Positions 1-64,000 of a stretch of DNA of 64,000 nt are shown here, one piece after another. This stretch comes from an uncultured Aquimarina sp. (GTDB taxonomy: Bacteria; Bacteroidota; Bacteroidia; Flavobacteriales; Flavobacteriaceae): assembly GCF_947500065.1 (NCBI RefSeq), contig NZ_CANMQT010000004.1, positions 372,001 to 436,000 of the forward strand. The letters are read 5' to 3'. Position numbers and translations under genes: made by a program. A model generated the notes under the pieces. The model ran no database searches, was not told the origin of the DNA, and was given only the letters and a program-made list of their open reading frames with translations. Positions within the stretch are counted from its first letter, which is position 1. Every line of letters begins with the position of its first letter.

Positions 1-50
1 AAGCTTTGAAAGGAAGAAATACATAATAAGAAAATTATAAGTCTTTTCAT
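1..50 (-). CDS. 5' end of a secreted/lipoprotein-like protein running off the left edge (MKRLIIFLLCISSFQS...)
   Basis: Reverse complement of 1-50 opens with ATG followed by a hydrophobic signal-peptide-like stretch; truncated by the window edge. Confidence 0.5.
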   Translation of the reverse strand, partial: MKRLIIFLLCISSFQS

Positions 51-128
51 TGTTTAAAATTAAGCTTCTTAATCTTCTCTTCTTTATGAAGAAGGAATTA
101 TTTTAAATACGGTCTAGGTTTCAGAAAA

Positions 129-650
129 TCATCTAGCATCAAAATCGTAACTAAATCCAATTAGAAATGTATCATATTGTCTACCCAAGCTTTTAATATT
201 AAATTCTGCAAAGATATGAACGGGAATAGAAACTTGGTGTAATGCACGTAATTTAATCTGAGCACCATGGTTAAAATCTCCACTTCGAAATGCTATCAAA
301 GCATCATCTTCAATCTCTTCAAAAGCACTGGAATCATTTCCAATATATCCAAATCCTGCTGTAATTGTTGTAGGGTACCAGTTAAATAATATTAGATTTA
401 CTCCAAGAGCCAATTCATTGTATCCTTCTACATCCTCATCCGCTCCAATAGAAAACAATCTATTATACTCACCCATATAGGTAGTATAACAATTAGGAGC
501 ATACTCTAGTCTAGCTCCTAACCCAGTTTCATTAACAGAACCAAAGCTTTTGATCGCCACTAGACCATAATTTATAGCACTTGGTTCATATTGCGCGTTA
601 GAAGTAAAAGAAAGGCACAATAGTATTACAATAAACAGTATTCTCTTCAT
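129..650 (-). CDS. Hypothetical secreted protein, probable outer-membrane beta-barrel
   Basis: 173 aa ORF with N-terminal signal peptide (ILFIVILLCLSFTSNAQ) and alternating aromatic C-terminus (FLIGFSYDF). Confidence 0.6.
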   Translation of the reverse strand: MKRILFIVILLCLSFTSNAQYEPSAINYGLVAIKSFGSVNETGLGARLEYAPNCYTTYMGEYNRLFSIGADEDVEGYNELALGVNLILFNWYPTTITAGFGYIGNDSSAFEEIEDDALIAFRSGDFNHGAQIKLRALHQVSIPVHIFAEFNIKSLGRQYDTFLIGFSYDFDAR

Positions 651-698
651 TTTGGGGCAAACATATATTAGAGATAAGTCGCAAGATAAGGATTCTTC

Positions 699-1862
699 TT
701 ACTTAGCTGCAAAAAGTTTAACATCCTCCTCGCTAACTTCCTTTCCTCCAAGGATAATAAGACGCTCTACTACATTACGCAATTCTCTAATATTACCTGT
801 CCAATCATACTGCTGCAATTGTTTTACAGCTTTTTCAGAAAATGTTTTTGCTGGAGATCCTTGTTCACTAGATATCTTTTTTGCAAAGTAATCTACTAAC
901 AGAGGAATATCTTCTCGTCGATCATTCAGCGCTGGTACTTTAACAAGTATAACGGCAAGTCTATGATACAAATCCTCTCTAAAGTTATTTTCTGCGATTT
1001 CTTTCTTAAGATCTTTATTGGTTGCTGCGACTACTCTAACATCTACTTTAATATCTTTATCGCTACCAACACGTTGTATTTTATTTTCTTGTAAAGCTCT
1101 AAGTACTTTAGCTTGAGCTGAAAGACTCATATCACCTATTTCATCTAGAAATATAGTCCCGCCATTGGCTGCTTCGAATTTACCCGCACGATCTTTATTA
1201 GCCGATGTAAATGCTCCTTTTACATGCCCAAAAAGTTCACTTTCAATTAATTCTCCTGGAATAGCCGCACAATTTACTTCTATCATCTGACCTTTAGATC
1301 GTTCACTTTTTTGATGTATCCAATGTGCTACTAACTCTTTTCCTGTTCCATTTGGTCCGGTAATAAGAACTCTGGCATCCGTAGCTGCTACTTTTTCGAT
1401 AATATTCTTAATATCAGAAATGGCATCTGACTCTCCAATCATCTCATAATTTTTGGAGACTTTCTTTTTGAGCATTTTATTTTCTACAACCAATTCTTTT
1501 CTATCTAAAGCATTACGAACGGTATTTAACAATCGATTAAGATCTGGTGGTTTAGATATATAATCAAAAGCTCCTAATCGCATTGTATTGACAGCAGTAT
1601 CCAAATCTCCATGACCAGAAATCATAACCATAGGAACCTCTGGTTTTATTTTTTTTGCAGCCTCCAGCACTTCTACTCCATCCATTTTGGGCATTTTGAT
1701 ATCACATAATACCAAATCAAAATCGTCATTCTTGATTTTTTCAATCCCTACCAATCCATCTTCAGCTTCAAAAACTTGGTATTTATCACTCTCCTCAGAT
1801 AATATTTTGACCAGCACTCTTCTGATTGCCGCTTCATCTTCTATAACTAGTATTTTTGCCAT
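699..1862 (-). CDS. Sigma-54-dependent response regulator (receiver + AAA+ domain), no C-terminal HTH
   Basis: Receiver ([16 protein letters not shown]), Walker A-like [14 protein letters not shown] loop, Walker [13 protein letters not shown]; the ORF stops directly after the AAA+ domain. Confidence 0.9.
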
Positions 1863-2764
1863 TATAATTTTAATTTAATTCCGCCTCGCAGATAGAACGT
1901 ATTTCTATCATTGAGAATTAAAACATTTTCTTGATTCTTATCTCTTAAACGGATTTCATTGCTTAACGTATATCCTCCATATGCAAAAAACAATAAGTGT
2001 TCCGTAAAATAATATTCGTACCCTAATGCACTATTTATAACTAACATAGATGCATTTTCTGCTGTTTTGGTTTCTCCATTCTCATCTATAAACACTCTGT
2101 TATTCTGTATATTACCATAAAACCGATCCAAACCTACAAATGCCTGCAAAGTATTTGTTTCATTAAAAAAATATTTAATACTAGTCTTTGGTGTACCTAA
2201 TGCATAGGACCAACTTGGATGAAATCGCTTTGAATAATTAATAATAGGTAAAGGAAAATTAATACTTGCTGGGGATGCATATCGTAATCCTAAAATTAAT
2301 CTTGCTGATTTTGGGGATGTTTTTTCTCCATAACTTTTTACAAAAAATACGGACCCTGCATATCTAAAATCATCACTTTCTATCCCAGCACCTTCAAGGT
2401 TAGATGAAAGCCTTGTACCTAGTTTTGCTCCGAATCTCCAGTTGTTCTTCATCTTATAGGTATACCCTACTTCAAATCCAATTGTATGAAATTCCTCTAA
2501 ACCATTTTTGTCAGGGATAATTACATCATCATTTAATTGTAAACTATTTAATCTATATTCAAAGGACATCACCAGATACGCTCCTTTTTCATTCATTTTT
2601 ATAGGGTAATTTCCTGAAAACCTAAAGCGACTATATACATTATCACTTTTTGATTGCGGAATATACGCGTATTCTATCCTTGCCAAATTTGTATCCTGTG
2701 ATTTCACCCCATTTGTTAAACAGGATATCAAAATACAAATCAATAGTAGGTTCTTATTATTCAT
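1862..2764 (-). CDS. Hypothetical outer-membrane beta-barrel protein
   Basis: 300 aa, signal peptide, repeated amphipathic aromatic strands, terminal strand LRGGIKLKL; start codon region overlaps next gene's end by 1 nt. Confidence 0.6.
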   Translation of the reverse strand: MNNKNLLLICILISCLTNGVKSQDTNLARIEYAYIPQSKSDNVYSRFRFSGNYPIKMNEKGAYLVMSFEYRLNSLQLNDDVIIPDKNGLEEFHTIGFEVGYTYKMKNNWRFGAKLGTRLSSNLEGAGIESDDFRYAGSVFFVKSYGEKTSPKSARLILGLRYASPASINFPLPIINYSKRFHPSWSYALGTPKTSIKYFFNETNTLQAFVGLDRFYGNIQNNRVFIDENGETKTAENASMLVINSALGYEYYFTEHLLFFAYGGYTLSNEIRLRDKNQENVLILNDRNTFYLRGGIKLKL

Positions 2765-2792
2765 TTCTAAAATCTAGGGGCGTCTTTATATA

Positions 2793-3689
2793 CTACTCTT
2801 TTGGGTTTAATATAGTGATTTCTCGCTGAGGGAATGGAATGTTAATATTATTTTCTCTAAACAAACGATCAATTTCAAATCTTATTTCACTTTTAGGTAT
2901 CGATGCCTGAAAGCTGTCGTTCATTGTGAAAACAAGTTTAAAATTTAACGAACTATCCCCAAAATTTGTAAATAACACTAATGGTTCTGGAGTTTTAAGG
3001 ATCTTATCATTATCCATTGCTATTTTAATAAGCAAATCTTTTACCAAATTCACATCACTACCGTAAGCCACTCCAATCTCAATAGACTCTCTGGTAATGG
3101 ATCCATTTTGAGTCCAATTATACAATGTAGACGTCAGGTATTTATGATTAGGAATAATTAACACTTTATTATCTATTGTTACGGCACGAGTAGTTCTTAA
3201 TTTAATTTCTTCTACCCTACCTACCTTACCATCTAATTCTATAATATCACCTACATGTACTGTCTGGTCCACAAAAATGAAAATCCCTGAAATAATATCT
3301 TGAATTAAAGTTTGCAAAGCAAGTCCAACACCTACTAATAAGGCCGCAGATGCTGCAAAAATAGCCGTAATATTAAAACCAATACTATCTAAAGTAACCA
3401 GAACTATGATAATATAGACAAAGTATTTAGCAAAAGAAAATACCGATACAAACTTTACTTTATCCTCCTGGGGAAGTTTTCGGGTAAGCACTTTTCTTAT
3501 AAATTTCAGAAATAAGGATGTAACAAAAAGAACGAATATCACAAACAAAAGTAGTCCCACAGTAAGCACGATAGGATCCTTCTCTGACCCTGTATGAAAA
3601 ATTTCAAAATCCAAGAACTTTTTGATGTTTCCCCAAACATCTTCTTGGATCACTTCCTTAACCTGTTCTGTAATCTCCTCCTGGGTCAT
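2793..3689 (-). CDS. MscS-family mechanosensitive ion channel
   Basis: TM segments followed by ALLVGVGLALQTLIQDIISGIFIFVDQTVHVGDIIELDGKVGRVEEIKLRTT, typical MscS pore/beta domain. Confidence 0.9.
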   Translation of the reverse strand: MTQEEITEQVKEVIQEDVWGNIKKFLDFEIFHTGSEKDPIVLTVGLLLFVIFVLFVTSLFLKFIRKVLTRKLPQEDKVKFVSVFSFAKYFVYIIIVLVTLDSIGFNITAIFAASAALLVGVGLALQTLIQDIISGIFIFVDQTVHVGDIIELDGKVGRVEEIKLRTTRAVTIDNKVLIIPNHKYLTSTLYNWTQNGSITRESIEIGVAYGSDVNLVKDLLIKIAMDNDKILKTPEPLVLFTNFGDSSLNFKLVFTMNDSFQASIPKSEIRFEIDRLFRENNINIPFPQREITILNPKE

Positions 3690-3690
3690 A

Positions 3691-4992
3691 TTAATACTTT
3701 AACCATTTAAACAACTCTTTGTAGCTTGGTTTTTTACCATACATCAAGATACCAATTCTATAGATTTTGCCAGCAAACCATATCATAAAAATAATACTTC
3801 CTATAAGTAATATGATCGATATCAAAATCTCCCACCAAGGAACTCCAAAAGGTATTCGCATCAACATTACAATAGGCGATGTTAAAGGAATCATAGAAAA
3901 TACAGTAGAGACTGTGCCGTGTGGATTTTCAATTACAGCAAAAAAGCCAACATAAATTCCTAGCATTAATGGTAATATTATTGGTAACATAAATTGTTGA
4001 GAATCTGTTTCGCTATCTACCGCAGCTCCAATGGCAGCATATATAGAACTGTATAGAAAATAACCGCCAATGAAGTATACAAAGAAAGATATCACTAATG
4101 TTAAAAGAGGCAGATTTAATACGTCCTGCATCAAAAGTTGAAGTTCTTGCTGGTTATTTCCTTGTAATGCTATAGACGGATCAACTCCTCCTGGTTGTGG
4201 ATCAATCCCGAATAAAGATGTAGCTACCAAAAGAAGAACACCTCCCAATAGTACCCAGATAAGAAACTGAAGGATTCCGGCAAAAGAAGTACCAAGAATC
4301 TTACCCATCATTAATTGCATTGGTTTTACTGAAGAAATGATAATCTCTATAATACGGTTAGTTTTTTCTTCTATTACCGATCGCATTACCATATTTCCAT
4401 AAATAATAATGAACATCATCAATAGATATCCCGCAAAACCACCAAATGCCATTTTAATGTAATTAGACATCTTAGAAGTTTTCTCTCCAAAAAAGTTTTC
4501 TATACGAATATTTATTCTCGCTTTAGAGTTTTCTATTATATTTAAATCAAGGCCTTCAGCCTTATAATTTTGTTTTGTTATTTTATTTGCTATAATCCCC
4601 TCAATAGTATTCAATATTGAAAAATTCGGTGATTCTTCTGCATAAAACTGTATGGATTCTGAAAGTTCCTTATTAGAAGATTTCTTCGGGATATATAATA
4701 ATCCATATAGCTTTTTAGAAATCACCGAATCCTTTGCTGTTTCCAGATCAAAATTGCTGTAATTAATATATTCTACCTCATCCGTGTTTTTAAGATCTGT
4801 GATGAACAATTCTGTTTCATCAACAAAGGCTATTTTTTTAATCTCATCATTATTGATCGTTGCTAACCAAGAAATCAATGCGACCATTCCCACTACAATC
4901 AGTGGACTTAGAAACGTCATCACTATAAAAGTTCTATTACGAACCCGAGCAATAAATTCTCTTTTGATAATTAATTGTAAATTACTACTCAT
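3691..4992 (-). CDS. ABC-2 type transporter permease (NatB-like)
   Basis: N-term KREFIARVRNRTFIVMTFLSPL, VIEEKTNRIIEIIISSVKPMQLMMGKILG; adjacent ATPase gene overlapping by 8 nt. Confidence 0.88.
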   Translation of the reverse strand: MSSNLQLIIKREFIARVRNRTFIVMTFLSPLIVVGMVALISWLATINNDEIKKIAFVDETELFITDLKNTDEVEYINYSNFDLETAKDSVISKKLYGLLYIPKKSSNKELSESIQFYAEESPNFSILNTIEGIIANKITKQNYKAEGLDLNIIENSKARINIRIENFFGEKTSKMSNYIKMAFGGFAGYLLMMFIIIYGNMVMRSVIEEKTNRIIEIIISSVKPMQLMMGKILGTSFAGILQFLIWVLLGGVLLLVATSLFGIDPQPGGVDPSIALQGNNQQELQLLMQDVLNLPLLTLVISFFVYFIGGYFLYSSIYAAIGAAVDSETDSQQFMLPIILPLMLGIYVGFFAVIENPHGTVSTVFSMIPLTSPIVMLMRIPFGVPWWEILISIILLIGSIIFMIWFAGKIYRIGILMYGKKPSYKELFKWLKY

Positions 4993-5914
4993 TTTCTGTA
5001 ATGGTTTTAATGAATATTTCGTTTACCGTTGGTATTACTTCATTAAATCGAACAACCTGCGCTTTTTCGGATAAATATCGTAACAGATCATTTGGAGAAG
5101 CATCTTTATTCAATGATATTTTCAGTTTAAGTTGATCCTCTATGGTTTTAAAATTCGCAGGTTCTGTTATAAACTTGTTCCGTAAGATTTCATTCAATTG
5201 ATTATTGTCTTCTGACAACAGTCCTACTTCAAATGTATTTGATTTATATTCCTTTTTGATATCAGAAACTTTTCCTTCTAATATTTTATTAGATTTATTA
5301 ATCAAAGCCATATGGTCACATAGCTCTTCAACACTTTCCATCCGATGTGTAGAAAAAATAACTGTTGCTCCTTCATCGCGTAATTGAAGAATTTCATCTT
5401 TAATTACATTGGCATTTATGGGGTCAAATCCACTAAAAGGTTCATCAAATATTAATAACTTTGGCCTATGAAGTACAGTTACAATGAATTGTACCTTCTG
5501 CGCCATTCCTTTAGAAAGTTCTTGAATTTTCTTATCCCACCAATGGGAAATATCAAATTTATCAAACCAGTATTTCAACCGCTCCTTAGCATCTTTTTTA
5601 CTTAAACCCTTTAACTGAGCTAGATACAAAGCCTGTTCGCCAACTTTCATGGATTTATATAATCCTCTTTCTTCAGGCAAATAACCGATATCCTTTATAT
5701 GATACGGTTGTAAAGGTTCCCCATCCAAAAGAACACTTCCGGTATCTGGCAGGGTTATTTGGTTGATAATTCTAATCAAGGTGGTTTTACCAGCACCGTT
5801 TGGTCCTAATAATCCAAAAATACTTCCTTTAGGTACTTTAATAGAAACGTCATTCAGAGCAATAAAATCCCCAAACCGTTTAGTTGCTTGCTGTACCTCT
5901 AAAAGATTGGTCAT
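4985..5914 (-). CDS. ABC transporter ATP-binding protein (NatA-like)
   Basis: Walker A GPNGAGKTT, signature-like LSKGMAQKVQF, Walker B LLIFDEPFSGFDP. Confidence 0.93.
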   Translation of the reverse strand: MTNLLEVQQATKRFGDFIALNDVSIKVPKGSIFGLLGPNGAGKTTLIRIINQITLPDTGSVLLDGEPLQPYHIKDIGYLPEERGLYKSMKVGEQALYLAQLKGLSKKDAKERLKYWFDKFDISHWWDKKIQELSKGMAQKVQFIVTVLHRPKLLIFDEPFSGFDPINANVIKDEILQLRDEGATVIFSTHRMESVEELCDHMALINKSNKILEGKVSDIKKEYKSNTFEVGLLSEDNNQLNEILRNKFITEPANFKTIEDQLKLKISLNKDASPNDLLRYLSEKAQVVRFNEVIPTVNEIFIKTITENE

Positions 5915-6269
5915 ACAGAAAAATGTGATTTATTCTAAAATTCAAAAAAACTATGCTAAGTAAGTCAAAATATCAATGAAATGAAATAAATAGCAATATT
6001 AAACCCCGATTATACTTTAGAAAATCTATTAATGCTCTCAATTGCTTCAAATACTAACGTTTCACTTTGTTTTTAATTTCACCTTAGGGTGCTATCTCAA
6101 AAGTAAGAAAACAGCAATCTTTATTATACTTGAAAACTTCTTCACGAAGTGCTAATATATAATCTAGGTTAAACAGATCATAGTTCATGGTTAGCAAAAT
6201 TAATAAATTAAATGGCTTTGAAATTAAATCCGAATTTATCAACAAAACCCAAGTCTATAAAAAACAAAA

Positions 6270-6299
6270 CCCACCCTAAATACAAGTATTAAGGATGGG
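6270..6299 (-). terminator. Hairpin followed by T-rich tract on minus strand, downstream of dnaJ
   Basis: Minus strand CCCATCCTTAATACTTGTATTTAGGGTGGGTTTTGTTTTTT. Confidence 0.55.
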
Positions 6300-6426
6300 A
6301 AAAAAATTGCTATGAAAAAGAAAAATTATCACTAAATGCGCTAGTGATGTTTCAAATATACGAATTTTTATTAAACAAAAATTAGCATATATGAATGATT
6401 CCTCTTATCAAGTATCATTACTGTTT

Positions 6427-7548
6427 TTATGAAAACATATCTTTTACTTTTTCAAAAAATGATTTGTCTTTACTATCAGGGCTAGGTTTAAAATGATCAT
6501 CCTGAGCCATTCTTTCGAAAAAATCTCGTTGTTCTTTATTTAGTGTTTTTGGTGTCCATACATTTACGTGTACCAAAAGATCTCCTTTACCGTATCCATT
6601 GATACTAGGGATTCCCTTTCCTCTTAATCGCAGTATTTTACCACTCTGCACTCCTTCTTCGATTTTAATACGCACCTTACCAGATACTGTATCAATCTCT
6701 CTGGATGCTCCCAAGGCCGCTTCCGAAAAACTAATATATAAGTCATAATGCAGGTTATCTCCTTCTCGTTGCAGTTCTGCGTGATCCTGCTCTTCTATTG
6801 CTACTAGAAGGTCACCAGGAACACCATTACCAGGTGCTTCATTTCCTTTTCCAGAAACTTTAAGCTGCATACCATCTTCTACTCCTGCTGGTATTTTTAT
6901 AGTTACTGTTTCCTCAGAAACTTTTAAACCTTGTCCATCGGCATCTGCAGGTCTATGATCAATTGCTTGTCCTGCACCTCCACAAGTAGAGCATGTGGTA
7001 GATGTTTGCATCCTACCTAAAATAGTATTGGTGATTCTAGTCATCTGACCACTACCATTACAAGTCGAACATGTTTTATAAGTAGTTCCCTGAGCCTGGA
7101 TCTTACGTTTTACTTTGATTTTTTTCTCTACGCCATTAGCAATTTCTTCTAATGTAAGTTTGACACGTATACGCAGATTACTTCCTTTTACACGACGTTG
7201 TCTTCCGCCACCGCCACTGAAACCGCCACCGAAACCACCACCGCCGAAGATATCTCCAAACTGACTAAATATGTCATCCATATTCATTCCGCCGCCGCCG
7301 AAACCGCCACCGAAACCACCACCACCTTCAAAAGCTTGATGTCCAAATTGATCGTATCGTGATTTTTTATCAGGATCACTTAATACTTCGTATGCTTCTG
7401 CAGCTTTCTTAAACTTCTCCTCTGCTGACGCATCTCCTGGGTTTTTATCCGGATGATATTCTATCGCTTTTTTACGATATGCTTTTTTAATTTCAGCTTC
7501 TGTGGCATTTTTACTAAGGCCTAAAATATCATAAAAATCTTCTTTCAT
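6427..7548 (-). CDS. dnaJ: Chaperone protein DnaJ
   Basis: J-domain with HPD ([10 protein letters not shown]), G/F-rich region, zinc-finger CxxCxG motifs. Confidence 0.97.
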
Positions 7549-7556
7549 CGCTTATC

Positions 7557-8099
7557 TTATTGTCCGGTTACTACCTTAGGAAAACGAATTACCTTATCTC
7601 CTAATTTATATCCTTTTTCTATAACGTCTACAATCTTACCTTTTAACTCATCACTAGGTGCTGGTATTTGAGTTATCGCTTCGTGATCATCTGCATTAAA
7701 AGCATCTCCTGCAGCTACTTCTACTTCGGACAATCCTTTACCCTTAAGAGCTTCTTTTAATTTGTTATGAATTAACTCAATACCTGTCAACACATCCTTA
7801 TCAGCAGATTTTTCAATCTCTTTCATAGCACGATCAAAATCATCTAATACCGGTAACATAGATTGCATAACATCCTGACCAGCTGTCTTAAATAATTCTA
7901 TTCGTTCTTTAGAAGTTCGCTTTTTGTAATTCTCAAATTCCGCAAAAAGTCTTAAAAACTTGTCTTTTTCTTTTTCCAAATCTTCTTTTAACTGTGCCTC
8001 AACATCTATTTCTTCTACTTCAGTTTCCTCTACTGTTGTATCAAGTACTTCTTCTACTTGATCTTTTACATCTTCCGTATTTTTATTTTTCTTACTCAT
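7557..8099 (-). CDS. grpE: Nucleotide exchange factor GrpE
   Basis: FAEFENYKKRTSKERIELFKTAGQDVMQSMLPVLDDFDRAM and GYKLGDKVIRFPKVVV-type C-term; adjacent to dnaJ. Confidence 0.96.
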   Translation of the reverse strand: MSKKNKNTEDVKDQVEEVLDTTVEETEVEEIDVEAQLKEDLEKEKDKFLRLFAEFENYKKRTSKERIELFKTAGQDVMQSMLPVLDDFDRAMKEIEKSADKDVLTGIELIHNKLKEALKGKGLSEVEVAAGDAFNADDHEAITQIPAPSDELKGKIVDVIEKGYKLGDKVIRFPKVVTGQ

Positions 8100-8223
8100 G
8101 TAACTAGTACCTTTTATAAGTTTCTTTTTTGAAGATGCAAAAGTACTGCCATTTTTGAATAAATGTCATAATGTCACAGGAATATTTTAGTATATATTTA
8201 AGAGTATTCATTTTCTAAAAAAA

Positions 8224-8231
8224 TAATTTTG
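8224..8231 (+). promoter_or_regulatory. Putative Bacteroidetes -7 box TAATTTTG upstream of yceI-like gene
   Basis: Exact match to TAnnTTTG about 30 nt before the ATG; -33 element weak. Confidence 0.4.
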
Positions 8232-8260
8232 GCTTTTTAAAATTATAAACTGGAATTATT

Positions 8261-8932
8261 ATGAAAACCAAATTGATAAACTTATTTGCTATTACTGCAA
8301 TTATAGTAGCGACTACTTCTTGCAAAGGCGAGAAAAAAAATGAAACCGAAGCTACTGCTGCAGAAGAGGTAGTAGAAGCACCTGCAGAAGCAATAACCTA
8401 TATAGTGGATAATGCATCTAGCACTATTGACTGGATTGGTAAAAAGCCTACAGAAAATCATACAGGAACTATTAACATTGCAAAAGGTAAAGTAAAAACA
8501 CAGGATGGAAAAATCCAAAGTGGATCTTTTGTGATCGATATGGCTTCAATTAATGTAACCGATTTAGAAGGTGATCAAAAAGCAGGATTAGAAGGACATC
8601 TTAAAGGAGAAGGAGAAGGTAAAGAAGATCATTTCTTTAATGTAGCTAAATTTCCAAATGCTTCTTTTGAAGTAACAGGAGTTTCAGAAAAAGAAGGTAA
8701 AACGATTATTGAAGGAAATCTTACTATCAAAGGAATTAAGAAAAATATTTCTTTTCCAGCGTCGTCTTCTGTAGAAGGAGATACGATGACTTTAAATAGC
8801 GAGGTATTCACAATTAACCGTACAGATTGGGGTGTGAATTATGGATCTAAATCTGTTTTCGAAAACTTAGGAGATAAATTCATCATGGATGATATCGAAT
8901 TAAAGGTTAGCTTAAAAGCTAAGAAAGCTTAA
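8261..8932 (+). CDS. YceI family lipoprotein
   Basis: Lipobox TTSCKGEKK; YceI-like SSTIDWIGKKPTENHTGTI and HFFNVAKFPNASFEVTGV. Confidence 0.9.
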   Translation: MKTKLINLFAITAIIVATTSCKGEKKNETEATAAEEVVEAPAEAITYIVDNASSTIDWIGKKPTENHTGTINIAKGKVKTQDGKIQSGSFVIDMASINVTDLEGDQKAGLEGHLKGEGEGKEDHFFNVAKFPNASFEVTGVSEKEGKTIIEGNLTIKGIKKNISFPASSSVEGDTMTLNSEVFTINRTDWGVNYGSKSVFENLGDKFIMDDIELKVSLKAKKA

Positions 8933-8953
8933 TTCAAAAAACCTATTTTATAA

Positions 8954-8987
8954 AAAAGGGTCAACATTTTAAAATGTTGACCCTTTT
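8954..8987. terminator. Bidirectional rho-independent terminator between convergent genes
   Basis: Perfect palindrome AAAAGGGTCAACATTTTAAAATGTTGACCCTTTT. Confidence 0.85.
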
Positions 8988-9004
8988 ATGTTTTGTTATT
9001 TATT

Positions 9005-9910
9005 TTATAAGATAAGATCCTCAATTGCCTGAGTAATATTATCATGCTTAAATCGAAAACCTGTTTCTAAAATTTTATCACTACATACTCTTTGACTGCC
9101 AAACAACAATATATGCATGTCTCCTAAAGCAAGTTTCATCATAAACTTAGGTACATTTGGTAATACTATTTTTTTAGCTAAATGATCAGCAATAGCATGA
9201 GTCAGCTTATAATTAGATACAGGGTTAGGTGCCACTGCATTATACAAACCTGTTAGTTCTTCCTCAACGACATACGTAAACAACCGCGCCAGGTCTTCAA
9301 TATGAATCCAACTCTGCCATTGTTTTCCGTCACCAAAAACAGCACCTATTCCTTGTTTAATAGGGTTGGCTATCTTAGGAAAAGCTCCTCCTTTATTAGA
9401 AAGCACTAGCCCTATCCTAAGAAGACTCACTTCTATATTTATAGTTTTGAACTCATTGACTGCTGTTTCCCATTTTTTTACCACCTCTCCTAAAAATCCA
9501 GTATCTTCTTTGAGAGAACTCTCCATATAATAATTCTGAAAAGAATCTGGATAAATCCCAATTGCACTAGCCGAAACGATATGACGTACCGCATGTTTTT
9601 CTTTTTTGAGAGATTCTAATATTAAATTAGTGGTAACAACACGACTATTTACAATTTCTTGTTTATAATTATTTGTCCAACGTTTAGCTACGCTAGCTCC
9701 GACAAGGTGGATAATTACCTCAACATCTTTAAAACAATCCAAATCTATTTCTCCCAAATTTGGATTCCAATAATATCCTTTATAATTCTTTTCTGACGTA
9801 AGCTTATTTTTACTTGTAGTAAGATAATGTACATCAATATCCGATTGATGACATAACTTTACAATCTCCTGACCAATAAGCCCGGTTGCACCAGTAATTA
9901 AAACTTTCAT
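9005..9910 (-). CDS. TIGR01777 family NAD-dependent epimerase/dehydratase
   Basis: ITGATGLIGQEIVKL Rossmann motif; WNPNLGEID, HLVGASVAKRWT, WQSWIHIEDLARL. Confidence 0.9.
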   Translation of the reverse strand: MKVLITGATGLIGQEIVKLCHQSDIDVHYLTTSKNKLTSEKNYKGYYWNPNLGEIDLDCFKDVEVIIHLVGASVAKRWTNNYKQEIVNSRVVTTNLILESLKKEKHAVRHIVSASAIGIYPDSFQNYYMESSLKEDTGFLGEVVKKWETAVNEFKTINIEVSLLRIGLVLSNKGGAFPKIANPIKQGIGAVFGDGKQWQSWIHIEDLARLFTYVVEEELTGLYNAVAPNPVSNYKLTHAIADHLAKKIVLPNVPKFMMKLALGDMHILLFGSQRVCSDKILETGFRFKHDNITQAIEDLIL

Positions 9911-10029
9911 AGCAAAGCAATTTCATGCAAAGTAATACGTGCTTTTAAGATAACCAATGTCTTTATTATAGGTTTAACAAACATTAATGAAATACCATCT
10001 TTGATTTTTAAAAACTATTAGTAGGTTTT

Positions 10030-10716
10030 TTATTTTTTTGTAGCTCTTAGCATTTCTCTTTTACCAGGAGGTCCAGGAAGTCTTTCAACAACAAAACCTA
10101 CTTCTTGCATGGCACGTCTTACACTACCTTTTGCAGAATATGTAACCAAAACTCCATTATCCATTAGTGCATCGTACATTTTCTTAAAAACATCCACTCC
10201 CCACAATTCTGGTTGTACTCTTGCCCCAAAGGCATCAAAATAGATTAAATCATAACAATATTGATCTTCTATATCTTTAAAAAACTGTTTTCTCTTAGTA
10301 AGAGCAAAAGAAGAAGATATGGTATTAGGTATTTCCCAAGAAGACTCATGAAATGTATCAAAAACAGTTTGATTATCCTGAGCTAACAGCTGATCAACAT
10401 AATTCAAAAGCTTTACTTCATCCATTGTAATTGGATATGCTTCTACTCCAACATAATTGACTTTTTGGTTGATTTTCAATGCTTCCAAATAGGTTATAAA
10501 TGCATTCAATCCTGTTCCAAAACCAATCTCTAAAATATTCAATTCAGGAAACTTCTTAAAAGCCAAAATATGATCAAAACCACTTTTTATAAAAACGTGC
10601 TTCGCTTCATTAATTGCTCCGTGCTTAGAATGGTAATGTTCATCTAACTCAGGAAAGTGAATAGTAGTAGAACCATCAGAAGTAGTTATAATCTCACGTT
10701 TTAGTTTTTCTTTCAT
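10030..10716 (-). CDS. mnmD: tRNA (5-methylaminomethyl-2-thiouridine)(34)-methyltransferase MnmD-like
   Basis: TSDGSTTIHFPELDEHYHSKHGAINEAKHVFI, NILEIGFGTGLNAF, YFDAFGARVQPELW; standalone methyltransferase without the MnmC oxidase domain. Confidence 0.88.
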   Translation of the reverse strand: MKEKLKREIITTSDGSTTIHFPELDEHYHSKHGAINEAKHVFIKSGFDHILAFKKFPELNILEIGFGTGLNAFITYLEALKINQKVNYVGVEAYPITMDEVKLLNYVDQLLAQDNQTVFDTFHESSWEIPNTISSSFALTKRKQFFKDIEDQYCYDLIYFDAFGARVQPELWGVDVFKKMYDALMDNGVLVTYSAKGSVRRAMQEVGFVVERLPGPPGKREMLRATKK

Positions 10717-11222
10717 TTTAGTTTTACTAAAACTCCATCCGCCATAAAAGAATAGGTTTTCTTAGGTGCAATAATAGCGGCTATTTCATCTTTAGACTTT
10801 CCTGCATCCTCAGCTAAATGACGTAATTCTTCAACAGAGGTTTCAGAAACATATGCTTTTCCTTGAACAATAATAGTATCATTTTCAATGTCTTTAGGAA
10901 CAAAAAAGCCATAATCTTTAAACTTCACCATTGTTTCTTCCTCATTATCCAAAGCAACTTTCATCCAACAACCTTTGGCTTTACAAACATCATTTACTGT
11001 ACTTGAAAAAGCTATATCGATCGTATCACCTTCATTAAGGTTTTTATATTTTTCTGCTACAGCATCTTTATATAAGACCACATCTGAAGAAATCTTGCCT
11101 CCAAAATTATCATATTCACTCATTGCTATATCGGCAACAGAGAAAGATTCTTTTTCTTTTTGAACAGAATTACAAGCTAGGATACATGTTAATCCTGCAA
11201 AAAAAAGTGTCATTTTTTTCAT
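10713..11222 (-). CDS. DUF4920-like lipoprotein
   Basis: Lipobox LTCILAC; GCWMKVALDNEEETMVKFKDYGFFVPKD; overlaps mnmD-like gene by 4 nt. Confidence 0.78.
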   Translation of the reverse strand: MKKMTLFFAGLTCILACNSVQKEKESFSVADIAMSEYDNFGGKISSDVVLYKDAVAEKYKNLNEGDTIDIAFSSTVNDVCKAKGCWMKVALDNEEETMVKFKDYGFFVPKDIENDTIIVQGKAYVSETSVEELRHLAEDAGKSKDEIAAIIAPKKTYSFMADGVLVKLK

Positions 11223-11248
11223 AATACATTATTATTAATGATGTTTTG

Positions 11249-11256
11249 CAAAATTA
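11249..11256 (-). promoter_or_regulatory. Putative -7 box TAATTTTG upstream of DUF4920-like gene
   Basis: Exact TAnnTTTG match on the minus strand about 27 nt before the ATG. Confidence 0.4.
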
Positions 11257-11404
11257 AACATTTTTAAAATTCTTAATTTACAAGAAAAGGGTATTTTTGT
11301 TCAAAATATTAACTAATGTAAGTATCCTATAATTAATAGGACTTAATTATAAGAATACAATAGTTGATAACAAAAACTTTCACAACCTTATAAATAACTA
11401 TCGG

Positions 11405-12472
11405 ATGAGCAATGCAGTTCCGCAGGAGATTCAAATCACCAAAGTAAATGAGTCCAAAATTGGACAAATAGATTTTGAAAACTTAGCTTTTGGTCAAGTT
11501 TTTACAGATCATATGTTTATCTGCGATTATGTCAATGGCGAATGGCAGACACCTAAAATTGTTCCTTATGGACCTCTTACTCTTGATCCTTCTGCTCGGG
11601 TCTTTCATTACGGACAAGCCGTTTTTGAAGGAATGAAAGCGTATAAGGATGATAATGGAGATACTTTCCTTTTCAGACCTGATGAAAATTTTATGCGAAT
11701 TAATAAATCCGCTGAACGTTTGGCGATGCCAGAATTTCCTGAGGAGTATTTTTTCGACGGGCTAAACACCTTATTAAAATTAGATAATGAATGGATTAAA
11801 TCTGGTTCTGGTAATTCCTTATACATAAGGCCTTTTGTAATTGCTACACAGCCTAGCGTTTCTGCATCAGAAGCGGATGAATATCGTTTTATGATTATTT
11901 GTTCTCCAGCGCAATCTTATTATAGCGGTGATGTTAGTGTATTGGTTGCTGAAAAGTTTAGTCGTTCTGCAAGCGGAGGTTTTGGATATGCTAAAGCAGC
12001 TGGTAATTATGCTGGTCAATTTTATCCAACCAAACTTGCTAAAGAGCAAGGCTATCAACAGATTATCTGGACAGACTCTGAATCTCATGAATATGTAGAA
12101 GAGGCAGGAACAATGAATGTTTTCTTTAGAATAAATGACACTTTACTAACCGCTCCAATTAGTGATCGAATCTTAGATGGAATAACCCGTAAAAGTTTGA
12201 TCTCATTAGCAGAAAAGCAAGGATATGATTTAGAGGTTAGACCTATAAAAGTAAGTGAAATTGTAGAGGCTGCAACTAACGGAACGCTGAAAGAGATATT
12301 TGGAGCAGGTACTGCTGCTGTGGTTAGTCCTGTAAAAGCTTTTGGTTATAAAGGAGAGCATTATGAAATAGAAAAGCAAGAGAATTCTTACGCTTCTCAT
12401 TTTAAGAAAGCACTCATGGATATTCAATATAATAAAGCAGAAGATGCTTTTGGATGGAGAGTAAAAGTGTAA
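11405..12472 (+). CDS. ilvE: Branched-chain amino acid aminotransferase
   Basis: FHYGQAVFEGMKAYKDDNG, GGFGYAKAAGNYAGQFYPTKLAKEQGYQQIIWTD, EEAGTMNVFF, typical class IV BCAT. Confidence 0.95.
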   Translation: MSNAVPQEIQITKVNESKIGQIDFENLAFGQVFTDHMFICDYVNGEWQTPKIVPYGPLTLDPSARVFHYGQAVFEGMKAYKDDNGDTFLFRPDENFMRINKSAERLAMPEFPEEYFFDGLNTLLKLDNEWIKSGSGNSLYIRPFVIATQPSVSASEADEYRFMIICSPAQSYYSGDVSVLVAEKFSRSASGGFGYAKAAGNYAGQFYPTKLAKEQGYQQIIWTDSESHEYVEEAGTMNVFFRINDTLLTAPISDRILDGITRKSLISLAEKQGYDLEVRPIKVSEIVEAATNGTLKEIFGAGTAAVVSPVKAFGYKGEHYEIEKQENSYASHFKKALMDIQYNKAEDAFGWRVKV

Positions 12473-12512
12473 TCATCAAATTAATATTGTCGAATTACGA
12501 ATTTATATAACT

Positions 12513-12546
12513 AAAAATGCCTCAAGAAAAATCTTGAGGCATTTTT
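12513..12546. terminator. Bidirectional terminator between convergent genes
   Basis: AAAAATGCCTCAAGA-AAAA-TCTTGAGGCATTTTT. Confidence 0.85.
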
Positions 12547-12549
12547 AAT

Positions 12550-12942
12550 TTATAATTTTCGATCAAGAATCTCTTTGATATTAGGTTTAAAGTAATTTGG
12601 CCCTTTCAGCACTTTACCATCTTCACGATAGATTGGCTTACCATTTTTTCCTAATTTACTCATATTACTTCGCTGAATCTCAGTAAATACTTCTTCTATT
12701 TTATGCTGCATCCCATGTTCTATGATTGTTCCACATAAAATATATAACATATCTCCTAGTGCATCTGCTACTTCTACTAAATCATTATTCTGAGCTGCCT
12801 CTAGGTATTCTTCATTTTCCTCTTTCATTAGGTTAAAACGAAGCGTATTTTTAGATTTCCCAAGATCTGCAACAGGTTCATTTTTATATCCAATCTCAAA
12901 TGCGGTATGAAATTCTTGAACCGCAGTAATTTTATCTTTCAT
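12550..12942 (-). CDS. Nucleoside triphosphate/phosphoribosyl-ATP pyrophosphohydrolase-like (MazG-type)
   Basis: LMKEENEEYLEAAQNNDLVEVADALGDMLYILCGT = ExxEE...ExxD motif of the all-alpha NTP-PPase superfamily. Confidence 0.85.
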   Translation of the reverse strand: MKDKITAVQEFHTAFEIGYKNEPVADLGKSKNTLRFNLMKEENEEYLEAAQNNDLVEVADALGDMLYILCGTIIEHGMQHKIEEVFTEIQRSNMSKLGKNGKPIYREDGKVLKGPNYFKPNIKEILDRKL

Positions 12943-12999
12943 CTATATAGTTTGAAGTTTTTAAAATTCTAAGAAGTAAAATTAAACAAATATATCGCT

Positions 13000-13068
13000 G
13001 TCCGTCTGAGCTTGTCGAAGACTTTTTCAACATAATAGTTAACTTTACTTCGACAGACTCAGTGTGAC
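13000..13068. repeat. Imperfect inverted repeat of REP-like type
   Basis: GTCCGTCTGAGCTTGTCGAAG ... CTTCGACAGACTCAGTGTGAC, 16/21 complementary arms. Confidence 0.65.
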
Positions 13069-13126
13069 AAATTTATCTGAAATGATATGCAAATAACTTA
13101 TATCTTTGTCCTAAAAATAACTAAAT

Positions 13127-13318
13127 ATGTTTAGTACGGGTCAGTGGATATTTGCAGGATGTTTTGTCGTAGCTTTTATCATTTTAATGGTATTTAGCTA
13201 TCGTAAAGATCTTAAACTACATCGCAAATATTACAAGGGCAGTATTTTTATTCTCATCGGTTTTATTATCTTTATTTTGTTGCTTTTTGTACTAAAGATG
13301 TACTTAAGGCCAGAATAA
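13127..13318 (+). CDS. Small two-TM membrane protein
   Basis: 63 aa with two hydrophobic segments; TATCTTTG -7-like box at 13101-13108. Confidence 0.6.
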   Translation: MFSTGQWIFAGCFVVAFIILMVFSYRKDLKLHRKYYKGSIFILIGFIIFILLLFVLKMYLRPE

Positions 13319-13425
13319 GTAGACTATACCCCTAGTTTTCAATCAAGTAATTGTTTCATTACCAGTATCAAATGATAACTGGAACAGCATCCTTTTGGGG
13401 TTTTCCAACACCAAAAAGGAGAAAA

Positions 13426-13441
13426 TACCCTGTATTGGGTA
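13426..13441. promoter_or_regulatory. Palindromic putative operator TACCC-TGTATT-GGGTA
   Basis: Matches 17064-17079 in sequence and position; lies 23 nt upstream of a GAGATTTG -7-like box. Confidence 0.5.
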
Positions 13442-13496
13442 TGGAATGCTTTTATTTTTTTAGAGAGATTTGGAGTAACTAAATAACTAAAATGAA

Positions 13497-13979
13497 ATGA
13501 AAAACACACAATTTTACCTGAATACTGATGTCAGATATTATCACAATGACAACAAAAACAATCATCAAGTAATCCATGTTGAAACGTTTTCGAAAGCAAT
13601 TTTTATTATTGGAGCGTGCTTTAATGCAAAAGGGGAAATCTATGGGAATTCTCGTGATCCATCTTATTTTGATAAGATAGATATATCACTACTTACTTTA
13701 AAAAATATACACAACTCTAATAAAATGATTTTTTCTGCCGAAATAGCACCTGGAGATAGTAGGTTTACAAAAAAACTCAATATTTACATTAAAAATAATC
13801 CTGTTTTTGAGAACGAGTATATATATGATCCTGTTAAAGAAGGTAAGGAACTAACACTTTTGTCTTGTAACACTAATAATTTTTTTGATGTGACTATATA
13901 TGATTCTGATTCCGAAGAACTGACTCAAAAAGAAAGAGATCTTATCGGTCCTAAAATCTGTCAATTTAGAATTGCTTAA
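13497..13979 (+). CDS. Hypothetical protein with C-terminal IGPKICQ tail
   Basis: 160 aa ORF without signal peptide, first gene ahead of HK/RR genes; ends IGPKICQFRIA. Confidence 0.65.
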   Translation: MKNTQFYLNTDVRYYHNDNKNNHQVIHVETFSKAIFIIGACFNAKGEIYGNSRDPSYFDKIDISLLTLKNIHNSNKMIFSAEIAPGDSRFTKKLNIYIKNNPVFENEYIYDPVKEGKELTLLSCNTNNFFDVTIYDSDSEELTQKERDLIGPKICQFRIA

Positions 13980-14013
13980 TTTTTTAAATAATGTAACTTA
14001 TAAAAATAAAATT

Positions 14014-14538
14014 ATGAAAAAACTAATATACAATATTCTTCTACTATCATTGATTATTAATTTCGTTGGTTGCTGTGATTATAGAGAACCAGAGTCTAAA
14101 AAACGCTTTTATCTAACTTTAAGTCTTAATAATGATTCACCTTACAATAATGAAATTCAAACAATATTTATTGAATCTCCCAATGATAATTCTGGTGATG
14201 TTTTTGTAATTGGAACTAAAATTGAGGCAGATAAGAATAAAAATGATTTAGGATATTCAAATATTAAACTGGATAACATTACCTTAAGAAGACTTTCTGG
14301 TAGTAACTATGGAATCGTAAGCATTGATGAGAACATCGACGGAAATAGCACATATAAACACATCATTAGAATCACAATTGACAAAATAAAAGATATTCCC
14401 GAAAATGATGAGATAACATATGAAAAATCTGTTATTATACCTAGTCTCAATTTAAATGATCAAATCGAAATCACGGTAACTAATTTACATAAACCTACCA
14501 TAGGTCCAAAAATTTGTCAAAATCAAATAAGCTCGTAA
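14014..14538 (+). CDS. Hypothetical lipoprotein with C-terminal IGPKICQ tail
   Basis: Start at internal ATG 14014 preferred over the listed 13972 because it gives a signal peptide and lipobox (MKKLIYNILLLSLIINFVGCC); ends IGPKICQNQISS. Confidence 0.65.
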   Translation: MKKLIYNILLLSLIINFVGCCDYREPESKKRFYLTLSLNNDSPYNNEIQTIFIESPNDNSGDVFVIGTKIEADKNKNDLGYSNIKLDNITLRRLSGSNYGIVSIDENIDGNSTYKHIIRITIDKIKDIPENDEITYEKSVIIPSLNLNDQIEITVTNLHKPTIGPKICQNQISS

Positions 14539-14541
14539 AAT

Positions 14542-16407
14542 TTGTACAAAAGAACCCTTATATTGTTTCTCTTTTCTTTAAGTGTTTGCTTCTCTCAGGA
14601 CTCAAATGATTATTTTAATAATATACGGACGTTTAATATCGATAGTATTAATATAGAATTCTTTACTGAATCAAATCAAAAGATTTTTTTTCTTAAACAA
14701 CAATACCTTTATCTTAAGTACGGTGAAAGTTTAGATCCTTCAAACAAAAAGTTCGATCTAAATGCTTCATCAAAAAAACAAAAAATATTCCATCATCTCG
14801 CTTATGGTGATTACTACATATACAATACTTTCATTCAAAAGTCTGATAGCATTGCTTTTACCAACTATTTTGATGCCTTAAGGTTTGCGGAAGAACTGGA
14901 TGACAGAGTACTTATTTGTGAAGCACTTAAACGTATCTTAATTTATCAATTTAAAAATCAAAAGGATATTCCAGCGTTTATTCGGTATGCAAAAAAATAC
15001 AGAAAATTAGCTTATGATGAGCACGAACGATTCTATGCCAACTATTTTTACATGGGTAGTATTTTAGGCAAGATTTATCATCAAAAGGATTACTCTGAAG
15101 ATCCTATACCGATAGGAAAAAAGTTTTTAGATATTTCAAAAAAAAACAACAATTATTTTTTCCAAGGTAGATTCTCTCAATTATTAGGAGTTCATTATGA
15201 CTTAATCTTAAAAAATCCTGAAATAGGAAGAGAATTTTATAATGAAGCTATTTACTCGTATAGTAAAATAAAATATAATTATGGCAAAAAGCATATAAGC
15301 GACATACTATACAATTTAGGGACTCTTGAACAGAAAAATGGTAACTTCAAAAAAGCTTTAAATTATCTAAATCAGATTGATGAAACTACAATCGAAAATA
15401 GAGACTACAAAGATTTAATCTTTATTAATGATTATAAGTACAAGACATACAAGAAACAAAATCAATTGGACAGTGCTCTTTATTTTCTAGAAAGAAAACA
15501 TCAGTTGGAGGACACATTGAAACTTATAGATAGAGCCAATCTTGTATCAGAAATTACCACTAAATATCAAATAGAGAAAAAAGAGCAAGAAAATTCACAA
15601 TTAAAAAAAGATAAAAAAAACCTATTTATAGGGAGTCTCATTTTTTTGATTTTTGGCAGTACTATTGCCTTTCTAATAAATAAAAACACCAAACGCAAAC
15701 AACGTATTGCAGAACAGGAGCGCGAGATTGAAATCCAAAAAACAGAAAAACTACTCAAAAATCAAGAACTCACTGCGATTGATGCCATGATTTCCGGACA
15801 AGAAAAAGAACGGCAACGATTGGCTAATGATCTTCATGATAATCTGGGTAGTACTTTGGCCACAGTAAAACTTCATTTTGATCACTTAAAAAATAATAGG
15901 GGCAATCCAAAAATGGAGAATATAGAAGAACTCTATACTAAAACCAATAACCTCCTTGATGAGGCGTACCAAAAAGTACGCACCATTGCCCACGAAAAAA
16001 ACAGTGGCGTGATGGCGAAACAAGGATTGTTACCAGCTGTAAAAAACCTAGCAAAAAAAGCTTCTAATAGTGATGGATTAAAGATCGAAGTACAGGATTA
16101 TGGACTAGATGAACGATTGGACAACACTCTAGAGATTTCCATTTTCAGGATGATTCAGGAATTGATTACCAACACCATTAAACATGCCAATGCATCGGAA
16201 GTCAATATTTCACTTACCAATCATGATTCACTACTTAACATTATTATCGAAGACAATGGCAAAGGATTCAATGCCAAAATATTACCAGAAAAAGATGGTA
16301 TGGGGTTGAAAAATATTGAAAAGCGTATAGAACATATGGAAGGAACTTTTGAGATTGATTCTACCATAGGAAAAGGAACTAACATCATCATAAATATACC
16401 CATATGA
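14542..16407 (+). CDS. TPR-type sensor histidine kinase (NarL/HisKA_3 class)
   Basis: TTG start, signal peptide, helical repeats, TM, GQEKERQRLANDLHDNLGSTLATVKLHF, ATPase motifs DNGKGFN and GMGLKNIEKRIEHMEG. Confidence 0.9.
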   Translation: MYKRTLILFLFSLSVCFSQDSNDYFNNIRTFNIDSINIEFFTESNQKIFFLKQQYLYLKYGESLDPSNKKFDLNASSKKQKIFHHLAYGDYYIYNTFIQKSDSIAFTNYFDALRFAEELDDRVLICEALKRILIYQFKNQKDIPAFIRYAKKYRKLAYDEHERFYANYFYMGSILGKIYHQKDYSEDPIPIGKKFLDISKKNNNYFFQGRFSQLLGVHYDLILKNPEIGREFYNEAIYSYSKIKYNYGKKHISDILYNLGTLEQKNGNFKKALNYLNQIDETTIENRDYKDLIFINDYKYKTYKKQNQLDSALYFLERKHQLEDTLKLIDRANLVSEITTKYQIEKKEQENSQLKKDKKNLFIGSLIFLIFGSTIAFLINKNTKRKQRIAEQEREIEIQKTEKLLKNQELTAIDAMISGQEKERQRLANDLHDNLGSTLATVKLHFDHLKNNRGNPKMENIEELYTKTNNLLDEAYQKVRTIAHEKNSGVMAKQGLLPAVKNLAKKASNSDGLKIEVQDYGLDERLDNTLEISIFRMIQELITNTIKHANASEVNISLTNHDSLLNIIIEDNGKGFNAKILPEKDGMGLKNIEKRIEHMEGTFEIDSTIGKGTNIIINIPI

Positions 16408-17030
16408 TTACTGTAGCTATAGCAGAAGACCACCAATCCCTAATAGACGGGATCCATTTATTACTAAAATATGAAGAAGAAATTAGTATTGTGGGCATGG
16501 CTAACGATGGCGAAGAATTACTAACCATCGTAAGAAGAAAACAACCCAAAGTCGTACTCATGGATATCCGTATGCCGAAAATTGATGGTATTGCTGCTAC
16601 AAAAATTATCAAAAAAGAATTACCACATACCAAGATCATAGCTTTCTCTATGTTTGATCAGGAGGATGCTGTGAGACAAATGGTAGCTGCTGGAGCTTCT
16701 GGGTACTTATTAAAAAACTCTCCATTAGAAGAAGTCCTAACCGCTATTCAGGAAGTGATGAAAGGAAACACCTATTATGATGCTACTATAGATCCTTCTT
16801 TTTTCTCTGAAGATGTCGAGCAACAGGTAAAAAAACAAATATTATCCAAAAGTGAACGAGAAATACTAACACTTATAGGACAAGGAAAAACCTCTTCAGA
16901 AATTGCTGCGATCCGATTTAACTCTGTGTCCACCATAGAAACCCATCGAAAAAATATCATTCGTAAACTAGGACTTCACGGAAAGGGAGAACTACTGCGA
17001 TATGCCATCGAAAAAAAATACGATTTTTAA
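16404..17030 (+). CDS. LuxR/NarL-family response regulator
   Basis: Receiver (VVLMDIRMPKIDGIAATK) and LuxR HTH (LSKSEREILTLIGQGKTSSEIAAIRFNSVSTIETHRKNIIRKLG); overlaps kinase by 4 nt. Confidence 0.95.
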   Translation: MITVAIAEDHQSLIDGIHLLLKYEEEISIVGMANDGEELLTIVRRKQPKVVLMDIRMPKIDGIAATKIIKKELPHTKIIAFSMFDQEDAVRQMVAAGASGYLLKNSPLEEVLTAIQEVMKGNTYYDATIDPSFFSEDVEQQVKKQILSKSEREILTLIGQGKTSSEIAAIRFNSVSTIETHRKNIIRKLGLHGKGELLRYAIEKKYDF

Positions 17031-17063
17031 AAGTCTGAGACTTGTTTACTATTGATAAGAAAA

Positions 17064-17079
17064 TACCGTGTTATGGGTA
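17064..17079. promoter_or_regulatory. Palindromic putative operator TACCG-TGTTAT-GGGTA
   Basis: Matches 13426-13441; lies 23 nt upstream of the -7 box at 17103-17110. Confidence 0.5.
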
Positions 17080-17102
17080 TTTTTTTGTGCTTGATTGTGA
17101 AG

Positions 17103-17110
17103 TAGCTTTG
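17103..17110 (+). promoter_or_regulatory. Putative -7 box TAGCTTTG
   Basis: Exact TAnnTTTG match 26 nt upstream of ATG 17137. Confidence 0.5.
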
Positions 17111-17136
17111 ATAGTATAAATCAAAGCAAATCAGTC

Positions 17137-18474
17137 ATGAAAAAGCTACTTTTAATAATTCTAATTCTAATCATTTCTAAATCTTACGCGCAGGAAAAAG
17201 CTGACCCTATTCAGGTGTTCGATAAATTATTACTTGCAATATATAAAACAGACAATGATAGTATTAAAATTAAAACAGATACTATCCCTAAAAAAGGAGA
17301 AATAAAAGTTAGCTCTTCTTTTGATAGTATAGCTAGGCTTGATCAAAAGAAAAAAGAATTGGGAAATTTAAAAAAATATGAAGAGTTTTTAAACTATGCT
17401 AAAAAACAAGAGTTAGCCGAAGTAAAGTTTAAAGGTAAATTTGGTTTTAGCTTAACGCTAAACAATTCTCAAAATAACGACTTAACTCAATTTAATATCG
17501 CTGCAAATATACAACGGGGTTTTTATCCAGGTCATTTAAAATTCAATTCTGATTTAACTGTTCAAATTCAAAATGGAAATTTTGTAGAAAATTTTTCTGA
17601 CCTGAGTATGTCTTATGATTATCATATAGGAAATAAACTTGACTATGAAGGATATATATTTATAAAACGTAGTACTAATATATTTCTGAATATAAATCAA
17701 CGATATGAAACTGGTATGGGGTTGGTATGGAATGCTTATACATCTGGAAAGCACTCAAAAAAGGGAAACGAGAAAAATAAAAGAAAACTAACAGTTGAAG
17801 GAGTTGAAAAATTAGAAAAAATCACAAACTTTGAATTAAAAGTTGATGGAAGCCAAAACTCATTAAGTTCTAACAAAAAAGATAACGAAAAATTTGTTGT
17901 TGCCTTATGTAAAGGTGATCAATGTCCTAGTAAAGGTGCCAAACTAGATCGTAATGAAGAACTTGCCCTAAAAACAAGTTTAAAAAGGACAATTAACTCC
18001 ATAAAAAAAATGGAGAGTAAAGTACGAATCTCTTTTTTACTTGGTGTTAATTACGAAACAGAAAAGACAAATGAAGACCTAAAACTATTTGGAAAAGATA
18101 GTACCATAACTGCTAATTTTGATCCAGTTAATATTTTTAGGTTGGTTGCCGGTCCTAATATTGAGCTTCAATTAGATCAATTTTCTTTTAATTCTAAACT
18201 TTATTTTAAACCAGGTATTTCTGACGATGACCTTAACAATACGGTATTTAAAGATGATAATTCTGACAAAGATCGTAAAATCGATTATAGAGCTGAATGG
18301 ATTAGCTCTGCAAGTATCAAATTTAATAAAAACATTAGCATTACTGCTTCTTATACATATGTACACATTAATGCACCCAGAAGACAATATATAGGTGCTG
18401 GCGAGGATGCTCAATTATTTTCTGCTGCAAATAGATTTTCTAATTTCAAAATGGGATTAGCCTATAGTTTTTGA
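17137..18474 (+). CDS. Hypothetical outer-membrane beta-barrel protein
   Basis: Signal peptide (LLLIILILIISKSYAQ), repeated aromatic strands, C-terminal FKMGLAYSF. Confidence 0.65.
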   Translation: MKKLLLIILILIISKSYAQEKADPIQVFDKLLLAIYKTDNDSIKIKTDTIPKKGEIKVSSSFDSIARLDQKKKELGNLKKYEEFLNYAKKQELAEVKFKGKFGFSLTLNNSQNNDLTQFNIAANIQRGFYPGHLKFNSDLTVQIQNGNFVENFSDLSMSYDYHIGNKLDYEGYIFIKRSTNIFLNINQRYETGMGLVWNAYTSGKHSKKGNEKNKRKLTVEGVEKLEKITNFELKVDGSQNSLSSNKKDNEKFVVALCKGDQCPSKGAKLDRNEELALKTSLKRTINSIKKMESKVRISFLLGVNYETEKTNEDLKLFGKDSTITANFDPVNIFRLVAGPNIELQLDQFSFNSKLYFKPGISDDDLNNTVFKDDNSDKDRKIDYRAEWISSASIKFNKNISITASYTYVHINAPRRQYIGAGEDAQLFSAANRFSNFKMGLAYSF

Positions 18475-18502
18475 CTATCCATGATTCTCATAAAAAAACA
18501 AG

Positions 18503-18535
18503 AACGTCTTTTCTGATAATCTTTGAGAAGGCGTT
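18503..18535 (+). terminator. Possible terminator hairpin
   Basis: AACGTCTTTTC/GAGAAGGCGTT stem with G-U pairs on plus strand; poor T tract. Confidence 0.35.
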
Positions 18536-18611
18536 TAAAATATCCACGACATCACAGAATATAAAAATTAATTTACTATTACTTTGCACATCTATCCTTA
18601 TTCTTAAAACC

Positions 18612-20873
18612 CTATGCAGATACTTGTTTTGTTTCTGAAGAAAGTGGTTGATCCATTGTCATAACTTTCGGAAAGCTAAGTTCAAACTTGGTACCTATTC
18701 TCAATTCTGAAGAAACCTGAATAGTACCCTTGTTCATCTCTACAAAGCGACTTACTAAATTAAGACCTATCCCTGTACCTTTTTCTCCTCTGGTTCCATG
18801 AGTTTTATTTTTTTTCAGCTTAAACAGGTTATCCAATTGTTCTTGAGACATTCCAATTCCAGTATCTGAAACTTCATATATCATGTCATCCTCTTTTTCA
18901 AAAAAATTGATTGTAATAGTTCCGTCTTCGGTATATTTCAAAGCATTACCGATAAGGTTTCTAAAAATAATATGAAATGCTCCTTTATCAAAAACTGTGG
19001 TCATTTCTGATTCTCCAACAATGTTAATGGTAGTACTCTTTTCTTTGGAATAAGGTATAAAAGCATTTTTTATTTCTTCTAATTCATATGCTACCTCTAT
19101 ATTTTCTGCCTTAAAAGAATATCCATTCATTTGTTCTAAAGACCAATTTAATAGGTTATCCAAAAGATGAGAAAGACTCAAGGAGTTTTCCTGTAACTTA
19201 TGAGATAGTTCCGTTACCTTATCGTAATCACCTTTATCTATATGATGCTTTAATATTTTACCGCCTCTTTGAAAAGGAATAAGCATATTACGCATATCAT
19301 GAGAAATCACTGAAAATAGACGATCCTTTACACTATTTATAGAAGCTACTTCTTTATGACTTTCCTTTAATTTTTCATGTGCTAGATTAAGTGCTTTTTG
19401 TTGCTTTCTTGTTTTCATATAAGCCCAAATACCTATCAATAAAAGTAACACAGCAAACAATGCAATTGCTGAAAAAATATATTGTTTAGTTTCTGCTTTT
19501 TGAGTTTTAATTTTTTGCGCCTGAGATTCTTCGTTAAGTTTTAATATTTCTATTTCCTTTTTTTGAGTTTCATATTTTTTTTCTAAATCTGCAACATCTA
19601 CTCTAACATCTTTATTCGTAATAGAATCATTTATACTTTCATGTTTTTTATGATAATAAAGTGCTTGTTTATAATCTTTAACTCCCTCATAATACATCGT
19701 ATAAAAATTAGCTACGTTTAGTCTATTTATAAGTGAATTCCATTTCTTACTTTCTACTTCATATTGTTTTAAATATGCGTACATCTTATTATACTCTTTC
19801 TTTTTTTCTTTGGTAATTATTAGACCTGATAAATTTGTAAGTAACGTAATCTCTTTAGCTCTTTTTGTTACATTTTTCGTATTTAAAATCTCATTAGATT
19901 TTAAAAAAGCTTCTTCTGCCAAATCATAATCCTCTACGATATTTAAAGCGGCATTTCCCTTATCAGAATATCCAATAGCTAAAGTAGAAAAGTCTGATTT
20001 TTTTTCAGAGATTGAAATTACTGAATCTATAACTCCTAAAGCTTTCTCATCTTTTAATTGTATTAGTGATATACTCATTCTAGAATATGCTCTTGACAAT
20101 GATTTGGTGTCATTTGATTTTCTGGCACTTTCCACAGCAAATTCTAGTGTTTCTACGGCTTTTTCATATTCTTGTAAGCGTTCATAACAAACCCCTTTAG
20201 AGAAGTAAGCAAAAGACAATTCAGTTTTATCCTCCATAGTTTCTATAAGAGATATCGCATTTTGTAGAGTTTCTATACCTTTATTATACTGAAATAAAGT
20301 AATATGAGATACAGCCTTATCTAAATAGCCATGATGTAATGATTTAGTTTTATTTACTTTTTTAGCCATAGCAATACCGCTATCGCCATAATGTAACGCT
20401 TTTTCATACTCAGCGTTATTTCTACTAATATTTGCTTTTGTATTAAAGTATCCAATCCATTCATTACTATTAGGGTTAGCTTCCAACTTTTCTCTACATA
20501 AACTAAGAAGGTTAAGAGATTCTTCTACTTTATTTTTATCCACTAAAAAACTAGCTTTTTTTACAGATGCTTGAAGATAGAACTCTGGATTATCTAATTC
20601 ATTAGCAGCCATAGCTGCTTTATCTAAAGAATATATAATTGAATCTAGTAAAAACTTGTCTTGAAACAATTGAGCTCTTCTTGTCCATAAACGATATTTA
20701 CATTCTAGATCTGAATTTTGTATATATACTAGAGATTCACTTAACTTTTCATCTAATGAAGAGATCTGATCTATCTGTTTTTGTATTTGATCGCAATCTT
20801 TTTCTTGCTGTGTATAAGCAAAAGAACAAAACAATAAAAAACAAAAAACGGTAATAAAAGATCCTTTAAACAT
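18612..20873 (-). CDS. TPR-containing sensor histidine kinase
   Basis: TPR repeats, TM, H-box VKDRLFSVISHDMRN, NLIGNALKYTEDG, DTGIGMS, GTGIGLNLVSRFVEMNKG. Confidence 0.92.
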   Translation of the reverse strand: MFKGSFITVFCFLLFCSFAYTQQEKDCDQIQKQIDQISSLDEKLSESLVYIQNSDLECKYRLWTRRAQLFQDKFLLDSIIYSLDKAAMAANELDNPEFYLQASVKKASFLVDKNKVEESLNLLSLCREKLEANPNSNEWIGYFNTKANISRNNAEYEKALHYGDSGIAMAKKVNKTKSLHHGYLDKAVSHITLFQYNKGIETLQNAISLIETMEDKTELSFAYFSKGVCYERLQEYEKAVETLEFAVESARKSNDTKSLSRAYSRMSISLIQLKDEKALGVIDSVISISEKKSDFSTLAIGYSDKGNAALNIVEDYDLAEEAFLKSNEILNTKNVTKRAKEITLLTNLSGLIITKEKKKEYNKMYAYLKQYEVESKKWNSLINRLNVANFYTMYYEGVKDYKQALYYHKKHESINDSITNKDVRVDVADLEKKYETQKKEIEILKLNEESQAQKIKTQKAETKQYIFSAIALFAVLLLLIGIWAYMKTRKQQKALNLAHEKLKESHKEVASINSVKDRLFSVISHDMRNMLIPFQRGGKILKHHIDKGDYDKVTELSHKLQENSLSLSHLLDNLLNWSLEQMNGYSFKAENIEVAYELEEIKNAFIPYSKEKSTTINIVGESEMTTVFDKGAFHIIFRNLIGNALKYTEDGTITINFFEKEDDMIYEVSDTGIGMSQEQLDNLFKLKKNKTHGTRGEKGTGIGLNLVSRFVEMNKGTIQVSSELRIGTKFELSFPKVMTMDQPLSSETKQVSA

Positions 20874-21072
20874 AATGAGGAGGATAGTTAGTTATGAAAC
20901 AAAAGTAGTTTTAAAGTTATCGAAACAATAATTAGCATTTATAAGATTTTTCTTACAATAGGTTTATCCTAAAAATGTAGGGAGTAATCAACAAACAATA
21001 CCTATAATCAAAAGTTATTTTTGCTTCACTAAACACAAAAAAAACAGAGAAACTAAACTAAATATTTTCCGT

Positions 21073-21105
21073 AAAAAAACCAGGATTCTATTTCTAAAAT
21101 CCTGG
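21073..21105 (-). terminator. Rho-independent terminator downstream of M49 peptidase gene
   Basis: Minus strand CCAGGATT...AATCCTGGTTTTTTT. Confidence 0.75.
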
Positions 21106-21132
21106 CGTAATAATCTTATTATTAAACTCTAT

Positions 21133-23184
21133 TTAATTCACTTCTGGTAAGAATCCGTATACCTTGCTATATTCTAGCATTTGAGTTACAAAATCTGTAG
21201 GCTGTGTTACATTAATTTTAGTAATCTCTCCAGTATCATTCACTTCAGGAACTAATACAGGGTTTACAAAACCGCTGTAAGGAGCAGATGTAAATTGTTC
21301 ATTTCTTTTCAGTACTTCTTTGTGGATAGCTTGATCTACTTTCACACCATATCCTTCTACTAAAGCTTCAGCAGCTTTAAAATCTCCTTCAGATTTGATT
21401 CGTTGTGTCTCCTTTAATAAACGACCAAAGATTTCACGTAACTTTGCATAATCGTTAACGTTATAATAGGTTTTACCTTCTCTGGTAACTTTTTCGATTA
21501 CATTATCTTTTGCTCCTTGCTCAAAAGCCCAAGCACTAACCCATTGACGATTACGCATATGTGCTTCCTCTACATCATCACCTAGGCTAAGACGTATCAA
21601 CTGAGACATCAATCCATTTCTTATATAACCATCATAAGCAGCTTTTCCTACTTTTTCCCAGTCTTCTACTAATCCTAATTCCTGTAATTTCGGATCCATT
21701 AAATAATACAACCCTACTAAATCTGCACGTCCTTCTTCCATTGTAGAAGCATAATTCTTTAATGTTTCTTTAGTCTCACCAACTCCTGGATTTAACTTAC
21801 CAGACGCGTGTCCTACTACTTCGTGTAAAGCGGTATGTAATTTATCTGCCAATTGTCCGTATTTCTTTTCTAATTCATACTCTTCTTCATCGTGCACAAA
21901 TTCTTTAAGACGACCTGAACTACCTGCATTATTATAAGCTCCAATAATATTACCTAATGATACGGACTTAGATCCAACCGCTGCTCTGATCCAATTAGCA
22001 TTAGGAAGATTTACACCAATTGGTGTACTTGGTGAAGCATCACCAGCCTCTCCAGCTACCGTTACCACTTTATATGTAACTCCTACAACGCTATCTTTCT
22101 TATGTTCATCCATTAATGGAGAATTGTCTTCGAACCATTGTGCATTTTCTGATAAAACCGCCATTTTCTTAGACATATCAAAATCTTTGATTTGTACAAT
22201 AGTTTCATAGGAACCTCTGTATCCAAGAGGGTCGTTATATACTTCTATAAAACTATTAATATAATCGATATTACCCTCGGTAGCAGCTGTCCAAGCCACA
22301 TTATAATCATCCCAAGTTTGTAAATCTCCTGTTTTATAATATTGTATTAATAATGCCAATGCATCTCCTTGTGCTTTATTTTCTGCAACACCTTGTGCTT
22401 TCTCTAACCATTTGATAATTTCATCAATTGCTGCACCGTATAATCCACCAGATTTATAAACTCTTTCTTTAAGTTCTCCATTTTCTTTTACCAATTGAGA
22501 ATTTAAACCATAAGACAAAGGTTTTAATGAATCAGGGGATTTCTTATTACTATAAAAAGATACTACATCTTTATTAGTTACTCCAGGACCATAAAAATTA
22601 ACTGCTGATGCCGCTACATTATCCACACCTTTTGCCTGATTTACTTTTTTAGCATCTTCTTCGTTAAAGATAACATTGATCGCATCCTCTGACAATTCTG
22701 TGTTAGTTTCCGTTAGAATTGAAGTCAGATATTCTTTATTGAATGTTGGTTTGATCTTATCATTGCTATAATGATGATGAATACCATTAGAAAACCATAC
22801 TCTCTTTAAGTAAGTTTCAAAAGATTTCCAATCCTCACTTGTTTTATCTCCCGAAAATGAAGTATACACTTTTTCAAGTGCTTTGCGAATTTTTAAATTA
22901 TGACGATAGTTTTGATCCCACATAATATCTCTTCCACTTAAACCAGCTTGTGTAAGATAGTATACAAGTTTTTGTTCTTTTAGAGAAAGGTTTTCCCATC
23001 CAGGGATTTGATATCTAAGAACTTTTATGTCCGCAAACTGCTCAACAACATAGTCGAATTTTTCTTCTACTATTTTCTCTTCTGTTTCCTCCTTATTGAT
23101 CTGATCCTGCACACCTGGATCCTTTTTACAAGCGATTAGTATTACACTAATAGCTATAAAAAATATTATACGATTAAGTTTCAT
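21133..23184 (-). CDS. Dipeptidyl-peptidase III-type (M49) metallopeptidase, lipoprotein
   Basis: HEVVGHASGKLNPG and downstream EEGRADLVGLYYL metal-binding motifs; lipobox ILIACKKD. Confidence 0.88.
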   Translation of the reverse strand: MKLNRIIFFIAISVILIACKKDPGVQDQINKEETEEKIVEEKFDYVVEQFADIKVLRYQIPGWENLSLKEQKLVYYLTQAGLSGRDIMWDQNYRHNLKIRKALEKVYTSFSGDKTSEDWKSFETYLKRVWFSNGIHHHYSNDKIKPTFNKEYLTSILTETNTELSEDAINVIFNEEDAKKVNQAKGVDNVAASAVNFYGPGVTNKDVVSFYSNKKSPDSLKPLSYGLNSQLVKENGELKERVYKSGGLYGAAIDEIIKWLEKAQGVAENKAQGDALALLIQYYKTGDLQTWDDYNVAWTAATEGNIDYINSFIEVYNDPLGYRGSYETIVQIKDFDMSKKMAVLSENAQWFEDNSPLMDEHKKDSVVGVTYKVVTVAGEAGDASPSTPIGVNLPNANWIRAAVGSKSVSLGNIIGAYNNAGSSGRLKEFVHDEEEYELEKKYGQLADKLHTALHEVVGHASGKLNPGVGETKETLKNYASTMEEGRADLVGLYYLMDPKLQELGLVEDWEKVGKAAYDGYIRNGLMSQLIRLSLGDDVEEAHMRNRQWVSAWAFEQGAKDNVIEKVTREGKTYYNVNDYAKLREIFGRLLKETQRIKSEGDFKAAEALVEGYGVKVDQAIHKEVLKRNEQFTSAPYSGFVNPVLVPEVNDTGEITKINVTQPTDFVTQMLEYSKVYGFLPEVN

Positions 23185-23371
23185 TTGTTTATGTTTATTG
23201 TTTGAGGCAAATGTAACGAAATAAAAAAAATCCAGATTTTAAATTCTTATTAAGTCTGTATATTAGAATATATGGAAACCTTATAAACTCCAACCTCTTG
23301 AAAATCTTCGAACTAAAACCCATTTTAAAAATTGATTATATTAGCTACAGAAACAACGTAAACTAACTAAC

Positions 23372-24409
23372 ATGAAAATCATAAAATATTTATTCTTTCT
23401 TTTATTACTTATCATTATTGGTGGTGCTGTATATGTAACCATAACAGATGGTAAGTTTCAGTTAGAAGAAAGTAGGGTAATTGATGCTCCAGATGAATTA
23501 CTTTTCAATACTATTAATGAATTCAAAACCTGGGAAAAATGGAATCCATGGATGAGTAATTCTAAGGATATTATTTTAGCATATGGTAATCAAACCAGTG
23601 GTAATGGAGCTTCATATAGTTGGAAAAGTGAAACACAGGAAGATGGAAGTATGACAACAATAAAATCAGCTCCTTTTAGCAGTATCGAACAAAAGCTTTC
23701 GATTATCCTACCAGTAGTAGATGAAATTACAAATGACGTTTATTGGAAGTTCGAAAAATTAGAAGACAAAAAAACGAAAGTTACTTGGGGTATAAAAGGT
23801 GAACAAGGTTTTATGGAAAAACTATTTTGGATGACAAAAGATAGTACTGTATCCGAAAGCTTAAGGCCTATGTATAGAGAAGGCCTAGAGAAGCTAGATG
23901 CTTTTGCTAGCCAAAAAATGAAAGAATATTCAGTAAACGTAGACGGCGTTACAGAACATAGAGGTGGTTTTTACATGTATAGCGCCACAGCATCATCTAT
24001 TGCTGATATCTCTCAGAAAAGGGCGCAGATGTTACCGGCAATTGTAGCATATGTAAAACAGAACAATCTCCCCCAAACAGGAATGCCTTTTACTCTATAT
24101 AATGAATTTAATGAAGAGCAGGGAACCGCTATTTATTCTACAGGGATCCCTGTTAGAGAGGAAGTAATTACTCCTGCCGACAGTAATATATCAAGTGCCT
24201 TTTTACCAAAACAAAAAGCAGTTAAAACAACTTTAAAAGGAGATTACACAAACCTAAAAGAAGCCTGGGAAGCAGGTTATAAATACATCGCAGATAACGG
24301 TTTAGAGCCCAATGATTCATCTCCTGCTTTTGAGGTATATAGAACAGATCCTAGTATACAGCCAAACCCTGCTGAATGGATAACAGAAATATATATCCCA
24401 ATAAAATAA
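23372..24409 (+). CDS. SRPBCC + GyrI-like small-molecule-binding domain protein
   Basis: N-term VIDAPDELLFNTINEFKTWEKWNPW (SRPBCC) and C-term GyrI-like domain ending EVYRTDPSIQPNPAEWITEIYIPIK. Confidence 0.82.
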   Translation: MKIIKYLFFLLLLIIIGGAVYVTITDGKFQLEESRVIDAPDELLFNTINEFKTWEKWNPWMSNSKDIILAYGNQTSGNGASYSWKSETQEDGSMTTIKSAPFSSIEQKLSIILPVVDEITNDVYWKFEKLEDKKTKVTWGIKGEQGFMEKLFWMTKDSTVSESLRPMYREGLEKLDAFASQKMKEYSVNVDGVTEHRGGFYMYSATASSIADISQKRAQMLPAIVAYVKQNNLPQTGMPFTLYNEFNEEQGTAIYSTGIPVREEVITPADSNISSAFLPKQKAVKTTLKGDYTNLKEAWEAGYKYIADNGLEPNDSSPAFEVYRTDPSIQPNPAEWITEIYIPIK

Positions 24410-24420
24410 AATAACATCTA

Positions 24421-24471
24421 TATAAGCTTAAGAAATAAAAAATCAGATATTTTTTATTTCTTAAGCTTATA
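24421..24471. terminator. Perfect 23-bp inverted repeat, likely terminator
   Basis: TATAAGCTTAAGAAATAAAAAAT-CAGAT-ATTTTTTATTTCTTAAGCTTATA. Confidence 0.7.
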
Positions 24472-24479
24472 GATTCTAA

Positions 24480-24857
24480 TTGCATAACCAAATGAAACAG
24501 TTAATACTGGTATTTATTGGAGGTGGTACTGGTAGCGTAGCAAGATTCCTAATTAGTAAATATCTAAACAATGAAACTAATGGAATTCCATATGGAACGC
24601 TTACTGCTAATGTTTTAGGGAGTTTTCTGATAGGTATTATCCTAGGACTCGCGCTAAAAAATAATGTCTTATCCCAAAATGCGGTTTTATTTCTTGCCAC
24701 AGGATTTTGTGGAGGTTTTACTACTTTTTCCACCTTTGCTTATGAAAACCATATGCTTTTACGATCAGGTGACTTTATGAGTTTTAGTATATATACTATT
24801 GGCTCCTTTGTGATAGGATTTCTTTTAGTATTTCTAGGTATGTGGATCGTAAAGTAG
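24480..24857 (+). CDS. crcB: Fluoride channel CrcB/FluC
   Basis: GGGTGSVARFLISKYLNN, PYGTLTANVLGSFLIGIILG, GFCGGFTTFSTFAYE. Confidence 0.95.
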   Translation: MHNQMKQLILVFIGGGTGSVARFLISKYLNNETNGIPYGTLTANVLGSFLIGIILGLALKNNVLSQNAVLFLATGFCGGFTTFSTFAYENHMLLRSGDFMSFSIYTIGSFVIGFLLVFLGMWIVK

Positions 24858-25045
24858 ATTCAATAAAAACATAGCGCCCAATTTTTTACAAAAGGACGCC
24901 ACGCATTAATTCAAAATAAGAGATTTATACAGCAAACTCAAATATTTGTAAAAGTAAAATTTAACCTTATTACTTAACAAAAACCCTCTTACTTTGATTA
25001 TTACTAATTATAGTTTTTAAGATTTTTATTAAATTAAGCATGGAT

Positions 25046-25079
25046 AAAGAATAATGAGATTTACATCTCATTATTCTTT
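25046..25079. terminator. Bidirectional terminator between convergent genes
   Basis: AAAGAATAATGAGAT-TTAC-ATCTCATTATTCTTT. Confidence 0.75.
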
Positions 25080-25127
25080 AGTTGCGTTTAACCTTCAAAA
25101 TTTTTATTTAAAAACTTAATTAAAATT

Positions 25128-25940
25128 TTATAGCTTATTAAACCTATAGATTGTCTGAATCGGACCAGCACCACAATCATTCTGAACATCATTTGAAAAA
25201 GTAACCTCAAATACAGAATCATCATTAGTATCATAACTAGCATGACCACTTGTACTTGGTCCAAAATAATCTGTACCGCTATTACACGCACAGTTTGTAT
25301 TTTGAAGAGGTACTACAATTTCATTACATATCAAGTTAAAAGTAAACGGTCTAGGAGTAGAACAGAAATTCGGAAAATTAGGAGTATTAAATACTCTTGC
25401 TAATCCATCGGCTGTAACCTCTACAATACCTCCATCATTCAAAGCCGGACCACTACCAGATAAAAAAGGTGTTATTTCATCTATCCTATACATTCCTGTA
25501 AAAAGTGATTCGTCAACTGGACAAACCTGAAAAACATTAACAGTTAAGTTTTCTGTAGGTGTTATAAAGTCTGATCCTTCAGAAATTTTTAAAACTAGTT
25601 TTTCTGGTGTTGTAGTTACATTATCATCCACTCCATTTATTGTAAGAATTCCATTATATGCATTTGGAGGTACAACAATAGATCCAAAAGAGTATGATGC
25701 AGCTCCTGCTGTTGTTTCATCTTCTACAACAGTTACATTAAAAGTTCTTTCTGATGTGCTTAATGTCGTTACATTTACAGTTACATCTATAGATCCAGTA
25801 GCGTCTATCTCAATAGGAAGGTCTACCATATTAGAGGAAAACGCGATTAATGTTTGACTTCCATCAAAGATTATTTTATCCTCTTCACAAGAAGATAAGA
25901 TAATTGTCATTAACAATGTTATTAAAAAATATTTTTTCAT
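25128..25940 (-). CDS. SusCD-associated hypothetical lipoprotein
   Basis: Lipobox MTIILSSCEEDK; beta-rich; immediately downstream of susD-like gene. Confidence 0.65.
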   Translation of the reverse strand: MKKYFLITLLMTIILSSCEEDKIIFDGSQTLIAFSSNMVDLPIEIDATGSIDVTVNVTTLSTSERTFNVTVVEDETTAGAASYSFGSIVVPPNAYNGILTINGVDDNVTTTPEKLVLKISEGSDFITPTENLTVNVFQVCPVDESLFTGMYRIDEITPFLSGSGPALNDGGIVEVTADGLARVFNTPNFPNFCSTPRPFTFNLICNEIVVPLQNTNCACNSGTDYFGPSTSGHASYDTNDDSVFEVTFSNDVQNDCGAGPIQTIYRFNKL

Positions 25941-25955
25941 AATTCTATATATTTA

Positions 25956-27452
25956 TTAGTATCCTGGGTTTTGTTGTGCTCGTAAACCAGGATTTGCAAT
26001 TAATTCTGCAATAGGAATAGGCAATGTGAATCTATGATCGGTTGCTGGCAATGAGCAAGCTCCATTAAAAGCGCAATCTAGAGGGTCTTTTAACACTCCT
26101 TGATTAGCTCGTTCCCCTAATCTTTTTAAATCATGATATCTATGACCTTCAAAGGCAAACTCAATACGTCGTTCATTCAAAACAGCAGCAAAGGCTTCTG
26201 TTTGATTTGCATATACTGGTAACGTCTGATTACTTCCAAATCTAGCATCACGTAACTGCTTTATATAAGAAGCGGTAGAATTACTCGCTCCATTAATATT
26301 TCCATCATTTGCACTTGCTTCTGCTAATATTAACAACATTTCAGAAGATCTAAATATTTTTAAATCATTTAATTGTGGGTTGTCACTAGTACCACGATAT
26401 TTAGAAATAACCAACACATCTTCATTTTCAAAATCAGCAGCATTTTGATAATCCGGAGAGATTATAGAGGAATTGTCAATGTTTACATTAAATCGAATAT
26501 CATTAGGATCTAACAAGTTAAACAAGGATCTTCCCATTTCAAAATAAGGACTTCCAGCGATTGTAGCGTCAGTAAAAGAAAATCGTGCTCCAGCCCTACC
26601 AATCGAAGAAATAAGCCCGGGTGTTCCTTGAGTATCATACGCATCATTTTCTACACGTTCTAACTTAAATATGATCTCCGTATTATTAAAATCAAAAAAC
26701 ATATTCTCATACTGCGTTCTATTCGCTAGAGGATACGATGTTAAAAGCTGACTCGCATAAGAAACTGCAGCTGTATATTGCCCACGATATGCAGCCATTC
26801 TTGCTCTTAGAGCTGTTATAAAATCCTGAGACACAAATGTTATGTTTGATTGAGTACTCAATAAATTTTCTGCTCTATCTAAATCAGCTTCAATTAAAGC
26901 AAAAACTTCACCATTTGTGTTCCTAGATAACTTCTGATCGATTTCAGGCACAAAATCTACAGCAATAATTCCTAGTGCGTTATCATCAGTTAAATCTGTA
27001 GAATAATAGGATAATAATTTAAAATGAGAATAGGCTCTTAATGCATAAGTCTGTCCTAATATATCATCATATTCTTCTTGCTCATCAGTTTCTGGTGTTA
27101 CAAATTCTGCTCCAGCAATTAATCTATTAGTCCTATTTATTTCAAAATAACCTCTTGCCCAGAATACATTTGCAGCATTAGAGGTAGCATCTAACTGAAA
27201 TTGATAATCTACAAGTCCTTGTCCCTCATTTGAAACTCCAATAGAAACTTCATCTGTAAACACAGAAGAAAATGCTATGTCCTGTACGTGGTCATAAGCA
27301 ATGTACACGCCACTTAACCCATCCCTCAAATCTTGTAAACTCTGAAAAGCTACTTCAGGGGTAATTCGTCCTACTTGTTCTATATCTATGGCATCTTCAC
27401 AACTTGAAAGAAACCCTACACAAAGTATTAGTATAAATCTTAATGTTTTCAT
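25956..27452 (-). CDS. SusD/RagB-family nutrient-binding outer-membrane lipoprotein
   Basis: Lipobox CVGFLSSCEDAIDIEQ, AYSHFKLLSYYS, NERRIEFAFEGHRYHDLKRLG. Confidence 0.93.
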   Translation of the reverse strand: MKTLRFILILCVGFLSSCEDAIDIEQVGRITPEVAFQSLQDLRDGLSGVYIAYDHVQDIAFSSVFTDEVSIGVSNEGQGLVDYQFQLDATSNAANVFWARGYFEINRTNRLIAGAEFVTPETDEQEEYDDILGQTYALRAYSHFKLLSYYSTDLTDDNALGIIAVDFVPEIDQKLSRNTNGEVFALIEADLDRAENLLSTQSNITFVSQDFITALRARMAAYRGQYTAAVSYASQLLTSYPLANRTQYENMFFDFNNTEIIFKLERVENDAYDTQGTPGLISSIGRAGARFSFTDATIAGSPYFEMGRSLFNLLDPNDIRFNVNIDNSSIISPDYQNAADFENEDVLVISKYRGTSDNPQLNDLKIFRSSEMLLILAEASANDGNINGASNSTASYIKQLRDARFGSNQTLPVYANQTEAFAAVLNERRIEFAFEGHRYHDLKRLGERANQGVLKDPLDCAFNGACSLPATDHRFTLPIPIAELIANPGLRAQQNPGY

Positions 27453-27465
27453 TATTATTATTTTT

Positions 27466-30400
27466 TTATAATTCTATTTCAATTCCGAATGATAATATTC
27501 TTGGTGTCGGATATGTTCTTAAACCAAAACGGGCTTCTGCATCAAATCCTCTCCATTCTGAAAACGTAAATAAATTTTCTCCGGTTCCAAATATTTTCAA
27601 ACTGTTAACACCTGTTCCTTTTAAATACTTTTTAGGGAATTGATAGCCTACATTTAAAAAACGAAGTCTAATATAATCAGCACTTCTTAAAAATCTGTCT
27701 GAAGCAAAATCTAGGTTTGTAGCATCTAAACTAGGAACATCTGTAATTCTGTTATCTGGGGTCCACGCATTAAGAATATCTCCTGATAATTGAAAATTAC
27801 CAATATTATCCCTATCTGAAAAAGCTGCAAGATCATTATCAAATCTATCGACTCCTATCACATAATTCCATTGTGTGGTTAAATAAAAACCTTTATAATC
27901 TATGTTAAACCCAACATTACCTGAAGCATCTGGTGTATTATTTTTACCTGTCCATACAGCATCTCTATCAAAATTAGGGTTCTCTGTCAAGTTACCCTCA
28001 GCATCCAAAAACAACAAGTTACCGTTAGCCGGGTTTACACCCTTATAACGAACTGTCTTCACCTCATTAATTCTTCCTCCATTTCGACCGATTCCTAAAA
28101 TTTCTCCTGTTTCGGATGGTAAATCATCCAATTCATTTTCATTATAGTTCCCTACAAAGTTTAAAGTTACTTTTAGGTCTTTACCTTTAATAAGGTCATA
28201 AGCCAGCGTCCAATCTATACCTCTATTAATTAATTCTCCTACATTCGCATTTACAGTTCCCTGACCGTTTATAAGAGAAATGGGTAATGATTGAAATAAG
28301 TTATCTGTCTTTTTTCTATAAACATCAATACTCCCTCTAAATCTGCTATTTAGCACACCAAAATCTACACCAATATTAGTTTGAGTTACCTCTTCCCATT
28401 GTAAAGTATTAACTCCTATTTGATTAGAGAAGATAGCATTTGCACCTCCATAACCTTGTCCATTTCCGAAGAAAGAGAATGGCAAATCTGCTCCTGAAAA
28501 ATATGTATTACCAGTAATTCTTTGGTTACCAGTAGTACCATGAGACACTCTTAATTTTAAGTCATTAAATACGGAACTTGCCATGAAGTTCTCATTAGAA
28601 ATGTTCCATCTTGCTCCTATCGAATAGAATGTACCCCATCTATTTGTAGTAGCAAATCTATAGGAAGCATCACGTCTTACCGTTGCAGAAATACCATATT
28701 TAGTATCAAAATCATAATCTACATTACCAAAATAAGAAAATAATCCTGCATCCAGTCTATTGGCATTAGCCTGATCGATAAAGAAATCATTATCACCATT
28801 ATCGTCTATAAAACTACTTCCATCACCCGGAAAAAAATTAACTGAACTTAGCCCCAGTGCATTATATCCAAAACCTCGAAAATGTGCTTTAAAATAATCA
28901 ATAAAAACACTGGCATCAAGAGTATGTCTCTCAAAAACTTTATTATAATTTAAGGATGTGGTACTATTGAATGAAAATGTTCTTGATGTTTGTTGGGATT
29001 GTTGTCCAGTAGGCTCTCCTCTTGGCGCAACAAAACGAATCTGGGTTCTAGAATTTGGGTCTTGAGCGAATAAATTTATGATGTTTTCGTAATCCCCACC
29101 AAAATTAATTTTAGCCGTTAGGTCTTCGAATATTTTATAATCAGCTGAAAATCCAGCAACAATCTTAACCTCTTCATCTAGTGTGGTTGTAGTTGATAAG
29201 TTATCAATAATATACAAAGGAGTTAAGACTGATTGGAAACCCTGTGCCAGAACATCACTACCAGGAAAATCTTCTGGAGTAAGGTAAGGTACTGAAGAGT
29301 TAGCACCATAGAATGGATTACTATTTATAAAATTACTCCCTACATTATTATTGATGTTACTTATTGAATAATTAGCAGTAAAATTGGTTGAGTAATTAAA
29401 TTTTCGGTTCTTCGAAGTACCACTCAAGTTATTCCTAAAGTTAAATCGTTTCAAGCCGGTTTGTCTTAAAATCCCTTCCTGATCAAAATACCCTAATGAC
29501 GTATACGATGATGAATTTTCTCCACCTTGAGTAAAAGAAATGTTATGGTTAGTAGTTAAGGCTGTTCTTAAAAAGAAGTCTAACCAATCTGTTTCAGGTT
29601 GTAAAGCGATTTCAGCATCAGTTAATGGCCCACCATTGATACCACCTGTTGCTCCTCTTCCTCTTCCAAAATCTCGCTCAAGTCTTAAAATTTCAGGAGT
29701 GGACAATAGGTCATAATCATTTCCTTGTAATGTTGCAAAACTTTGAGTTCCGGTATACTTTACTTTTAAACCAGAACCTCTTGTTCCTTTTTTAGTCTTT
29801 ATAACGATAACACCGTTAGCTCCTCTACTACCAAATATAGAAGTACCTGCTGCATCTTTAATAACGGATATAGAAGCAATATCATTAGGATTTAAACTTC
29901 TAAAATTATCTTCATTAATAGGAATTCCATCCATCAAAAACAATGGTTCCGTGTTTCCATTTATTGAACTCACACCTCTTAACTGTACCAAAGAATTAGC
30001 TCCAGGTTGTCCACTGGCCGTAGAGATATCTAATCCTGCAACCTGTCCTGACAGACTTTGAATAGTACTAGCATTAGGCCTACCTTCTATAGATTCTGCT
30101 GAAATAGTCACAGAAGCTATGATTGATTTTGCCTTTGGCCTTGTTCGATATCCTTCAATAACAATCTCTTCTAAGGCAGCTACATCTTCCTCCATCTTAA
30201 CATTGATTGTTGTATTATCATCTATAATGACCTCAACGTCTTTCATCCCTATGAAGGAAAATACGATAACCTGTCCTTTAGAGGCTTTAATAGCATAATT
30301 ACCATCAAAATCTGTTTGGACTCCGTTTGTTGTATTTTTAATAACAACATTTACTCCTGGTAACGACAAATTATCTATCGATGATGAGACATTTCCAGAA

Positions 30401-30480
30401 ATGGATCTTTCTTGTGCATTCATAAAATGTGTCACAAGCATCAGTAACAATACTGATAAATTAACAATTTTTGTTTTCAT
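27466..30480 (-). CDS. SusC/RagA-family TonB-dependent receptor
   Basis: CarboxypepD_reg-like N-terminus, plug motifs (LRGVSSINGNTEPLFLMDGIP), SIFGSRGANGVIVIKTKKG. Confidence 0.95.
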   Translation of the reverse strand: MKTKIVNLSVLLLMLVTHFMNAQERSISGNVSSSIDNLSLPGVNVVIKNTTNGVQTDFDGNYAIKASKGQVIVFSFIGMKDVEVIIDDNTTINVKMEEDVAALEEIVIEGYRTRPKAKSIIASVTISAESIEGRPNASTIQSLSGQVAGLDISTASGQPGANSLVQLRGVSSINGNTEPLFLMDGIPINEDNFRSLNPNDIASISVIKDAAGTSIFGSRGANGVIVIKTKKGTRGSGLKVKYTGTQSFATLQGNDYDLLSTPEILRLERDFGRGRGATGGINGGPLTDAEIALQPETDWLDFFLRTALTTNHNISFTQGGENSSSYTSLGYFDQEGILRQTGLKRFNFRNNLSGTSKNRKFNYSTNFTANYSISNINNNVGSNFINSNPFYGANSSVPYLTPEDFPGSDVLAQGFQSVLTPLYIIDNLSTTTTLDEEVKIVAGFSADYKIFEDLTAKINFGGDYENIINLFAQDPNSRTQIRFVAPRGEPTGQQSQQTSRTFSFNSTTSLNYNKVFERHTLDASVFIDYFKAHFRGFGYNALGLSSVNFFPGDGSSFIDDNGDNDFFIDQANANRLDAGLFSYFGNVDYDFDTKYGISATVRRDASYRFATTNRWGTFYSIGARWNISNENFMASSVFNDLKLRVSHGTTGNQRITGNTYFSGADLPFSFFGNGQGYGGANAIFSNQIGVNTLQWEEVTQTNIGVDFGVLNSRFRGSIDVYRKKTDNLFQSLPISLINGQGTVNANVGELINRGIDWTLAYDLIKGKDLKVTLNFVGNYNENELDDLPSETGEILGIGRNGGRINEVKTVRYKGVNPANGNLLFLDAEGNLTENPNFDRDAVWTGKNNTPDASGNVGFNIDYKGFYLTTQWNYVIGVDRFDNDLAAFSDRDNIGNFQLSGDILNAWTPDNRITDVPSLDATNLDFASDRFLRSADYIRLRFLNVGYQFPKKYLKGTGVNSLKIFGTGENLFTFSEWRGFDAEARFGLRTYPTPRILSFGIEIEL

Positions 30481-30763
30481 ACCTAATATTTACATAATTA
30501 TTTCGGTAGTGAAATTGTTATATAAAATTGAATATTCAAACAATGATTGAGGGATCAGATAAGATCATATTGTAATTAGATAGAATAATACAAAAGCTTA
30601 TATAATTGCATTTTTTATTAGTATTCTCTAAAGGAAAACTACAAATAATTTTAACAAATATTTATTAAAATTTTAAAAGAACAAGAGGCTAACTATCCAG
30701 TACTTTATGTTAATTCAGTTTGATTAATTATAAGAACGAACCAAATAGCGCATCAAACAATCA

Positions 30764-31058
30764 GTAGATATCTAAACAATAAAACTAATGAAATTCGATA
30801 CAGAACAATACTGTTAATATGTTAGGAAGTTTTCTGATAGATATTATTCTAAGAGTCGCGCTAAAAAATAATATCCGATCCCAACATGCTGTTTACTACT
30901 TGTCATAGGGTTTTGTAGAAGTTTGCTCCTTACCATTTGCCTATGAAAACGATATCCTTTTACCATCAGGTGACTTTATGAGTTTTAGTGTATATACTAT
31001 TAGTTTCTTTGTGATAGGATTTCTTTTAGTATTTTTAGGTATGTGGATCGTAAAATAA
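30764..31058 (+). pseudogene. Degenerate crcB copy
   Basis: Extended nucleotide similarity to 24559-24857, with in-frame stops/frameshifts and loss of most of the 5' part. Confidence 0.85.
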
Positions 31059-31130
31059 AAGATGATTATTTAATAATACCTATCTTCAAGTTTTTTAGCA
31101 TCGTTTACTCTCTAAAACAACCAAATTTAA

Positions 31131-31469
31131 ATGAAAAAAATAGAAGCAATCATTCGCAAATCAAGATTTAAAGAAGTTAGAGATGCATTGCATGAAATAG
31201 AAGTTAACTTCTTTACGTACTGGGATGTAACTGGCGTAGGAAATGAAAAAAAAGGACACGTTTATAGAGGTATTAGTTACAGCACCTCTGATATACAACG
31301 TAGATATCTTTCTATAGTGGTATCGGATGAATTCGAAGAAAAAACAATTCAAACAATAATCAATGCTGCTAAAACAGGAGAAATTGGGGACGGAAAGATT
31401 TTCGTGTCAGAAATACAAAATACGTACAGAATACGAACCGAAGAACACGGCAATCAAGCATTAAACTAA
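31131..31469 (+). CDS. P-II family nitrogen regulator
   Basis: MKKIEAIIRKSRFKEVRDAL, T-loop YRGISY, AAKTGEIGDGKIFVSEI, YRIRTEEHG. Confidence 0.93.
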   Translation: MKKIEAIIRKSRFKEVRDALHEIEVNFFTYWDVTGVGNEKKGHVYRGISYSTSDIQRRYLSIVVSDEFEEKTIQTIINAAKTGEIGDGKIFVSEIQNTYRIRTEEHGNQALN

Positions 31470-31489
31470 ATTAAAACATTTTTGTTTTG

Positions 31490-31518
31490 AAAGGCTTATT
31501 CATTATGAATAAGCCTTT
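31490..31518 (+). terminator. Terminator after P-II gene
   Basis: AAAGGCTTATTCAT-T-ATGAATAAGCCTTTTC hairpin. Confidence 0.7.
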
Positions 31519-31780
31519 TCTATTTATAAAACATTTTTTCATTTTGTCTATACCTTATATAGTACTTATATCTATAAAATTCTTAATACAAATCTTTAAA
31601 ACACCAAATAGTCACTTTCAAATTCTTAAAAAACCGCTTTACAAACATTAATCTCTAATTTTTTAGGGGTGTAAAACAAAAAATACATAAAAATAATACT
31701 CAATACCCCTTTTTTTATTGGGGTAAAATTATTTTAACATAGTTTTACAGCTCCAATTAAAAACAAATTAATACCAATTA

Positions 31781-32893
31781 ATGTTTATTATGAAAACAAA
31801 AACCGTAACAAAACTTTTAAAAAAAGCATGTCTTTTTTCTTTTGCACTAATTAGCTTTACTTTAATTGCACAAGAAGAAGAAAAAGAAAAAAAATGGTTC
31901 GATAACTTTTCAGTTAATGGATCTGTAGATGGATATTTTAGATATAATTTTGGAGCACAAAATGACAATTCTACAGCGCCAGCTACATCTTTTGCTAACG
32001 AATCTGGATTTGCCTTAGGTATGGCTAATGTAATTATAGGCTATGAAGGAGAAAAAGTAGGATTTGTGGCTGACCTTGTATATGGTCAAAGAGGAGAAGA
32101 TGCCGTATTTAATTCTAGTGATTCTGCACAAATTGTTAACCAACTATATGCATACTGGAATGTAACAGAAAAATTCAAGCTTACTTTTGGTAATTTCAAT
32201 ACGTTTCTTGGATATGAAGTAATTTCTCCAACCGGAAACTTTAATTACTCTACTTCTTATATGTTCTCTTATGGCCCTTTTTCTCATACTGGATTAAAGG
32301 CTGATTTTGCTTTAAGCGAAAAATGGTCCGCAATGGTAGCAGTTATGAATCCAACCGATTACACAGAAAACAACCCATTTGACACCTATATTTTTGGAGC
32401 TCAAGTAGGATATGCTGCTGACAAAGGTAGTGCATATCTTAACTTCAGATATGGAAATGAAGGAGAACCAGGACTTGTAGGACCAACTTTTCAGGTTGAT
32501 CTTACTACAGGATGGAATCTTGCAGAAAAATTTTATTTAGGAGTTAACACGACTTATTTAACCACAGAGGATCAAGGAGATGCGGATGCATCTGGATTCT
32601 ACGGAGTTGCATTATATCCACAACTTAAAGCGACCGAAAAATTTACTTTAGGAATCAGAGGAGAATACTTTTCTGTATTTAACAACGGTTTAACTGGAGT
32701 AGTAGGATTAGACGGAGAAGGAGACGGTAGTGTTATAGCTGCAACACTTACAGGTAGTTATGATGTTGGTAATCTTACTCTAAAACCAGAATTAAGACTA
32801 GATGCTACATCTGAGGATTTCTTCTTAGATAATGATGGTGAAGCTACAAAAAGTCTTTCATCTTTTGTACTTGGAGCCATTTATAAGTTCTAA
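31781..32893 (+). CDS. Porin / outer-membrane beta-barrel protein
   Basis: Signal peptide, VNGSVDGYFRYNFGAQND, many aromatic strands, C-terminal SFVLGAIYKF. Confidence 0.85.
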   Translation: MFIMKTKTVTKLLKKACLFSFALISFTLIAQEEEKEKKWFDNFSVNGSVDGYFRYNFGAQNDNSTAPATSFANESGFALGMANVIIGYEGEKVGFVADLVYGQRGEDAVFNSSDSAQIVNQLYAYWNVTEKFKLTFGNFNTFLGYEVISPTGNFNYSTSYMFSYGPFSHTGLKADFALSEKWSAMVAVMNPTDYTENNPFDTYIFGAQVGYAADKGSAYLNFRYGNEGEPGLVGPTFQVDLTTGWNLAEKFYLGVNTTYLTTEDQGDADASGFYGVALYPQLKATEKFTLGIRGEYFSVFNNGLTGVVGLDGEGDGSVIAATLTGSYDVGNLTLKPELRLDATSEDFFLDNDGEATKSLSSFVLGAIYKF

Positions 32894-32928
32894 TATATTA
32901 ATAGTTTAATATATTTGTTTGTTTATGC

Positions 32929-32963
32929 AAAAGTGCTCTGAGTAATTACAGAGCACTTTTTTT
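32929..32963. terminator. Terminator between convergent genes
   Basis: AAAAGTGCTCTG...CAGAGCACTTTTTTT. Confidence 0.85.
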
Positions 32964-33603
32964 ATTTGTTTGCTTCGTGTTTATTATATTTTTTTACTCC
33001 AACAGGTATCTCTAATTCCAAATGGTTTTCTTCCGGGGGAATCGGACAAGAGTATCTGGCACTATATGCACAGTATGGATTATATGCCATATTAAAGTCT
33101 ATCAAAATCACATCGCCTTCTGGAACTTTAAGATCAATAAAACGTCCTCCTCCATAACTAGTTTCGCCATTAGTTAAATCCGTAAAAGGAAGAAAAAGAT
33201 AATCTTCATACTCTGGTTGTGTTTTTAGTCCCTGACTCTGGTATATATTTAATATCCATTCTTTTTCCTGAAGCACAAAATGAGCTTCGCCATATTTTAC
33301 ATATATGGGCTCTCTATTTGTTGTGGTTTTCATGATAAAAGGAGTTTCGTATGGGGTACGAATGAATTTTGCCGAAACACTATACAAAGTATCAATATCA
33401 AAAAAATCTAACGCTTTAAATGTTTTAAAATCTTTAGATGTTAAAGGCGACTTTTCTTCAGAAGAAAAATCTTTATTAAGTTCCTCCTGAAATGTCAGTA
33501 TTTTTTTAATCGTTGTAGAATCCTGATTCTGAGCTACTATATAGCTGCAGAATAGCATTAGTAAAAAAGATAATCTATACACGGTCCCCTTATTTTTTTG
33601 CAA
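32962..33603 (-). CDS. DUF1684-like protein
   Basis: GGGRFIDLKVPEGDVILIDFNMAYNPYCAYSARYSCPIPPEENHLELEIPVGVKKY. Confidence 0.85.
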   Translation of the reverse strand: MQKNKGTVYRLSFLLMLFCSYIVAQNQDSTTIKKILTFQEELNKDFSSEEKSPLTSKDFKTFKALDFFDIDTLYSVSAKFIRTPYETPFIMKTTTNREPIYVKYGEAHFVLQEKEWILNIYQSQGLKTQPEYEDYLFLPFTDLTNGETSYGGGRFIDLKVPEGDVILIDFNMAYNPYCAYSARYSCPIPPEENHLELEIPVGVKKYNKHEANK

Positions 33604-33710
33604 AAGTACAAAGCATTAATAATAAACAAGTTAATATTCTCTAAAATTGTATACAGTTTTTCGACAAAAAGTTACTTTTACCGGTTCTTAACGAATCAAC
33701 CACCACTACT

Positions 33711-34940
33711 TTGAAAAAACTTTTACAGAATTATATTGATACTTTTTCTGGGTTATCCAAAGAAATTTGGTGGTTAGCACTCATCACATTAATTAACAGA
33801 ATGGGTGCTATGGTTATCCCATTTTTATCATTATACCTTTCTGATGATCTATGTTTTTCATTAAGTCAGATCGGTTGGGTGATGACTAGTTTTGGCTTAG
33901 GTTCTTTATTAGGAGCTTGGATTGGAGGAAAGTTAAGTGATCACATTGGCTACTACAAAGTAATATTAGGTTCTTTGTTTTTGACAGGCATCTCATTTTT
34001 CGTTGTTCAATATTTCTCTAGTTTCTGGAGTATATGTGTTAGTTTTTTTGTTCTTATTGCTATTGCAGATGCAGCTCGTCCAGCTTTTTTTGTTGCATTA
34101 AGTGCTTATAGTAAACCCGAAAATAAAACCAGATCATTAACTTTTATAAGATTAGCTATAAATCTAGGATTCTCTATGGGTCCAGCTTTAGGAGGTTTAA
34201 TTATTGCTACGATTGGTTATTCTGGGTTATTTTGGATAGACGGAATCACCTGTATTATTGCTGGGTTTATCATGATCAAAACATTACATCCTAAAAAAGC
34301 CAGAGTTATTGATAAGGAAATTGTAGTAGATAATCCTATCCCTGCTCATAGTGATGGGATATACATCCTTTTTCTAATTGCACTAACCTTGTTTGGATTC
34401 ATATTTGTTCAATATTTCTCTACAATTCCTTTGTACTACAAAGAAGTGCATTTTTTATCTGAAAGAAATATAGGTCTGATTCTGGCATTAAATGGTGCAC
34501 TCATTTTTGTTTTTGAAATGCCATTAATTGCATATTTAGAGTCCACATCATTTTCCAAAATTGGAAACATAATAAGCGGATTTATCCTAACAGGAATCAG
34601 CTTTATACTATTGGTAATAAGTCCGTGGGCGGGAATCGTAATTATTGGTATGGTGATAGCAACCGTTGGAGAGATGATTTCTTTTCCTTTTGGAAATGCT
34701 TTTGCTTTGGATCGATCTAAAAAAGGTAGGCAAGGTGCTTACATGGGATTATATAGTATGTCATTTTCTGCAGCACATATTCTCGGTCACAATTCGGGTA
34801 TGCAATTCATCAATACATATGGTTATGACAATGCCTGGTTACTAATGGCTGGAATTGCTGCAATTGGAACATTTTTGTTGTTTATTGTAAAGCAAAAAGT
34901 CAATAAAGAAAAAACTAAGCATACATTAAAATCTATTTAA
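33711..34940 (+). CDS. MFS transporter
   Basis: TTG start; about 12 TM segments; GSLLGAWIGGKLSDHIGYYKVI between TM2 and TM3. Confidence 0.88.
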   Translation: MKKLLQNYIDTFSGLSKEIWWLALITLINRMGAMVIPFLSLYLSDDLCFSLSQIGWVMTSFGLGSLLGAWIGGKLSDHIGYYKVILGSLFLTGISFFVVQYFSSFWSICVSFFVLIAIADAARPAFFVALSAYSKPENKTRSLTFIRLAINLGFSMGPALGGLIIATIGYSGLFWIDGITCIIAGFIMIKTLHPKKARVIDKEIVVDNPIPAHSDGIYILFLIALTLFGFIFVQYFSTIPLYYKEVHFLSERNIGLILALNGALIFVFEMPLIAYLESTSFSKIGNIISGFILTGISFILLVISPWAGIVIIGMVIATVGEMISFPFGNAFALDRSKKGRQGAYMGLYSMSFSAAHILGHNSGMQFINTYGYDNAWLLMAGIAAIGTFLLFIVKQKVNKEKTKHTLKSI

Positions 34941-34951
34941 GAAATTGTATT

Positions 34952-35713
34952 ATGAAACGTATCTTATATATCATACTATCGGTAGTAATAATTAGTTGTC
35001 AAGAAAAGAAGACAGAAAAACCTATTCAAAATATAGAAGAGTCAATTGAAATAACTAAAAAGAAAAAGACTTTCCCTACGTTAGAACCTAACCGTTATAA
35101 TGTAGCTTTCTTACTAATGGATGGCACTTATAATACGGAATTCACTGCGCCTTTTGATATTTTTCAACATACTCAATATCGTAAAAACATTAAACAAATG
35201 AATGTTTTTACCGTTGCCAATACTGATGATTTCATTACCACTTTTGAAGGCGTAAAGATCATACCAGATTATAATTACATAAAGGATTCTTTACCAAAAA
35301 TAGATATTCTTGTTGTTCCAAGTGCAGAACATCATCTTGATACTGATTTAGAAGATACGGCTATGATTGACTTTATAAAAAAGGTTGACAAAACAGCTAC
35401 CTATATGACTTCACATTGTGATGGAGCATTTGTATTAGCTAAAGCAGGAATACTAAATAATGTAGTTTCTACAACGTTCCCTAGTGATATAGATAAAATG
35501 CGAACCATGTTTCCGGATCTGGATATCAGAAAAGAAGTATTATTTGTTCACGATGGGAAATACATTAGCTCTGCTGGTGGTGCTAAAAGTTTCGAAGCGG
35601 CGTTATATTTATGCGAACACTTGTATGGAGCGGAAATTGCACGATCATTAGCAGGAGGACTTGTGATTGATTGGAAATTAGAAGATGTACCTCATTTAAA
35701 AATTAAAGATTAG
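34952..35713 (+). CDS. DJ-1/PfpI (GlxA-type) family lipoprotein
   Basis: Lipobox VVIISCQEK; VAFLLMDGTYNTEFTAPFDIFQ, nucleophile region TSHCDGAFVLAKAGIL. Confidence 0.85.
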   Translation: MKRILYIILSVVIISCQEKKTEKPIQNIEESIEITKKKKTFPTLEPNRYNVAFLLMDGTYNTEFTAPFDIFQHTQYRKNIKQMNVFTVANTDDFITTFEGVKIIPDYNYIKDSLPKIDILVVPSAEHHLDTDLEDTAMIDFIKKVDKTATYMTSHCDGAFVLAKAGILNNVVSTTFPSDIDKMRTMFPDLDIRKEVLFVHDGKYISSAGGAKSFEAALYLCEHLYGAEIARSLAGGLVIDWKLEDVPHLKIKD

Positions 35714-35950
35714 TTCTATACTTAAAGTTAAAGCTTCTCTAAAAACCATTTAGAATCGACAATATAGGAGCGAGCCCACTATGTATGCTTCAGAAAAAAT
35801 ATAATATTTTAAAACCAAGACTTCGGGAATTACAGCCTCAATGAGTGATTAAACTACGATCCATTTAATTTCAAAACAAGATATCGAAAAAACGAGAATC
35901 ATTTAGAAAACATTTTAATAACTTTAAAGTTAAACTAAACTGGAACTCTA

Positions 35951-37804
35951 ATGAAACTTATTCAATATCTGTTTTTAGTATACATAAGTATCTTTTTCTC
36001 CTGTAAACAGGAAGTACAACTGGATTATACACTTCCAGAAACCAGTGAAGCTGCACCCGTGAAAATTGTAGGTGACAGTATTCATGTTAATGGAGATTTA
36101 GGAAATTTTACTCTCGAAAAAAAAATCTCTAATATAAGTGAGAACCTCCATCTAATTACTTTTAAATTTTCTTCTAAAATCCCATCAGAATTACCTCCAA
36201 TAGCTATAAAATTCAATTTCCCATCTGTTGATATCAATGGATATTGGAATCCAAAAATATCAATGGACAAGGTTAATTATTACTATAGTGGTATCACTTC
36301 AAAAGCATCCAAAAATGCACCTATACTTTCTTTTTATAATAATGCACTACAAAACAGAATCACCTTCGCACTATCCGATGCACTAAATCAATCAGAAATT
36401 ATAAGTTACCTCAAAGAAGAAGATGTTCATTTTTATCCTGAAATCAAATTGTTCCAAGAAAAAATGCCAAAAACTACTAGTTATGAAGTTACACTTCGGA
36501 TTGACACTCGTAATTTACCATATCATAAAAGTATTACTGATGTAGCTGATTGGTGGGCAAACCATCCGGACTATACACCGATGAAAGTACCGGAAAATGC
36601 GAAACGTCCTATGTACTCTACCTGGTATAGTTATCATCAAAATATCACAGCAGAAGAAATTATTGCAGAATGCAAAATTGCGAAATCACTAGGTTGTGAG
36701 GCGGTAATTATAGATGATGGTTGGCAAACAAATGATGGTAATCGAGGGTATGCATATACAGGCGACTGGAATCCAGATCGCATCCCTGATATGAAAGGTT
36801 TTGTAGAAGCAGTACATAAAGAAGGAATGCAATTCCTTCTTTGGTATTCATTACCTTTTATGGGGGAAAAAGCTAAAAATCATACACGTTTTAAAGGAAA
36901 GTATCTTAGATATTGGGATTCACAAGGAACTTACGTATTAGATCCTCGTTACCCAGAAATAAGAAAACATATCGTAGATACGTATATCAAGGCTATGCAA
37001 GATTGGAATCTGGATGGTTTTAAGCTTGACTTTATTGGATGGTTCACTACTACCAAAGAGACAAAATTAACCAAAGAAGATGGTAGAGACTATGCAAGTG
37101 TAAATGAAGCTACAGATGCTCTAATGACTGAGATCACTACAAAACTTACTGAATTAAAACCCGATATTCTCATAGAATTTCGGCAACCATATATAGGACC
37201 TCTGATGCGCAAATATGGTAATATGTTTAGAGGTGTTGACGCTCCAAATAATGCTGTCGCCAATAGAGTGGAAACTACCAACTTACGCATTATGGCAAAA
37301 AACACCGCCGTTCATAGTGATATGTTTATTTGGCGAAACGAAGAGCCGGTTGAAAAAGCTGCGCTTCAAATATTAAATATTTTATATAGTGTCCCCCAAC
37401 TATCATTAAAGCTTACAGAAATCTCTGAGGAGCATTTAGATATGATTAGATATTGGTTGGATTACTGGAATACACATCGTGATATTTTAGTAAATGGAGA
37501 ATTTATCCCATCAAATCCTGGTGCAAATTACCCTATACTTACTGCTATTAATAATCATCATCAAATTACAACATTGTATGAAGATATCGTTATAAGACCC
37601 GAAACTTCTATAAACCGTCTGGATATTATTAATGCTAAATCAAGTAAAAAAGTAGTACTCCTATTGGATGAAGAATTCAAAGCTAAACTAACAATAGGTG
37701 ATTGCCGAGGAAATACTATTATAGAACAAGACATCAAATTATCAAAAGGCCTCCATAATTTTGATGTACCTCCATCAGGAATCTTAAAAATTCAGGTCAA
37801 ATAA
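35951..37804 (+). CDS. Glycoside hydrolase, alpha-galactosidase/melibiase-like (GH36-type)
   Basis: STWYSYHQNI, AVIIDDGWQTNDG, MQFLLWYSLPFMG, DGFKLDFIGWF. Confidence 0.85.
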   Translation: MKLIQYLFLVYISIFFSCKQEVQLDYTLPETSEAAPVKIVGDSIHVNGDLGNFTLEKKISNISENLHLITFKFSSKIPSELPPIAIKFNFPSVDINGYWNPKISMDKVNYYYSGITSKASKNAPILSFYNNALQNRITFALSDALNQSEIISYLKEEDVHFYPEIKLFQEKMPKTTSYEVTLRIDTRNLPYHKSITDVADWWANHPDYTPMKVPENAKRPMYSTWYSYHQNITAEEIIAECKIAKSLGCEAVIIDDGWQTNDGNRGYAYTGDWNPDRIPDMKGFVEAVHKEGMQFLLWYSLPFMGEKAKNHTRFKGKYLRYWDSQGTYVLDPRYPEIRKHIVDTYIKAMQDWNLDGFKLDFIGWFTTTKETKLTKEDGRDYASVNEATDALMTEITTKLTELKPDILIEFRQPYIGPLMRKYGNMFRGVDAPNNAVANRVETTNLRIMAKNTAVHSDMFIWRNEEPVEKAALQILNILYSVPQLSLKLTEISEEHLDMIRYWLDYWNTHRDILVNGEFIPSNPGANYPILTAINNHHQITTLYEDIVIRPETSINRLDIINAKSSKKVVLLLDEEFKAKLTIGDCRGNTIIEQDIKLSKGLHNFDVPPSGILKIQVK

Positions 37805-37833
37805 TGGTTTTAAGGAAATTGTTTTAAAAATAT

Positions 37834-37861
37834 AAAAGCGTTCTTTTTACAGAACGCTTTT
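37834..37861. terminator. Terminator hairpin between alpha-galactosidase gene and repeat element A
   Basis: AAAAGCGTTCT-TTTTAC-AGAACGCTTTT; usable in both directions. Confidence 0.75.
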
Positions 37862-38044
37862 ATCAATTTTAGGGCAAATTACGTACTCTCTTTAGCTTCC
37901 AGATTTGGGGTCTATCAGACTAATGTCCTCACACCTAATGAGCCCTGACGTATTCCAAACTAAAATTTTAAATCCATACCGTCATACAGTTTAAAATGTT
38001 AATTCTGGTCATACACCAAGTGTTTTTAAGTTGAAGTAAAGATA
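37834..38044 (-). ncRNA. Candidate small RNA, repeat copy A
   Basis: Minus strand: TATCTTTA -7-like box (38037-38044), conserved ATGACGRTATGGATTTRAAATTTTARTTTGGAA and GTGTGAGGACATTAGTCT...AGACCCCAAATCT...CTAAAGAGAGTACGTAATTT, ending in a terminator hairpin; parallels copy B. Confidence 0.5.
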
Positions 38045-38212
38045 CTATAAATAAATTGTTAATTCAAAATTTTTAACGACTAAAAACATTAATATTCGAT
38101 GAAATACACAAAAACCAATGATTTAGGCTAGTTTACAGAATAAAAAAAAAGAATCTATTATTGCATTTTTGTGTATTAATTCCCGGATACGGTATAAAAA
38201 TCAGAATGGAGT

Positions 38213-38429
38213 ATAAAAAAAAGCGACCTTATACAAGATCGCTTTCTATTATCGGGTAAATTACGTACTCTCTTTAGTTTTTAGATTTGGGGTCTTTAGA
38301 CTAATGTCCTCACACTTAATTTATCCCAATGTGCATTCCAAATTAAAATTTCAAATCCATATCGTCATATTTCTTGATACTTTAATTCGTATAATACACA
38401 TCGTGTATATTTTACTTGTTATAAAGATA
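38213..38429 (-). ncRNA. Candidate small RNA, repeat copy B
   Basis: Same order as copy A with -7-like TATCTTTA (38422-38429); terminator AAAGCGATCTTGTATAAGGTCGCTTTTTTTT has a better stem (G-U) and T tract on minus strand. Confidence 0.55.
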
Positions 38430-38534
38430 TAATTTTTTCAATGGTAAAACCGTAGTAAATTTAAAAGTTATTAACAATTTAACGATTAAGTGACAATTAA
38501 CATCGTTAAAATACACAAAAAAGCTATAAATCAT

Positions 38535-39944
38535 CTAATCGAAATCAAAATATTTCGAACTTCCTAGATATTTTTTGATGATGTTATTATACTCTTTAGA
38601 TATCCTTAATGCTAAGGTTCCTTCTATTGTATATAGTGATTCTGCATCCTTATATCCGCTCTTAAGCATTTTTTCTAAGTAAAAAAGTGCCGTTTCATTA
38701 TCCCCATCCGTGACACATAGAGAGATAATATTTCTATATGATTCAAAATCATTTTTATCAACTATTGTACTGAGAATATTTAAAAATATTTTTCTATCTA
38801 TTTCTTTTTTATCCTTAGGTACCTCTTTTTTATATACAAATAAAGTGTTCTTTAGGAAACCTTTTATCCGTAGCACCATATCGCTAGCATATTTCTCTTC
38901 ATTTTTTGCTAGTTTATCAAGCTCTTCCATTCTGTACTGCCACCAACCTAAGTTATTATATTGTCTTAGATCTATATCTTCTTCTAATGATAAAATAAAA
39001 GTTTGGCGTAAAAATATCTCTTGATTATAATATTTGGATCTTAACCTCTTTCTTTTTTTGTATGCATCAATCTTTCTTATTTCTTTCTGTTCTTCTTTAA
39101 GTATATCCACATCAAAAAACAAATCATACTTACTTCTCATTCTAGTTAACTTATCATAAGCTCGTAAATATTCTTTTTTACTTTTTAATAGTTTAACTTC
39201 CTTATGATCCTTTTCGTAGCGATTGGCAATCCAGATAGAATCTTTTGGTATACTACCTTTTATCATAGCCTCCATTGTAAAATATGGTAATGCTTGATCT
39301 ACAACCTCTTCTGGTGGAAATTCTTCTTTTCCATCATATACATAAACATCAGAAGCTACACCCTTTCTTTTTAAATATTTATGAGTATTTAAAAAGTCTC
39401 TGTATCTGAAATTTTTATCTCCAACCATTCCTATATAGGAGAGATTCTTATCAGTATTCAACTTCTGATTGTAATTACCTATAGCTACTACACCATTAAG
39501 TTGTTTGTATAACAGTGGCAATGAAGTATTAAGAATAGCATCTTCTCCAGCTCCAAAAACATACATCCTTTTATCTTGAATAGGAAAAAGAGAAATAATA
39601 TGTTTCATGAAAAACAGGACATAGTTTGATTTCTCCTTGACACTTAGTTTTTCAGCATAATTAGATACTACTATTACATATCCCAATTCTTCTGCTGATT
39701 TACTAAAAAGATGCGTTAAGGAATTCATATTTCCTGTGCTATCAAATCCAAAAAGTATAGGCCACGCATTATTTAGATCAAAGGATTTTGGCAAGTAAAT
39801 ACTATAAACTCCTTTACTAGAAGGCACCGTAAGAGAATCTACCACAACCCCTTTTTTTAGCTTTAATTCGCTTTGACTATAAGAATATGTTACGAAACAA
39901 AAAAATGCACAAAAAAGAATAGTTTTAATAAAATACGGTTTCAT
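38535..39944 (-). CDS. Secreted alpha/beta-hydrolase-like protein lacking recognisable catalytic residues
   Basis: Aligns by eye to 44931-46118 (VVDSLTVPSSKGVYSIYLPKSFD.., YDGKEEFPPEEVVDQALPYFTMEAMIKG) but GFSGGS is replaced by GAGEDA. Confidence 0.6.
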   Translation of the reverse strand: MKPYFIKTILFCAFFCFVTYSYSQSELKLKKGVVVDSLTVPSSKGVYSIYLPKSFDLNNAWPILFGFDSTGNMNSLTHLFSKSAEELGYVIVVSNYAEKLSVKEKSNYVLFFMKHIISLFPIQDKRMYVFGAGEDAILNTSLPLLYKQLNGVVAIGNYNQKLNTDKNLSYIGMVGDKNFRYRDFLNTHKYLKRKGVASDVYVYDGKEEFPPEEVVDQALPYFTMEAMIKGSIPKDSIWIANRYEKDHKEVKLLKSKKEYLRAYDKLTRMRSKYDLFFDVDILKEEQKEIRKIDAYKKRKRLRSKYYNQEIFLRQTFILSLEEDIDLRQYNNLGWWQYRMEELDKLAKNEEKYASDMVLRIKGFLKNTLFVYKKEVPKDKKEIDRKIFLNILSTIVDKNDFESYRNIISLCVTDGDNETALFYLEKMLKSGYKDAESLYTIEGTLALRISKEYNNIIKKYLGSSKYFDFD

Positions 39945-40022
39945 GCTACAATGATTTTTACTAAAGAGAAAGCAACAAATAAAATGCCACTTACTTTATT
40001 TACTATAAAATAATTCTCACTC

Positions 40023-40841
40023 CTATACTCCTATACTTCCTAATTCTACACCTTCAGAGTATGCTACTTTAATATTATGTTGGCTGAATGCTCTTTTGAT
40101 CTCTTGATGAGCAATAAAAGTTACTTCCCAAAAATCATCTGGTTTTACATAAGGTCTAACGGCAATTAAAACACTATGAGAATCAAAATTTTCTATTCCT
40201 ATCTCTGTAGCTGGGGATTCTAATATCTTTTCTATAGGTTCTAAGGTGTCTTCTATAACCTTTTTTACTTTAGGAAAATCCTCGCTATACGGCATAGTTA
40301 CTATAATTTCTAGCCGTATAACCCCTTCTCTAGAATAGTTTGTTACTACATCATCCGTTATTTTAGAATTAGGAATAATTAGAATCTTACTTCCTGGTGT
40401 TTTTACAGTGGTACTAAAAATACCGATCTCCTTTACTTTTCCGAATTTATCATCTACTTCTATCCAATCTTCTAACTGATATGGTTTCAGAAACATAATT
40501 AGTATACCGGATGCAAAATTACCCAAACTTCCCTGAAGTGAAAGACCTATAGCAAAACTAATCGCTGCCAAAATTGCTACGAAACCGGATAGATCGGCAC
40601 CTAAAATAGAAATGACAATAAAAAGAATGGCAATTTTTAATAATACGGATATAATTGAAGTAAGAAACGGTCGCATTGTATCTGATATATTCATCCGCTT
40701 CAATGTAGCTTCTATCAGTTTTAGTATCCTTTTGATAATTTTGAATCCTATCCAAAGTATCAATGCAGCTCCTATAATCCTAGGCGCAAAAAAAACGATT
40801 TTATCAATAGCTATCTCTAAATATTCTTGTATTCTATCCAT
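40023..40841 (-). CDS. MscS-family small-conductance mechanosensitive channel
   Basis: AISFAIGLSLQGSLGNFASGILIMFLKPYQLEDWIEVDDKFGKVKEIGIFSTTVKTPGSKILIIPNSKI. Confidence 0.94.
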   Translation of the reverse strand: MDRIQEYLEIAIDKIVFFAPRIIGAALILWIGFKIIKRILKLIEATLKRMNISDTMRPFLTSIISVLLKIAILFIVISILGADLSGFVAILAAISFAIGLSLQGSLGNFASGILIMFLKPYQLEDWIEVDDKFGKVKEIGIFSTTVKTPGSKILIIPNSKITDDVVTNYSREGVIRLEIIVTMPYSEDFPKVKKVIEDTLEPIEKILESPATEIGIENFDSHSVLIAVRPYVKPDDFWEVTFIAHQEIKRAFSQHNIKVAYSEGVELGSIGV

Positions 40842-40896
40842 GCAATTTTTAATTGTACCTAAAAATAGGAAAAGAAACTCATTCTTAAACGCTATT

Positions 40897-40983
40897 CATA
40901 AAAAAACGCTCAGAGTTTCACTCGAGCGTTTTTCTTATCTTTTTCCCGTACTATCTTTAGTTTTTAACCTAATGTCCTCACAC
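40897..40983 (-). ncRNA. Partial copy C of the repeated small-RNA-like element
   Basis: Minus strand GTGTGAGGACATTAGGTTAAAAACTAAAGATAGTACG followed by terminator AACGCTCGAGTGAAACTCTGAGCGTTTTTTT. Confidence 0.45.
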
Positions 40984-41052
40984 AAGATCTTGATAAATTC
41001 TATACACTTTAATAATATCAAATCTTATGCCAAAATCCAGGAAATTACTATT

Positions 41053-42651
41053 CTATACTTGTTTTTTATTAGAAATAGCTTCTTTGTATTTTTTAAGTTC
41101 CTTTGCTACTCTTGGGGTCATTAAAAATAATCCTATCATATTAGGGACTAGCATTGAAAAGATCATAGCATCAGAAAAATCAGTTACAGCGGTTAAACTT
41201 GCAGCAGATCCAATAATTACACATATGCAAAATATACTTTTGTAGATATACTCTACATATCTTCCTCTTCCGAATAAATAAGACCACGCCTGATATCCAT
41301 AATAAGACCAGGAGATCATAGATGAAAAAGCAAAAAGAATCACCGCTAAGCTCAAAACATAAGGGAACCACGAAATACCACTTTCTAATGCATTTGCCGT
41401 AAGTAATACACCTTGCTCATCTGATATTTGAGTTCCAACTTCAATCTGCCCAGTAATAATCAAAACAATAGCAGTCATTGTACAAATTACCACTGTATCT
41501 ATAAAAGGTTCTAGTAAGGCTACCAACCCTTCACTAGCTGCATATTTAGTTTTCACCGCAGCATGGGCTATAGAAGAAGATCCAATTCCTGCTTCATTAG
41601 AAAAAGCAGCTCTTCTAAAACCTTGGATCATTACTCCTACCATTCCACCTGTTATTCCTTCTGCACTAAAAGCTCCATCAATAATTGCATATATCGCATC
41701 TGGTATTACCCTATAATTAATAGATATCACTGTTATAACTGCTAACACATATACAACAACCATAGAGGGTACAATCTTATCGGTAACTTTTGCTATTTTT
41801 TTAATCCCTCCTATAATAACGATTGCCACAAAAAGTGCCATCACTAAACCAAACAACCACCCTTTTCCATATATAAAGCTATTTTCTGCACCTGTTACAT
41901 GTTCAAACAATTTAAATGCCTGATTCGCCTGAAACATATTTCCACCACCAAAAGATCCACCCACGCACATAATTGCGAAAATCACAGCTAATATTTTTCC
42001 TAAAGTTGTAAGGCCTCTTTCTTTTAAACCTTTGCTTAGATAATACATCGGGCCTCCATAAACAGTTCCGTTTTCGTCAATTTCTCTGTAAGCTACGCCA
42101 AGTGTGCACTCTACAAACTTAGAAGCCATTCCTAAAAAACCCACTAAAATCATCCAAAATGTAGCTCCCGCGCCACCAATAGATAGCGCTATGGCAACAC
42201 CTGCCACATTTCCTAATCCTACAGTTGCAGATAATGCCGCCGTTAATGCCTGAAAATGACTTACTTCTCCATCTTTACCTTCTACTCTAACGGTATCAGG
42301 TTGATCTCCGCCTACTGTATGAACAGATTCAGAAACTTCTAAATCACTAGATGCTTCCAGATCATCATACTTTCCTCTTACAATATTTATTGAAGTCAAA
42401 AAGCTTCTGAAATTTATTCCTTTGAAATAAATTGTAAAGTAAGAGGCCCCCAATAATAAAACAATCAATACCCAAGGAATACCGACCTCAGAAGTTATAG
42501 GAATTTCCGCGAAAATTGCATCTACGAACCAATCTGTAGCATTTTTAAATCCATCATTGATACGTTGATCTATAGATCCTGAATTGATTTCTTGCGCTGT
42601 AGTATGAGCATACCCAAAAAGTAAGGTGTACATCGCTATGATTTTCTTCAT
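41053..42651 (-). CDS. Alanine/glycine:cation symporter (AGCS family)
   Basis: ATVGLGNVAGVAIALSIGGAGATFWMILVGFLGMASKFVECTLGVAYRE, RAAFSNEAGIGSSSIAHAAVKT. Confidence 0.94.
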   Translation of the reverse strand: MKKIIAMYTLLFGYAHTTAQEINSGSIDQRINDGFKNATDWFVDAIFAEIPITSEVGIPWVLIVLLLGASYFTIYFKGINFRSFLTSINIVRGKYDDLEASSDLEVSESVHTVGGDQPDTVRVEGKDGEVSHFQALTAALSATVGLGNVAGVAIALSIGGAGATFWMILVGFLGMASKFVECTLGVAYREIDENGTVYGGPMYYLSKGLKERGLTTLGKILAVIFAIMCVGGSFGGGNMFQANQAFKLFEHVTGAENSFIYGKGWLFGLVMALFVAIVIIGGIKKIAKVTDKIVPSMVVVYVLAVITVISINYRVIPDAIYAIIDGAFSAEGITGGMVGVMIQGFRRAAFSNEAGIGSSSIAHAAVKTKYAASEGLVALLEPFIDTVVICTMTAIVLIITGQIEVGTQISDEQGVLLTANALESGISWFPYVLSLAVILFAFSSMISWSYYGYQAWSYLFGRGRYVEYIYKSIFCICVIIGSAASLTAVTDFSDAMIFSMLVPNMIGLFLMTPRVAKELKKYKEAISNKKQV

Positions 42652-42754
42652 CTGTTTTTAGTGTTATGATTTCAGACGAAGATTGAATAAAACTAATTAT
42701 GACAAAAGGTTACGTAATGATGAATTTAGGGAATCAGAATGCTTAAGTATATGC

Positions 42755-43900
42755 TTAATCAGTATCTGAGCTGCGAATACTAGCGTATTTTAGTAGTTGG
42801 TTAGCTTTAGCAAATGCTATTAATTGTTCTTTTCCATCCGCACCACTAATTTTAAGTACTTTCTTAATTTGGTAAATATGAGTTTGAAAACCATCCAGGC
42901 TGATATTCATCTCCTCTGCAATTTCGGTATATGATTTACCAGTTCCACAAACACCGAGATTACCTATTACTTCTTTTTGTCTATCTGATAAGGCTATTTT
43001 GGTTGATTCTTCTAAGGAACTAATCTTTACATCACTTTCTTTAAGACGTTTTTGTAATGTAGAAATGGTATCTAAGTGACTTTCATTTGCTAATACCAGT
43101 TTTTCTTGTTGACTTAGTAATCGTTCTTTTTCTTTGGTAAGAATTTCTAATTCTGTTTGTTTTAATTCTTTTTCCGAAAGAAATTTCCAACTATATAATA
43201 GAATAGAAAATAATAGAATAAACAAAAACTTAAATGACAAACCTGTAATCGTCCCCAGTAAACTCCAAAATTCTTGATCGATAAATGCTAGTACTTTATC
43301 CTGAGGAATAATTCTGTGTGTCACCGCAACTACTATAAGAACAAATAACAGAAAACAAGGAAACACCATAAATTTCATAGTACGATTTGCAAAAGCCTTA
43401 TTAAGTTCATTTAATAATGCAAATGCAACGATTAAAGAGATTGGAATATCTATAAGCCATATAAAATTATTACTAATCTCCGTATTACTATAGGAAGTCA
43501 CAATAAAAACAAAAGCAATCATTATAAGCACACCGCTAAAAAGAGTAACGAATTCTTTCTCTGAAAAGCGCTGTACTAATCGGACCACAATATTACGTTC
43601 TTTGTGATGTTCGATAGATGGTAAAGAAAGTAAAATACTAAGTGAGTTTGCCAATGAAATCAATACTCCCATATAAATGACAACTTTATGTGTAGTTTTA
43701 ATTTCAATTAGTTGAACTAATATAATATTAATAAGAGCACCGAATCCCCATAAAAAAATTGCCAAACCGAACCACTTAATACCGCTAATAGATATTGAAG
43801 ATTGATTTTTGATTCTTTCCTTGCAGTAAATTCTATGAATTACAAAAGCAGTAATCAAGCATACTATTGCCGTAACATAATATTCTAAGGTAACGTACAT
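42755..43900 (-). CDS. Membrane-embedded LuxR-type HTH protein (about 7 TM + coiled coil + HTH)
   Basis: Seven hydrophobic segments, a coiled coil (ELKQTELEILTKEKERLLSQQEKL) and LSDRQKEVIGNLGVCGTGKSYTEIAEEMNISLDGFQTHIYQIKKVLKI. Confidence 0.75.
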   Translation of the reverse strand: MYVTLEYYVTAIVCLITAFVIHRIYCKERIKNQSSISISGIKWFGLAIFLWGFGALINIILVQLIEIKTTHKVVIYMGVLISLANSLSILLSLPSIEHHKERNIVVRLVQRFSEKEFVTLFSGVLIMIAFVFIVTSYSNTEISNNFIWLIDIPISLIVAFALLNELNKAFANRTMKFMVFPCFLLFVLIVVAVTHRIIPQDKVLAFIDQEFWSLLGTITGLSFKFLFILLFSILLYSWKFLSEKELKQTELEILTKEKERLLSQQEKLVLANESHLDTISTLQKRLKESDVKISSLEESTKIALSDRQKEVIGNLGVCGTGKSYTEIAEEMNISLDGFQTHIYQIKKVLKISGADGKEQLIAFAKANQLLKYASIRSSDTD

Positions 43901-43985
43901 AACATCCTAAAGATAATATATATTCTATTTTATTAGTGAAGCGTTTTTATACTTTTTCTTATTTGCTATAAAAATGTAAATCGCT

Positions 43986-44426
43986 TCAATTTTTTCTATT
44001 TAAAATTGGATTATTTTCTATCACATTGGATAAAATAATGTGAGTTTTAGCTTCTCCATATGTTATCAACCTATCTATAAATCCCTGTAAATGAGCCTGA
44101 TCTTCTAAAACTACTTCCATAATTATATTTTCATTACCTGTAATTCGATAACAATTAAGTACTTCACTAAACTCTGATATTTTAGACAAAAACGGTTTTA
44201 GGCGTCCCATAAAAGCTCTCAACGTAATAATCGCTTTTAGCTGATAGCCTGTTTTAGAGTAAGAAACCTTTGTTGTGTATCCTTCTATAATACCGTAATC
44301 TTCCATTTTTTTTATTCGTTCTGCAACGGCTGGAGAACTTAGTCCAACATTCCTACCAATTTCTGCATTAGATAGCCTTGCATTTTTTTGTAATAATTGA
44401 AGAATTTTCCAGTTTGTGTCGTCCAT
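43986..44426 (-). CDS. Lrp/AsnC family transcriptional regulator
   Basis: MDDTNWKILQLLQKNARLSNAEIGRNVGLSSPAVAERIKKMEDYGIIEGYTTKV. Confidence 0.94.
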   Translation of the reverse strand: MDDTNWKILQLLQKNARLSNAEIGRNVGLSSPAVAERIKKMEDYGIIEGYTTKVSYSKTGYQLKAIITLRAFMGRLKPFLSKISEFSEVLNCYRITGNENIIMEVVLEDQAHLQGFIDRLITYGEAKTHIILSNVIENNPILNRKN

Positions 44427-44537
44427 TATAATTTAAATCAAAAAATAGATTTTACCATATTTTCTAAAGCAAATTAACGATTATACCTTAAAGTAAAAAG
44501 CAATATCCTCTAAAATACCCTTAATTTTGGCTTAACA

Positions 44538-44921
44538 ATGGAATCAAGCCCTAAAAACATAAGACTTTACAAGAAAGCTTTGGAAATACTCATATTATCC
44601 AAGAGTATTTCTAAATACCTTGTTCATGATTTGGCGCCATTAGAAAAAAACGGAAAAGAAAACCCCTTTATTTATTTTACAGGTGACATTGTAAAAGACT
44701 CTGATTCCTTGGTTCCCGAAATTATCAAGGCAGAAAATCAACCTTTTCAGAATGATCGGATAAAACACGCAATTTCATTAGAAAGTCTTACTAATAAGCT
44801 TTATAAAAACTGTGAAAGACTTGAACATTCTGAAAGCAATGGTAAAGATTTTATTAAGTTACTCCGTAAAGAGCTCAAAAAATTTAAGAGACTACAAAGT
44901 AGTTGGATGATGTCTTTATAA
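44538..44921 (+). CDS. Hypothetical helical protein
   Basis: 127 aa ORF divergent from Lrp/AsnC gene; no family recognised. Confidence 0.5.
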   Translation: MESSPKNIRLYKKALEILILSKSISKYLVHDLAPLEKNGKENPFIYFTGDIVKDSDSLVPEIIKAENQPFQNDRIKHAISLESLTNKLYKNCERLEHSESNGKDFIKLLRKELKKFKRLQSSWMMSL

Positions 44922-44930
44922 AAAATAAGA

Positions 44931-46118
44931 CTATTTTAATCTCGGATAAATTAGCTTTCTAATAGAAGCTGTAAATTCTTTTTGCTTTTCATTAGGTTGA
45001 TACAAATCAAAATTAATCATCGAATAAGAAACCGCAAAAATCTGAAACCGTAATCTTTCTAACATTTTTTTTAATTCTGGATCTTCTTTCTTATTTAACT
45101 TTTCCAGTTTACCCAATTCCTTTTCCCACCAGGTGATATTAATATTATCAGAGTTCTTGTAGTCTTCGAACAGACGTTTAGTAAATTTTTGTGTTAACTC
45201 ATTTTCTTTTTTAAAAGCATGAGATACGGATTTTAATAATTTTTTATACTCCTTACTACTATGAACTGCCTTAAGTTTAGTAACGATACTATCTAACGTA
45301 TACACTGAATTATAAGTAGTCAGAGTACGTTCATAGTTTTCAACAGCCAATAATAAATCATTTTCTTTTTCTGCTTTTGTGGCAGCATCATATACTTTTC
45401 TATAACTTTTGTAAATTTCAGAAGCTTCTTTATTCTTTATCCCTTTTAAATATGCTTGAATTTCTAACCAATCAAATGCTTTCAAAATTTGATCCTCAGG
45501 TGTCCAGCTATGGTTACCATCATACGTGATTAAAGTATTTGCTAAACGCAATTGCTGCAGATATCCTTTTGCTCGTATCATTTCCTGATAATTCATATCC
45601 CTGTTACCACATACGCCAGCGTATGAAAATTTCTGAGTAGTAGGAGTATGAGATTGTTCTAAAGAAAATCCGGCACCACACCCTACGACACCTGCTACCT
45701 GATCCGTTAACACCGCAATCGCCGATGCTAGTCTGGATCCACCAGAGAACCCTGACAAATACACTTCATTCTGTTTAATTTTAAAATTAGCATATACAAA
45801 CTCAAACAAACGATTGGTGATTTCAAAATTGCGATCATATGGACCATTTCTTGTATTATTAGAACAAACTAATATATACCCATACGTTTCTGATGACTTA
45901 ATAAATTGATTAATTCCTCTTTTACCTTCTCCACCAGGATCAAAAACAAAAACAATAGGAGACTCTTTTTGAACTTCGAAAGAAGTGGGTAAATATAATG
46001 CTAAGGTTTCATTAGTTTTTCCTGAAACCAAAACAGAGTCTATTATCTTTCCGGTTTCATAAGTTTGCCCAAACGTTGTTGAACAAATAAACAGTATGGT
46101 TATATATCTATAAATCAT
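44931..46118 (-). CDS. Secreted alpha/beta hydrolase (feruloyl esterase/PHB depolymerase-like)
   Basis: Nucleophile elbow VYLSGFSGGSRLA, C-terminal His region TLITYDGNHSWTPED; signal peptide. Confidence 0.72.
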   Translation of the reverse strand: MIYRYITILFICSTTFGQTYETGKIIDSVLVSGKTNETLALYLPTSFEVQKESPIVFVFDPGGEGKRGINQFIKSSETYGYILVCSNNTRNGPYDRNFEITNRLFEFVYANFKIKQNEVYLSGFSGGSRLASAIAVLTDQVAGVVGCGAGFSLEQSHTPTTQKFSYAGVCGNRDMNYQEMIRAKGYLQQLRLANTLITYDGNHSWTPEDQILKAFDWLEIQAYLKGIKNKEASEIYKSYRKVYDAATKAEKENDLLLAVENYERTLTTYNSVYTLDSIVTKLKAVHSSKEYKKLLKSVSHAFKKENELTQKFTKRLFEDYKNSDNINITWWEKELGKLEKLNKKEDPELKKMLERLRFQIFAVSYSMINFDLYQPNEKQKEFTASIRKLIYPRLK

Positions 46119-46246
46119 CTATATCCTAAACAAGTTTAATATAGAAAAAACTAAGGTTTCATCTACTAATTAGAAAAAAAAAATTAATGTTACTAGCTTT
46201 TTTAATAACCAGAATCTATCGTATTATACTTTATGAATTGTATGAA

Positions 46247-47479
46247 TTAATCTTTAGATTCTAAAAATGCTTTTTCTTTTGCTGTCAAAACAATTGCATT
46301 CGAATTAATCGTATTAGAGGGTAGCATTTTATAAATAGGTTGTTCCAAATCCACCAAACCATTCGTGTCCAACCTTCTTCTTTTAGTTTCTTTTAAAACA
46401 AAAAGTTCATTCTTAAAATAAGTATTATACGTATCATTCTCTAAAGATAAAAGAACATCCGCTTCTATACTGAACCTGCTCAAACTATATTTCTCATCAA
46501 CTTTCTTTGCAAAATTATACGAGATTAACTGGCTTTTTGTTTCATATTGATATTCTTTATTAGAAAAAGTTGAAGTCTTTTTTTTAACATCATTTCGCAA
46601 TTCTATCTCCTTTACAAATTCAATAATTGCCTTCGTTTTTTTATCAAAAATGAATTTACCTTTTGTACGATTTGCTATTTCATTCACATTTTTCCAATCG
46701 GTGGTGTATGAAACCACAATGATATCAGGTGAAGATGTTTCCACAGTTTCTTCAATATTTCCAGAATATCTTAAAAATCCTGAAATAGCTATATCGAGAT
46801 ATGAATTTAACAATAAACTTTTGGTAATAATGTGCCCGCTTGATTCTGGATTAGATTCTCCTTTTTCATTAATATCAAAATCCAAGGGAACGTTCTTATT
46901 TTGGCTGACAGTTCCTAACTTAAGCTTAATGTTTTTTTCTAATTTTCGGTTATTAAAACCTGCGTCTTTTGTCCAAATTTTAAGTTCTGAAAGGACTAAA
47001 CGATGTATACTATCATCTACGATAAGCGTTTCTTTAAACGAACATTCTTTTTCGGTTGAATAATCTACATATAGGTTATAATAATTATCCAACACATATT
47101 GTAGCGCTTTCTTTAAGTCGAATGAATTAACAACCACCTCATCCAATTCCATATTATGAGGCTTTAACATGATCCTATCCAATGATTCTATTTCTCCAGA
47201 AATTATCGTTAAATCTTCATAGTTAAGATGAGAAATCGTTAGATCTTTATCTCTAATAATAATATTCACAACCCCATCTCCATTTGTATAACTACCTTCT
47301 TCTAGAGCAGTATACAACAAATGAACACCTTCTATCGGTTCATTTGTAAATTCATCAACAATGGTAATTTGTTTTGTCTGGGATACCCCAAAAGAAGAAA
47401 TAAAAAAAGCAAATAAAAGTACTAGATCGGTTCTATAAAAGTTCATGTATGTTTTTTCAATTACAAGATTAATTATCAA
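46247..47479 (-). CDS. Carboxypeptidase-regulatory-like domain protein
   Basis: QITIVDEFTNEPIEGVHLLYTALEEGSYTNGDGVVNIII, N-terminal CarboxypepD_reg-like domain. Confidence 0.65.
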   Translation of the reverse strand: MIINLVIEKTYMNFYRTDLVLLFAFFISSFGVSQTKQITIVDEFTNEPIEGVHLLYTALEEGSYTNGDGVVNIIIRDKDLTISHLNYEDLTIISGEIESLDRIMLKPHNMELDEVVVNSFDLKKALQYVLDNYYNLYVDYSTEKECSFKETLIVDDSIHRLVLSELKIWTKDAGFNNRKLEKNIKLKLGTVSQNKNVPLDFDINEKGESNPESSGHIITKSLLLNSYLDIAISGFLRYSGNIEETVETSSPDIIVVSYTTDWKNVNEIANRTKGKFIFDKKTKAIIEFVKEIELRNDVKKKTSTFSNKEYQYETKSQLISYNFAKKVDEKYSLSRFSIEADVLLSLENDTYNTYFKNELFVLKETKRRRLDTNGLVDLEQPIYKMLPSNTINSNAIVLTAKEKAFLESKD

Positions 47480-47527
47480 AAATCTTGCCGGAACCTACAA
47501 AATATTAAATCCATTCAGCGTATATTT

Positions 47528-48856
47528 TTATTTATATCTTTTACCATGCTTAATTACTATATCTACATCTTGTAACAAACTAATATGGCGTAACACATCT
47601 CCTTTTACGGCGATAATATCTGCGTGTTTTCCTTCTGTAATTGTTCCTACTTTATCCGAAACTCCCATCCAAACAGATGGCCAATAGGTAGCTGCCTTTA
47701 TTGCATACATAGGATCAATTCCGAACTCATTTACCCATACATCCAATTCATTCCAAGTGGATTGACTATGAAATTTCATTGGTATACCGCTATCTGTACC
47801 GATCATAAGCACAACCCCAGCATCCATTAATTGTTTGATTTTAGTTTCTAACGTTGGTTTACGTAAGGGTGTTAATTGAAAATAAGGTAAACGATCTTTA
47901 TGCGTAAAGCTATTTTTTATATCTGTTATTATTGTATCATGTAATCCTCTATGCCACGAATCATTATCAAGATGTTCTCCATGATCTCTTACATATTCAT
48001 AATTATATAAACCTTCTACTGTTGGGCACCAGAACAAGGGACCAAGATTCATTTGTGCGGTACGTTCTTTTATAGCTTCCATCACATCATCAGGATATCT
48101 AGGAGCAGATGATAAACCCGTATGCTCAAAACAATCCACATTAGCCTGAAGTCCGGCTCTTATCTCCTGCGGACGATGTCCGTGAGCTACAACTTTTAAT
48201 TTATACTTATGAGCTGTATCAACTACTGCTTGCAACTCTGCTGTGGTCATTTGATCCTGATCAATTAATTTGATGCAATCCACACCTGCATCTGCTAATT
48301 TTTTAATTTTCCTTTTAGCGTCTTCTACCCCATCAATCCCCCAACGAAAAGCTTCAGTTCCTGGATATGGTTTCTTTTGTATAAAAGGCCCTGAAACATA
48401 TAAAGTAGCTCCCGGAATTTCTCCTTTATTAATTCGATCTCTAACCGATATACTTTCTTTAAGAGGAGCACCAAGATCTCTTGCGCTAGTTACTCCAGCC
48501 ATTAATAATTGTTCCGCTGAAGAAGGCATGATTACATTCTCTAATAATGGAGGATATGTTTTATCCCAGTACGAATAATCTGCATGACCATTAATCATGG
48601 TATGCACATGCATATCCCAAAGTCCAGGTAACACAGACATACCTTCTGTAGAAATTACTTCTGCATTTGTTGGAACTTTTAAAGTTTTGATTGTACCTAC
48701 TGCTTTGATTCTATCATTTTCTATAATAATGACACTATTTTTTATCGGGGTAGCACCAAAACCATCAATCAAGGTTCCACCGACTAATGCTTTTAATGAG
48801 TTTTGTTGTGCAAATGCGCTACCACAGATAAGTAGCATTATAAGTATTCTTTTCAT
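47528..48856 (-). CDS. Amidohydrolase family protein, secreted
   Basis: GLWDMHVHTMINGH, LLMAGVTSARDLGAP, VVAHGHRP, MIGTDSGIPMKFH, GTITEGKHADIIAVKGD. Confidence 0.92.
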   Translation of the reverse strand: MKRILIMLLICGSAFAQQNSLKALVGGTLIDGFGATPIKNSVIIIENDRIKAVGTIKTLKVPTNAEVISTEGMSVLPGLWDMHVHTMINGHADYSYWDKTYPPLLENVIMPSSAEQLLMAGVTSARDLGAPLKESISVRDRINKGEIPGATLYVSGPFIQKKPYPGTEAFRWGIDGVEDAKRKIKKLADAGVDCIKLIDQDQMTTAELQAVVDTAHKYKLKVVAHGHRPQEIRAGLQANVDCFEHTGLSSAPRYPDDVMEAIKERTAQMNLGPLFWCPTVEGLYNYEYVRDHGEHLDNDSWHRGLHDTIITDIKNSFTHKDRLPYFQLTPLRKPTLETKIKQLMDAGVVLMIGTDSGIPMKFHSQSTWNELDVWVNEFGIDPMYAIKAATYWPSVWMGVSDKVGTITEGKHADIIAVKGDVLRHISLLQDVDIVIKHGKRYK

Positions 48857-48900
48857 GATGAGTTGTGTTTCTCTAAAGATAGAAAAACTAGGAGAAAAGA

Positions 48901-48926
48901 AAAATCTCGTCCTAGGACGAGATTTT
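48901..48926. terminator. Palindromic terminator downstream of icmF
   Basis: Perfect AAAATCTCGTCCTAGGACGAGATTTT. Confidence 0.8.
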
Positions 48927-48950
48927 ATTCATTTTAAGTGTATTTAAGCT

Positions 48951-48987
48951 CCCAAAACAAGCCTGTCTGCCAACAGGTAGATTTGGG
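48951..48987. repeat. REP-like hairpin
   Basis: CCCAAAACAAGCCTGTCTGCCAACAGGTAGATTTGGG: nested CCCAAA/TTTGGG and CCTG/CAGG arms. Confidence 0.5.
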
Positions 48988-49029
48988 ATATAACTCTGCA
49001 CTTTTGCTTAGGCAAAAGCAAGAGCCAAC

Positions 49030-52000
49030 TTACATATTCCTTCTATACTGTCCTCCTACTTCAAACAATGAAGAAGTAATCTGACCTAATGAGCATTTTT
49101 TACATACTTCCATTAATGCTTCAAAAATATTTTGATTAGTAACAGCTCTTTCTTGCAAATCTTTTAACAATTCTGAAGTTTCATCACTATTACCTTTCTG
49201 TAATTCATTAAGCATCGTAATTTGATACTGCTTTTCTTCTTCTGTTGCACGAATTACTTCTCCTGGAGTTACGGTTGGTGAACCTTTAGAACTTAAAAAT
49301 GTGTTCACTCCAATTATCGGAAACTCTCCGTTATGCTTTAAGGTTTCGTAATACAAACTTTCTTCTTGTATTTTGCTACGCTGGTACATCGTTTCCATTG
49401 CTCCTAATACACCTCCACGTTCTGTAATTCTATCAAACTCAGTAAGTACAGCTTCTTCAACCAAATCAGTTAATTCTTCAATAATAAAAGATCCTTGAAT
49501 TGGATTTTCATTCTTAGCCAATCCTAGTTCTTTATTTATAATCAACTGTATAGCCATCGCTCTACGCACAGATTCTTCTGTAGGTGTAGTAATAGCTTCA
49601 TCATACGCATTAGTATGTAATGAATTACAGTTATCGTAGATAGCATACAATGCTTGTAGCGTTGTACGAATATCATTAAAATCAATTTCTTGCGCGTGTA
49701 AAGAACGACCAGATGTCTGGATATGGTACTTAAGCATCTGCGCTCTTGCATTAGCTCCGTACTTATCTTTTAAAGCTTTTGCCCATATCTTACGAGCTAC
49801 TCTACCAATCACTGCATATTCCGGGTCAACACCATTAGAGAAAAAGAAAGATAAATTTGGTCCAAATTTATTGATATCCATTCCTCTACTTAAGTAATAT
49901 TCTACATAAGTAAATCCATTAGCTAATGTTAAAGCTAACTGTGTAATTGGATTAGCACCAGCTTCTGCAATATGGTATCCAGAAATAGAAACCGAATAAA
50001 AGTTACGTACTTGCTTTTCTATGAAGTATTCCTGTACATCTCCCATTAATCGCAACGCAAATTCTGTAGAGAATATACAAGTATTCTGCGCCTGATCTTC
50101 TTTTAGAATATCCGCTTGTACCGTTCCACGAACAGTATTTAATGTTGTCGCTTTAATCTCTGCATACACATCAGCAGGTAATACTTGATCACCAGTAACT
50201 CCTAACAGCATTAATCCTAATCCGTCATTACCTTCTGGAAGTTCTCCTTGATATGCAGGACGTGCAACTCCTTTATTCTTATATATTTTCTTGATACTAG
50301 CTTCGACTTCAGCTTCTAGATCATTTTGTTTAATATATTTTTCACAGTTTTGATCAATTGCCGCATTCATAAAGAAACCTAACAACATAGGTGCAGGACC
50401 ATTAATGGTCATACTAACAGATGTCATCGCATGGGTAAGGTCAAAACCAGAATATAGTTTTTTAGCATCATCCAAACAACAAATAGAAACTCCTGCATTA
50501 CCTATTTTACCATAAATATCAGGTCTATGATCAGGATCGTTTCCGTAAAGTGTAACCGAATCAAATGCTGTAGACAATCGTTTCGCTGGCATTCCTAAAC
50601 TCACATAATGGAAACGTCTATTGGTTCGTTCCGGACCACCTTCTCCTGCAAACATCCTAGTTGGATCTTCTCCAGTTCGTTTAAAAGGATACAGTCCAGA
50701 TGCAAAAGGAAACTCACCAGGAACATTTTCCTGTAAACACCATTTTAAGATATCTCCCCAAGCTTGATATTTTGGTAATGCCACTTTAGGTATCTGACTA
50801 TGTGATAAAGATTCAGTATGTGTTTCAATTTTTATTTCCTTATCTCTAACTTTAAAAGAATAAATCGGGTCTTTATATTTTTGAACTTTTGCAGCCCAAC
50901 CAATTATTACTTCCCAGTTATGCGGATCTAGGTTTAATTTTACACGATCAAACTCTCCTAATAATAATTTTAAGAAATCTTCATTATCGCTATTCTTAAC
51001 ATCTCTTAGACTGTCTTGATCGATCCCATATTTAGATAAATCTAAAAAATCTAAATTCGCAACACTACAAATTGTTTTGTAGATCCCGTATAATTTCTGG
51101 GCTACATCAACCTGTACATTTGCCTTTTTATCATAGGCTCTATTACTTTCAGAAATCTCAGATAAATATCGCGTTCTACTTGGTGGAATTACAAATATCT
51201 TCTCCGACATTTCTTTAGAAATATGGAAATCAGATTTTAAATCTGCACCTGTTTTCTCCACTACCTTATCCATAATCGCTTTATAAAGCGTATTCATTCC
51301 TGGATCGTTGAATTGTGAAGCTATGGTTCCGTATACAGGTAAATCATCCTGCGGGATATCCCACAACTGATGGTTTCGCATATATTGTTTTTTCACATCT
51401 CTTAATGCATCGAGCGATCCTCTTTTATCAAATTTATTGATCGCAACCAAATCTGCAAAATCGAGCATATCGATCTTTTCTAACTGAGTAGCTGCTCCAA
51501 ACTCTGGAGTCATTACATATAAAGAAGTATCACTATGTTCTAGAATTTCAGTATCGGATTGCCCAATACCCGAAGTTTCTAGAATTATAAGATCAAATTC
51601 TGCTGCTTTTAAGACTTCAATAGCTTCTGCAACATATTTGGATAATGCCAAATTAGATTGTCTCGTAGCTAGTGAACGCATATAAACTCTAGGAGAATTA
51701 ATCGCATTCATACGAATACGATCTCCTAATAAAGCTCCACCTGTTTTACGTTTAGATGGATCTACAGAAATTAATCCAATTGTTTTATTAGGAAAATCAA
51801 TTAAAAATCGACGAACTAATTCATCTACCAATGAAGATTTTCCTGCTCCACCTGTTCCAGTAATACCTAAAACTGGTGTTTTTGATGTTTTATTTTTTTC
51901 ATGAATTCGATCAAGGGTATCCTTAGCTATATCAGGAAAATTTTCTGCTGCGGAAATCACACGTGCAATGGATCCAATTTCTTTATCCGCTAGATGATCC

Positions 52001-52470
52001 GCTTCTCCATTAAGACTATCCCCTATCGGAAAATCAGATTGCTTTACAAGATCATTAATCATTCCTTGTAGCCCTAACTCTCTTCCATCATCAGGAGAAT
52101 AAATTCTAGTGATTCCGTAGTCCATTAGCTCTTTAATCTCTTCGGGTAGGATTACTCCACCGCCACCTCCAAATATTTTGATATGTGTTGCTCCTTTTTC
52201 TTTGAGCAAATCATACATATACTTAAAATACTCATTATGACCTCCTTGATATGAAGTCATTGCAATTGCATTAGCGTCTTCCTGAATTGCACAATTCACA
52301 ACTTCTTCGACACTTCTATCGTGTCCTAAATGTATTACTTCTACTCCTGTAGTCTGAATAATTCGACGCATAATATTGATAGCCGCATCGTGCCCATCAA
52401 ATAATGATGCTGCAGTAACAATTCTAACTTTATTTTTCGGTTTATAAGGTGCAATTTGTTCCATTGACAA
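49030..52470 (-). CDS. icmF: Fused isobutyryl-CoA mutase-type protein (B12-binding + MeaB-like GTPase + mutase domain)
   Basis: N-term B12 motif [12 protein letters not shown]..., GTPase [18 protein letters not shown], mutase motifs [55 protein letters not shown]. Confidence 0.92.
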
Positions 52471-52739
52471 TAAAAGGTGTTTTTAGAGCCGCTAATTTAC
52501 GAAATACGCAGCAAAAACGATTATTTTTTTAGAATTATATAATTTATTTAACCTAATTGGTTATTTCATTATTCATCGTTCAAATTTAGCATTTATTCTT
52601 CTCTAAATATTACAACAAAACCGTAATTACTTTAAGGGATTATATATTAATAATATGTTAACACAATTGTTAAACACTTTTATACTATATCTGGAAAATG
52701 ATATCTTCCCGAATTATTGAAAACAAATACATTTTAAAA

Positions 52740-55352
52740 ATGAAAATTACATCATCAAAAAACAAGTTGTTTTTCTTATCACTTGTATTCGTTTTGGGAT
52801 TAGGAATCCAAAACATGGAAGCACAACGTAAGAAAAAGAAAAAATCAAAAAAAGGAGAAACAGAGCAGGTAGATGCCGCTAAAAAAGACTCCAAAGAAAA
52901 ATCTATTGAAGATCTTACTAAAAAAAGCGAGAAAATCGAAGGTTTATTTACCATGTATAGAGATACAATTGACGGTACTACCCAAATGTTGATCAGTAAA
53001 GATCAAATTGGAAAAGAATTCATCTACTTCAGTCAGATTTCTGATGGAGTTTTAGAAGCTGGTGCCTTTAGAGGTGCGTATATGAATAATAAAGTTTTTA
53101 AAATCGAAAAGCATTATAACAAGATTGAGTTTGTTACTCAGAATGCTTCTTATTACTTTGATAAAAACAACGCCTTATCTAAAGCTTCGAATGCCAATAT
53201 CAGTGAAGGAATCATGGCAAGTTTAAAAATCGAAGCGTTGGATGAAGAAAAAGGATTGTATTTAATAAAATCAGATGATCTTTTTCTTAAAGAGACTTTT
53301 GAGCAAATCAAGATGCCTAATTTCCCTGGACAATCGCCATTTGCTTTTAAAATAGGTTCTTTGAGTAAAGAAAAAACTAAAATTAAAACAATTAAAAATT
53401 ATCCGGAAAACCTAAATATAAATAGTCACTATGTATATTCTAAATCCAATATTCTTAATGGAGGATCTAATGCAGTAACCGATGGCAGAAACGTTACTAT
53501 AAAAGTAGAGCATAGTCTGATCGCAATGCCAGAAAATGATTATCAGCCAAGATTTGATGATCCAAGAATTGGTTATTTCTTCACGCAGGTAACTGATATG
53601 ACTTCTACGAGTCCAACACCTTATAGAGATTTAGTACATCGCTGGAATTTAGTAAAGAAAGATCCTAGTCAAGCAATTTCTGAACCAGTGCAACCAATTG
53701 TATGGTGGATGGAAAACACAACTCCAGTAGAATTTAGAGAAACTATAAAAGAAGGAGTGCTAGAATGGAATAAAGCATTCGAAAAAGCCGGTTTTAAAAA
53801 CGCAATGGTTGTAAAATTACAACCAGACGATGCTACTTGGGATGCTGGAGATATTAGATATAATGTACTTAGATGGACATCTTCTCCAAGACCTCCTTTT
53901 GGTGGATACGGTCCAAGTTTTGTAAACCCTAGAACAGGTGAAATTCTGGGTGCTGATATTATGTTAGAATACGTATATCATACCAATCGTGTAAAATATG
54001 ATCGATTATTTAATCTTGCTACTAATAGCCAAACTAAGGAAGATGATTTCCCAGCAATAATTAAAGACAAGCACTTATACTGTTCATATGGACATTTAAT
54101 GCAAGAAAATTCTTTATTCGGACAGGCAGCTCTAACAGCATATGGGGCAAATGACAACGAAATGAAAGGCATGAAAATGGAAGCTATGAAAGAGCTTATT
54201 ATGCATGAAGTGGGTCATACGCTAGGATTAAATCATAATATGAAAGCAAGTCAGTTGTTTTCTCCAGAAGAATTAAATAATCCTGAATTCATTAAAGATA
54301 AATGCCTTACAGGATCTGTTATGGATTATACTGCGATTAATGTTACAAACGACAAATTAAATCAAGGACATTATTTTTCTACAACCGTAGGACCTTATGA
54401 TAAATGGGCAATTCAATTTGGATATACTCCAGTAAATTCTGAAAAAGAGCTAGAAAAAATCGCCAGTCAATCCACTAAACCTGAATTAATTTTTGGTAAT
54501 GACGCAGATGATATGCGTTCTCCTGGAAAAGCAATAGATCCAAGAGTAATGATTGGTGATATGTCCAATGATCAAATAACATATTCCATCAATAGAATGG
54601 AATTAGTGAACGATATGATGGGTGAGATCAAACTGAAGTTCAGTAAAAAAGGAGAATCTTATCAAGAACTAAGACAAGCATATTACATATTAAGAGGTCA
54701 GTACGCGCAGGCAGGAAATGTGATCTCTAGATTTATTGGTGGTGTTTATGTGGATAGAAGTATGGTAGGACAAGACGCGAATGCTAAACCTTTCACACCT
54801 GTTAGTTATGAAGATCAAAAAAGAGCCATGAATGCTTTAAAAAAGTATGTATTTGCTTCAGATGCATATAAAGCTCCTAATGATCTGTACAACTATATTG
54901 CAATGCAACGAAGAGGATATAATTTCTTTGGAGGTCCAGAAGACCCTAAGATTCATGACCTTGTACTTGGTTTTCAAAAAAGGGTACTTGATCATATTTT
55001 ACATCCTAATACTTTACAGCGAATTACTGATTCTGAATTATATGGTAATGAGTACAAATTATCAGAGTTTATGTCTGATCTTAACAATGCTATTTTTCAG
55101 GCTGATGCTGCAGGTTCTGTGAATACTTTTAGACAAAACCTACAATTAGAATATACTAAAAGACTTATCAATGTAGCCAAAAACTCAGGTGCTAAAGGGC
55201 CAAAATACACCTACGCTTCTAAATCAATGGCTTTATATAATTTAAAGAGAATAAGATCTATGGTATCTAATGGTACTGGGAATAAATTATCAAAGGCTCA
55301 TAAAGATCACTTAAGAACATTAATTAATAATACAATCGAGGATATTAAATAA
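52740..55352 (+). CDS. Secreted zinc-dependent metalloprotease (DUF5117/DUF5118-type)
   Basis: HEVGHTLGLNHNMKAS metzincin motif; start at ATG 52740 gives a better signal peptide than the listed 52698. Confidence 0.87.
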   Translation: MKITSSKNKLFFLSLVFVLGLGIQNMEAQRKKKKKSKKGETEQVDAAKKDSKEKSIEDLTKKSEKIEGLFTMYRDTIDGTTQMLISKDQIGKEFIYFSQISDGVLEAGAFRGAYMNNKVFKIEKHYNKIEFVTQNASYYFDKNNALSKASNANISEGIMASLKIEALDEEKGLYLIKSDDLFLKETFEQIKMPNFPGQSPFAFKIGSLSKEKTKIKTIKNYPENLNINSHYVYSKSNILNGGSNAVTDGRNVTIKVEHSLIAMPENDYQPRFDDPRIGYFFTQVTDMTSTSPTPYRDLVHRWNLVKKDPSQAISEPVQPIVWWMENTTPVEFRETIKEGVLEWNKAFEKAGFKNAMVVKLQPDDATWDAGDIRYNVLRWTSSPRPPFGGYGPSFVNPRTGEILGADIMLEYVYHTNRVKYDRLFNLATNSQTKEDDFPAIIKDKHLYCSYGHLMQENSLFGQAALTAYGANDNEMKGMKMEAMKELIMHEVGHTLGLNHNMKASQLFSPEELNNPEFIKDKCLTGSVMDYTAINVTNDKLNQGHYFSTTVGPYDKWAIQFGYTPVNSEKELEKIASQSTKPELIFGNDADDMRSPGKAIDPRVMIGDMSNDQITYSINRMELVNDMMGEIKLKFSKKGESYQELRQAYYILRGQYAQAGNVISRFIGGVYVDRSMVGQDANAKPFTPVSYEDQKRAMNALKKYVFASDAYKAPNDLYNYIAMQRRGYNFFGGPEDPKIHDLVLGFQKRVLDHILHPNTLQRITDSELYGNEYKLSEFMSDLNNAIFQADAAGSVNTFRQNLQLEYTKRLINVAKNSGAKGPKYTYASKSMALYNLKRIRSMVSNGTGNKLSKAHKDHLRTLINNTIEDIK

Positions 55353-55375
55353 TTTCGATCTAATCATAAATTTGT

Positions 55376-55414
55376 AAAGGCTGATTTATTACTAAAATCA
55401 GCCTTTATTTTTTA
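55376..55414 (+). terminator. Terminator after metalloprotease gene
   Basis: AAAGGCTGATTT...AAATCAGCCTTTATTTTTT. Confidence 0.8.
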
Positions 55415-55559
55415 TAAATAATTCAGAAAAAACAGTCATCCATTTTTAATTATTCAAAAACGATTCGTGCACCTCATCTTTATAAGGAATTAGTATAACC
55501 TTTACCTTCTTAAATAGTAAGTTTATATCCGGAAAGGAAAAAATCAACCCAATTGATAC

Positions 55560-56414
55560 ATGAAAAAGACAACCTTACTAATTAACTGTCCGGATAAAAA
55601 AGGAATCATAGCCACGGTAACAAATTTTATTTTAGCTAAAAAAGGAAACACAGTCTATATCGAACAACATGTCGATCGAGAATTAGGTGAGTTCTTTATG
55701 AGATTAGAATGTGAGTTTGATCAAGATGAAGAAAAACTAGCATTATTTAAAGAATCTTTCAATAAAGAAGTAGCCGATACTTACAGCATGCACTGGGAGA
55801 TGTATAATGCAGAGAAGAAACCAAAAATGGCACTTTTTGTTTCTAAGTACGATCATTGTTTATACGACATTCTTGGAAGACATGCTTCCGGCGAGCTACA
55901 GGTTAAGATTCCAATTATAGTAAGCAATCATTTGGATCTAAAACCAATTGCAGATAATTTTAATATTCCTTTTAAACACATACCTGTCAATAAATCTAAT
56001 AAAGAGCAAGCAGAAGAAGAGCAGTTAATACTATTAAAGGAACATAAAGTTGATTTCATTGTTTTAGCGCGATATATGCAAATCCTTTCCGCTAATTTTG
56101 TAGATGAATATCTTAACAAAATCATTAATATTCATCATTCGTTTTTACCTGCTTTTCCAGGAGCAAAACCATATCATTCTGCTTATGAACGTGGTGTGAA
56201 AATAATTGGTGCTACTAGTCATTATGTTACTTCGGATCTTGATGAAGGACCAATCATAGAACAAGAAATAGTGCGAGTCTCACACATACATAACGTACAA
56301 GATTTTATTCTGAAAGGTCGTGATCTAGAAAAGATTGTTTTATCACGAGCCATAAAGCATCACGTAGAAAGAAAGGTATTAGTATATAGTAACAAAACGG
56401 TTATTTTTTCATAG
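55560..56414 (+). CDS. purU: Formyltetrahydrofolate deformylase
   Basis: N-term ACT domain, SKYDHCLYDIL, LARYMQILS, NIHHSFLPAFPGAKPYHSAYERGVKIIGATSHYVT. Confidence 0.95.
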   Translation: MKKTTLLINCPDKKGIIATVTNFILAKKGNTVYIEQHVDRELGEFFMRLECEFDQDEEKLALFKESFNKEVADTYSMHWEMYNAEKKPKMALFVSKYDHCLYDILGRHASGELQVKIPIIVSNHLDLKPIADNFNIPFKHIPVNKSNKEQAEEEQLILLKEHKVDFIVLARYMQILSANFVDEYLNKIINIHHSFLPAFPGAKPYHSAYERGVKIIGATSHYVTSDLDEGPIIEQEIVRVSHIHNVQDFILKGRDLEKIVLSRAIKHHVERKVLVYSNKTVIFS

Positions 56415-56444
56415 CTCGAATATTAAAACTGAGTATACTAATTT

Positions 56445-57908
56445 TTACAGGTATTTACGTTGTTTTAACCATTTCACCATTTTGGGATTTATCTTATGTC
56501 GTGGTAATTTTCTAAGCGGTTTTATCTTTGCTTTATTTTGAATAAGAAGGCTAACCATATCTCTATGATTATTTAAAACGGCAATACATAGTGGTGTTTC
56601 TACGTATACACCAGTATGTTTTCCTTGCTCAATTGGCGTTTTATTTTCTAATAGTAATTTTACTGCTTCTATTGAATTCTCTTGTGCTGCTATCATTAAA
56701 GGTGTCTTATGAAAATAATTTGATATAGTAGGATCTGCTCCGTGATCTAACAATAACTTTATAACAGCTTCATTACTTTTCCTAATTGCTGACACAAGAG
56801 GTGTTTCACCCAAACCAAATACATCTGGATTCTGAAAGTTAATATCTGCCCCAGCATCAAGAAGTATTTTTATCAACTTGATATTATTTTTAACAATCGC
56901 CACATTCAAAGCAGAAAAACCTAATTTAGAAGTAGTATTTACGTCTGCTCCTATTTGCAGTAAATGTTTTACTAATGGAATATCTTCTTGAGAACAAGCT
57001 TCTACTATAGATACAGTTTCTAATCCAATAATATCATCCAGTTTAAATTCTCTAGAATCTATTGATTTTTCTTGTAGCTTCTCTTCTAAAATATTTTCTT
57101 TAAAACTTGCAGGTATCTCTACAGCTTCTGCTGTAGTAATAATTTCTTTTACGGAATCTAAAACAACAAATTTAAAATCTTTCTTTTTAAGATACTTTAT
57201 ACTTTGTTTAAAATACTTTGCAATCGTTTTATCTAAAAACGTAACATAGTTAATAGATTCTCCACGCTTTAAAGATAAGTACGCCATAGCATATGCAATA
57301 ACTTGATCTGGCAAATATCCTTGCTTACTCATTTTCCAGATATTATTAAATCCTATTTGTTCCGAAGAAAAATTAAATTTTGAGTTCCCTATAAAAATCC
57401 CAAAACCGTATACAATGGCCAAAAGATCTGTTAGATACTCATCATTATCCTTAATCCAATGTTCTCCCAAAAGTAGTTGATGCGACAATTCGTGAGCAAT
57501 TGTAGCGATTAGGGATTCTGGTTTCTTAAGTTGATCATTAGCTATAAAAATGGTCGTTATACCATTTACATTTTGATACATTCCTGTAGCACTTTTCCAT
57601 CTTCCATTGATATCAGCTGGTGTCGTGAGAATTCTTCCGTCTTTGGTTTTTATAGATCCCGTATTGAATAATTCCACCTGAATATTTACATTCTCTATAT
57701 TCATCAGTTTCATGATCATACTCAGTAAAAACCTCACATCAGATATAGTACCTTTAAACTCCCTCTGAAAATAAGGATGAGTTGGTAATACAGTTCTTAT
57801 TTCAGCTTCCTTTTCTCCTATTTTGTCTTCAAGAAATGTAATGCTTTCTTCAACCCATTTTTTATCTTCTAGAGTAATAGGTAATTTCAAGTCTTTTTTC
57901 CAAAACAT
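56445..57908 (-). CDS. Ankyrin-repeat protein with N-terminal HExxH metallopeptidase-like domain
   Basis: IATIAHELSHQLLLGEHW followed by four or more ankyrin repeats (GFSALNVAIVKNNIKLIKILLDAGADINFQN..). Confidence 0.8.
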   Translation of the reverse strand: MFWKKDLKLPITLEDKKWVEESITFLEDKIGEKEAEIRTVLPTHPYFQREFKGTISDVRFLLSMIMKLMNIENVNIQVELFNTGSIKTKDGRILTTPADINGRWKSATGMYQNVNGITTIFIANDQLKKPESLIATIAHELSHQLLLGEHWIKDNDEYLTDLLAIVYGFGIFIGNSKFNFSSEQIGFNNIWKMSKQGYLPDQVIAYAMAYLSLKRGESINYVTFLDKTIAKYFKQSIKYLKKKDFKFVVLDSVKEIITTAEAVEIPASFKENILEEKLQEKSIDSREFKLDDIIGLETVSIVEACSQEDIPLVKHLLQIGADVNTTSKLGFSALNVAIVKNNIKLIKILLDAGADINFQNPDVFGLGETPLVSAIRKSNEAVIKLLLDHGADPTISNYFHKTPLMIAAQENSIEAVKLLLENKTPIEQGKHTGVYVETPLCIAVLNNHRDMVSLLIQNKAKIKPLRKLPRHKINPKMVKWLKQRKYL

Positions 57909-58085
57909 ATGTAATCCTCTATGTTATTTTATCACAACGGTAAAGATAAGTCCAAACACCATAGTACTACCCCCTGTTTTCGGTGGTTTTATGTTTCAAA
58001 TCTTACTATTAAAACTTATAACCTTCAGTCACTTGAAAGTACTTTTAGAAAATATATTAAATGGATAATGATACTTATAGTTTTC

Positions 58086-59042
58086 TCATAATGGAAAAAC
58101 ATCTTCTGTATTTGCAAATCGGTATCCTTCTTTTTCTAATTGAATTCTTTCTTTGTTGTTCTTATGAATTAAGGGATTCGAATGATTAAAATGGATGAAA
58201 ATAATCTTGGACTTTATTTCTTTGGATTCGTTTTTAAATAAATCAATCGTTTCCTGAATATAGGGATGAGGAACTTCTGCCATTGGTCTTGGTATTTCTC
58301 CATCTTTAAAAAAGGTAGCGTCGATAAATGCATAATCCACTTTTTTAACTTCATCTACAATGTTTTTTTTCCATAACGACCATTTATTAATATCTGGAAT
58401 AAATAGAGCAGATCTTATTTTGCCATTAATCAGATATCCAACGGTTTCAGAAAATTCATCACGATGCGGAACCAGAAATGGAGTTATCTTTATATTTTCG
58501 GTAATATCAATAGGGATTTTATTTTCCAGTGAATTTATTTTTATGTTTTGCAAATCAATCAATTGAGACCAAGGTCCATTATTTTCTAAAAAATATTTCA
58601 TTTTTGGCATTGCAAACACATTAATACCTTTTGATCCCATTGCTTCTCTTCCAAAATGCATAAGCCCCGTATAATGGCCTATATGTGCATGTGTCAAGAA
58701 TACTCCATCAATAATAACATCATGCTGAAGATGTCCAGCATCCAACATAGCTAATTGTTCTGGTAAATCCGGCGTAGCTTCTATTAAGAATTTCTTTCTT
58801 TTCTGTTTATCTATGATTCCTAAAGAGACAACTAGTTCTTTCTTGTATTTCCCTTCTTTAACATCATTGAACTCCTCAGTATTATCAATATGGGGATAAC
58901 CGCCATCCTGAGCAATTCCTAAAATAGTTATATATTGATCAAAATTATTCGACACCTTTGATTCTACTTTCGTAAGATCTTCTCTATTTTTGCAAGAGAG
59001 GATTGAAATAGATAGTATGAAAAAAATTACCTTTGAATTCAT
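58086..59042 (-). CDS. MBL-fold hydrolase, PqqB-like, lipoprotein
   Basis: ILGIAQDGGYPHIDN, GVFLTHAHIGHYTGLMHFGREAMGSKGI, SILSCKN lipobox. Confidence 0.82.
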   Translation of the reverse strand: MNSKVIFFILSISILSCKNREDLTKVESKVSNNFDQYITILGIAQDGGYPHIDNTEEFNDVKEGKYKKELVVSLGIIDKQKRKKFLIEATPDLPEQLAMLDAGHLQHDVIIDGVFLTHAHIGHYTGLMHFGREAMGSKGINVFAMPKMKYFLENNGPWSQLIDLQNIKINSLENKIPIDITENIKITPFLVPHRDEFSETVGYLINGKIRSALFIPDINKWSLWKKNIVDEVKKVDYAFIDATFFKDGEIPRPMAEVPHPYIQETIDLFKNESKEIKSKIIFIHFNHSNPLIHKNNKERIQLEKEGYRFANTEDVFPL

Positions 59043-59078
59043 ATTAAATCATTATCATCTCAAATCTAATAAGAAATT

Positions 59079-59798
59079 ATGAAAAGAATTTTTTTAGTGC
59101 TAGTTATATTTCAACTATCCAGCTGTGCAGAACTGCAGCAAGTAATAGAAAGTCTTCCACAAGAAACTACTGGAGGATTAGGTCTTAGTAATGTTGATAT
59201 TGGTAATGGATTAAGACAAGCGCTGGATAAAGGGATCGATAAGCAAGTAACTAAACTTACTCAAAAAGATGGTTTTTTCAGAAATGAATTGGTAAAAATC
59301 GTATTACCAGATGAATTACGAAAAGTAGATAAATCCTTAAGAGATATTGGCCTTGACAACCTAGCCGATGAAGGTCTTAAGGTTCTTAATAGAGCTGCTG
59401 AAGATGCCGTAAAAGAAGCAACACCTATATTTGTGAATGCAGTTAAACAAATAACATTTAATGATGCTAAACAAATTTTATTAGGTAATAATAATGCTGC
59501 TACACAATATTTACAAGGCACTACCAAGAATGCTCTTTATGGAAAATTTAATCCGGTTATTAAAAGCTCACTGTCTAAGGTTGGTGCAGATCGTGTTTGG
59601 TCCAATATTATTAAAAAATACAATGCTATTCCTTTTACCAGTAATGTAAATCCTGATCTTACGGACTACGTAACTAGTCAAGCATTAGATGGTGTATATA
59701 AAATGATTGCGATAGAAGAAGGGGAAATTAGAACTAAACTTAGTTCTAGAACTACTGATTTATTGCGTAAGGTTTTTGCACTTCAAGATCGTAAATAA
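59079..59798 (+). CDS. DUF4197-like lipoprotein
   Basis: Lipobox FQLSSCAEL; GLRQALDKGIDKQVTKLTQKDGFFRNELVKIVLPDELRKVDKSLRDIGL. Confidence 0.85.
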   Translation: MKRIFLVLVIFQLSSCAELQQVIESLPQETTGGLGLSNVDIGNGLRQALDKGIDKQVTKLTQKDGFFRNELVKIVLPDELRKVDKSLRDIGLDNLADEGLKVLNRAAEDAVKEATPIFVNAVKQITFNDAKQILLGNNNAATQYLQGTTKNALYGKFNPVIKSSLSKVGADRVWSNIIKKYNAIPFTSNVNPDLTDYVTSQALDGVYKMIAIEEGEIRTKLSSRTTDLLRKVFALQDRK

Positions 59799-60048
59799 TT
59801 CAAATAAGAAAGAATAAACGTACAGTATATGCTTTTTATCGAATCAAACACTGCTTTTGGCGATTTTTTAATTTTTAAGAAAAACTCATGTTCATCAAGT
59901 GTTTTGTTAAGAAAACATCAATAAATACTGTTTTTTATTAAGAATAACTCAATTCATCTCTTTATTTAATTCAGATATTCTCAAGACAAACCCATCATTT
60001 ATAGGGGGTTATTATAATGTAGGGCTCTTTTTTTTTACGGGATTGGCG

Positions 60049-60056
60049 TAATTTTG
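60049..60056 (+). promoter_or_regulatory. Putative -7 box TAATTTTG before susC-like gene
   Basis: Exact TAnnTTTG match 25 nt before ATG 60082. Confidence 0.45.
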
Positions 60057-60081
60057 CCCCCGATTAAAAACGCGCCCAAAA

Positions 60082-63000
60082 ATGAAAAACTTAACCAAAC
60101 TTAGCATAGCTATGCTTATGCTGCTGTGCTCTGGCCTTATAGAAGCCCAGGAAAAAACGATAACAGGAATAGTTATTGACGAATCAGGAATACCACTTCC
60201 TGGAACCAACATTCTAGTTAAAAACTCTAATAATGGAGTTCAAACTGATTTTGATGGAAAATATCTTATTGAAGCCAAATCAGGAGACATACTTGTGTTC
60301 TCTTATGTTGGTTTTGAAACACAAGAAGTTATTGTTACTAAATCAACAGTAATAAACGTTACTTTGAAAGACGATGTAGAAGGATTAGATCAAGTAGTAC
60401 TTATCGGATATGGTAGTTCTTCAAAAAAGCAAATAACCGCTAGTATATCAAGCATCCGTGCTAATGATATTGCCGATGTGAATACTCCTAGTATTCAATC
60501 ATTAATGACTAGTAAAGTTACTGGAGTTCAAATAACTCAACTTTCGGGGAGAGTAGAATCCGGAATTAAAGTTAGAATTAGAGGTATTTCTACTATCGGT
60601 GCATCTCAAGAACCTTTGTATGTACTGGATGGAGTTCCTTTAATCAATGATGATGAATCGATAAACAACTCTCCTATCAATCCGCTTATCGGACTTAATC
60701 CTAGTGATATAGAATCTATTGATTTTCTAAAAGACGCTTCGTCAGCGGCTATCTATGGAGCTAGAGGTACAAATGGAGTTATTATCATTACTACTAAAAA
60801 AGGTAAAACTGGTAAAACCAAAGTAACCTTAAATACAGCTTCGGGATGGAGTTTCGCTACTAATAAAAGAGAATTCCTAAATTCTGAGGAGTATGTAGAA
60901 TTCTACACAGAAGCTGCAGAAAATAGTGGCATTCCATTAAGTGAAATCGAAACACAATTTGATCAATTATCTTTAGGTCGTGACTGGAGAAATAATGAAG
61001 TCGATACTGATTGGCAAGATCTAGCATTAGTAGAAGGAATTACACAGGATATAGACTTGTCTGCATCTGGTGGAGGTGAAAAAATCAGATACTTTGTTTC
61101 TACATCGTATAACAAAACGGAAGGTATTATTTTAGGAAATGAGCTAGATCGTTATACATTAAGAGGTAAAATAGATGCCGATATTACAGAGAAATCTACT
61201 GTTGGAGTAAATATAAACCTCTCTAAAGTAACTATCGATCGATTATCAAATGATAACGCCTTTATTTCTCCACTACAATCTATTGGTCAATCACCTTTAA
61301 CGCCAGCACTATTAGAAGATGGAACGGCAAATGTAGATGGTAATTCTACATTATTCCAAAACTTCTTAGGACAAGAACAAACTGGAAGATTTGTTACCGA
61401 TATATGGAGAACAACAGCAAATATATATGGTGATTTTTATATAAATGACTACCTGAAATGGAAATCTGAAATCGGTTATGATGCTAATAACCAAAATGCA
61501 GAAAGGTTTTCTGGAAGTTTAACCGAATTTGCATCTGCTGGTGGAGTTGGTACTGTTAGTAATGCGATTACGGAAAGATATATTTTAACCAATTACTTAA
61601 GCTACAAGAGAAGTCTGGGAGATATTGTAGATTTTTCTGCCACGCTTGGAGCAAGTTTTGAAGAAACCAATCGTAAGAGTCAGTTTACAATAGGACAAGG
61701 ATTTCCATCAGATGATTTACAAACATTAGATAATGCGGTTTTAATAACAAACGGTGGTTCTAACAAAACTAAATATAACTTTTTATCATATTTCGCCAGA
61801 TCACGTTTTTCGATTGCAGATAAATACCTTTTCAATTTGAGTATTCGTCGTGATGGATCTTCTAGATTCGGAGAAGATTCCCAATTTGGTTGGTTCCCTG
61901 CAGCATCAGCGGCTTGGGTGGTTAGTAATGAACGATTCTTAAGCAATTCTAACTTTCTTAGTAATTTAAAACTAAGAGGTAGTTGGGGTATTACAGGAAA
62001 CGCAGAAATCGGAGATTTTGCCAGCAAAGACCTTTACGGAATTACTACATATAATGAACGACTTGGAGTATCACCTATCCAATTAGGAGACAATGAATTA
62101 CGTTGGGAAAAAACTACTCAATATGACTTAGGAGTTGATTTTGGTTTATTCAATAATACCATTTCAGGAGAATTCGATTACTATAATAAAACCACTAATG
62201 ATTTATTATTTAATCAACCACTTCCGGGTACTTCTGGTTTTACTTCTATTGTTAGAAATATTGGAGAGATTGTAAATAAAGGATTTGAGATTAATCTTAC
62301 TGCAAGAATTATTTCTAAACCTTCCTTAATCTGGAATATAGGTGCATTATTTACTCAAAACAAAAATGAAATTACAGACCTTCCTAGTGGAGACATTATA
62401 GATGGAATAAATATTATAAGAGAAGGAGAAGCTGTTTCATCCTTTTATCTATATGAATATGCAGGTGTTGATGCTGCTAATGGAGACGCATTATTTTACA
62501 CCAATACAGTAAATGCAGATGGTTCTTTAGATAAAGTACTAACAAATAGCGTATCTAAAGCTAATAAAATTGTTACCGGAGATCCATTTCCAGATTATCA
62601 GATTGGATTTACAAATACGTTAAAAGTAAATGATTTTGATTTTCAATTTACTTTCCAGGGAGAGTTTGGAGCTTCTATTTTTGATCAAGCAGGTAAGTTC
62701 TCTTCCGGAAACGGTAAATTCTTGGATAATCAAACTTCAGATCAACTAGATAGATGGCAAAATCCTGGAGATATTACTAACGTACCTCAGGCACGATTAA
62801 GTCAGGAGAATGGGCAAGCTGATTCTACTCGTTATCTAGAGGAAGCAGATTTTATCAGATTAAGAAATATTACATTAGGATATACTATCAACCCAACTTT
62901 CTCTAAAAAATTCTTTTTAGAAAAAGTAAGATTCTATTTCAGTGGTATCAATTTATTGACAATTACTGATTATGAAGGATATGATCCTGAATCCACTGCG

Positions 63001-63096
63001 GATTTTAATGGAAATTCTGGAGTAAGAACAGGTGCTTCCTTTTACTCCGCTCCTCCTGCAAAAACATATACATTGGGATTAAATATTGAATTCTAA
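60082..63096 (+). CDS. SusC/RagA-family TonB-dependent receptor
   Basis: CarboxypepD_reg-like N-terminus, IRGISTIGASQEPLYVLDGVPL, AAIYGARGTNGVIIITTKKGK. Confidence 0.95.
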   Translation: MKNLTKLSIAMLMLLCSGLIEAQEKTITGIVIDESGIPLPGTNILVKNSNNGVQTDFDGKYLIEAKSGDILVFSYVGFETQEVIVTKSTVINVTLKDDVEGLDQVVLIGYGSSSKKQITASISSIRANDIADVNTPSIQSLMTSKVTGVQITQLSGRVESGIKVRIRGISTIGASQEPLYVLDGVPLINDDESINNSPINPLIGLNPSDIESIDFLKDASSAAIYGARGTNGVIIITTKKGKTGKTKVTLNTASGWSFATNKREFLNSEEYVEFYTEAAENSGIPLSEIETQFDQLSLGRDWRNNEVDTDWQDLALVEGITQDIDLSASGGGEKIRYFVSTSYNKTEGIILGNELDRYTLRGKIDADITEKSTVGVNINLSKVTIDRLSNDNAFISPLQSIGQSPLTPALLEDGTANVDGNSTLFQNFLGQEQTGRFVTDIWRTTANIYGDFYINDYLKWKSEIGYDANNQNAERFSGSLTEFASAGGVGTVSNAITERYILTNYLSYKRSLGDIVDFSATLGASFEETNRKSQFTIGQGFPSDDLQTLDNAVLITNGGSNKTKYNFLSYFARSRFSIADKYLFNLSIRRDGSSRFGEDSQFGWFPAASAAWVVSNERFLSNSNFLSNLKLRGSWGITGNAEIGDFASKDLYGITTYNERLGVSPIQLGDNELRWEKTTQYDLGVDFGLFNNTISGEFDYYNKTTNDLLFNQPLPGTSGFTSIVRNIGEIVNKGFEINLTARIISKPSLIWNIGALFTQNKNEITDLPSGDIIDGINIIREGEAVSSFYLYEYAGVDAANGDALFYTNTVNADGSLDKVLTNSVSKANKIVTGDPFPDYQIGFTNTLKVNDFDFQFTFQGEFGASIFDQAGKFSSGNGKFLDNQTSDQLDRWQNPGDITNVPQARLSQENGQADSTRYLEEADFIRLRNITLGYTINPTFSKKFFLEKVRFYFSGINLLTITDYEGYDPESTADFNGNSGVRTGASFYSAPPAKTYTLGLNIEF

Positions 63097-63143
63097 AAAT
63101 TCAGTTTTTAAAATTTAATGCTAAAACCTTAAAGTAAAAAACA

Positions 63144-64000
63144 ATGAAAACATATATAAAAATAGTAATCGTATTCGCTCTTTCTGTAATTGCGGTAAGC
63201 TGCGAAAATCAGTTAGACATTGATCCTAGTCAGTCATTGACGACTGATGACGCTTTTGATACTCCAGAAAAAGTAATCAATATTCTTGTTGGGGCATATG
63301 CCCAAGCTGGGCAAGGAGCTAGTTATGGCGGTCAGATTTATACCATCGCTGAACTATTAGCAAACGATCAAGAATTAAAATGGAATGGAACATTCACTGA
63401 TCCAGGTGAATTTAACATGAAAGTGATCAATACGAACAATACCTTTGTAGCCAACTTATGGCTAAATGGATATGATATAAGTAACCAAACTAACATTGTT
63501 CTTGATAATTTAGATGTGTTTGAAAACCTAGATCGCAAAAATTCTGTAGAAGGTCAAGCTAAATTTTTAAGAGCTGTAACCTATTTCGATTTAGTGCGAT
63601 TTTTCTCAAAACACAATAACAATGGAATTAATGGAGGAGAACTTGGTGTACCTATTGTAAAGGTTCCTGTTATTCGATATGACGACGTTACCTATCCATC
63701 AAGAAATACAATTAATGAAGTATATGAATTTATCATTAATGATCTAGAGGACGCAATTACATTACTCCCTGAAACAAATGGTGTTTTTGCTTCTGCTAAT
63801 GCAGCCAAAGCTTTATTAGCAAGAATACAATTGCAAATTGGTAATTATGAAGAAGCAAGAGATTTATCTAATGAGGTATTACAATCAGGAAGGTTCTTAC
63901 TAACAGCAGTTCTTGATGATGCTTATAACAATGATGATAACTCTACAGAAGATATTTTCGCTTGGCAAGTAACTGATTCAGATGGTGCAAATAGTATGAA
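63144..64000 (+). CDS. SusD/RagB-family lipoprotein, truncated at the right edge
   Basis: Own translation from ATG 63144: MKTYIKIVIVFALSVIAVSCENQLDIDPSQSLTTDDAFDTPEKVINILVGAY..., open to the window end. Confidence 0.9.
   Translation, partial: MKTYIKIVIVFALSVIAVSCENQLDIDPSQSLTTDDAFDTPEKVINILVGAYAQAGQGASYGGQIYTIAELLANDQELKWNGTFTDPGEFNMKVINTNNTFVANLWLNGYDISNQTNIVLDNLDVFENLDRKNSVEGQAKFLRAVTYFDLVRFFSKHNNNGINGGELGVPIVKVPVIRYDDVTYPSRNTINEVYEFIINDLEDAITLLPETNGVFASANAAKALLARIQLQIGNYEEARDLSNEVLQSGRFLLTAVLDDAYNNDDNSTEDIFAWQVTDSDGANSM

Follow-up and report, generated by a model that had tools for sequence, protein, structure and literature searches.

A predicted family of structured small RNAs with two promoter classes in Aquimarina and other Flavobacteriaceae

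Two long copies with promoter and terminator anatomy

In the 64,000-nt stretch of Aquimarina DNA analysed here (the window), two similar elements lie one after the other in an intergenic region. This arrangement raises a simple question: do the two copies represent a chance repeat, the ends of a mobile element or an already known RNA, or are they, as the initial annotation had proposed, members of a new small-RNA (sRNA) family? The features of the two copies, A and B, are as follows.

37832..38031 (-): copy A of the long sRNA; transcript predicted at ~200 nt with an inferred start, based on the -7-like box, the terminator and homologues in the genus
38037..38044 (-): -7-like promoter box TATCTTTA of copy A; from sequence, conserved across the 87-copy alignment
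37947..38017 (-): 5' hairpin of copy A with the cap (U)GACG(R); from the fold, helices 1 and 2
37883..37934 (-): core module of copy A, GUGU [GAGGACA] UUAG ... CUAA [AGAGA] GUAC, with the apical loop AGACCCCAAAUCU
37832..37863 (-): terminator of copy A, a hairpin formed by the perfect 13-bp inverted repeat I7
38215..38416 (-): copy B of the long sRNA; transcript predicted at ~200 nt with a putative start
38422..38429 (-): -7-like promoter box TATCTTTA of copy B; from sequence, conserved in B-type copies
38265..38315 (-): core module of copy B; from alignment and covariation
38215..38245 (-): terminator hairpin of copy B, with eight Ts and one G-U pair; from sequence and fold

A and B each contain all the blocks named in the initial annotation, in the order given there and on the minus strand. 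The spacing of ~380 nt that it reported agrees with direct repeats of 72, 51 and 23 nt (75-96% identity), which recur at 381-383 nt start to start, and its distance from the conserved block to the -7-like box was likewise recovered: the GTGTGAGG blocks start at 37934 (A) and 38315 (B), 102 and 106 nt downstream of the boxes, respectively. A TTG is found ~20 nt upstream of the box of copy A. Farther upstream, ~45 nt from the -7 box, GTTTTTTATCG is conserved in A-type copies (near window position 38090 in copy A) and is absent from the B-type copies of the alignment; it is possibly an upstream promoter element or a regulator site. The terminators, described earlier as unrelated in sequence, do vary freely in relatives, but in A and B both stems open with AAAGCG.TCT. 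When the folds were compared with shuffled sequences, z-scores of -4.4 (A) and -5.2 (B) were obtained, and none of 200 shuffles was as good in either case.

Copy A was matched in 54 of 69 Aquimarina genomes (E<=0.01), including 53 of the 61 of good quality and usually in one to three copies, and the A/B repeat is therefore not due to chance. Strong matches in the genome itself are confined to A and B.

A third, short copy behind a sigma-54 promoter

The genus was also searched with the pattern TGAGGACATTRG-N2-32-CTRAAGADAGT, whose reversed control gave zero matches. Beside A and B, this search revealed a compact version of the element in most Aquimarina genomes; the corresponding match in the window (40980-40950, minus strand) belongs to a short copy, C, located ~2.6 kb from A/B and thus outside the coordinates covered by the initial annotation, which had overlooked this sigma-54-type member as well as the invariant internal-loop core and the family-wide spread described below.

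40900..41007 (-): short sRNA C, predicted length ~108 nt; from the model-free pattern match, covariance model R1 and the fold
41017..41032 (-): sigma-54 promoter of sRNA C, TGGCAT-AAGAT-TTGAT; consensus score 10/11
40945..40986 (-): core module of sRNA C, CUUGUGU [GAGGACA] UUAG ... CUAA [AGAUA] GUACGGG; from covariation
40899..40930 (-): terminator hairpin of sRNA C; from sequence and fold

Model R1, built on the short form, gives C a score of 72.6 bits, with C itself included in the training set. The fold of C has a z-score of -3.4 against shuffles, and the minimum free energy fold of C alone does not give the comparative structure. Upstream of C, TTTTGGCATAAGATTTGAT forms a canonical sigma-54 -24/-12 promoter, and rpoN is present in the genome (PF04552 match).

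Is this promoter a property of C or of the short form in general? Among exact motif instances, it was present in 39 of 39 short copies and in 0 of 84 long ones, and all instances inspected in the genus were explained by one of the two forms, each of which is directly followed by a terminator. For the model hits, promoters, characterised by TGGCAY-N5-TTG at fixed spacing, were scored against the textbook sigma-54 consensus. A score of at least 9/11 was reached by 47 of the 48 copies whose apical loop measures <=13 nt and by none of the 66 copies with longer loops, compared with 2.3% of random segments from the same loci. Because the copies share ancestry, they do not count as independent trials, although several genera agree.

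Fixed genomic place

The three family loci of the genome all lie within ~3.2 kb. Across the genus, the place of the long copies is conserved, between a 469-aa open reading frame (ORF) and a DJ-1/PfpI gene (38 and 35 of 58 loci, respectively, some of which overlap or stand for the same genomes). The ORF itself (window 38535-39944), which has no Pfam match, separates the short from the long sRNA genes in most genomes of the genus, with 30-76% identity. In relatives, the PfpI gene usually follows the long sRNA directly; in the window, a GH36/melibiase-like gene (35951-37804) stands between it and copy A and was apparently inserted in this lineage.

The similar copies in tandem might recall the ends of a transposon or a MITE, but so few and clustered loci, the synteny fixed across the genus, and the covarying stems with their promoter and terminator anatomy contradict a mobile or repetitive element, to which we assign a negligible probability. 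No transposon-end match was found, and a plasmid search gave no match either.

C is flanked by a sodium:alanine symporter gene on one side and an MscS gene on the other. The latter, which is MscS-like, lies downstream of C and its terminator in the window and shares the strand of C. This would fit the short form acting in cis as the leader of mscS, as a riboswitch or attenuator, with A and B as stray copies. However, many Aquimarina short copies have no adjacent MscS gene, the gene past the terminator is convergent (alkB-like) in most other genera, and the element possesses its own sigma-54 promoter and a strong terminator. With neighbours convergent or varying and no conserved co-directional downstream gene, a riboswitch of mscS was rejected on synteny, and a leader function appears very improbable.

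Covariation and the shared internal loop

Does the conservation reflect an RNA structure? For the long forms (46 representative copies), the comparative structure comprises 47 pairs, with 93.7% of cells paired versus 27-48% when the partners were slid, and shows two-sided changes at 14 pairs; the observed values were reached in 0 of 500 shuffles. The short forms have two-sided changes at 7 pairs, with 96.4% of cells paired. Over all 121 copies, 148 two-sided cells were counted versus 52.5 after shuffling, in an alignment that was fitted to the model and leans towards it. Covariation is thus strong and above both the shuffled and the slid controls.

The 5' hairpin of the long forms bears a conserved GACG cap (UGACGA) on a covarying stem, in which helices 1 and 2 of copy A show two-sided changes at 11 pairs. 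The ACAC/GTGT hairpin noted earlier is locally possible, but the comparative data favour another partner for its GTGT arm, namely the far side of this long 5' hairpin; in the resulting helix 1, 93.9% of cells are paired and 3 pairs show two-sided changes. The second stem, GGG..AATTA-GUGU / GUAC-TAATT..CCC, is built around the internal loop GAGGACA/AGAGA, above which a short upper stem, UUAG/CUAA, carries a small AGA(CCCCAAA)UCU loop. As the upper stem is nearly unvaried among the long forms, its support comes through the short forms. The apical CCCCAAA is conserved in long copies and has no visible partner in cis. In the default RNAalifold consensus, the 5' GGG was paired with the apical CCC; this solution was dropped since in two copies (L090_392 and L118_3245) the 5' GGG and the 3' CCC are altered together, which favours the outer stem. 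A second subfamily of long forms (L040, L037, L080, L112, L038, L050 and L055) has UUGG/CUGA as its upper stem and a different 5' hairpin in which the UGACGA loop is retained.

The module common to long and short forms can be described as GAGNANA/AGRNA: the named positions of the internal loop are near-invariant, and specific other positions vary freely. The lower stem occurs as CUUGUGU/GUACAAG, CUUGCGU/GUGCAAG or CCCGCAC/GUGCGGG. The short copies of Aquimarina keep the internal loop invariant beneath a variable cap (GGGA, AAA, triloops). A kink-turn reading of this loop is not favoured, as a position of the 3' strand varies between G, U and C.

Another question is whether the structure belongs to an RNA that is already known. 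At the gathering threshold, no Rfam 15 family, including the Flavo-1 motif, matched the window or 20 homologous loci, and the sub-threshold matches were weak and mostly concerned terminators. A long imperfect hairpin of ~200 nt, intergenic and duplicated, might suggest a divergent 6S RNA that binds RNA polymerase, and 6S-Flavo RNA (RF01685) is likewise a flavobacterial stem-loop RNA of ~100-200 nt. The genome, however, has its 6S-Flavo elsewhere (G000:C18:36569-36690; 101.9 bits, above the cut-off), neither RF01685 nor RF00013 matches at the locus, and the conserved core here is a small internal loop. Identity with 6S RNA is thus contradicted, and we give it next to no credence.

Spread in the family and a pseudoknot in distant copies

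How far does the family extend? Model R1 detected the short form in 14 genera among 400 genomes of Flavobacteriaceae, and a broader model, R2, in 22, a few of them weak or doubtful, leaving about 20. Homologues in related genomes are found throughout Aquimarina and in ~20 genera. No genera were added outside Flavobacteriaceae among 298 genomes drawn from the order, and a heavily sampled genus (g148, possibly Flavobacterium) had no match among the genomes listed; such absences are soft, as the many-genome searches use stricter filters. A third nhmmer iteration strayed into conserved coding sequence, and these matches were filtered out.

R2 does not model the promoter. Nevertheless, the sigma-54 element was found in 9 of 12 newly inspected matches that were not in its training set; the exceptions were L221, L225 and L228, the last of which is probably a false match. 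The module is retained without a recognisable sigma-54 promoter in L204, L221 (genus g125) and L225. Most of the distant copies share a common context, consisting of an S1/P1 nuclease gene, the sRNA, a convergent alkB-like gene and an AraC-type regulator. Genus g81 has both forms, the short with and the long without the sigma-54 promoter; in genera other than Aquimarina and g81, usually no long partner was found. In genus g117, the short form occurs twice in one genome at different places (L193 and G188:C3:497772-497849).

The apical loops of 22 distant short copies show complementarity with a stretch before the terminator, and the pairing changes between copies (ACCC/GGGU, ACCA/UGGU, AUCC/GGAU, GCCU/AGGC, UGCCCA/UGGGCA, UACCUC/GAGGUG and UAUACCA/UGGUAUA). 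When own pairs were compared with swapped ones, the observed mean was reached in 52 of 20000 permutations; against shuffled tails, the observed value was 11.55 and the maximum over 500 trials 9.93. Added to the structure, the pseudoknot shows two-sided changes at 3 of its 4 pairs. It is also retained in L221, the homologue from genus g125. In Aquimarina copies, no such partner was seen by eye.

These data bear on the possibility that the RNAs act by base pairing only. In that case, the internal loop would be a structural or stability element, mRNAs would be bound by the C-rich loop in long forms or by the ACCC loop in short forms from other genera, and C would be a sigma-54-controlled sibling with other targets. 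The conserved CCCCAAA of the long copies and the C-rich loops in most of the distant short copies speak for such a role. In other genera, however, the C-rich loop is engaged in the cis pseudoknot, and in Aquimarina short copies the caps vary around an invariant internal loop, so that a seed is not where constraint is strongest. We therefore regard base pairing alone as rather unlikely.

Could the short and long RNAs pair with each other? Some genomes make this tempting, with a G-rich cap complementary to a C-rich loop (UUUGGGG/CCCCGAA). A kissing contact of C, through its G-rich cap, with the C-rich loop of A/B was nevertheless not supported: own pairs scored 10.99 versus 11.09 for swapped ones, i.e. 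short-long apical-loop complementarity is no better within than between genomes.

Discussion

The homologues, the covariation, the absence of an Rfam match and the fixed genomic place support the proposal of the initial annotation that the element is a new small-RNA family. No description of it was found in the open literature; as judged from sequence, the family is an undescribed one of putative trans-acting small RNAs of a known kind. We consider it probable that its members are structured sRNAs with two promoter classes and a module read by a protein. The internal loop, and not the apical loop, is invariant across the promoter classes, which makes recognition of this loop by a protein, or by some other specific ligand, the simplest inference.

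According to this proposal, the locus would encode three structured trans-acting sRNAs of one family. A and B (~200 nt) would be transcribed from housekeeping-type Bacteroidota promoters, and C (~108 nt) from the sigma-54 promoter, so that it would be made only when an enhancer-binding activator fires. An RNA-binding protein would recognise the two-strand internal loop GAGNANA/AGRNA, and the free C-rich loop CCCCAAA of A/B would be a likely pairing seed for target mRNAs, with AGACCCCAAAUC as the candidate target-pairing sequence. C would offer the protein site but, in Aquimarina, without the C-rich loop. Once induced, it might compete for the protein and thereby alter what becomes of A and B, in the manner of GlmY acting on GlmZ. 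We put forward this decoy step tentatively, as an outcome that is possible but not the expected one. It could hold only in Aquimarina and genus g81, since elsewhere the C-rich loop of the short RNA is in the pseudoknot and a long partner is usually not found.

Protein-sponge sRNAs of the CsrB/CsrC and CrcZ type are known, in which several RNAs carry a common protein-binding motif, and CrcZ is driven by sigma-54. The family described here similarly has several RNAs with one common, putative protein-binding motif and a sigma-54 promoter as in CrcZ, but this motif is a single structured internal loop per RNA, in contrast to the many single-stranded repeats of those sRNAs.

A closer parallel may be GlmY/GlmZ, a homologous pair in which GlmZ is constitutive and a common structured stem serves as the protein site (PMC7073468, PMC6075780); GlmY is sigma-54-controlled, lacks the pairing site of GlmZ and sequesters RapZ (PMC7073468). 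Here, too, homologous sRNAs include one of sigma-54 type without the putative pairing loop. Unlike GlmY/GlmZ of Enterobacteriaceae, to which Rfam gives no match here, the three genes are clustered at one locus and have a different internal loop. Because the RNA-binding C-terminal domain of RapZ (PF22740) is absent from the genome (the control was positive in E. coli), RapZ as a partner and the GlmY/GlmZ-RapZ system itself are ruled out. An independently evolved GlmY/GlmZ-like circuit in Bacteroidota, in which a sigma-54-inducible decoy and constitutive regulator RNAs would vie for a new protein reading the GAGNANA/AGRNA loop, is conceivable, but we regard it as doubtful.

In the same family of bacteria, Rfp36 of Flavobacterium psychrophilum is a sigma-54-controlled putative regulatory RNA, included in a sigma-54 regulon of protein quality control, envelope stress and gliding functions (PMC9723704). 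Set beside it by description alone, the short form resembles Rfp36 as an independent RNA behind a sigma-54 promoter (PMC9723704).

In flavobacteria, sRNAs acting in trans and their partner proteins are poorly known. The invariant internal loop could be used as bait for a protein, and the homologous RNAs offer a built-in comparison between housekeeping and sigma-54 promoters. Moreover, the cis pseudoknot, kept in most genera and not seen in Aquimarina, constitutes a natural experiment. If the proposed scheme is true, a GlmY/GlmZ-like circuit would sit in a phylum whose sRNA partner proteins are little known.
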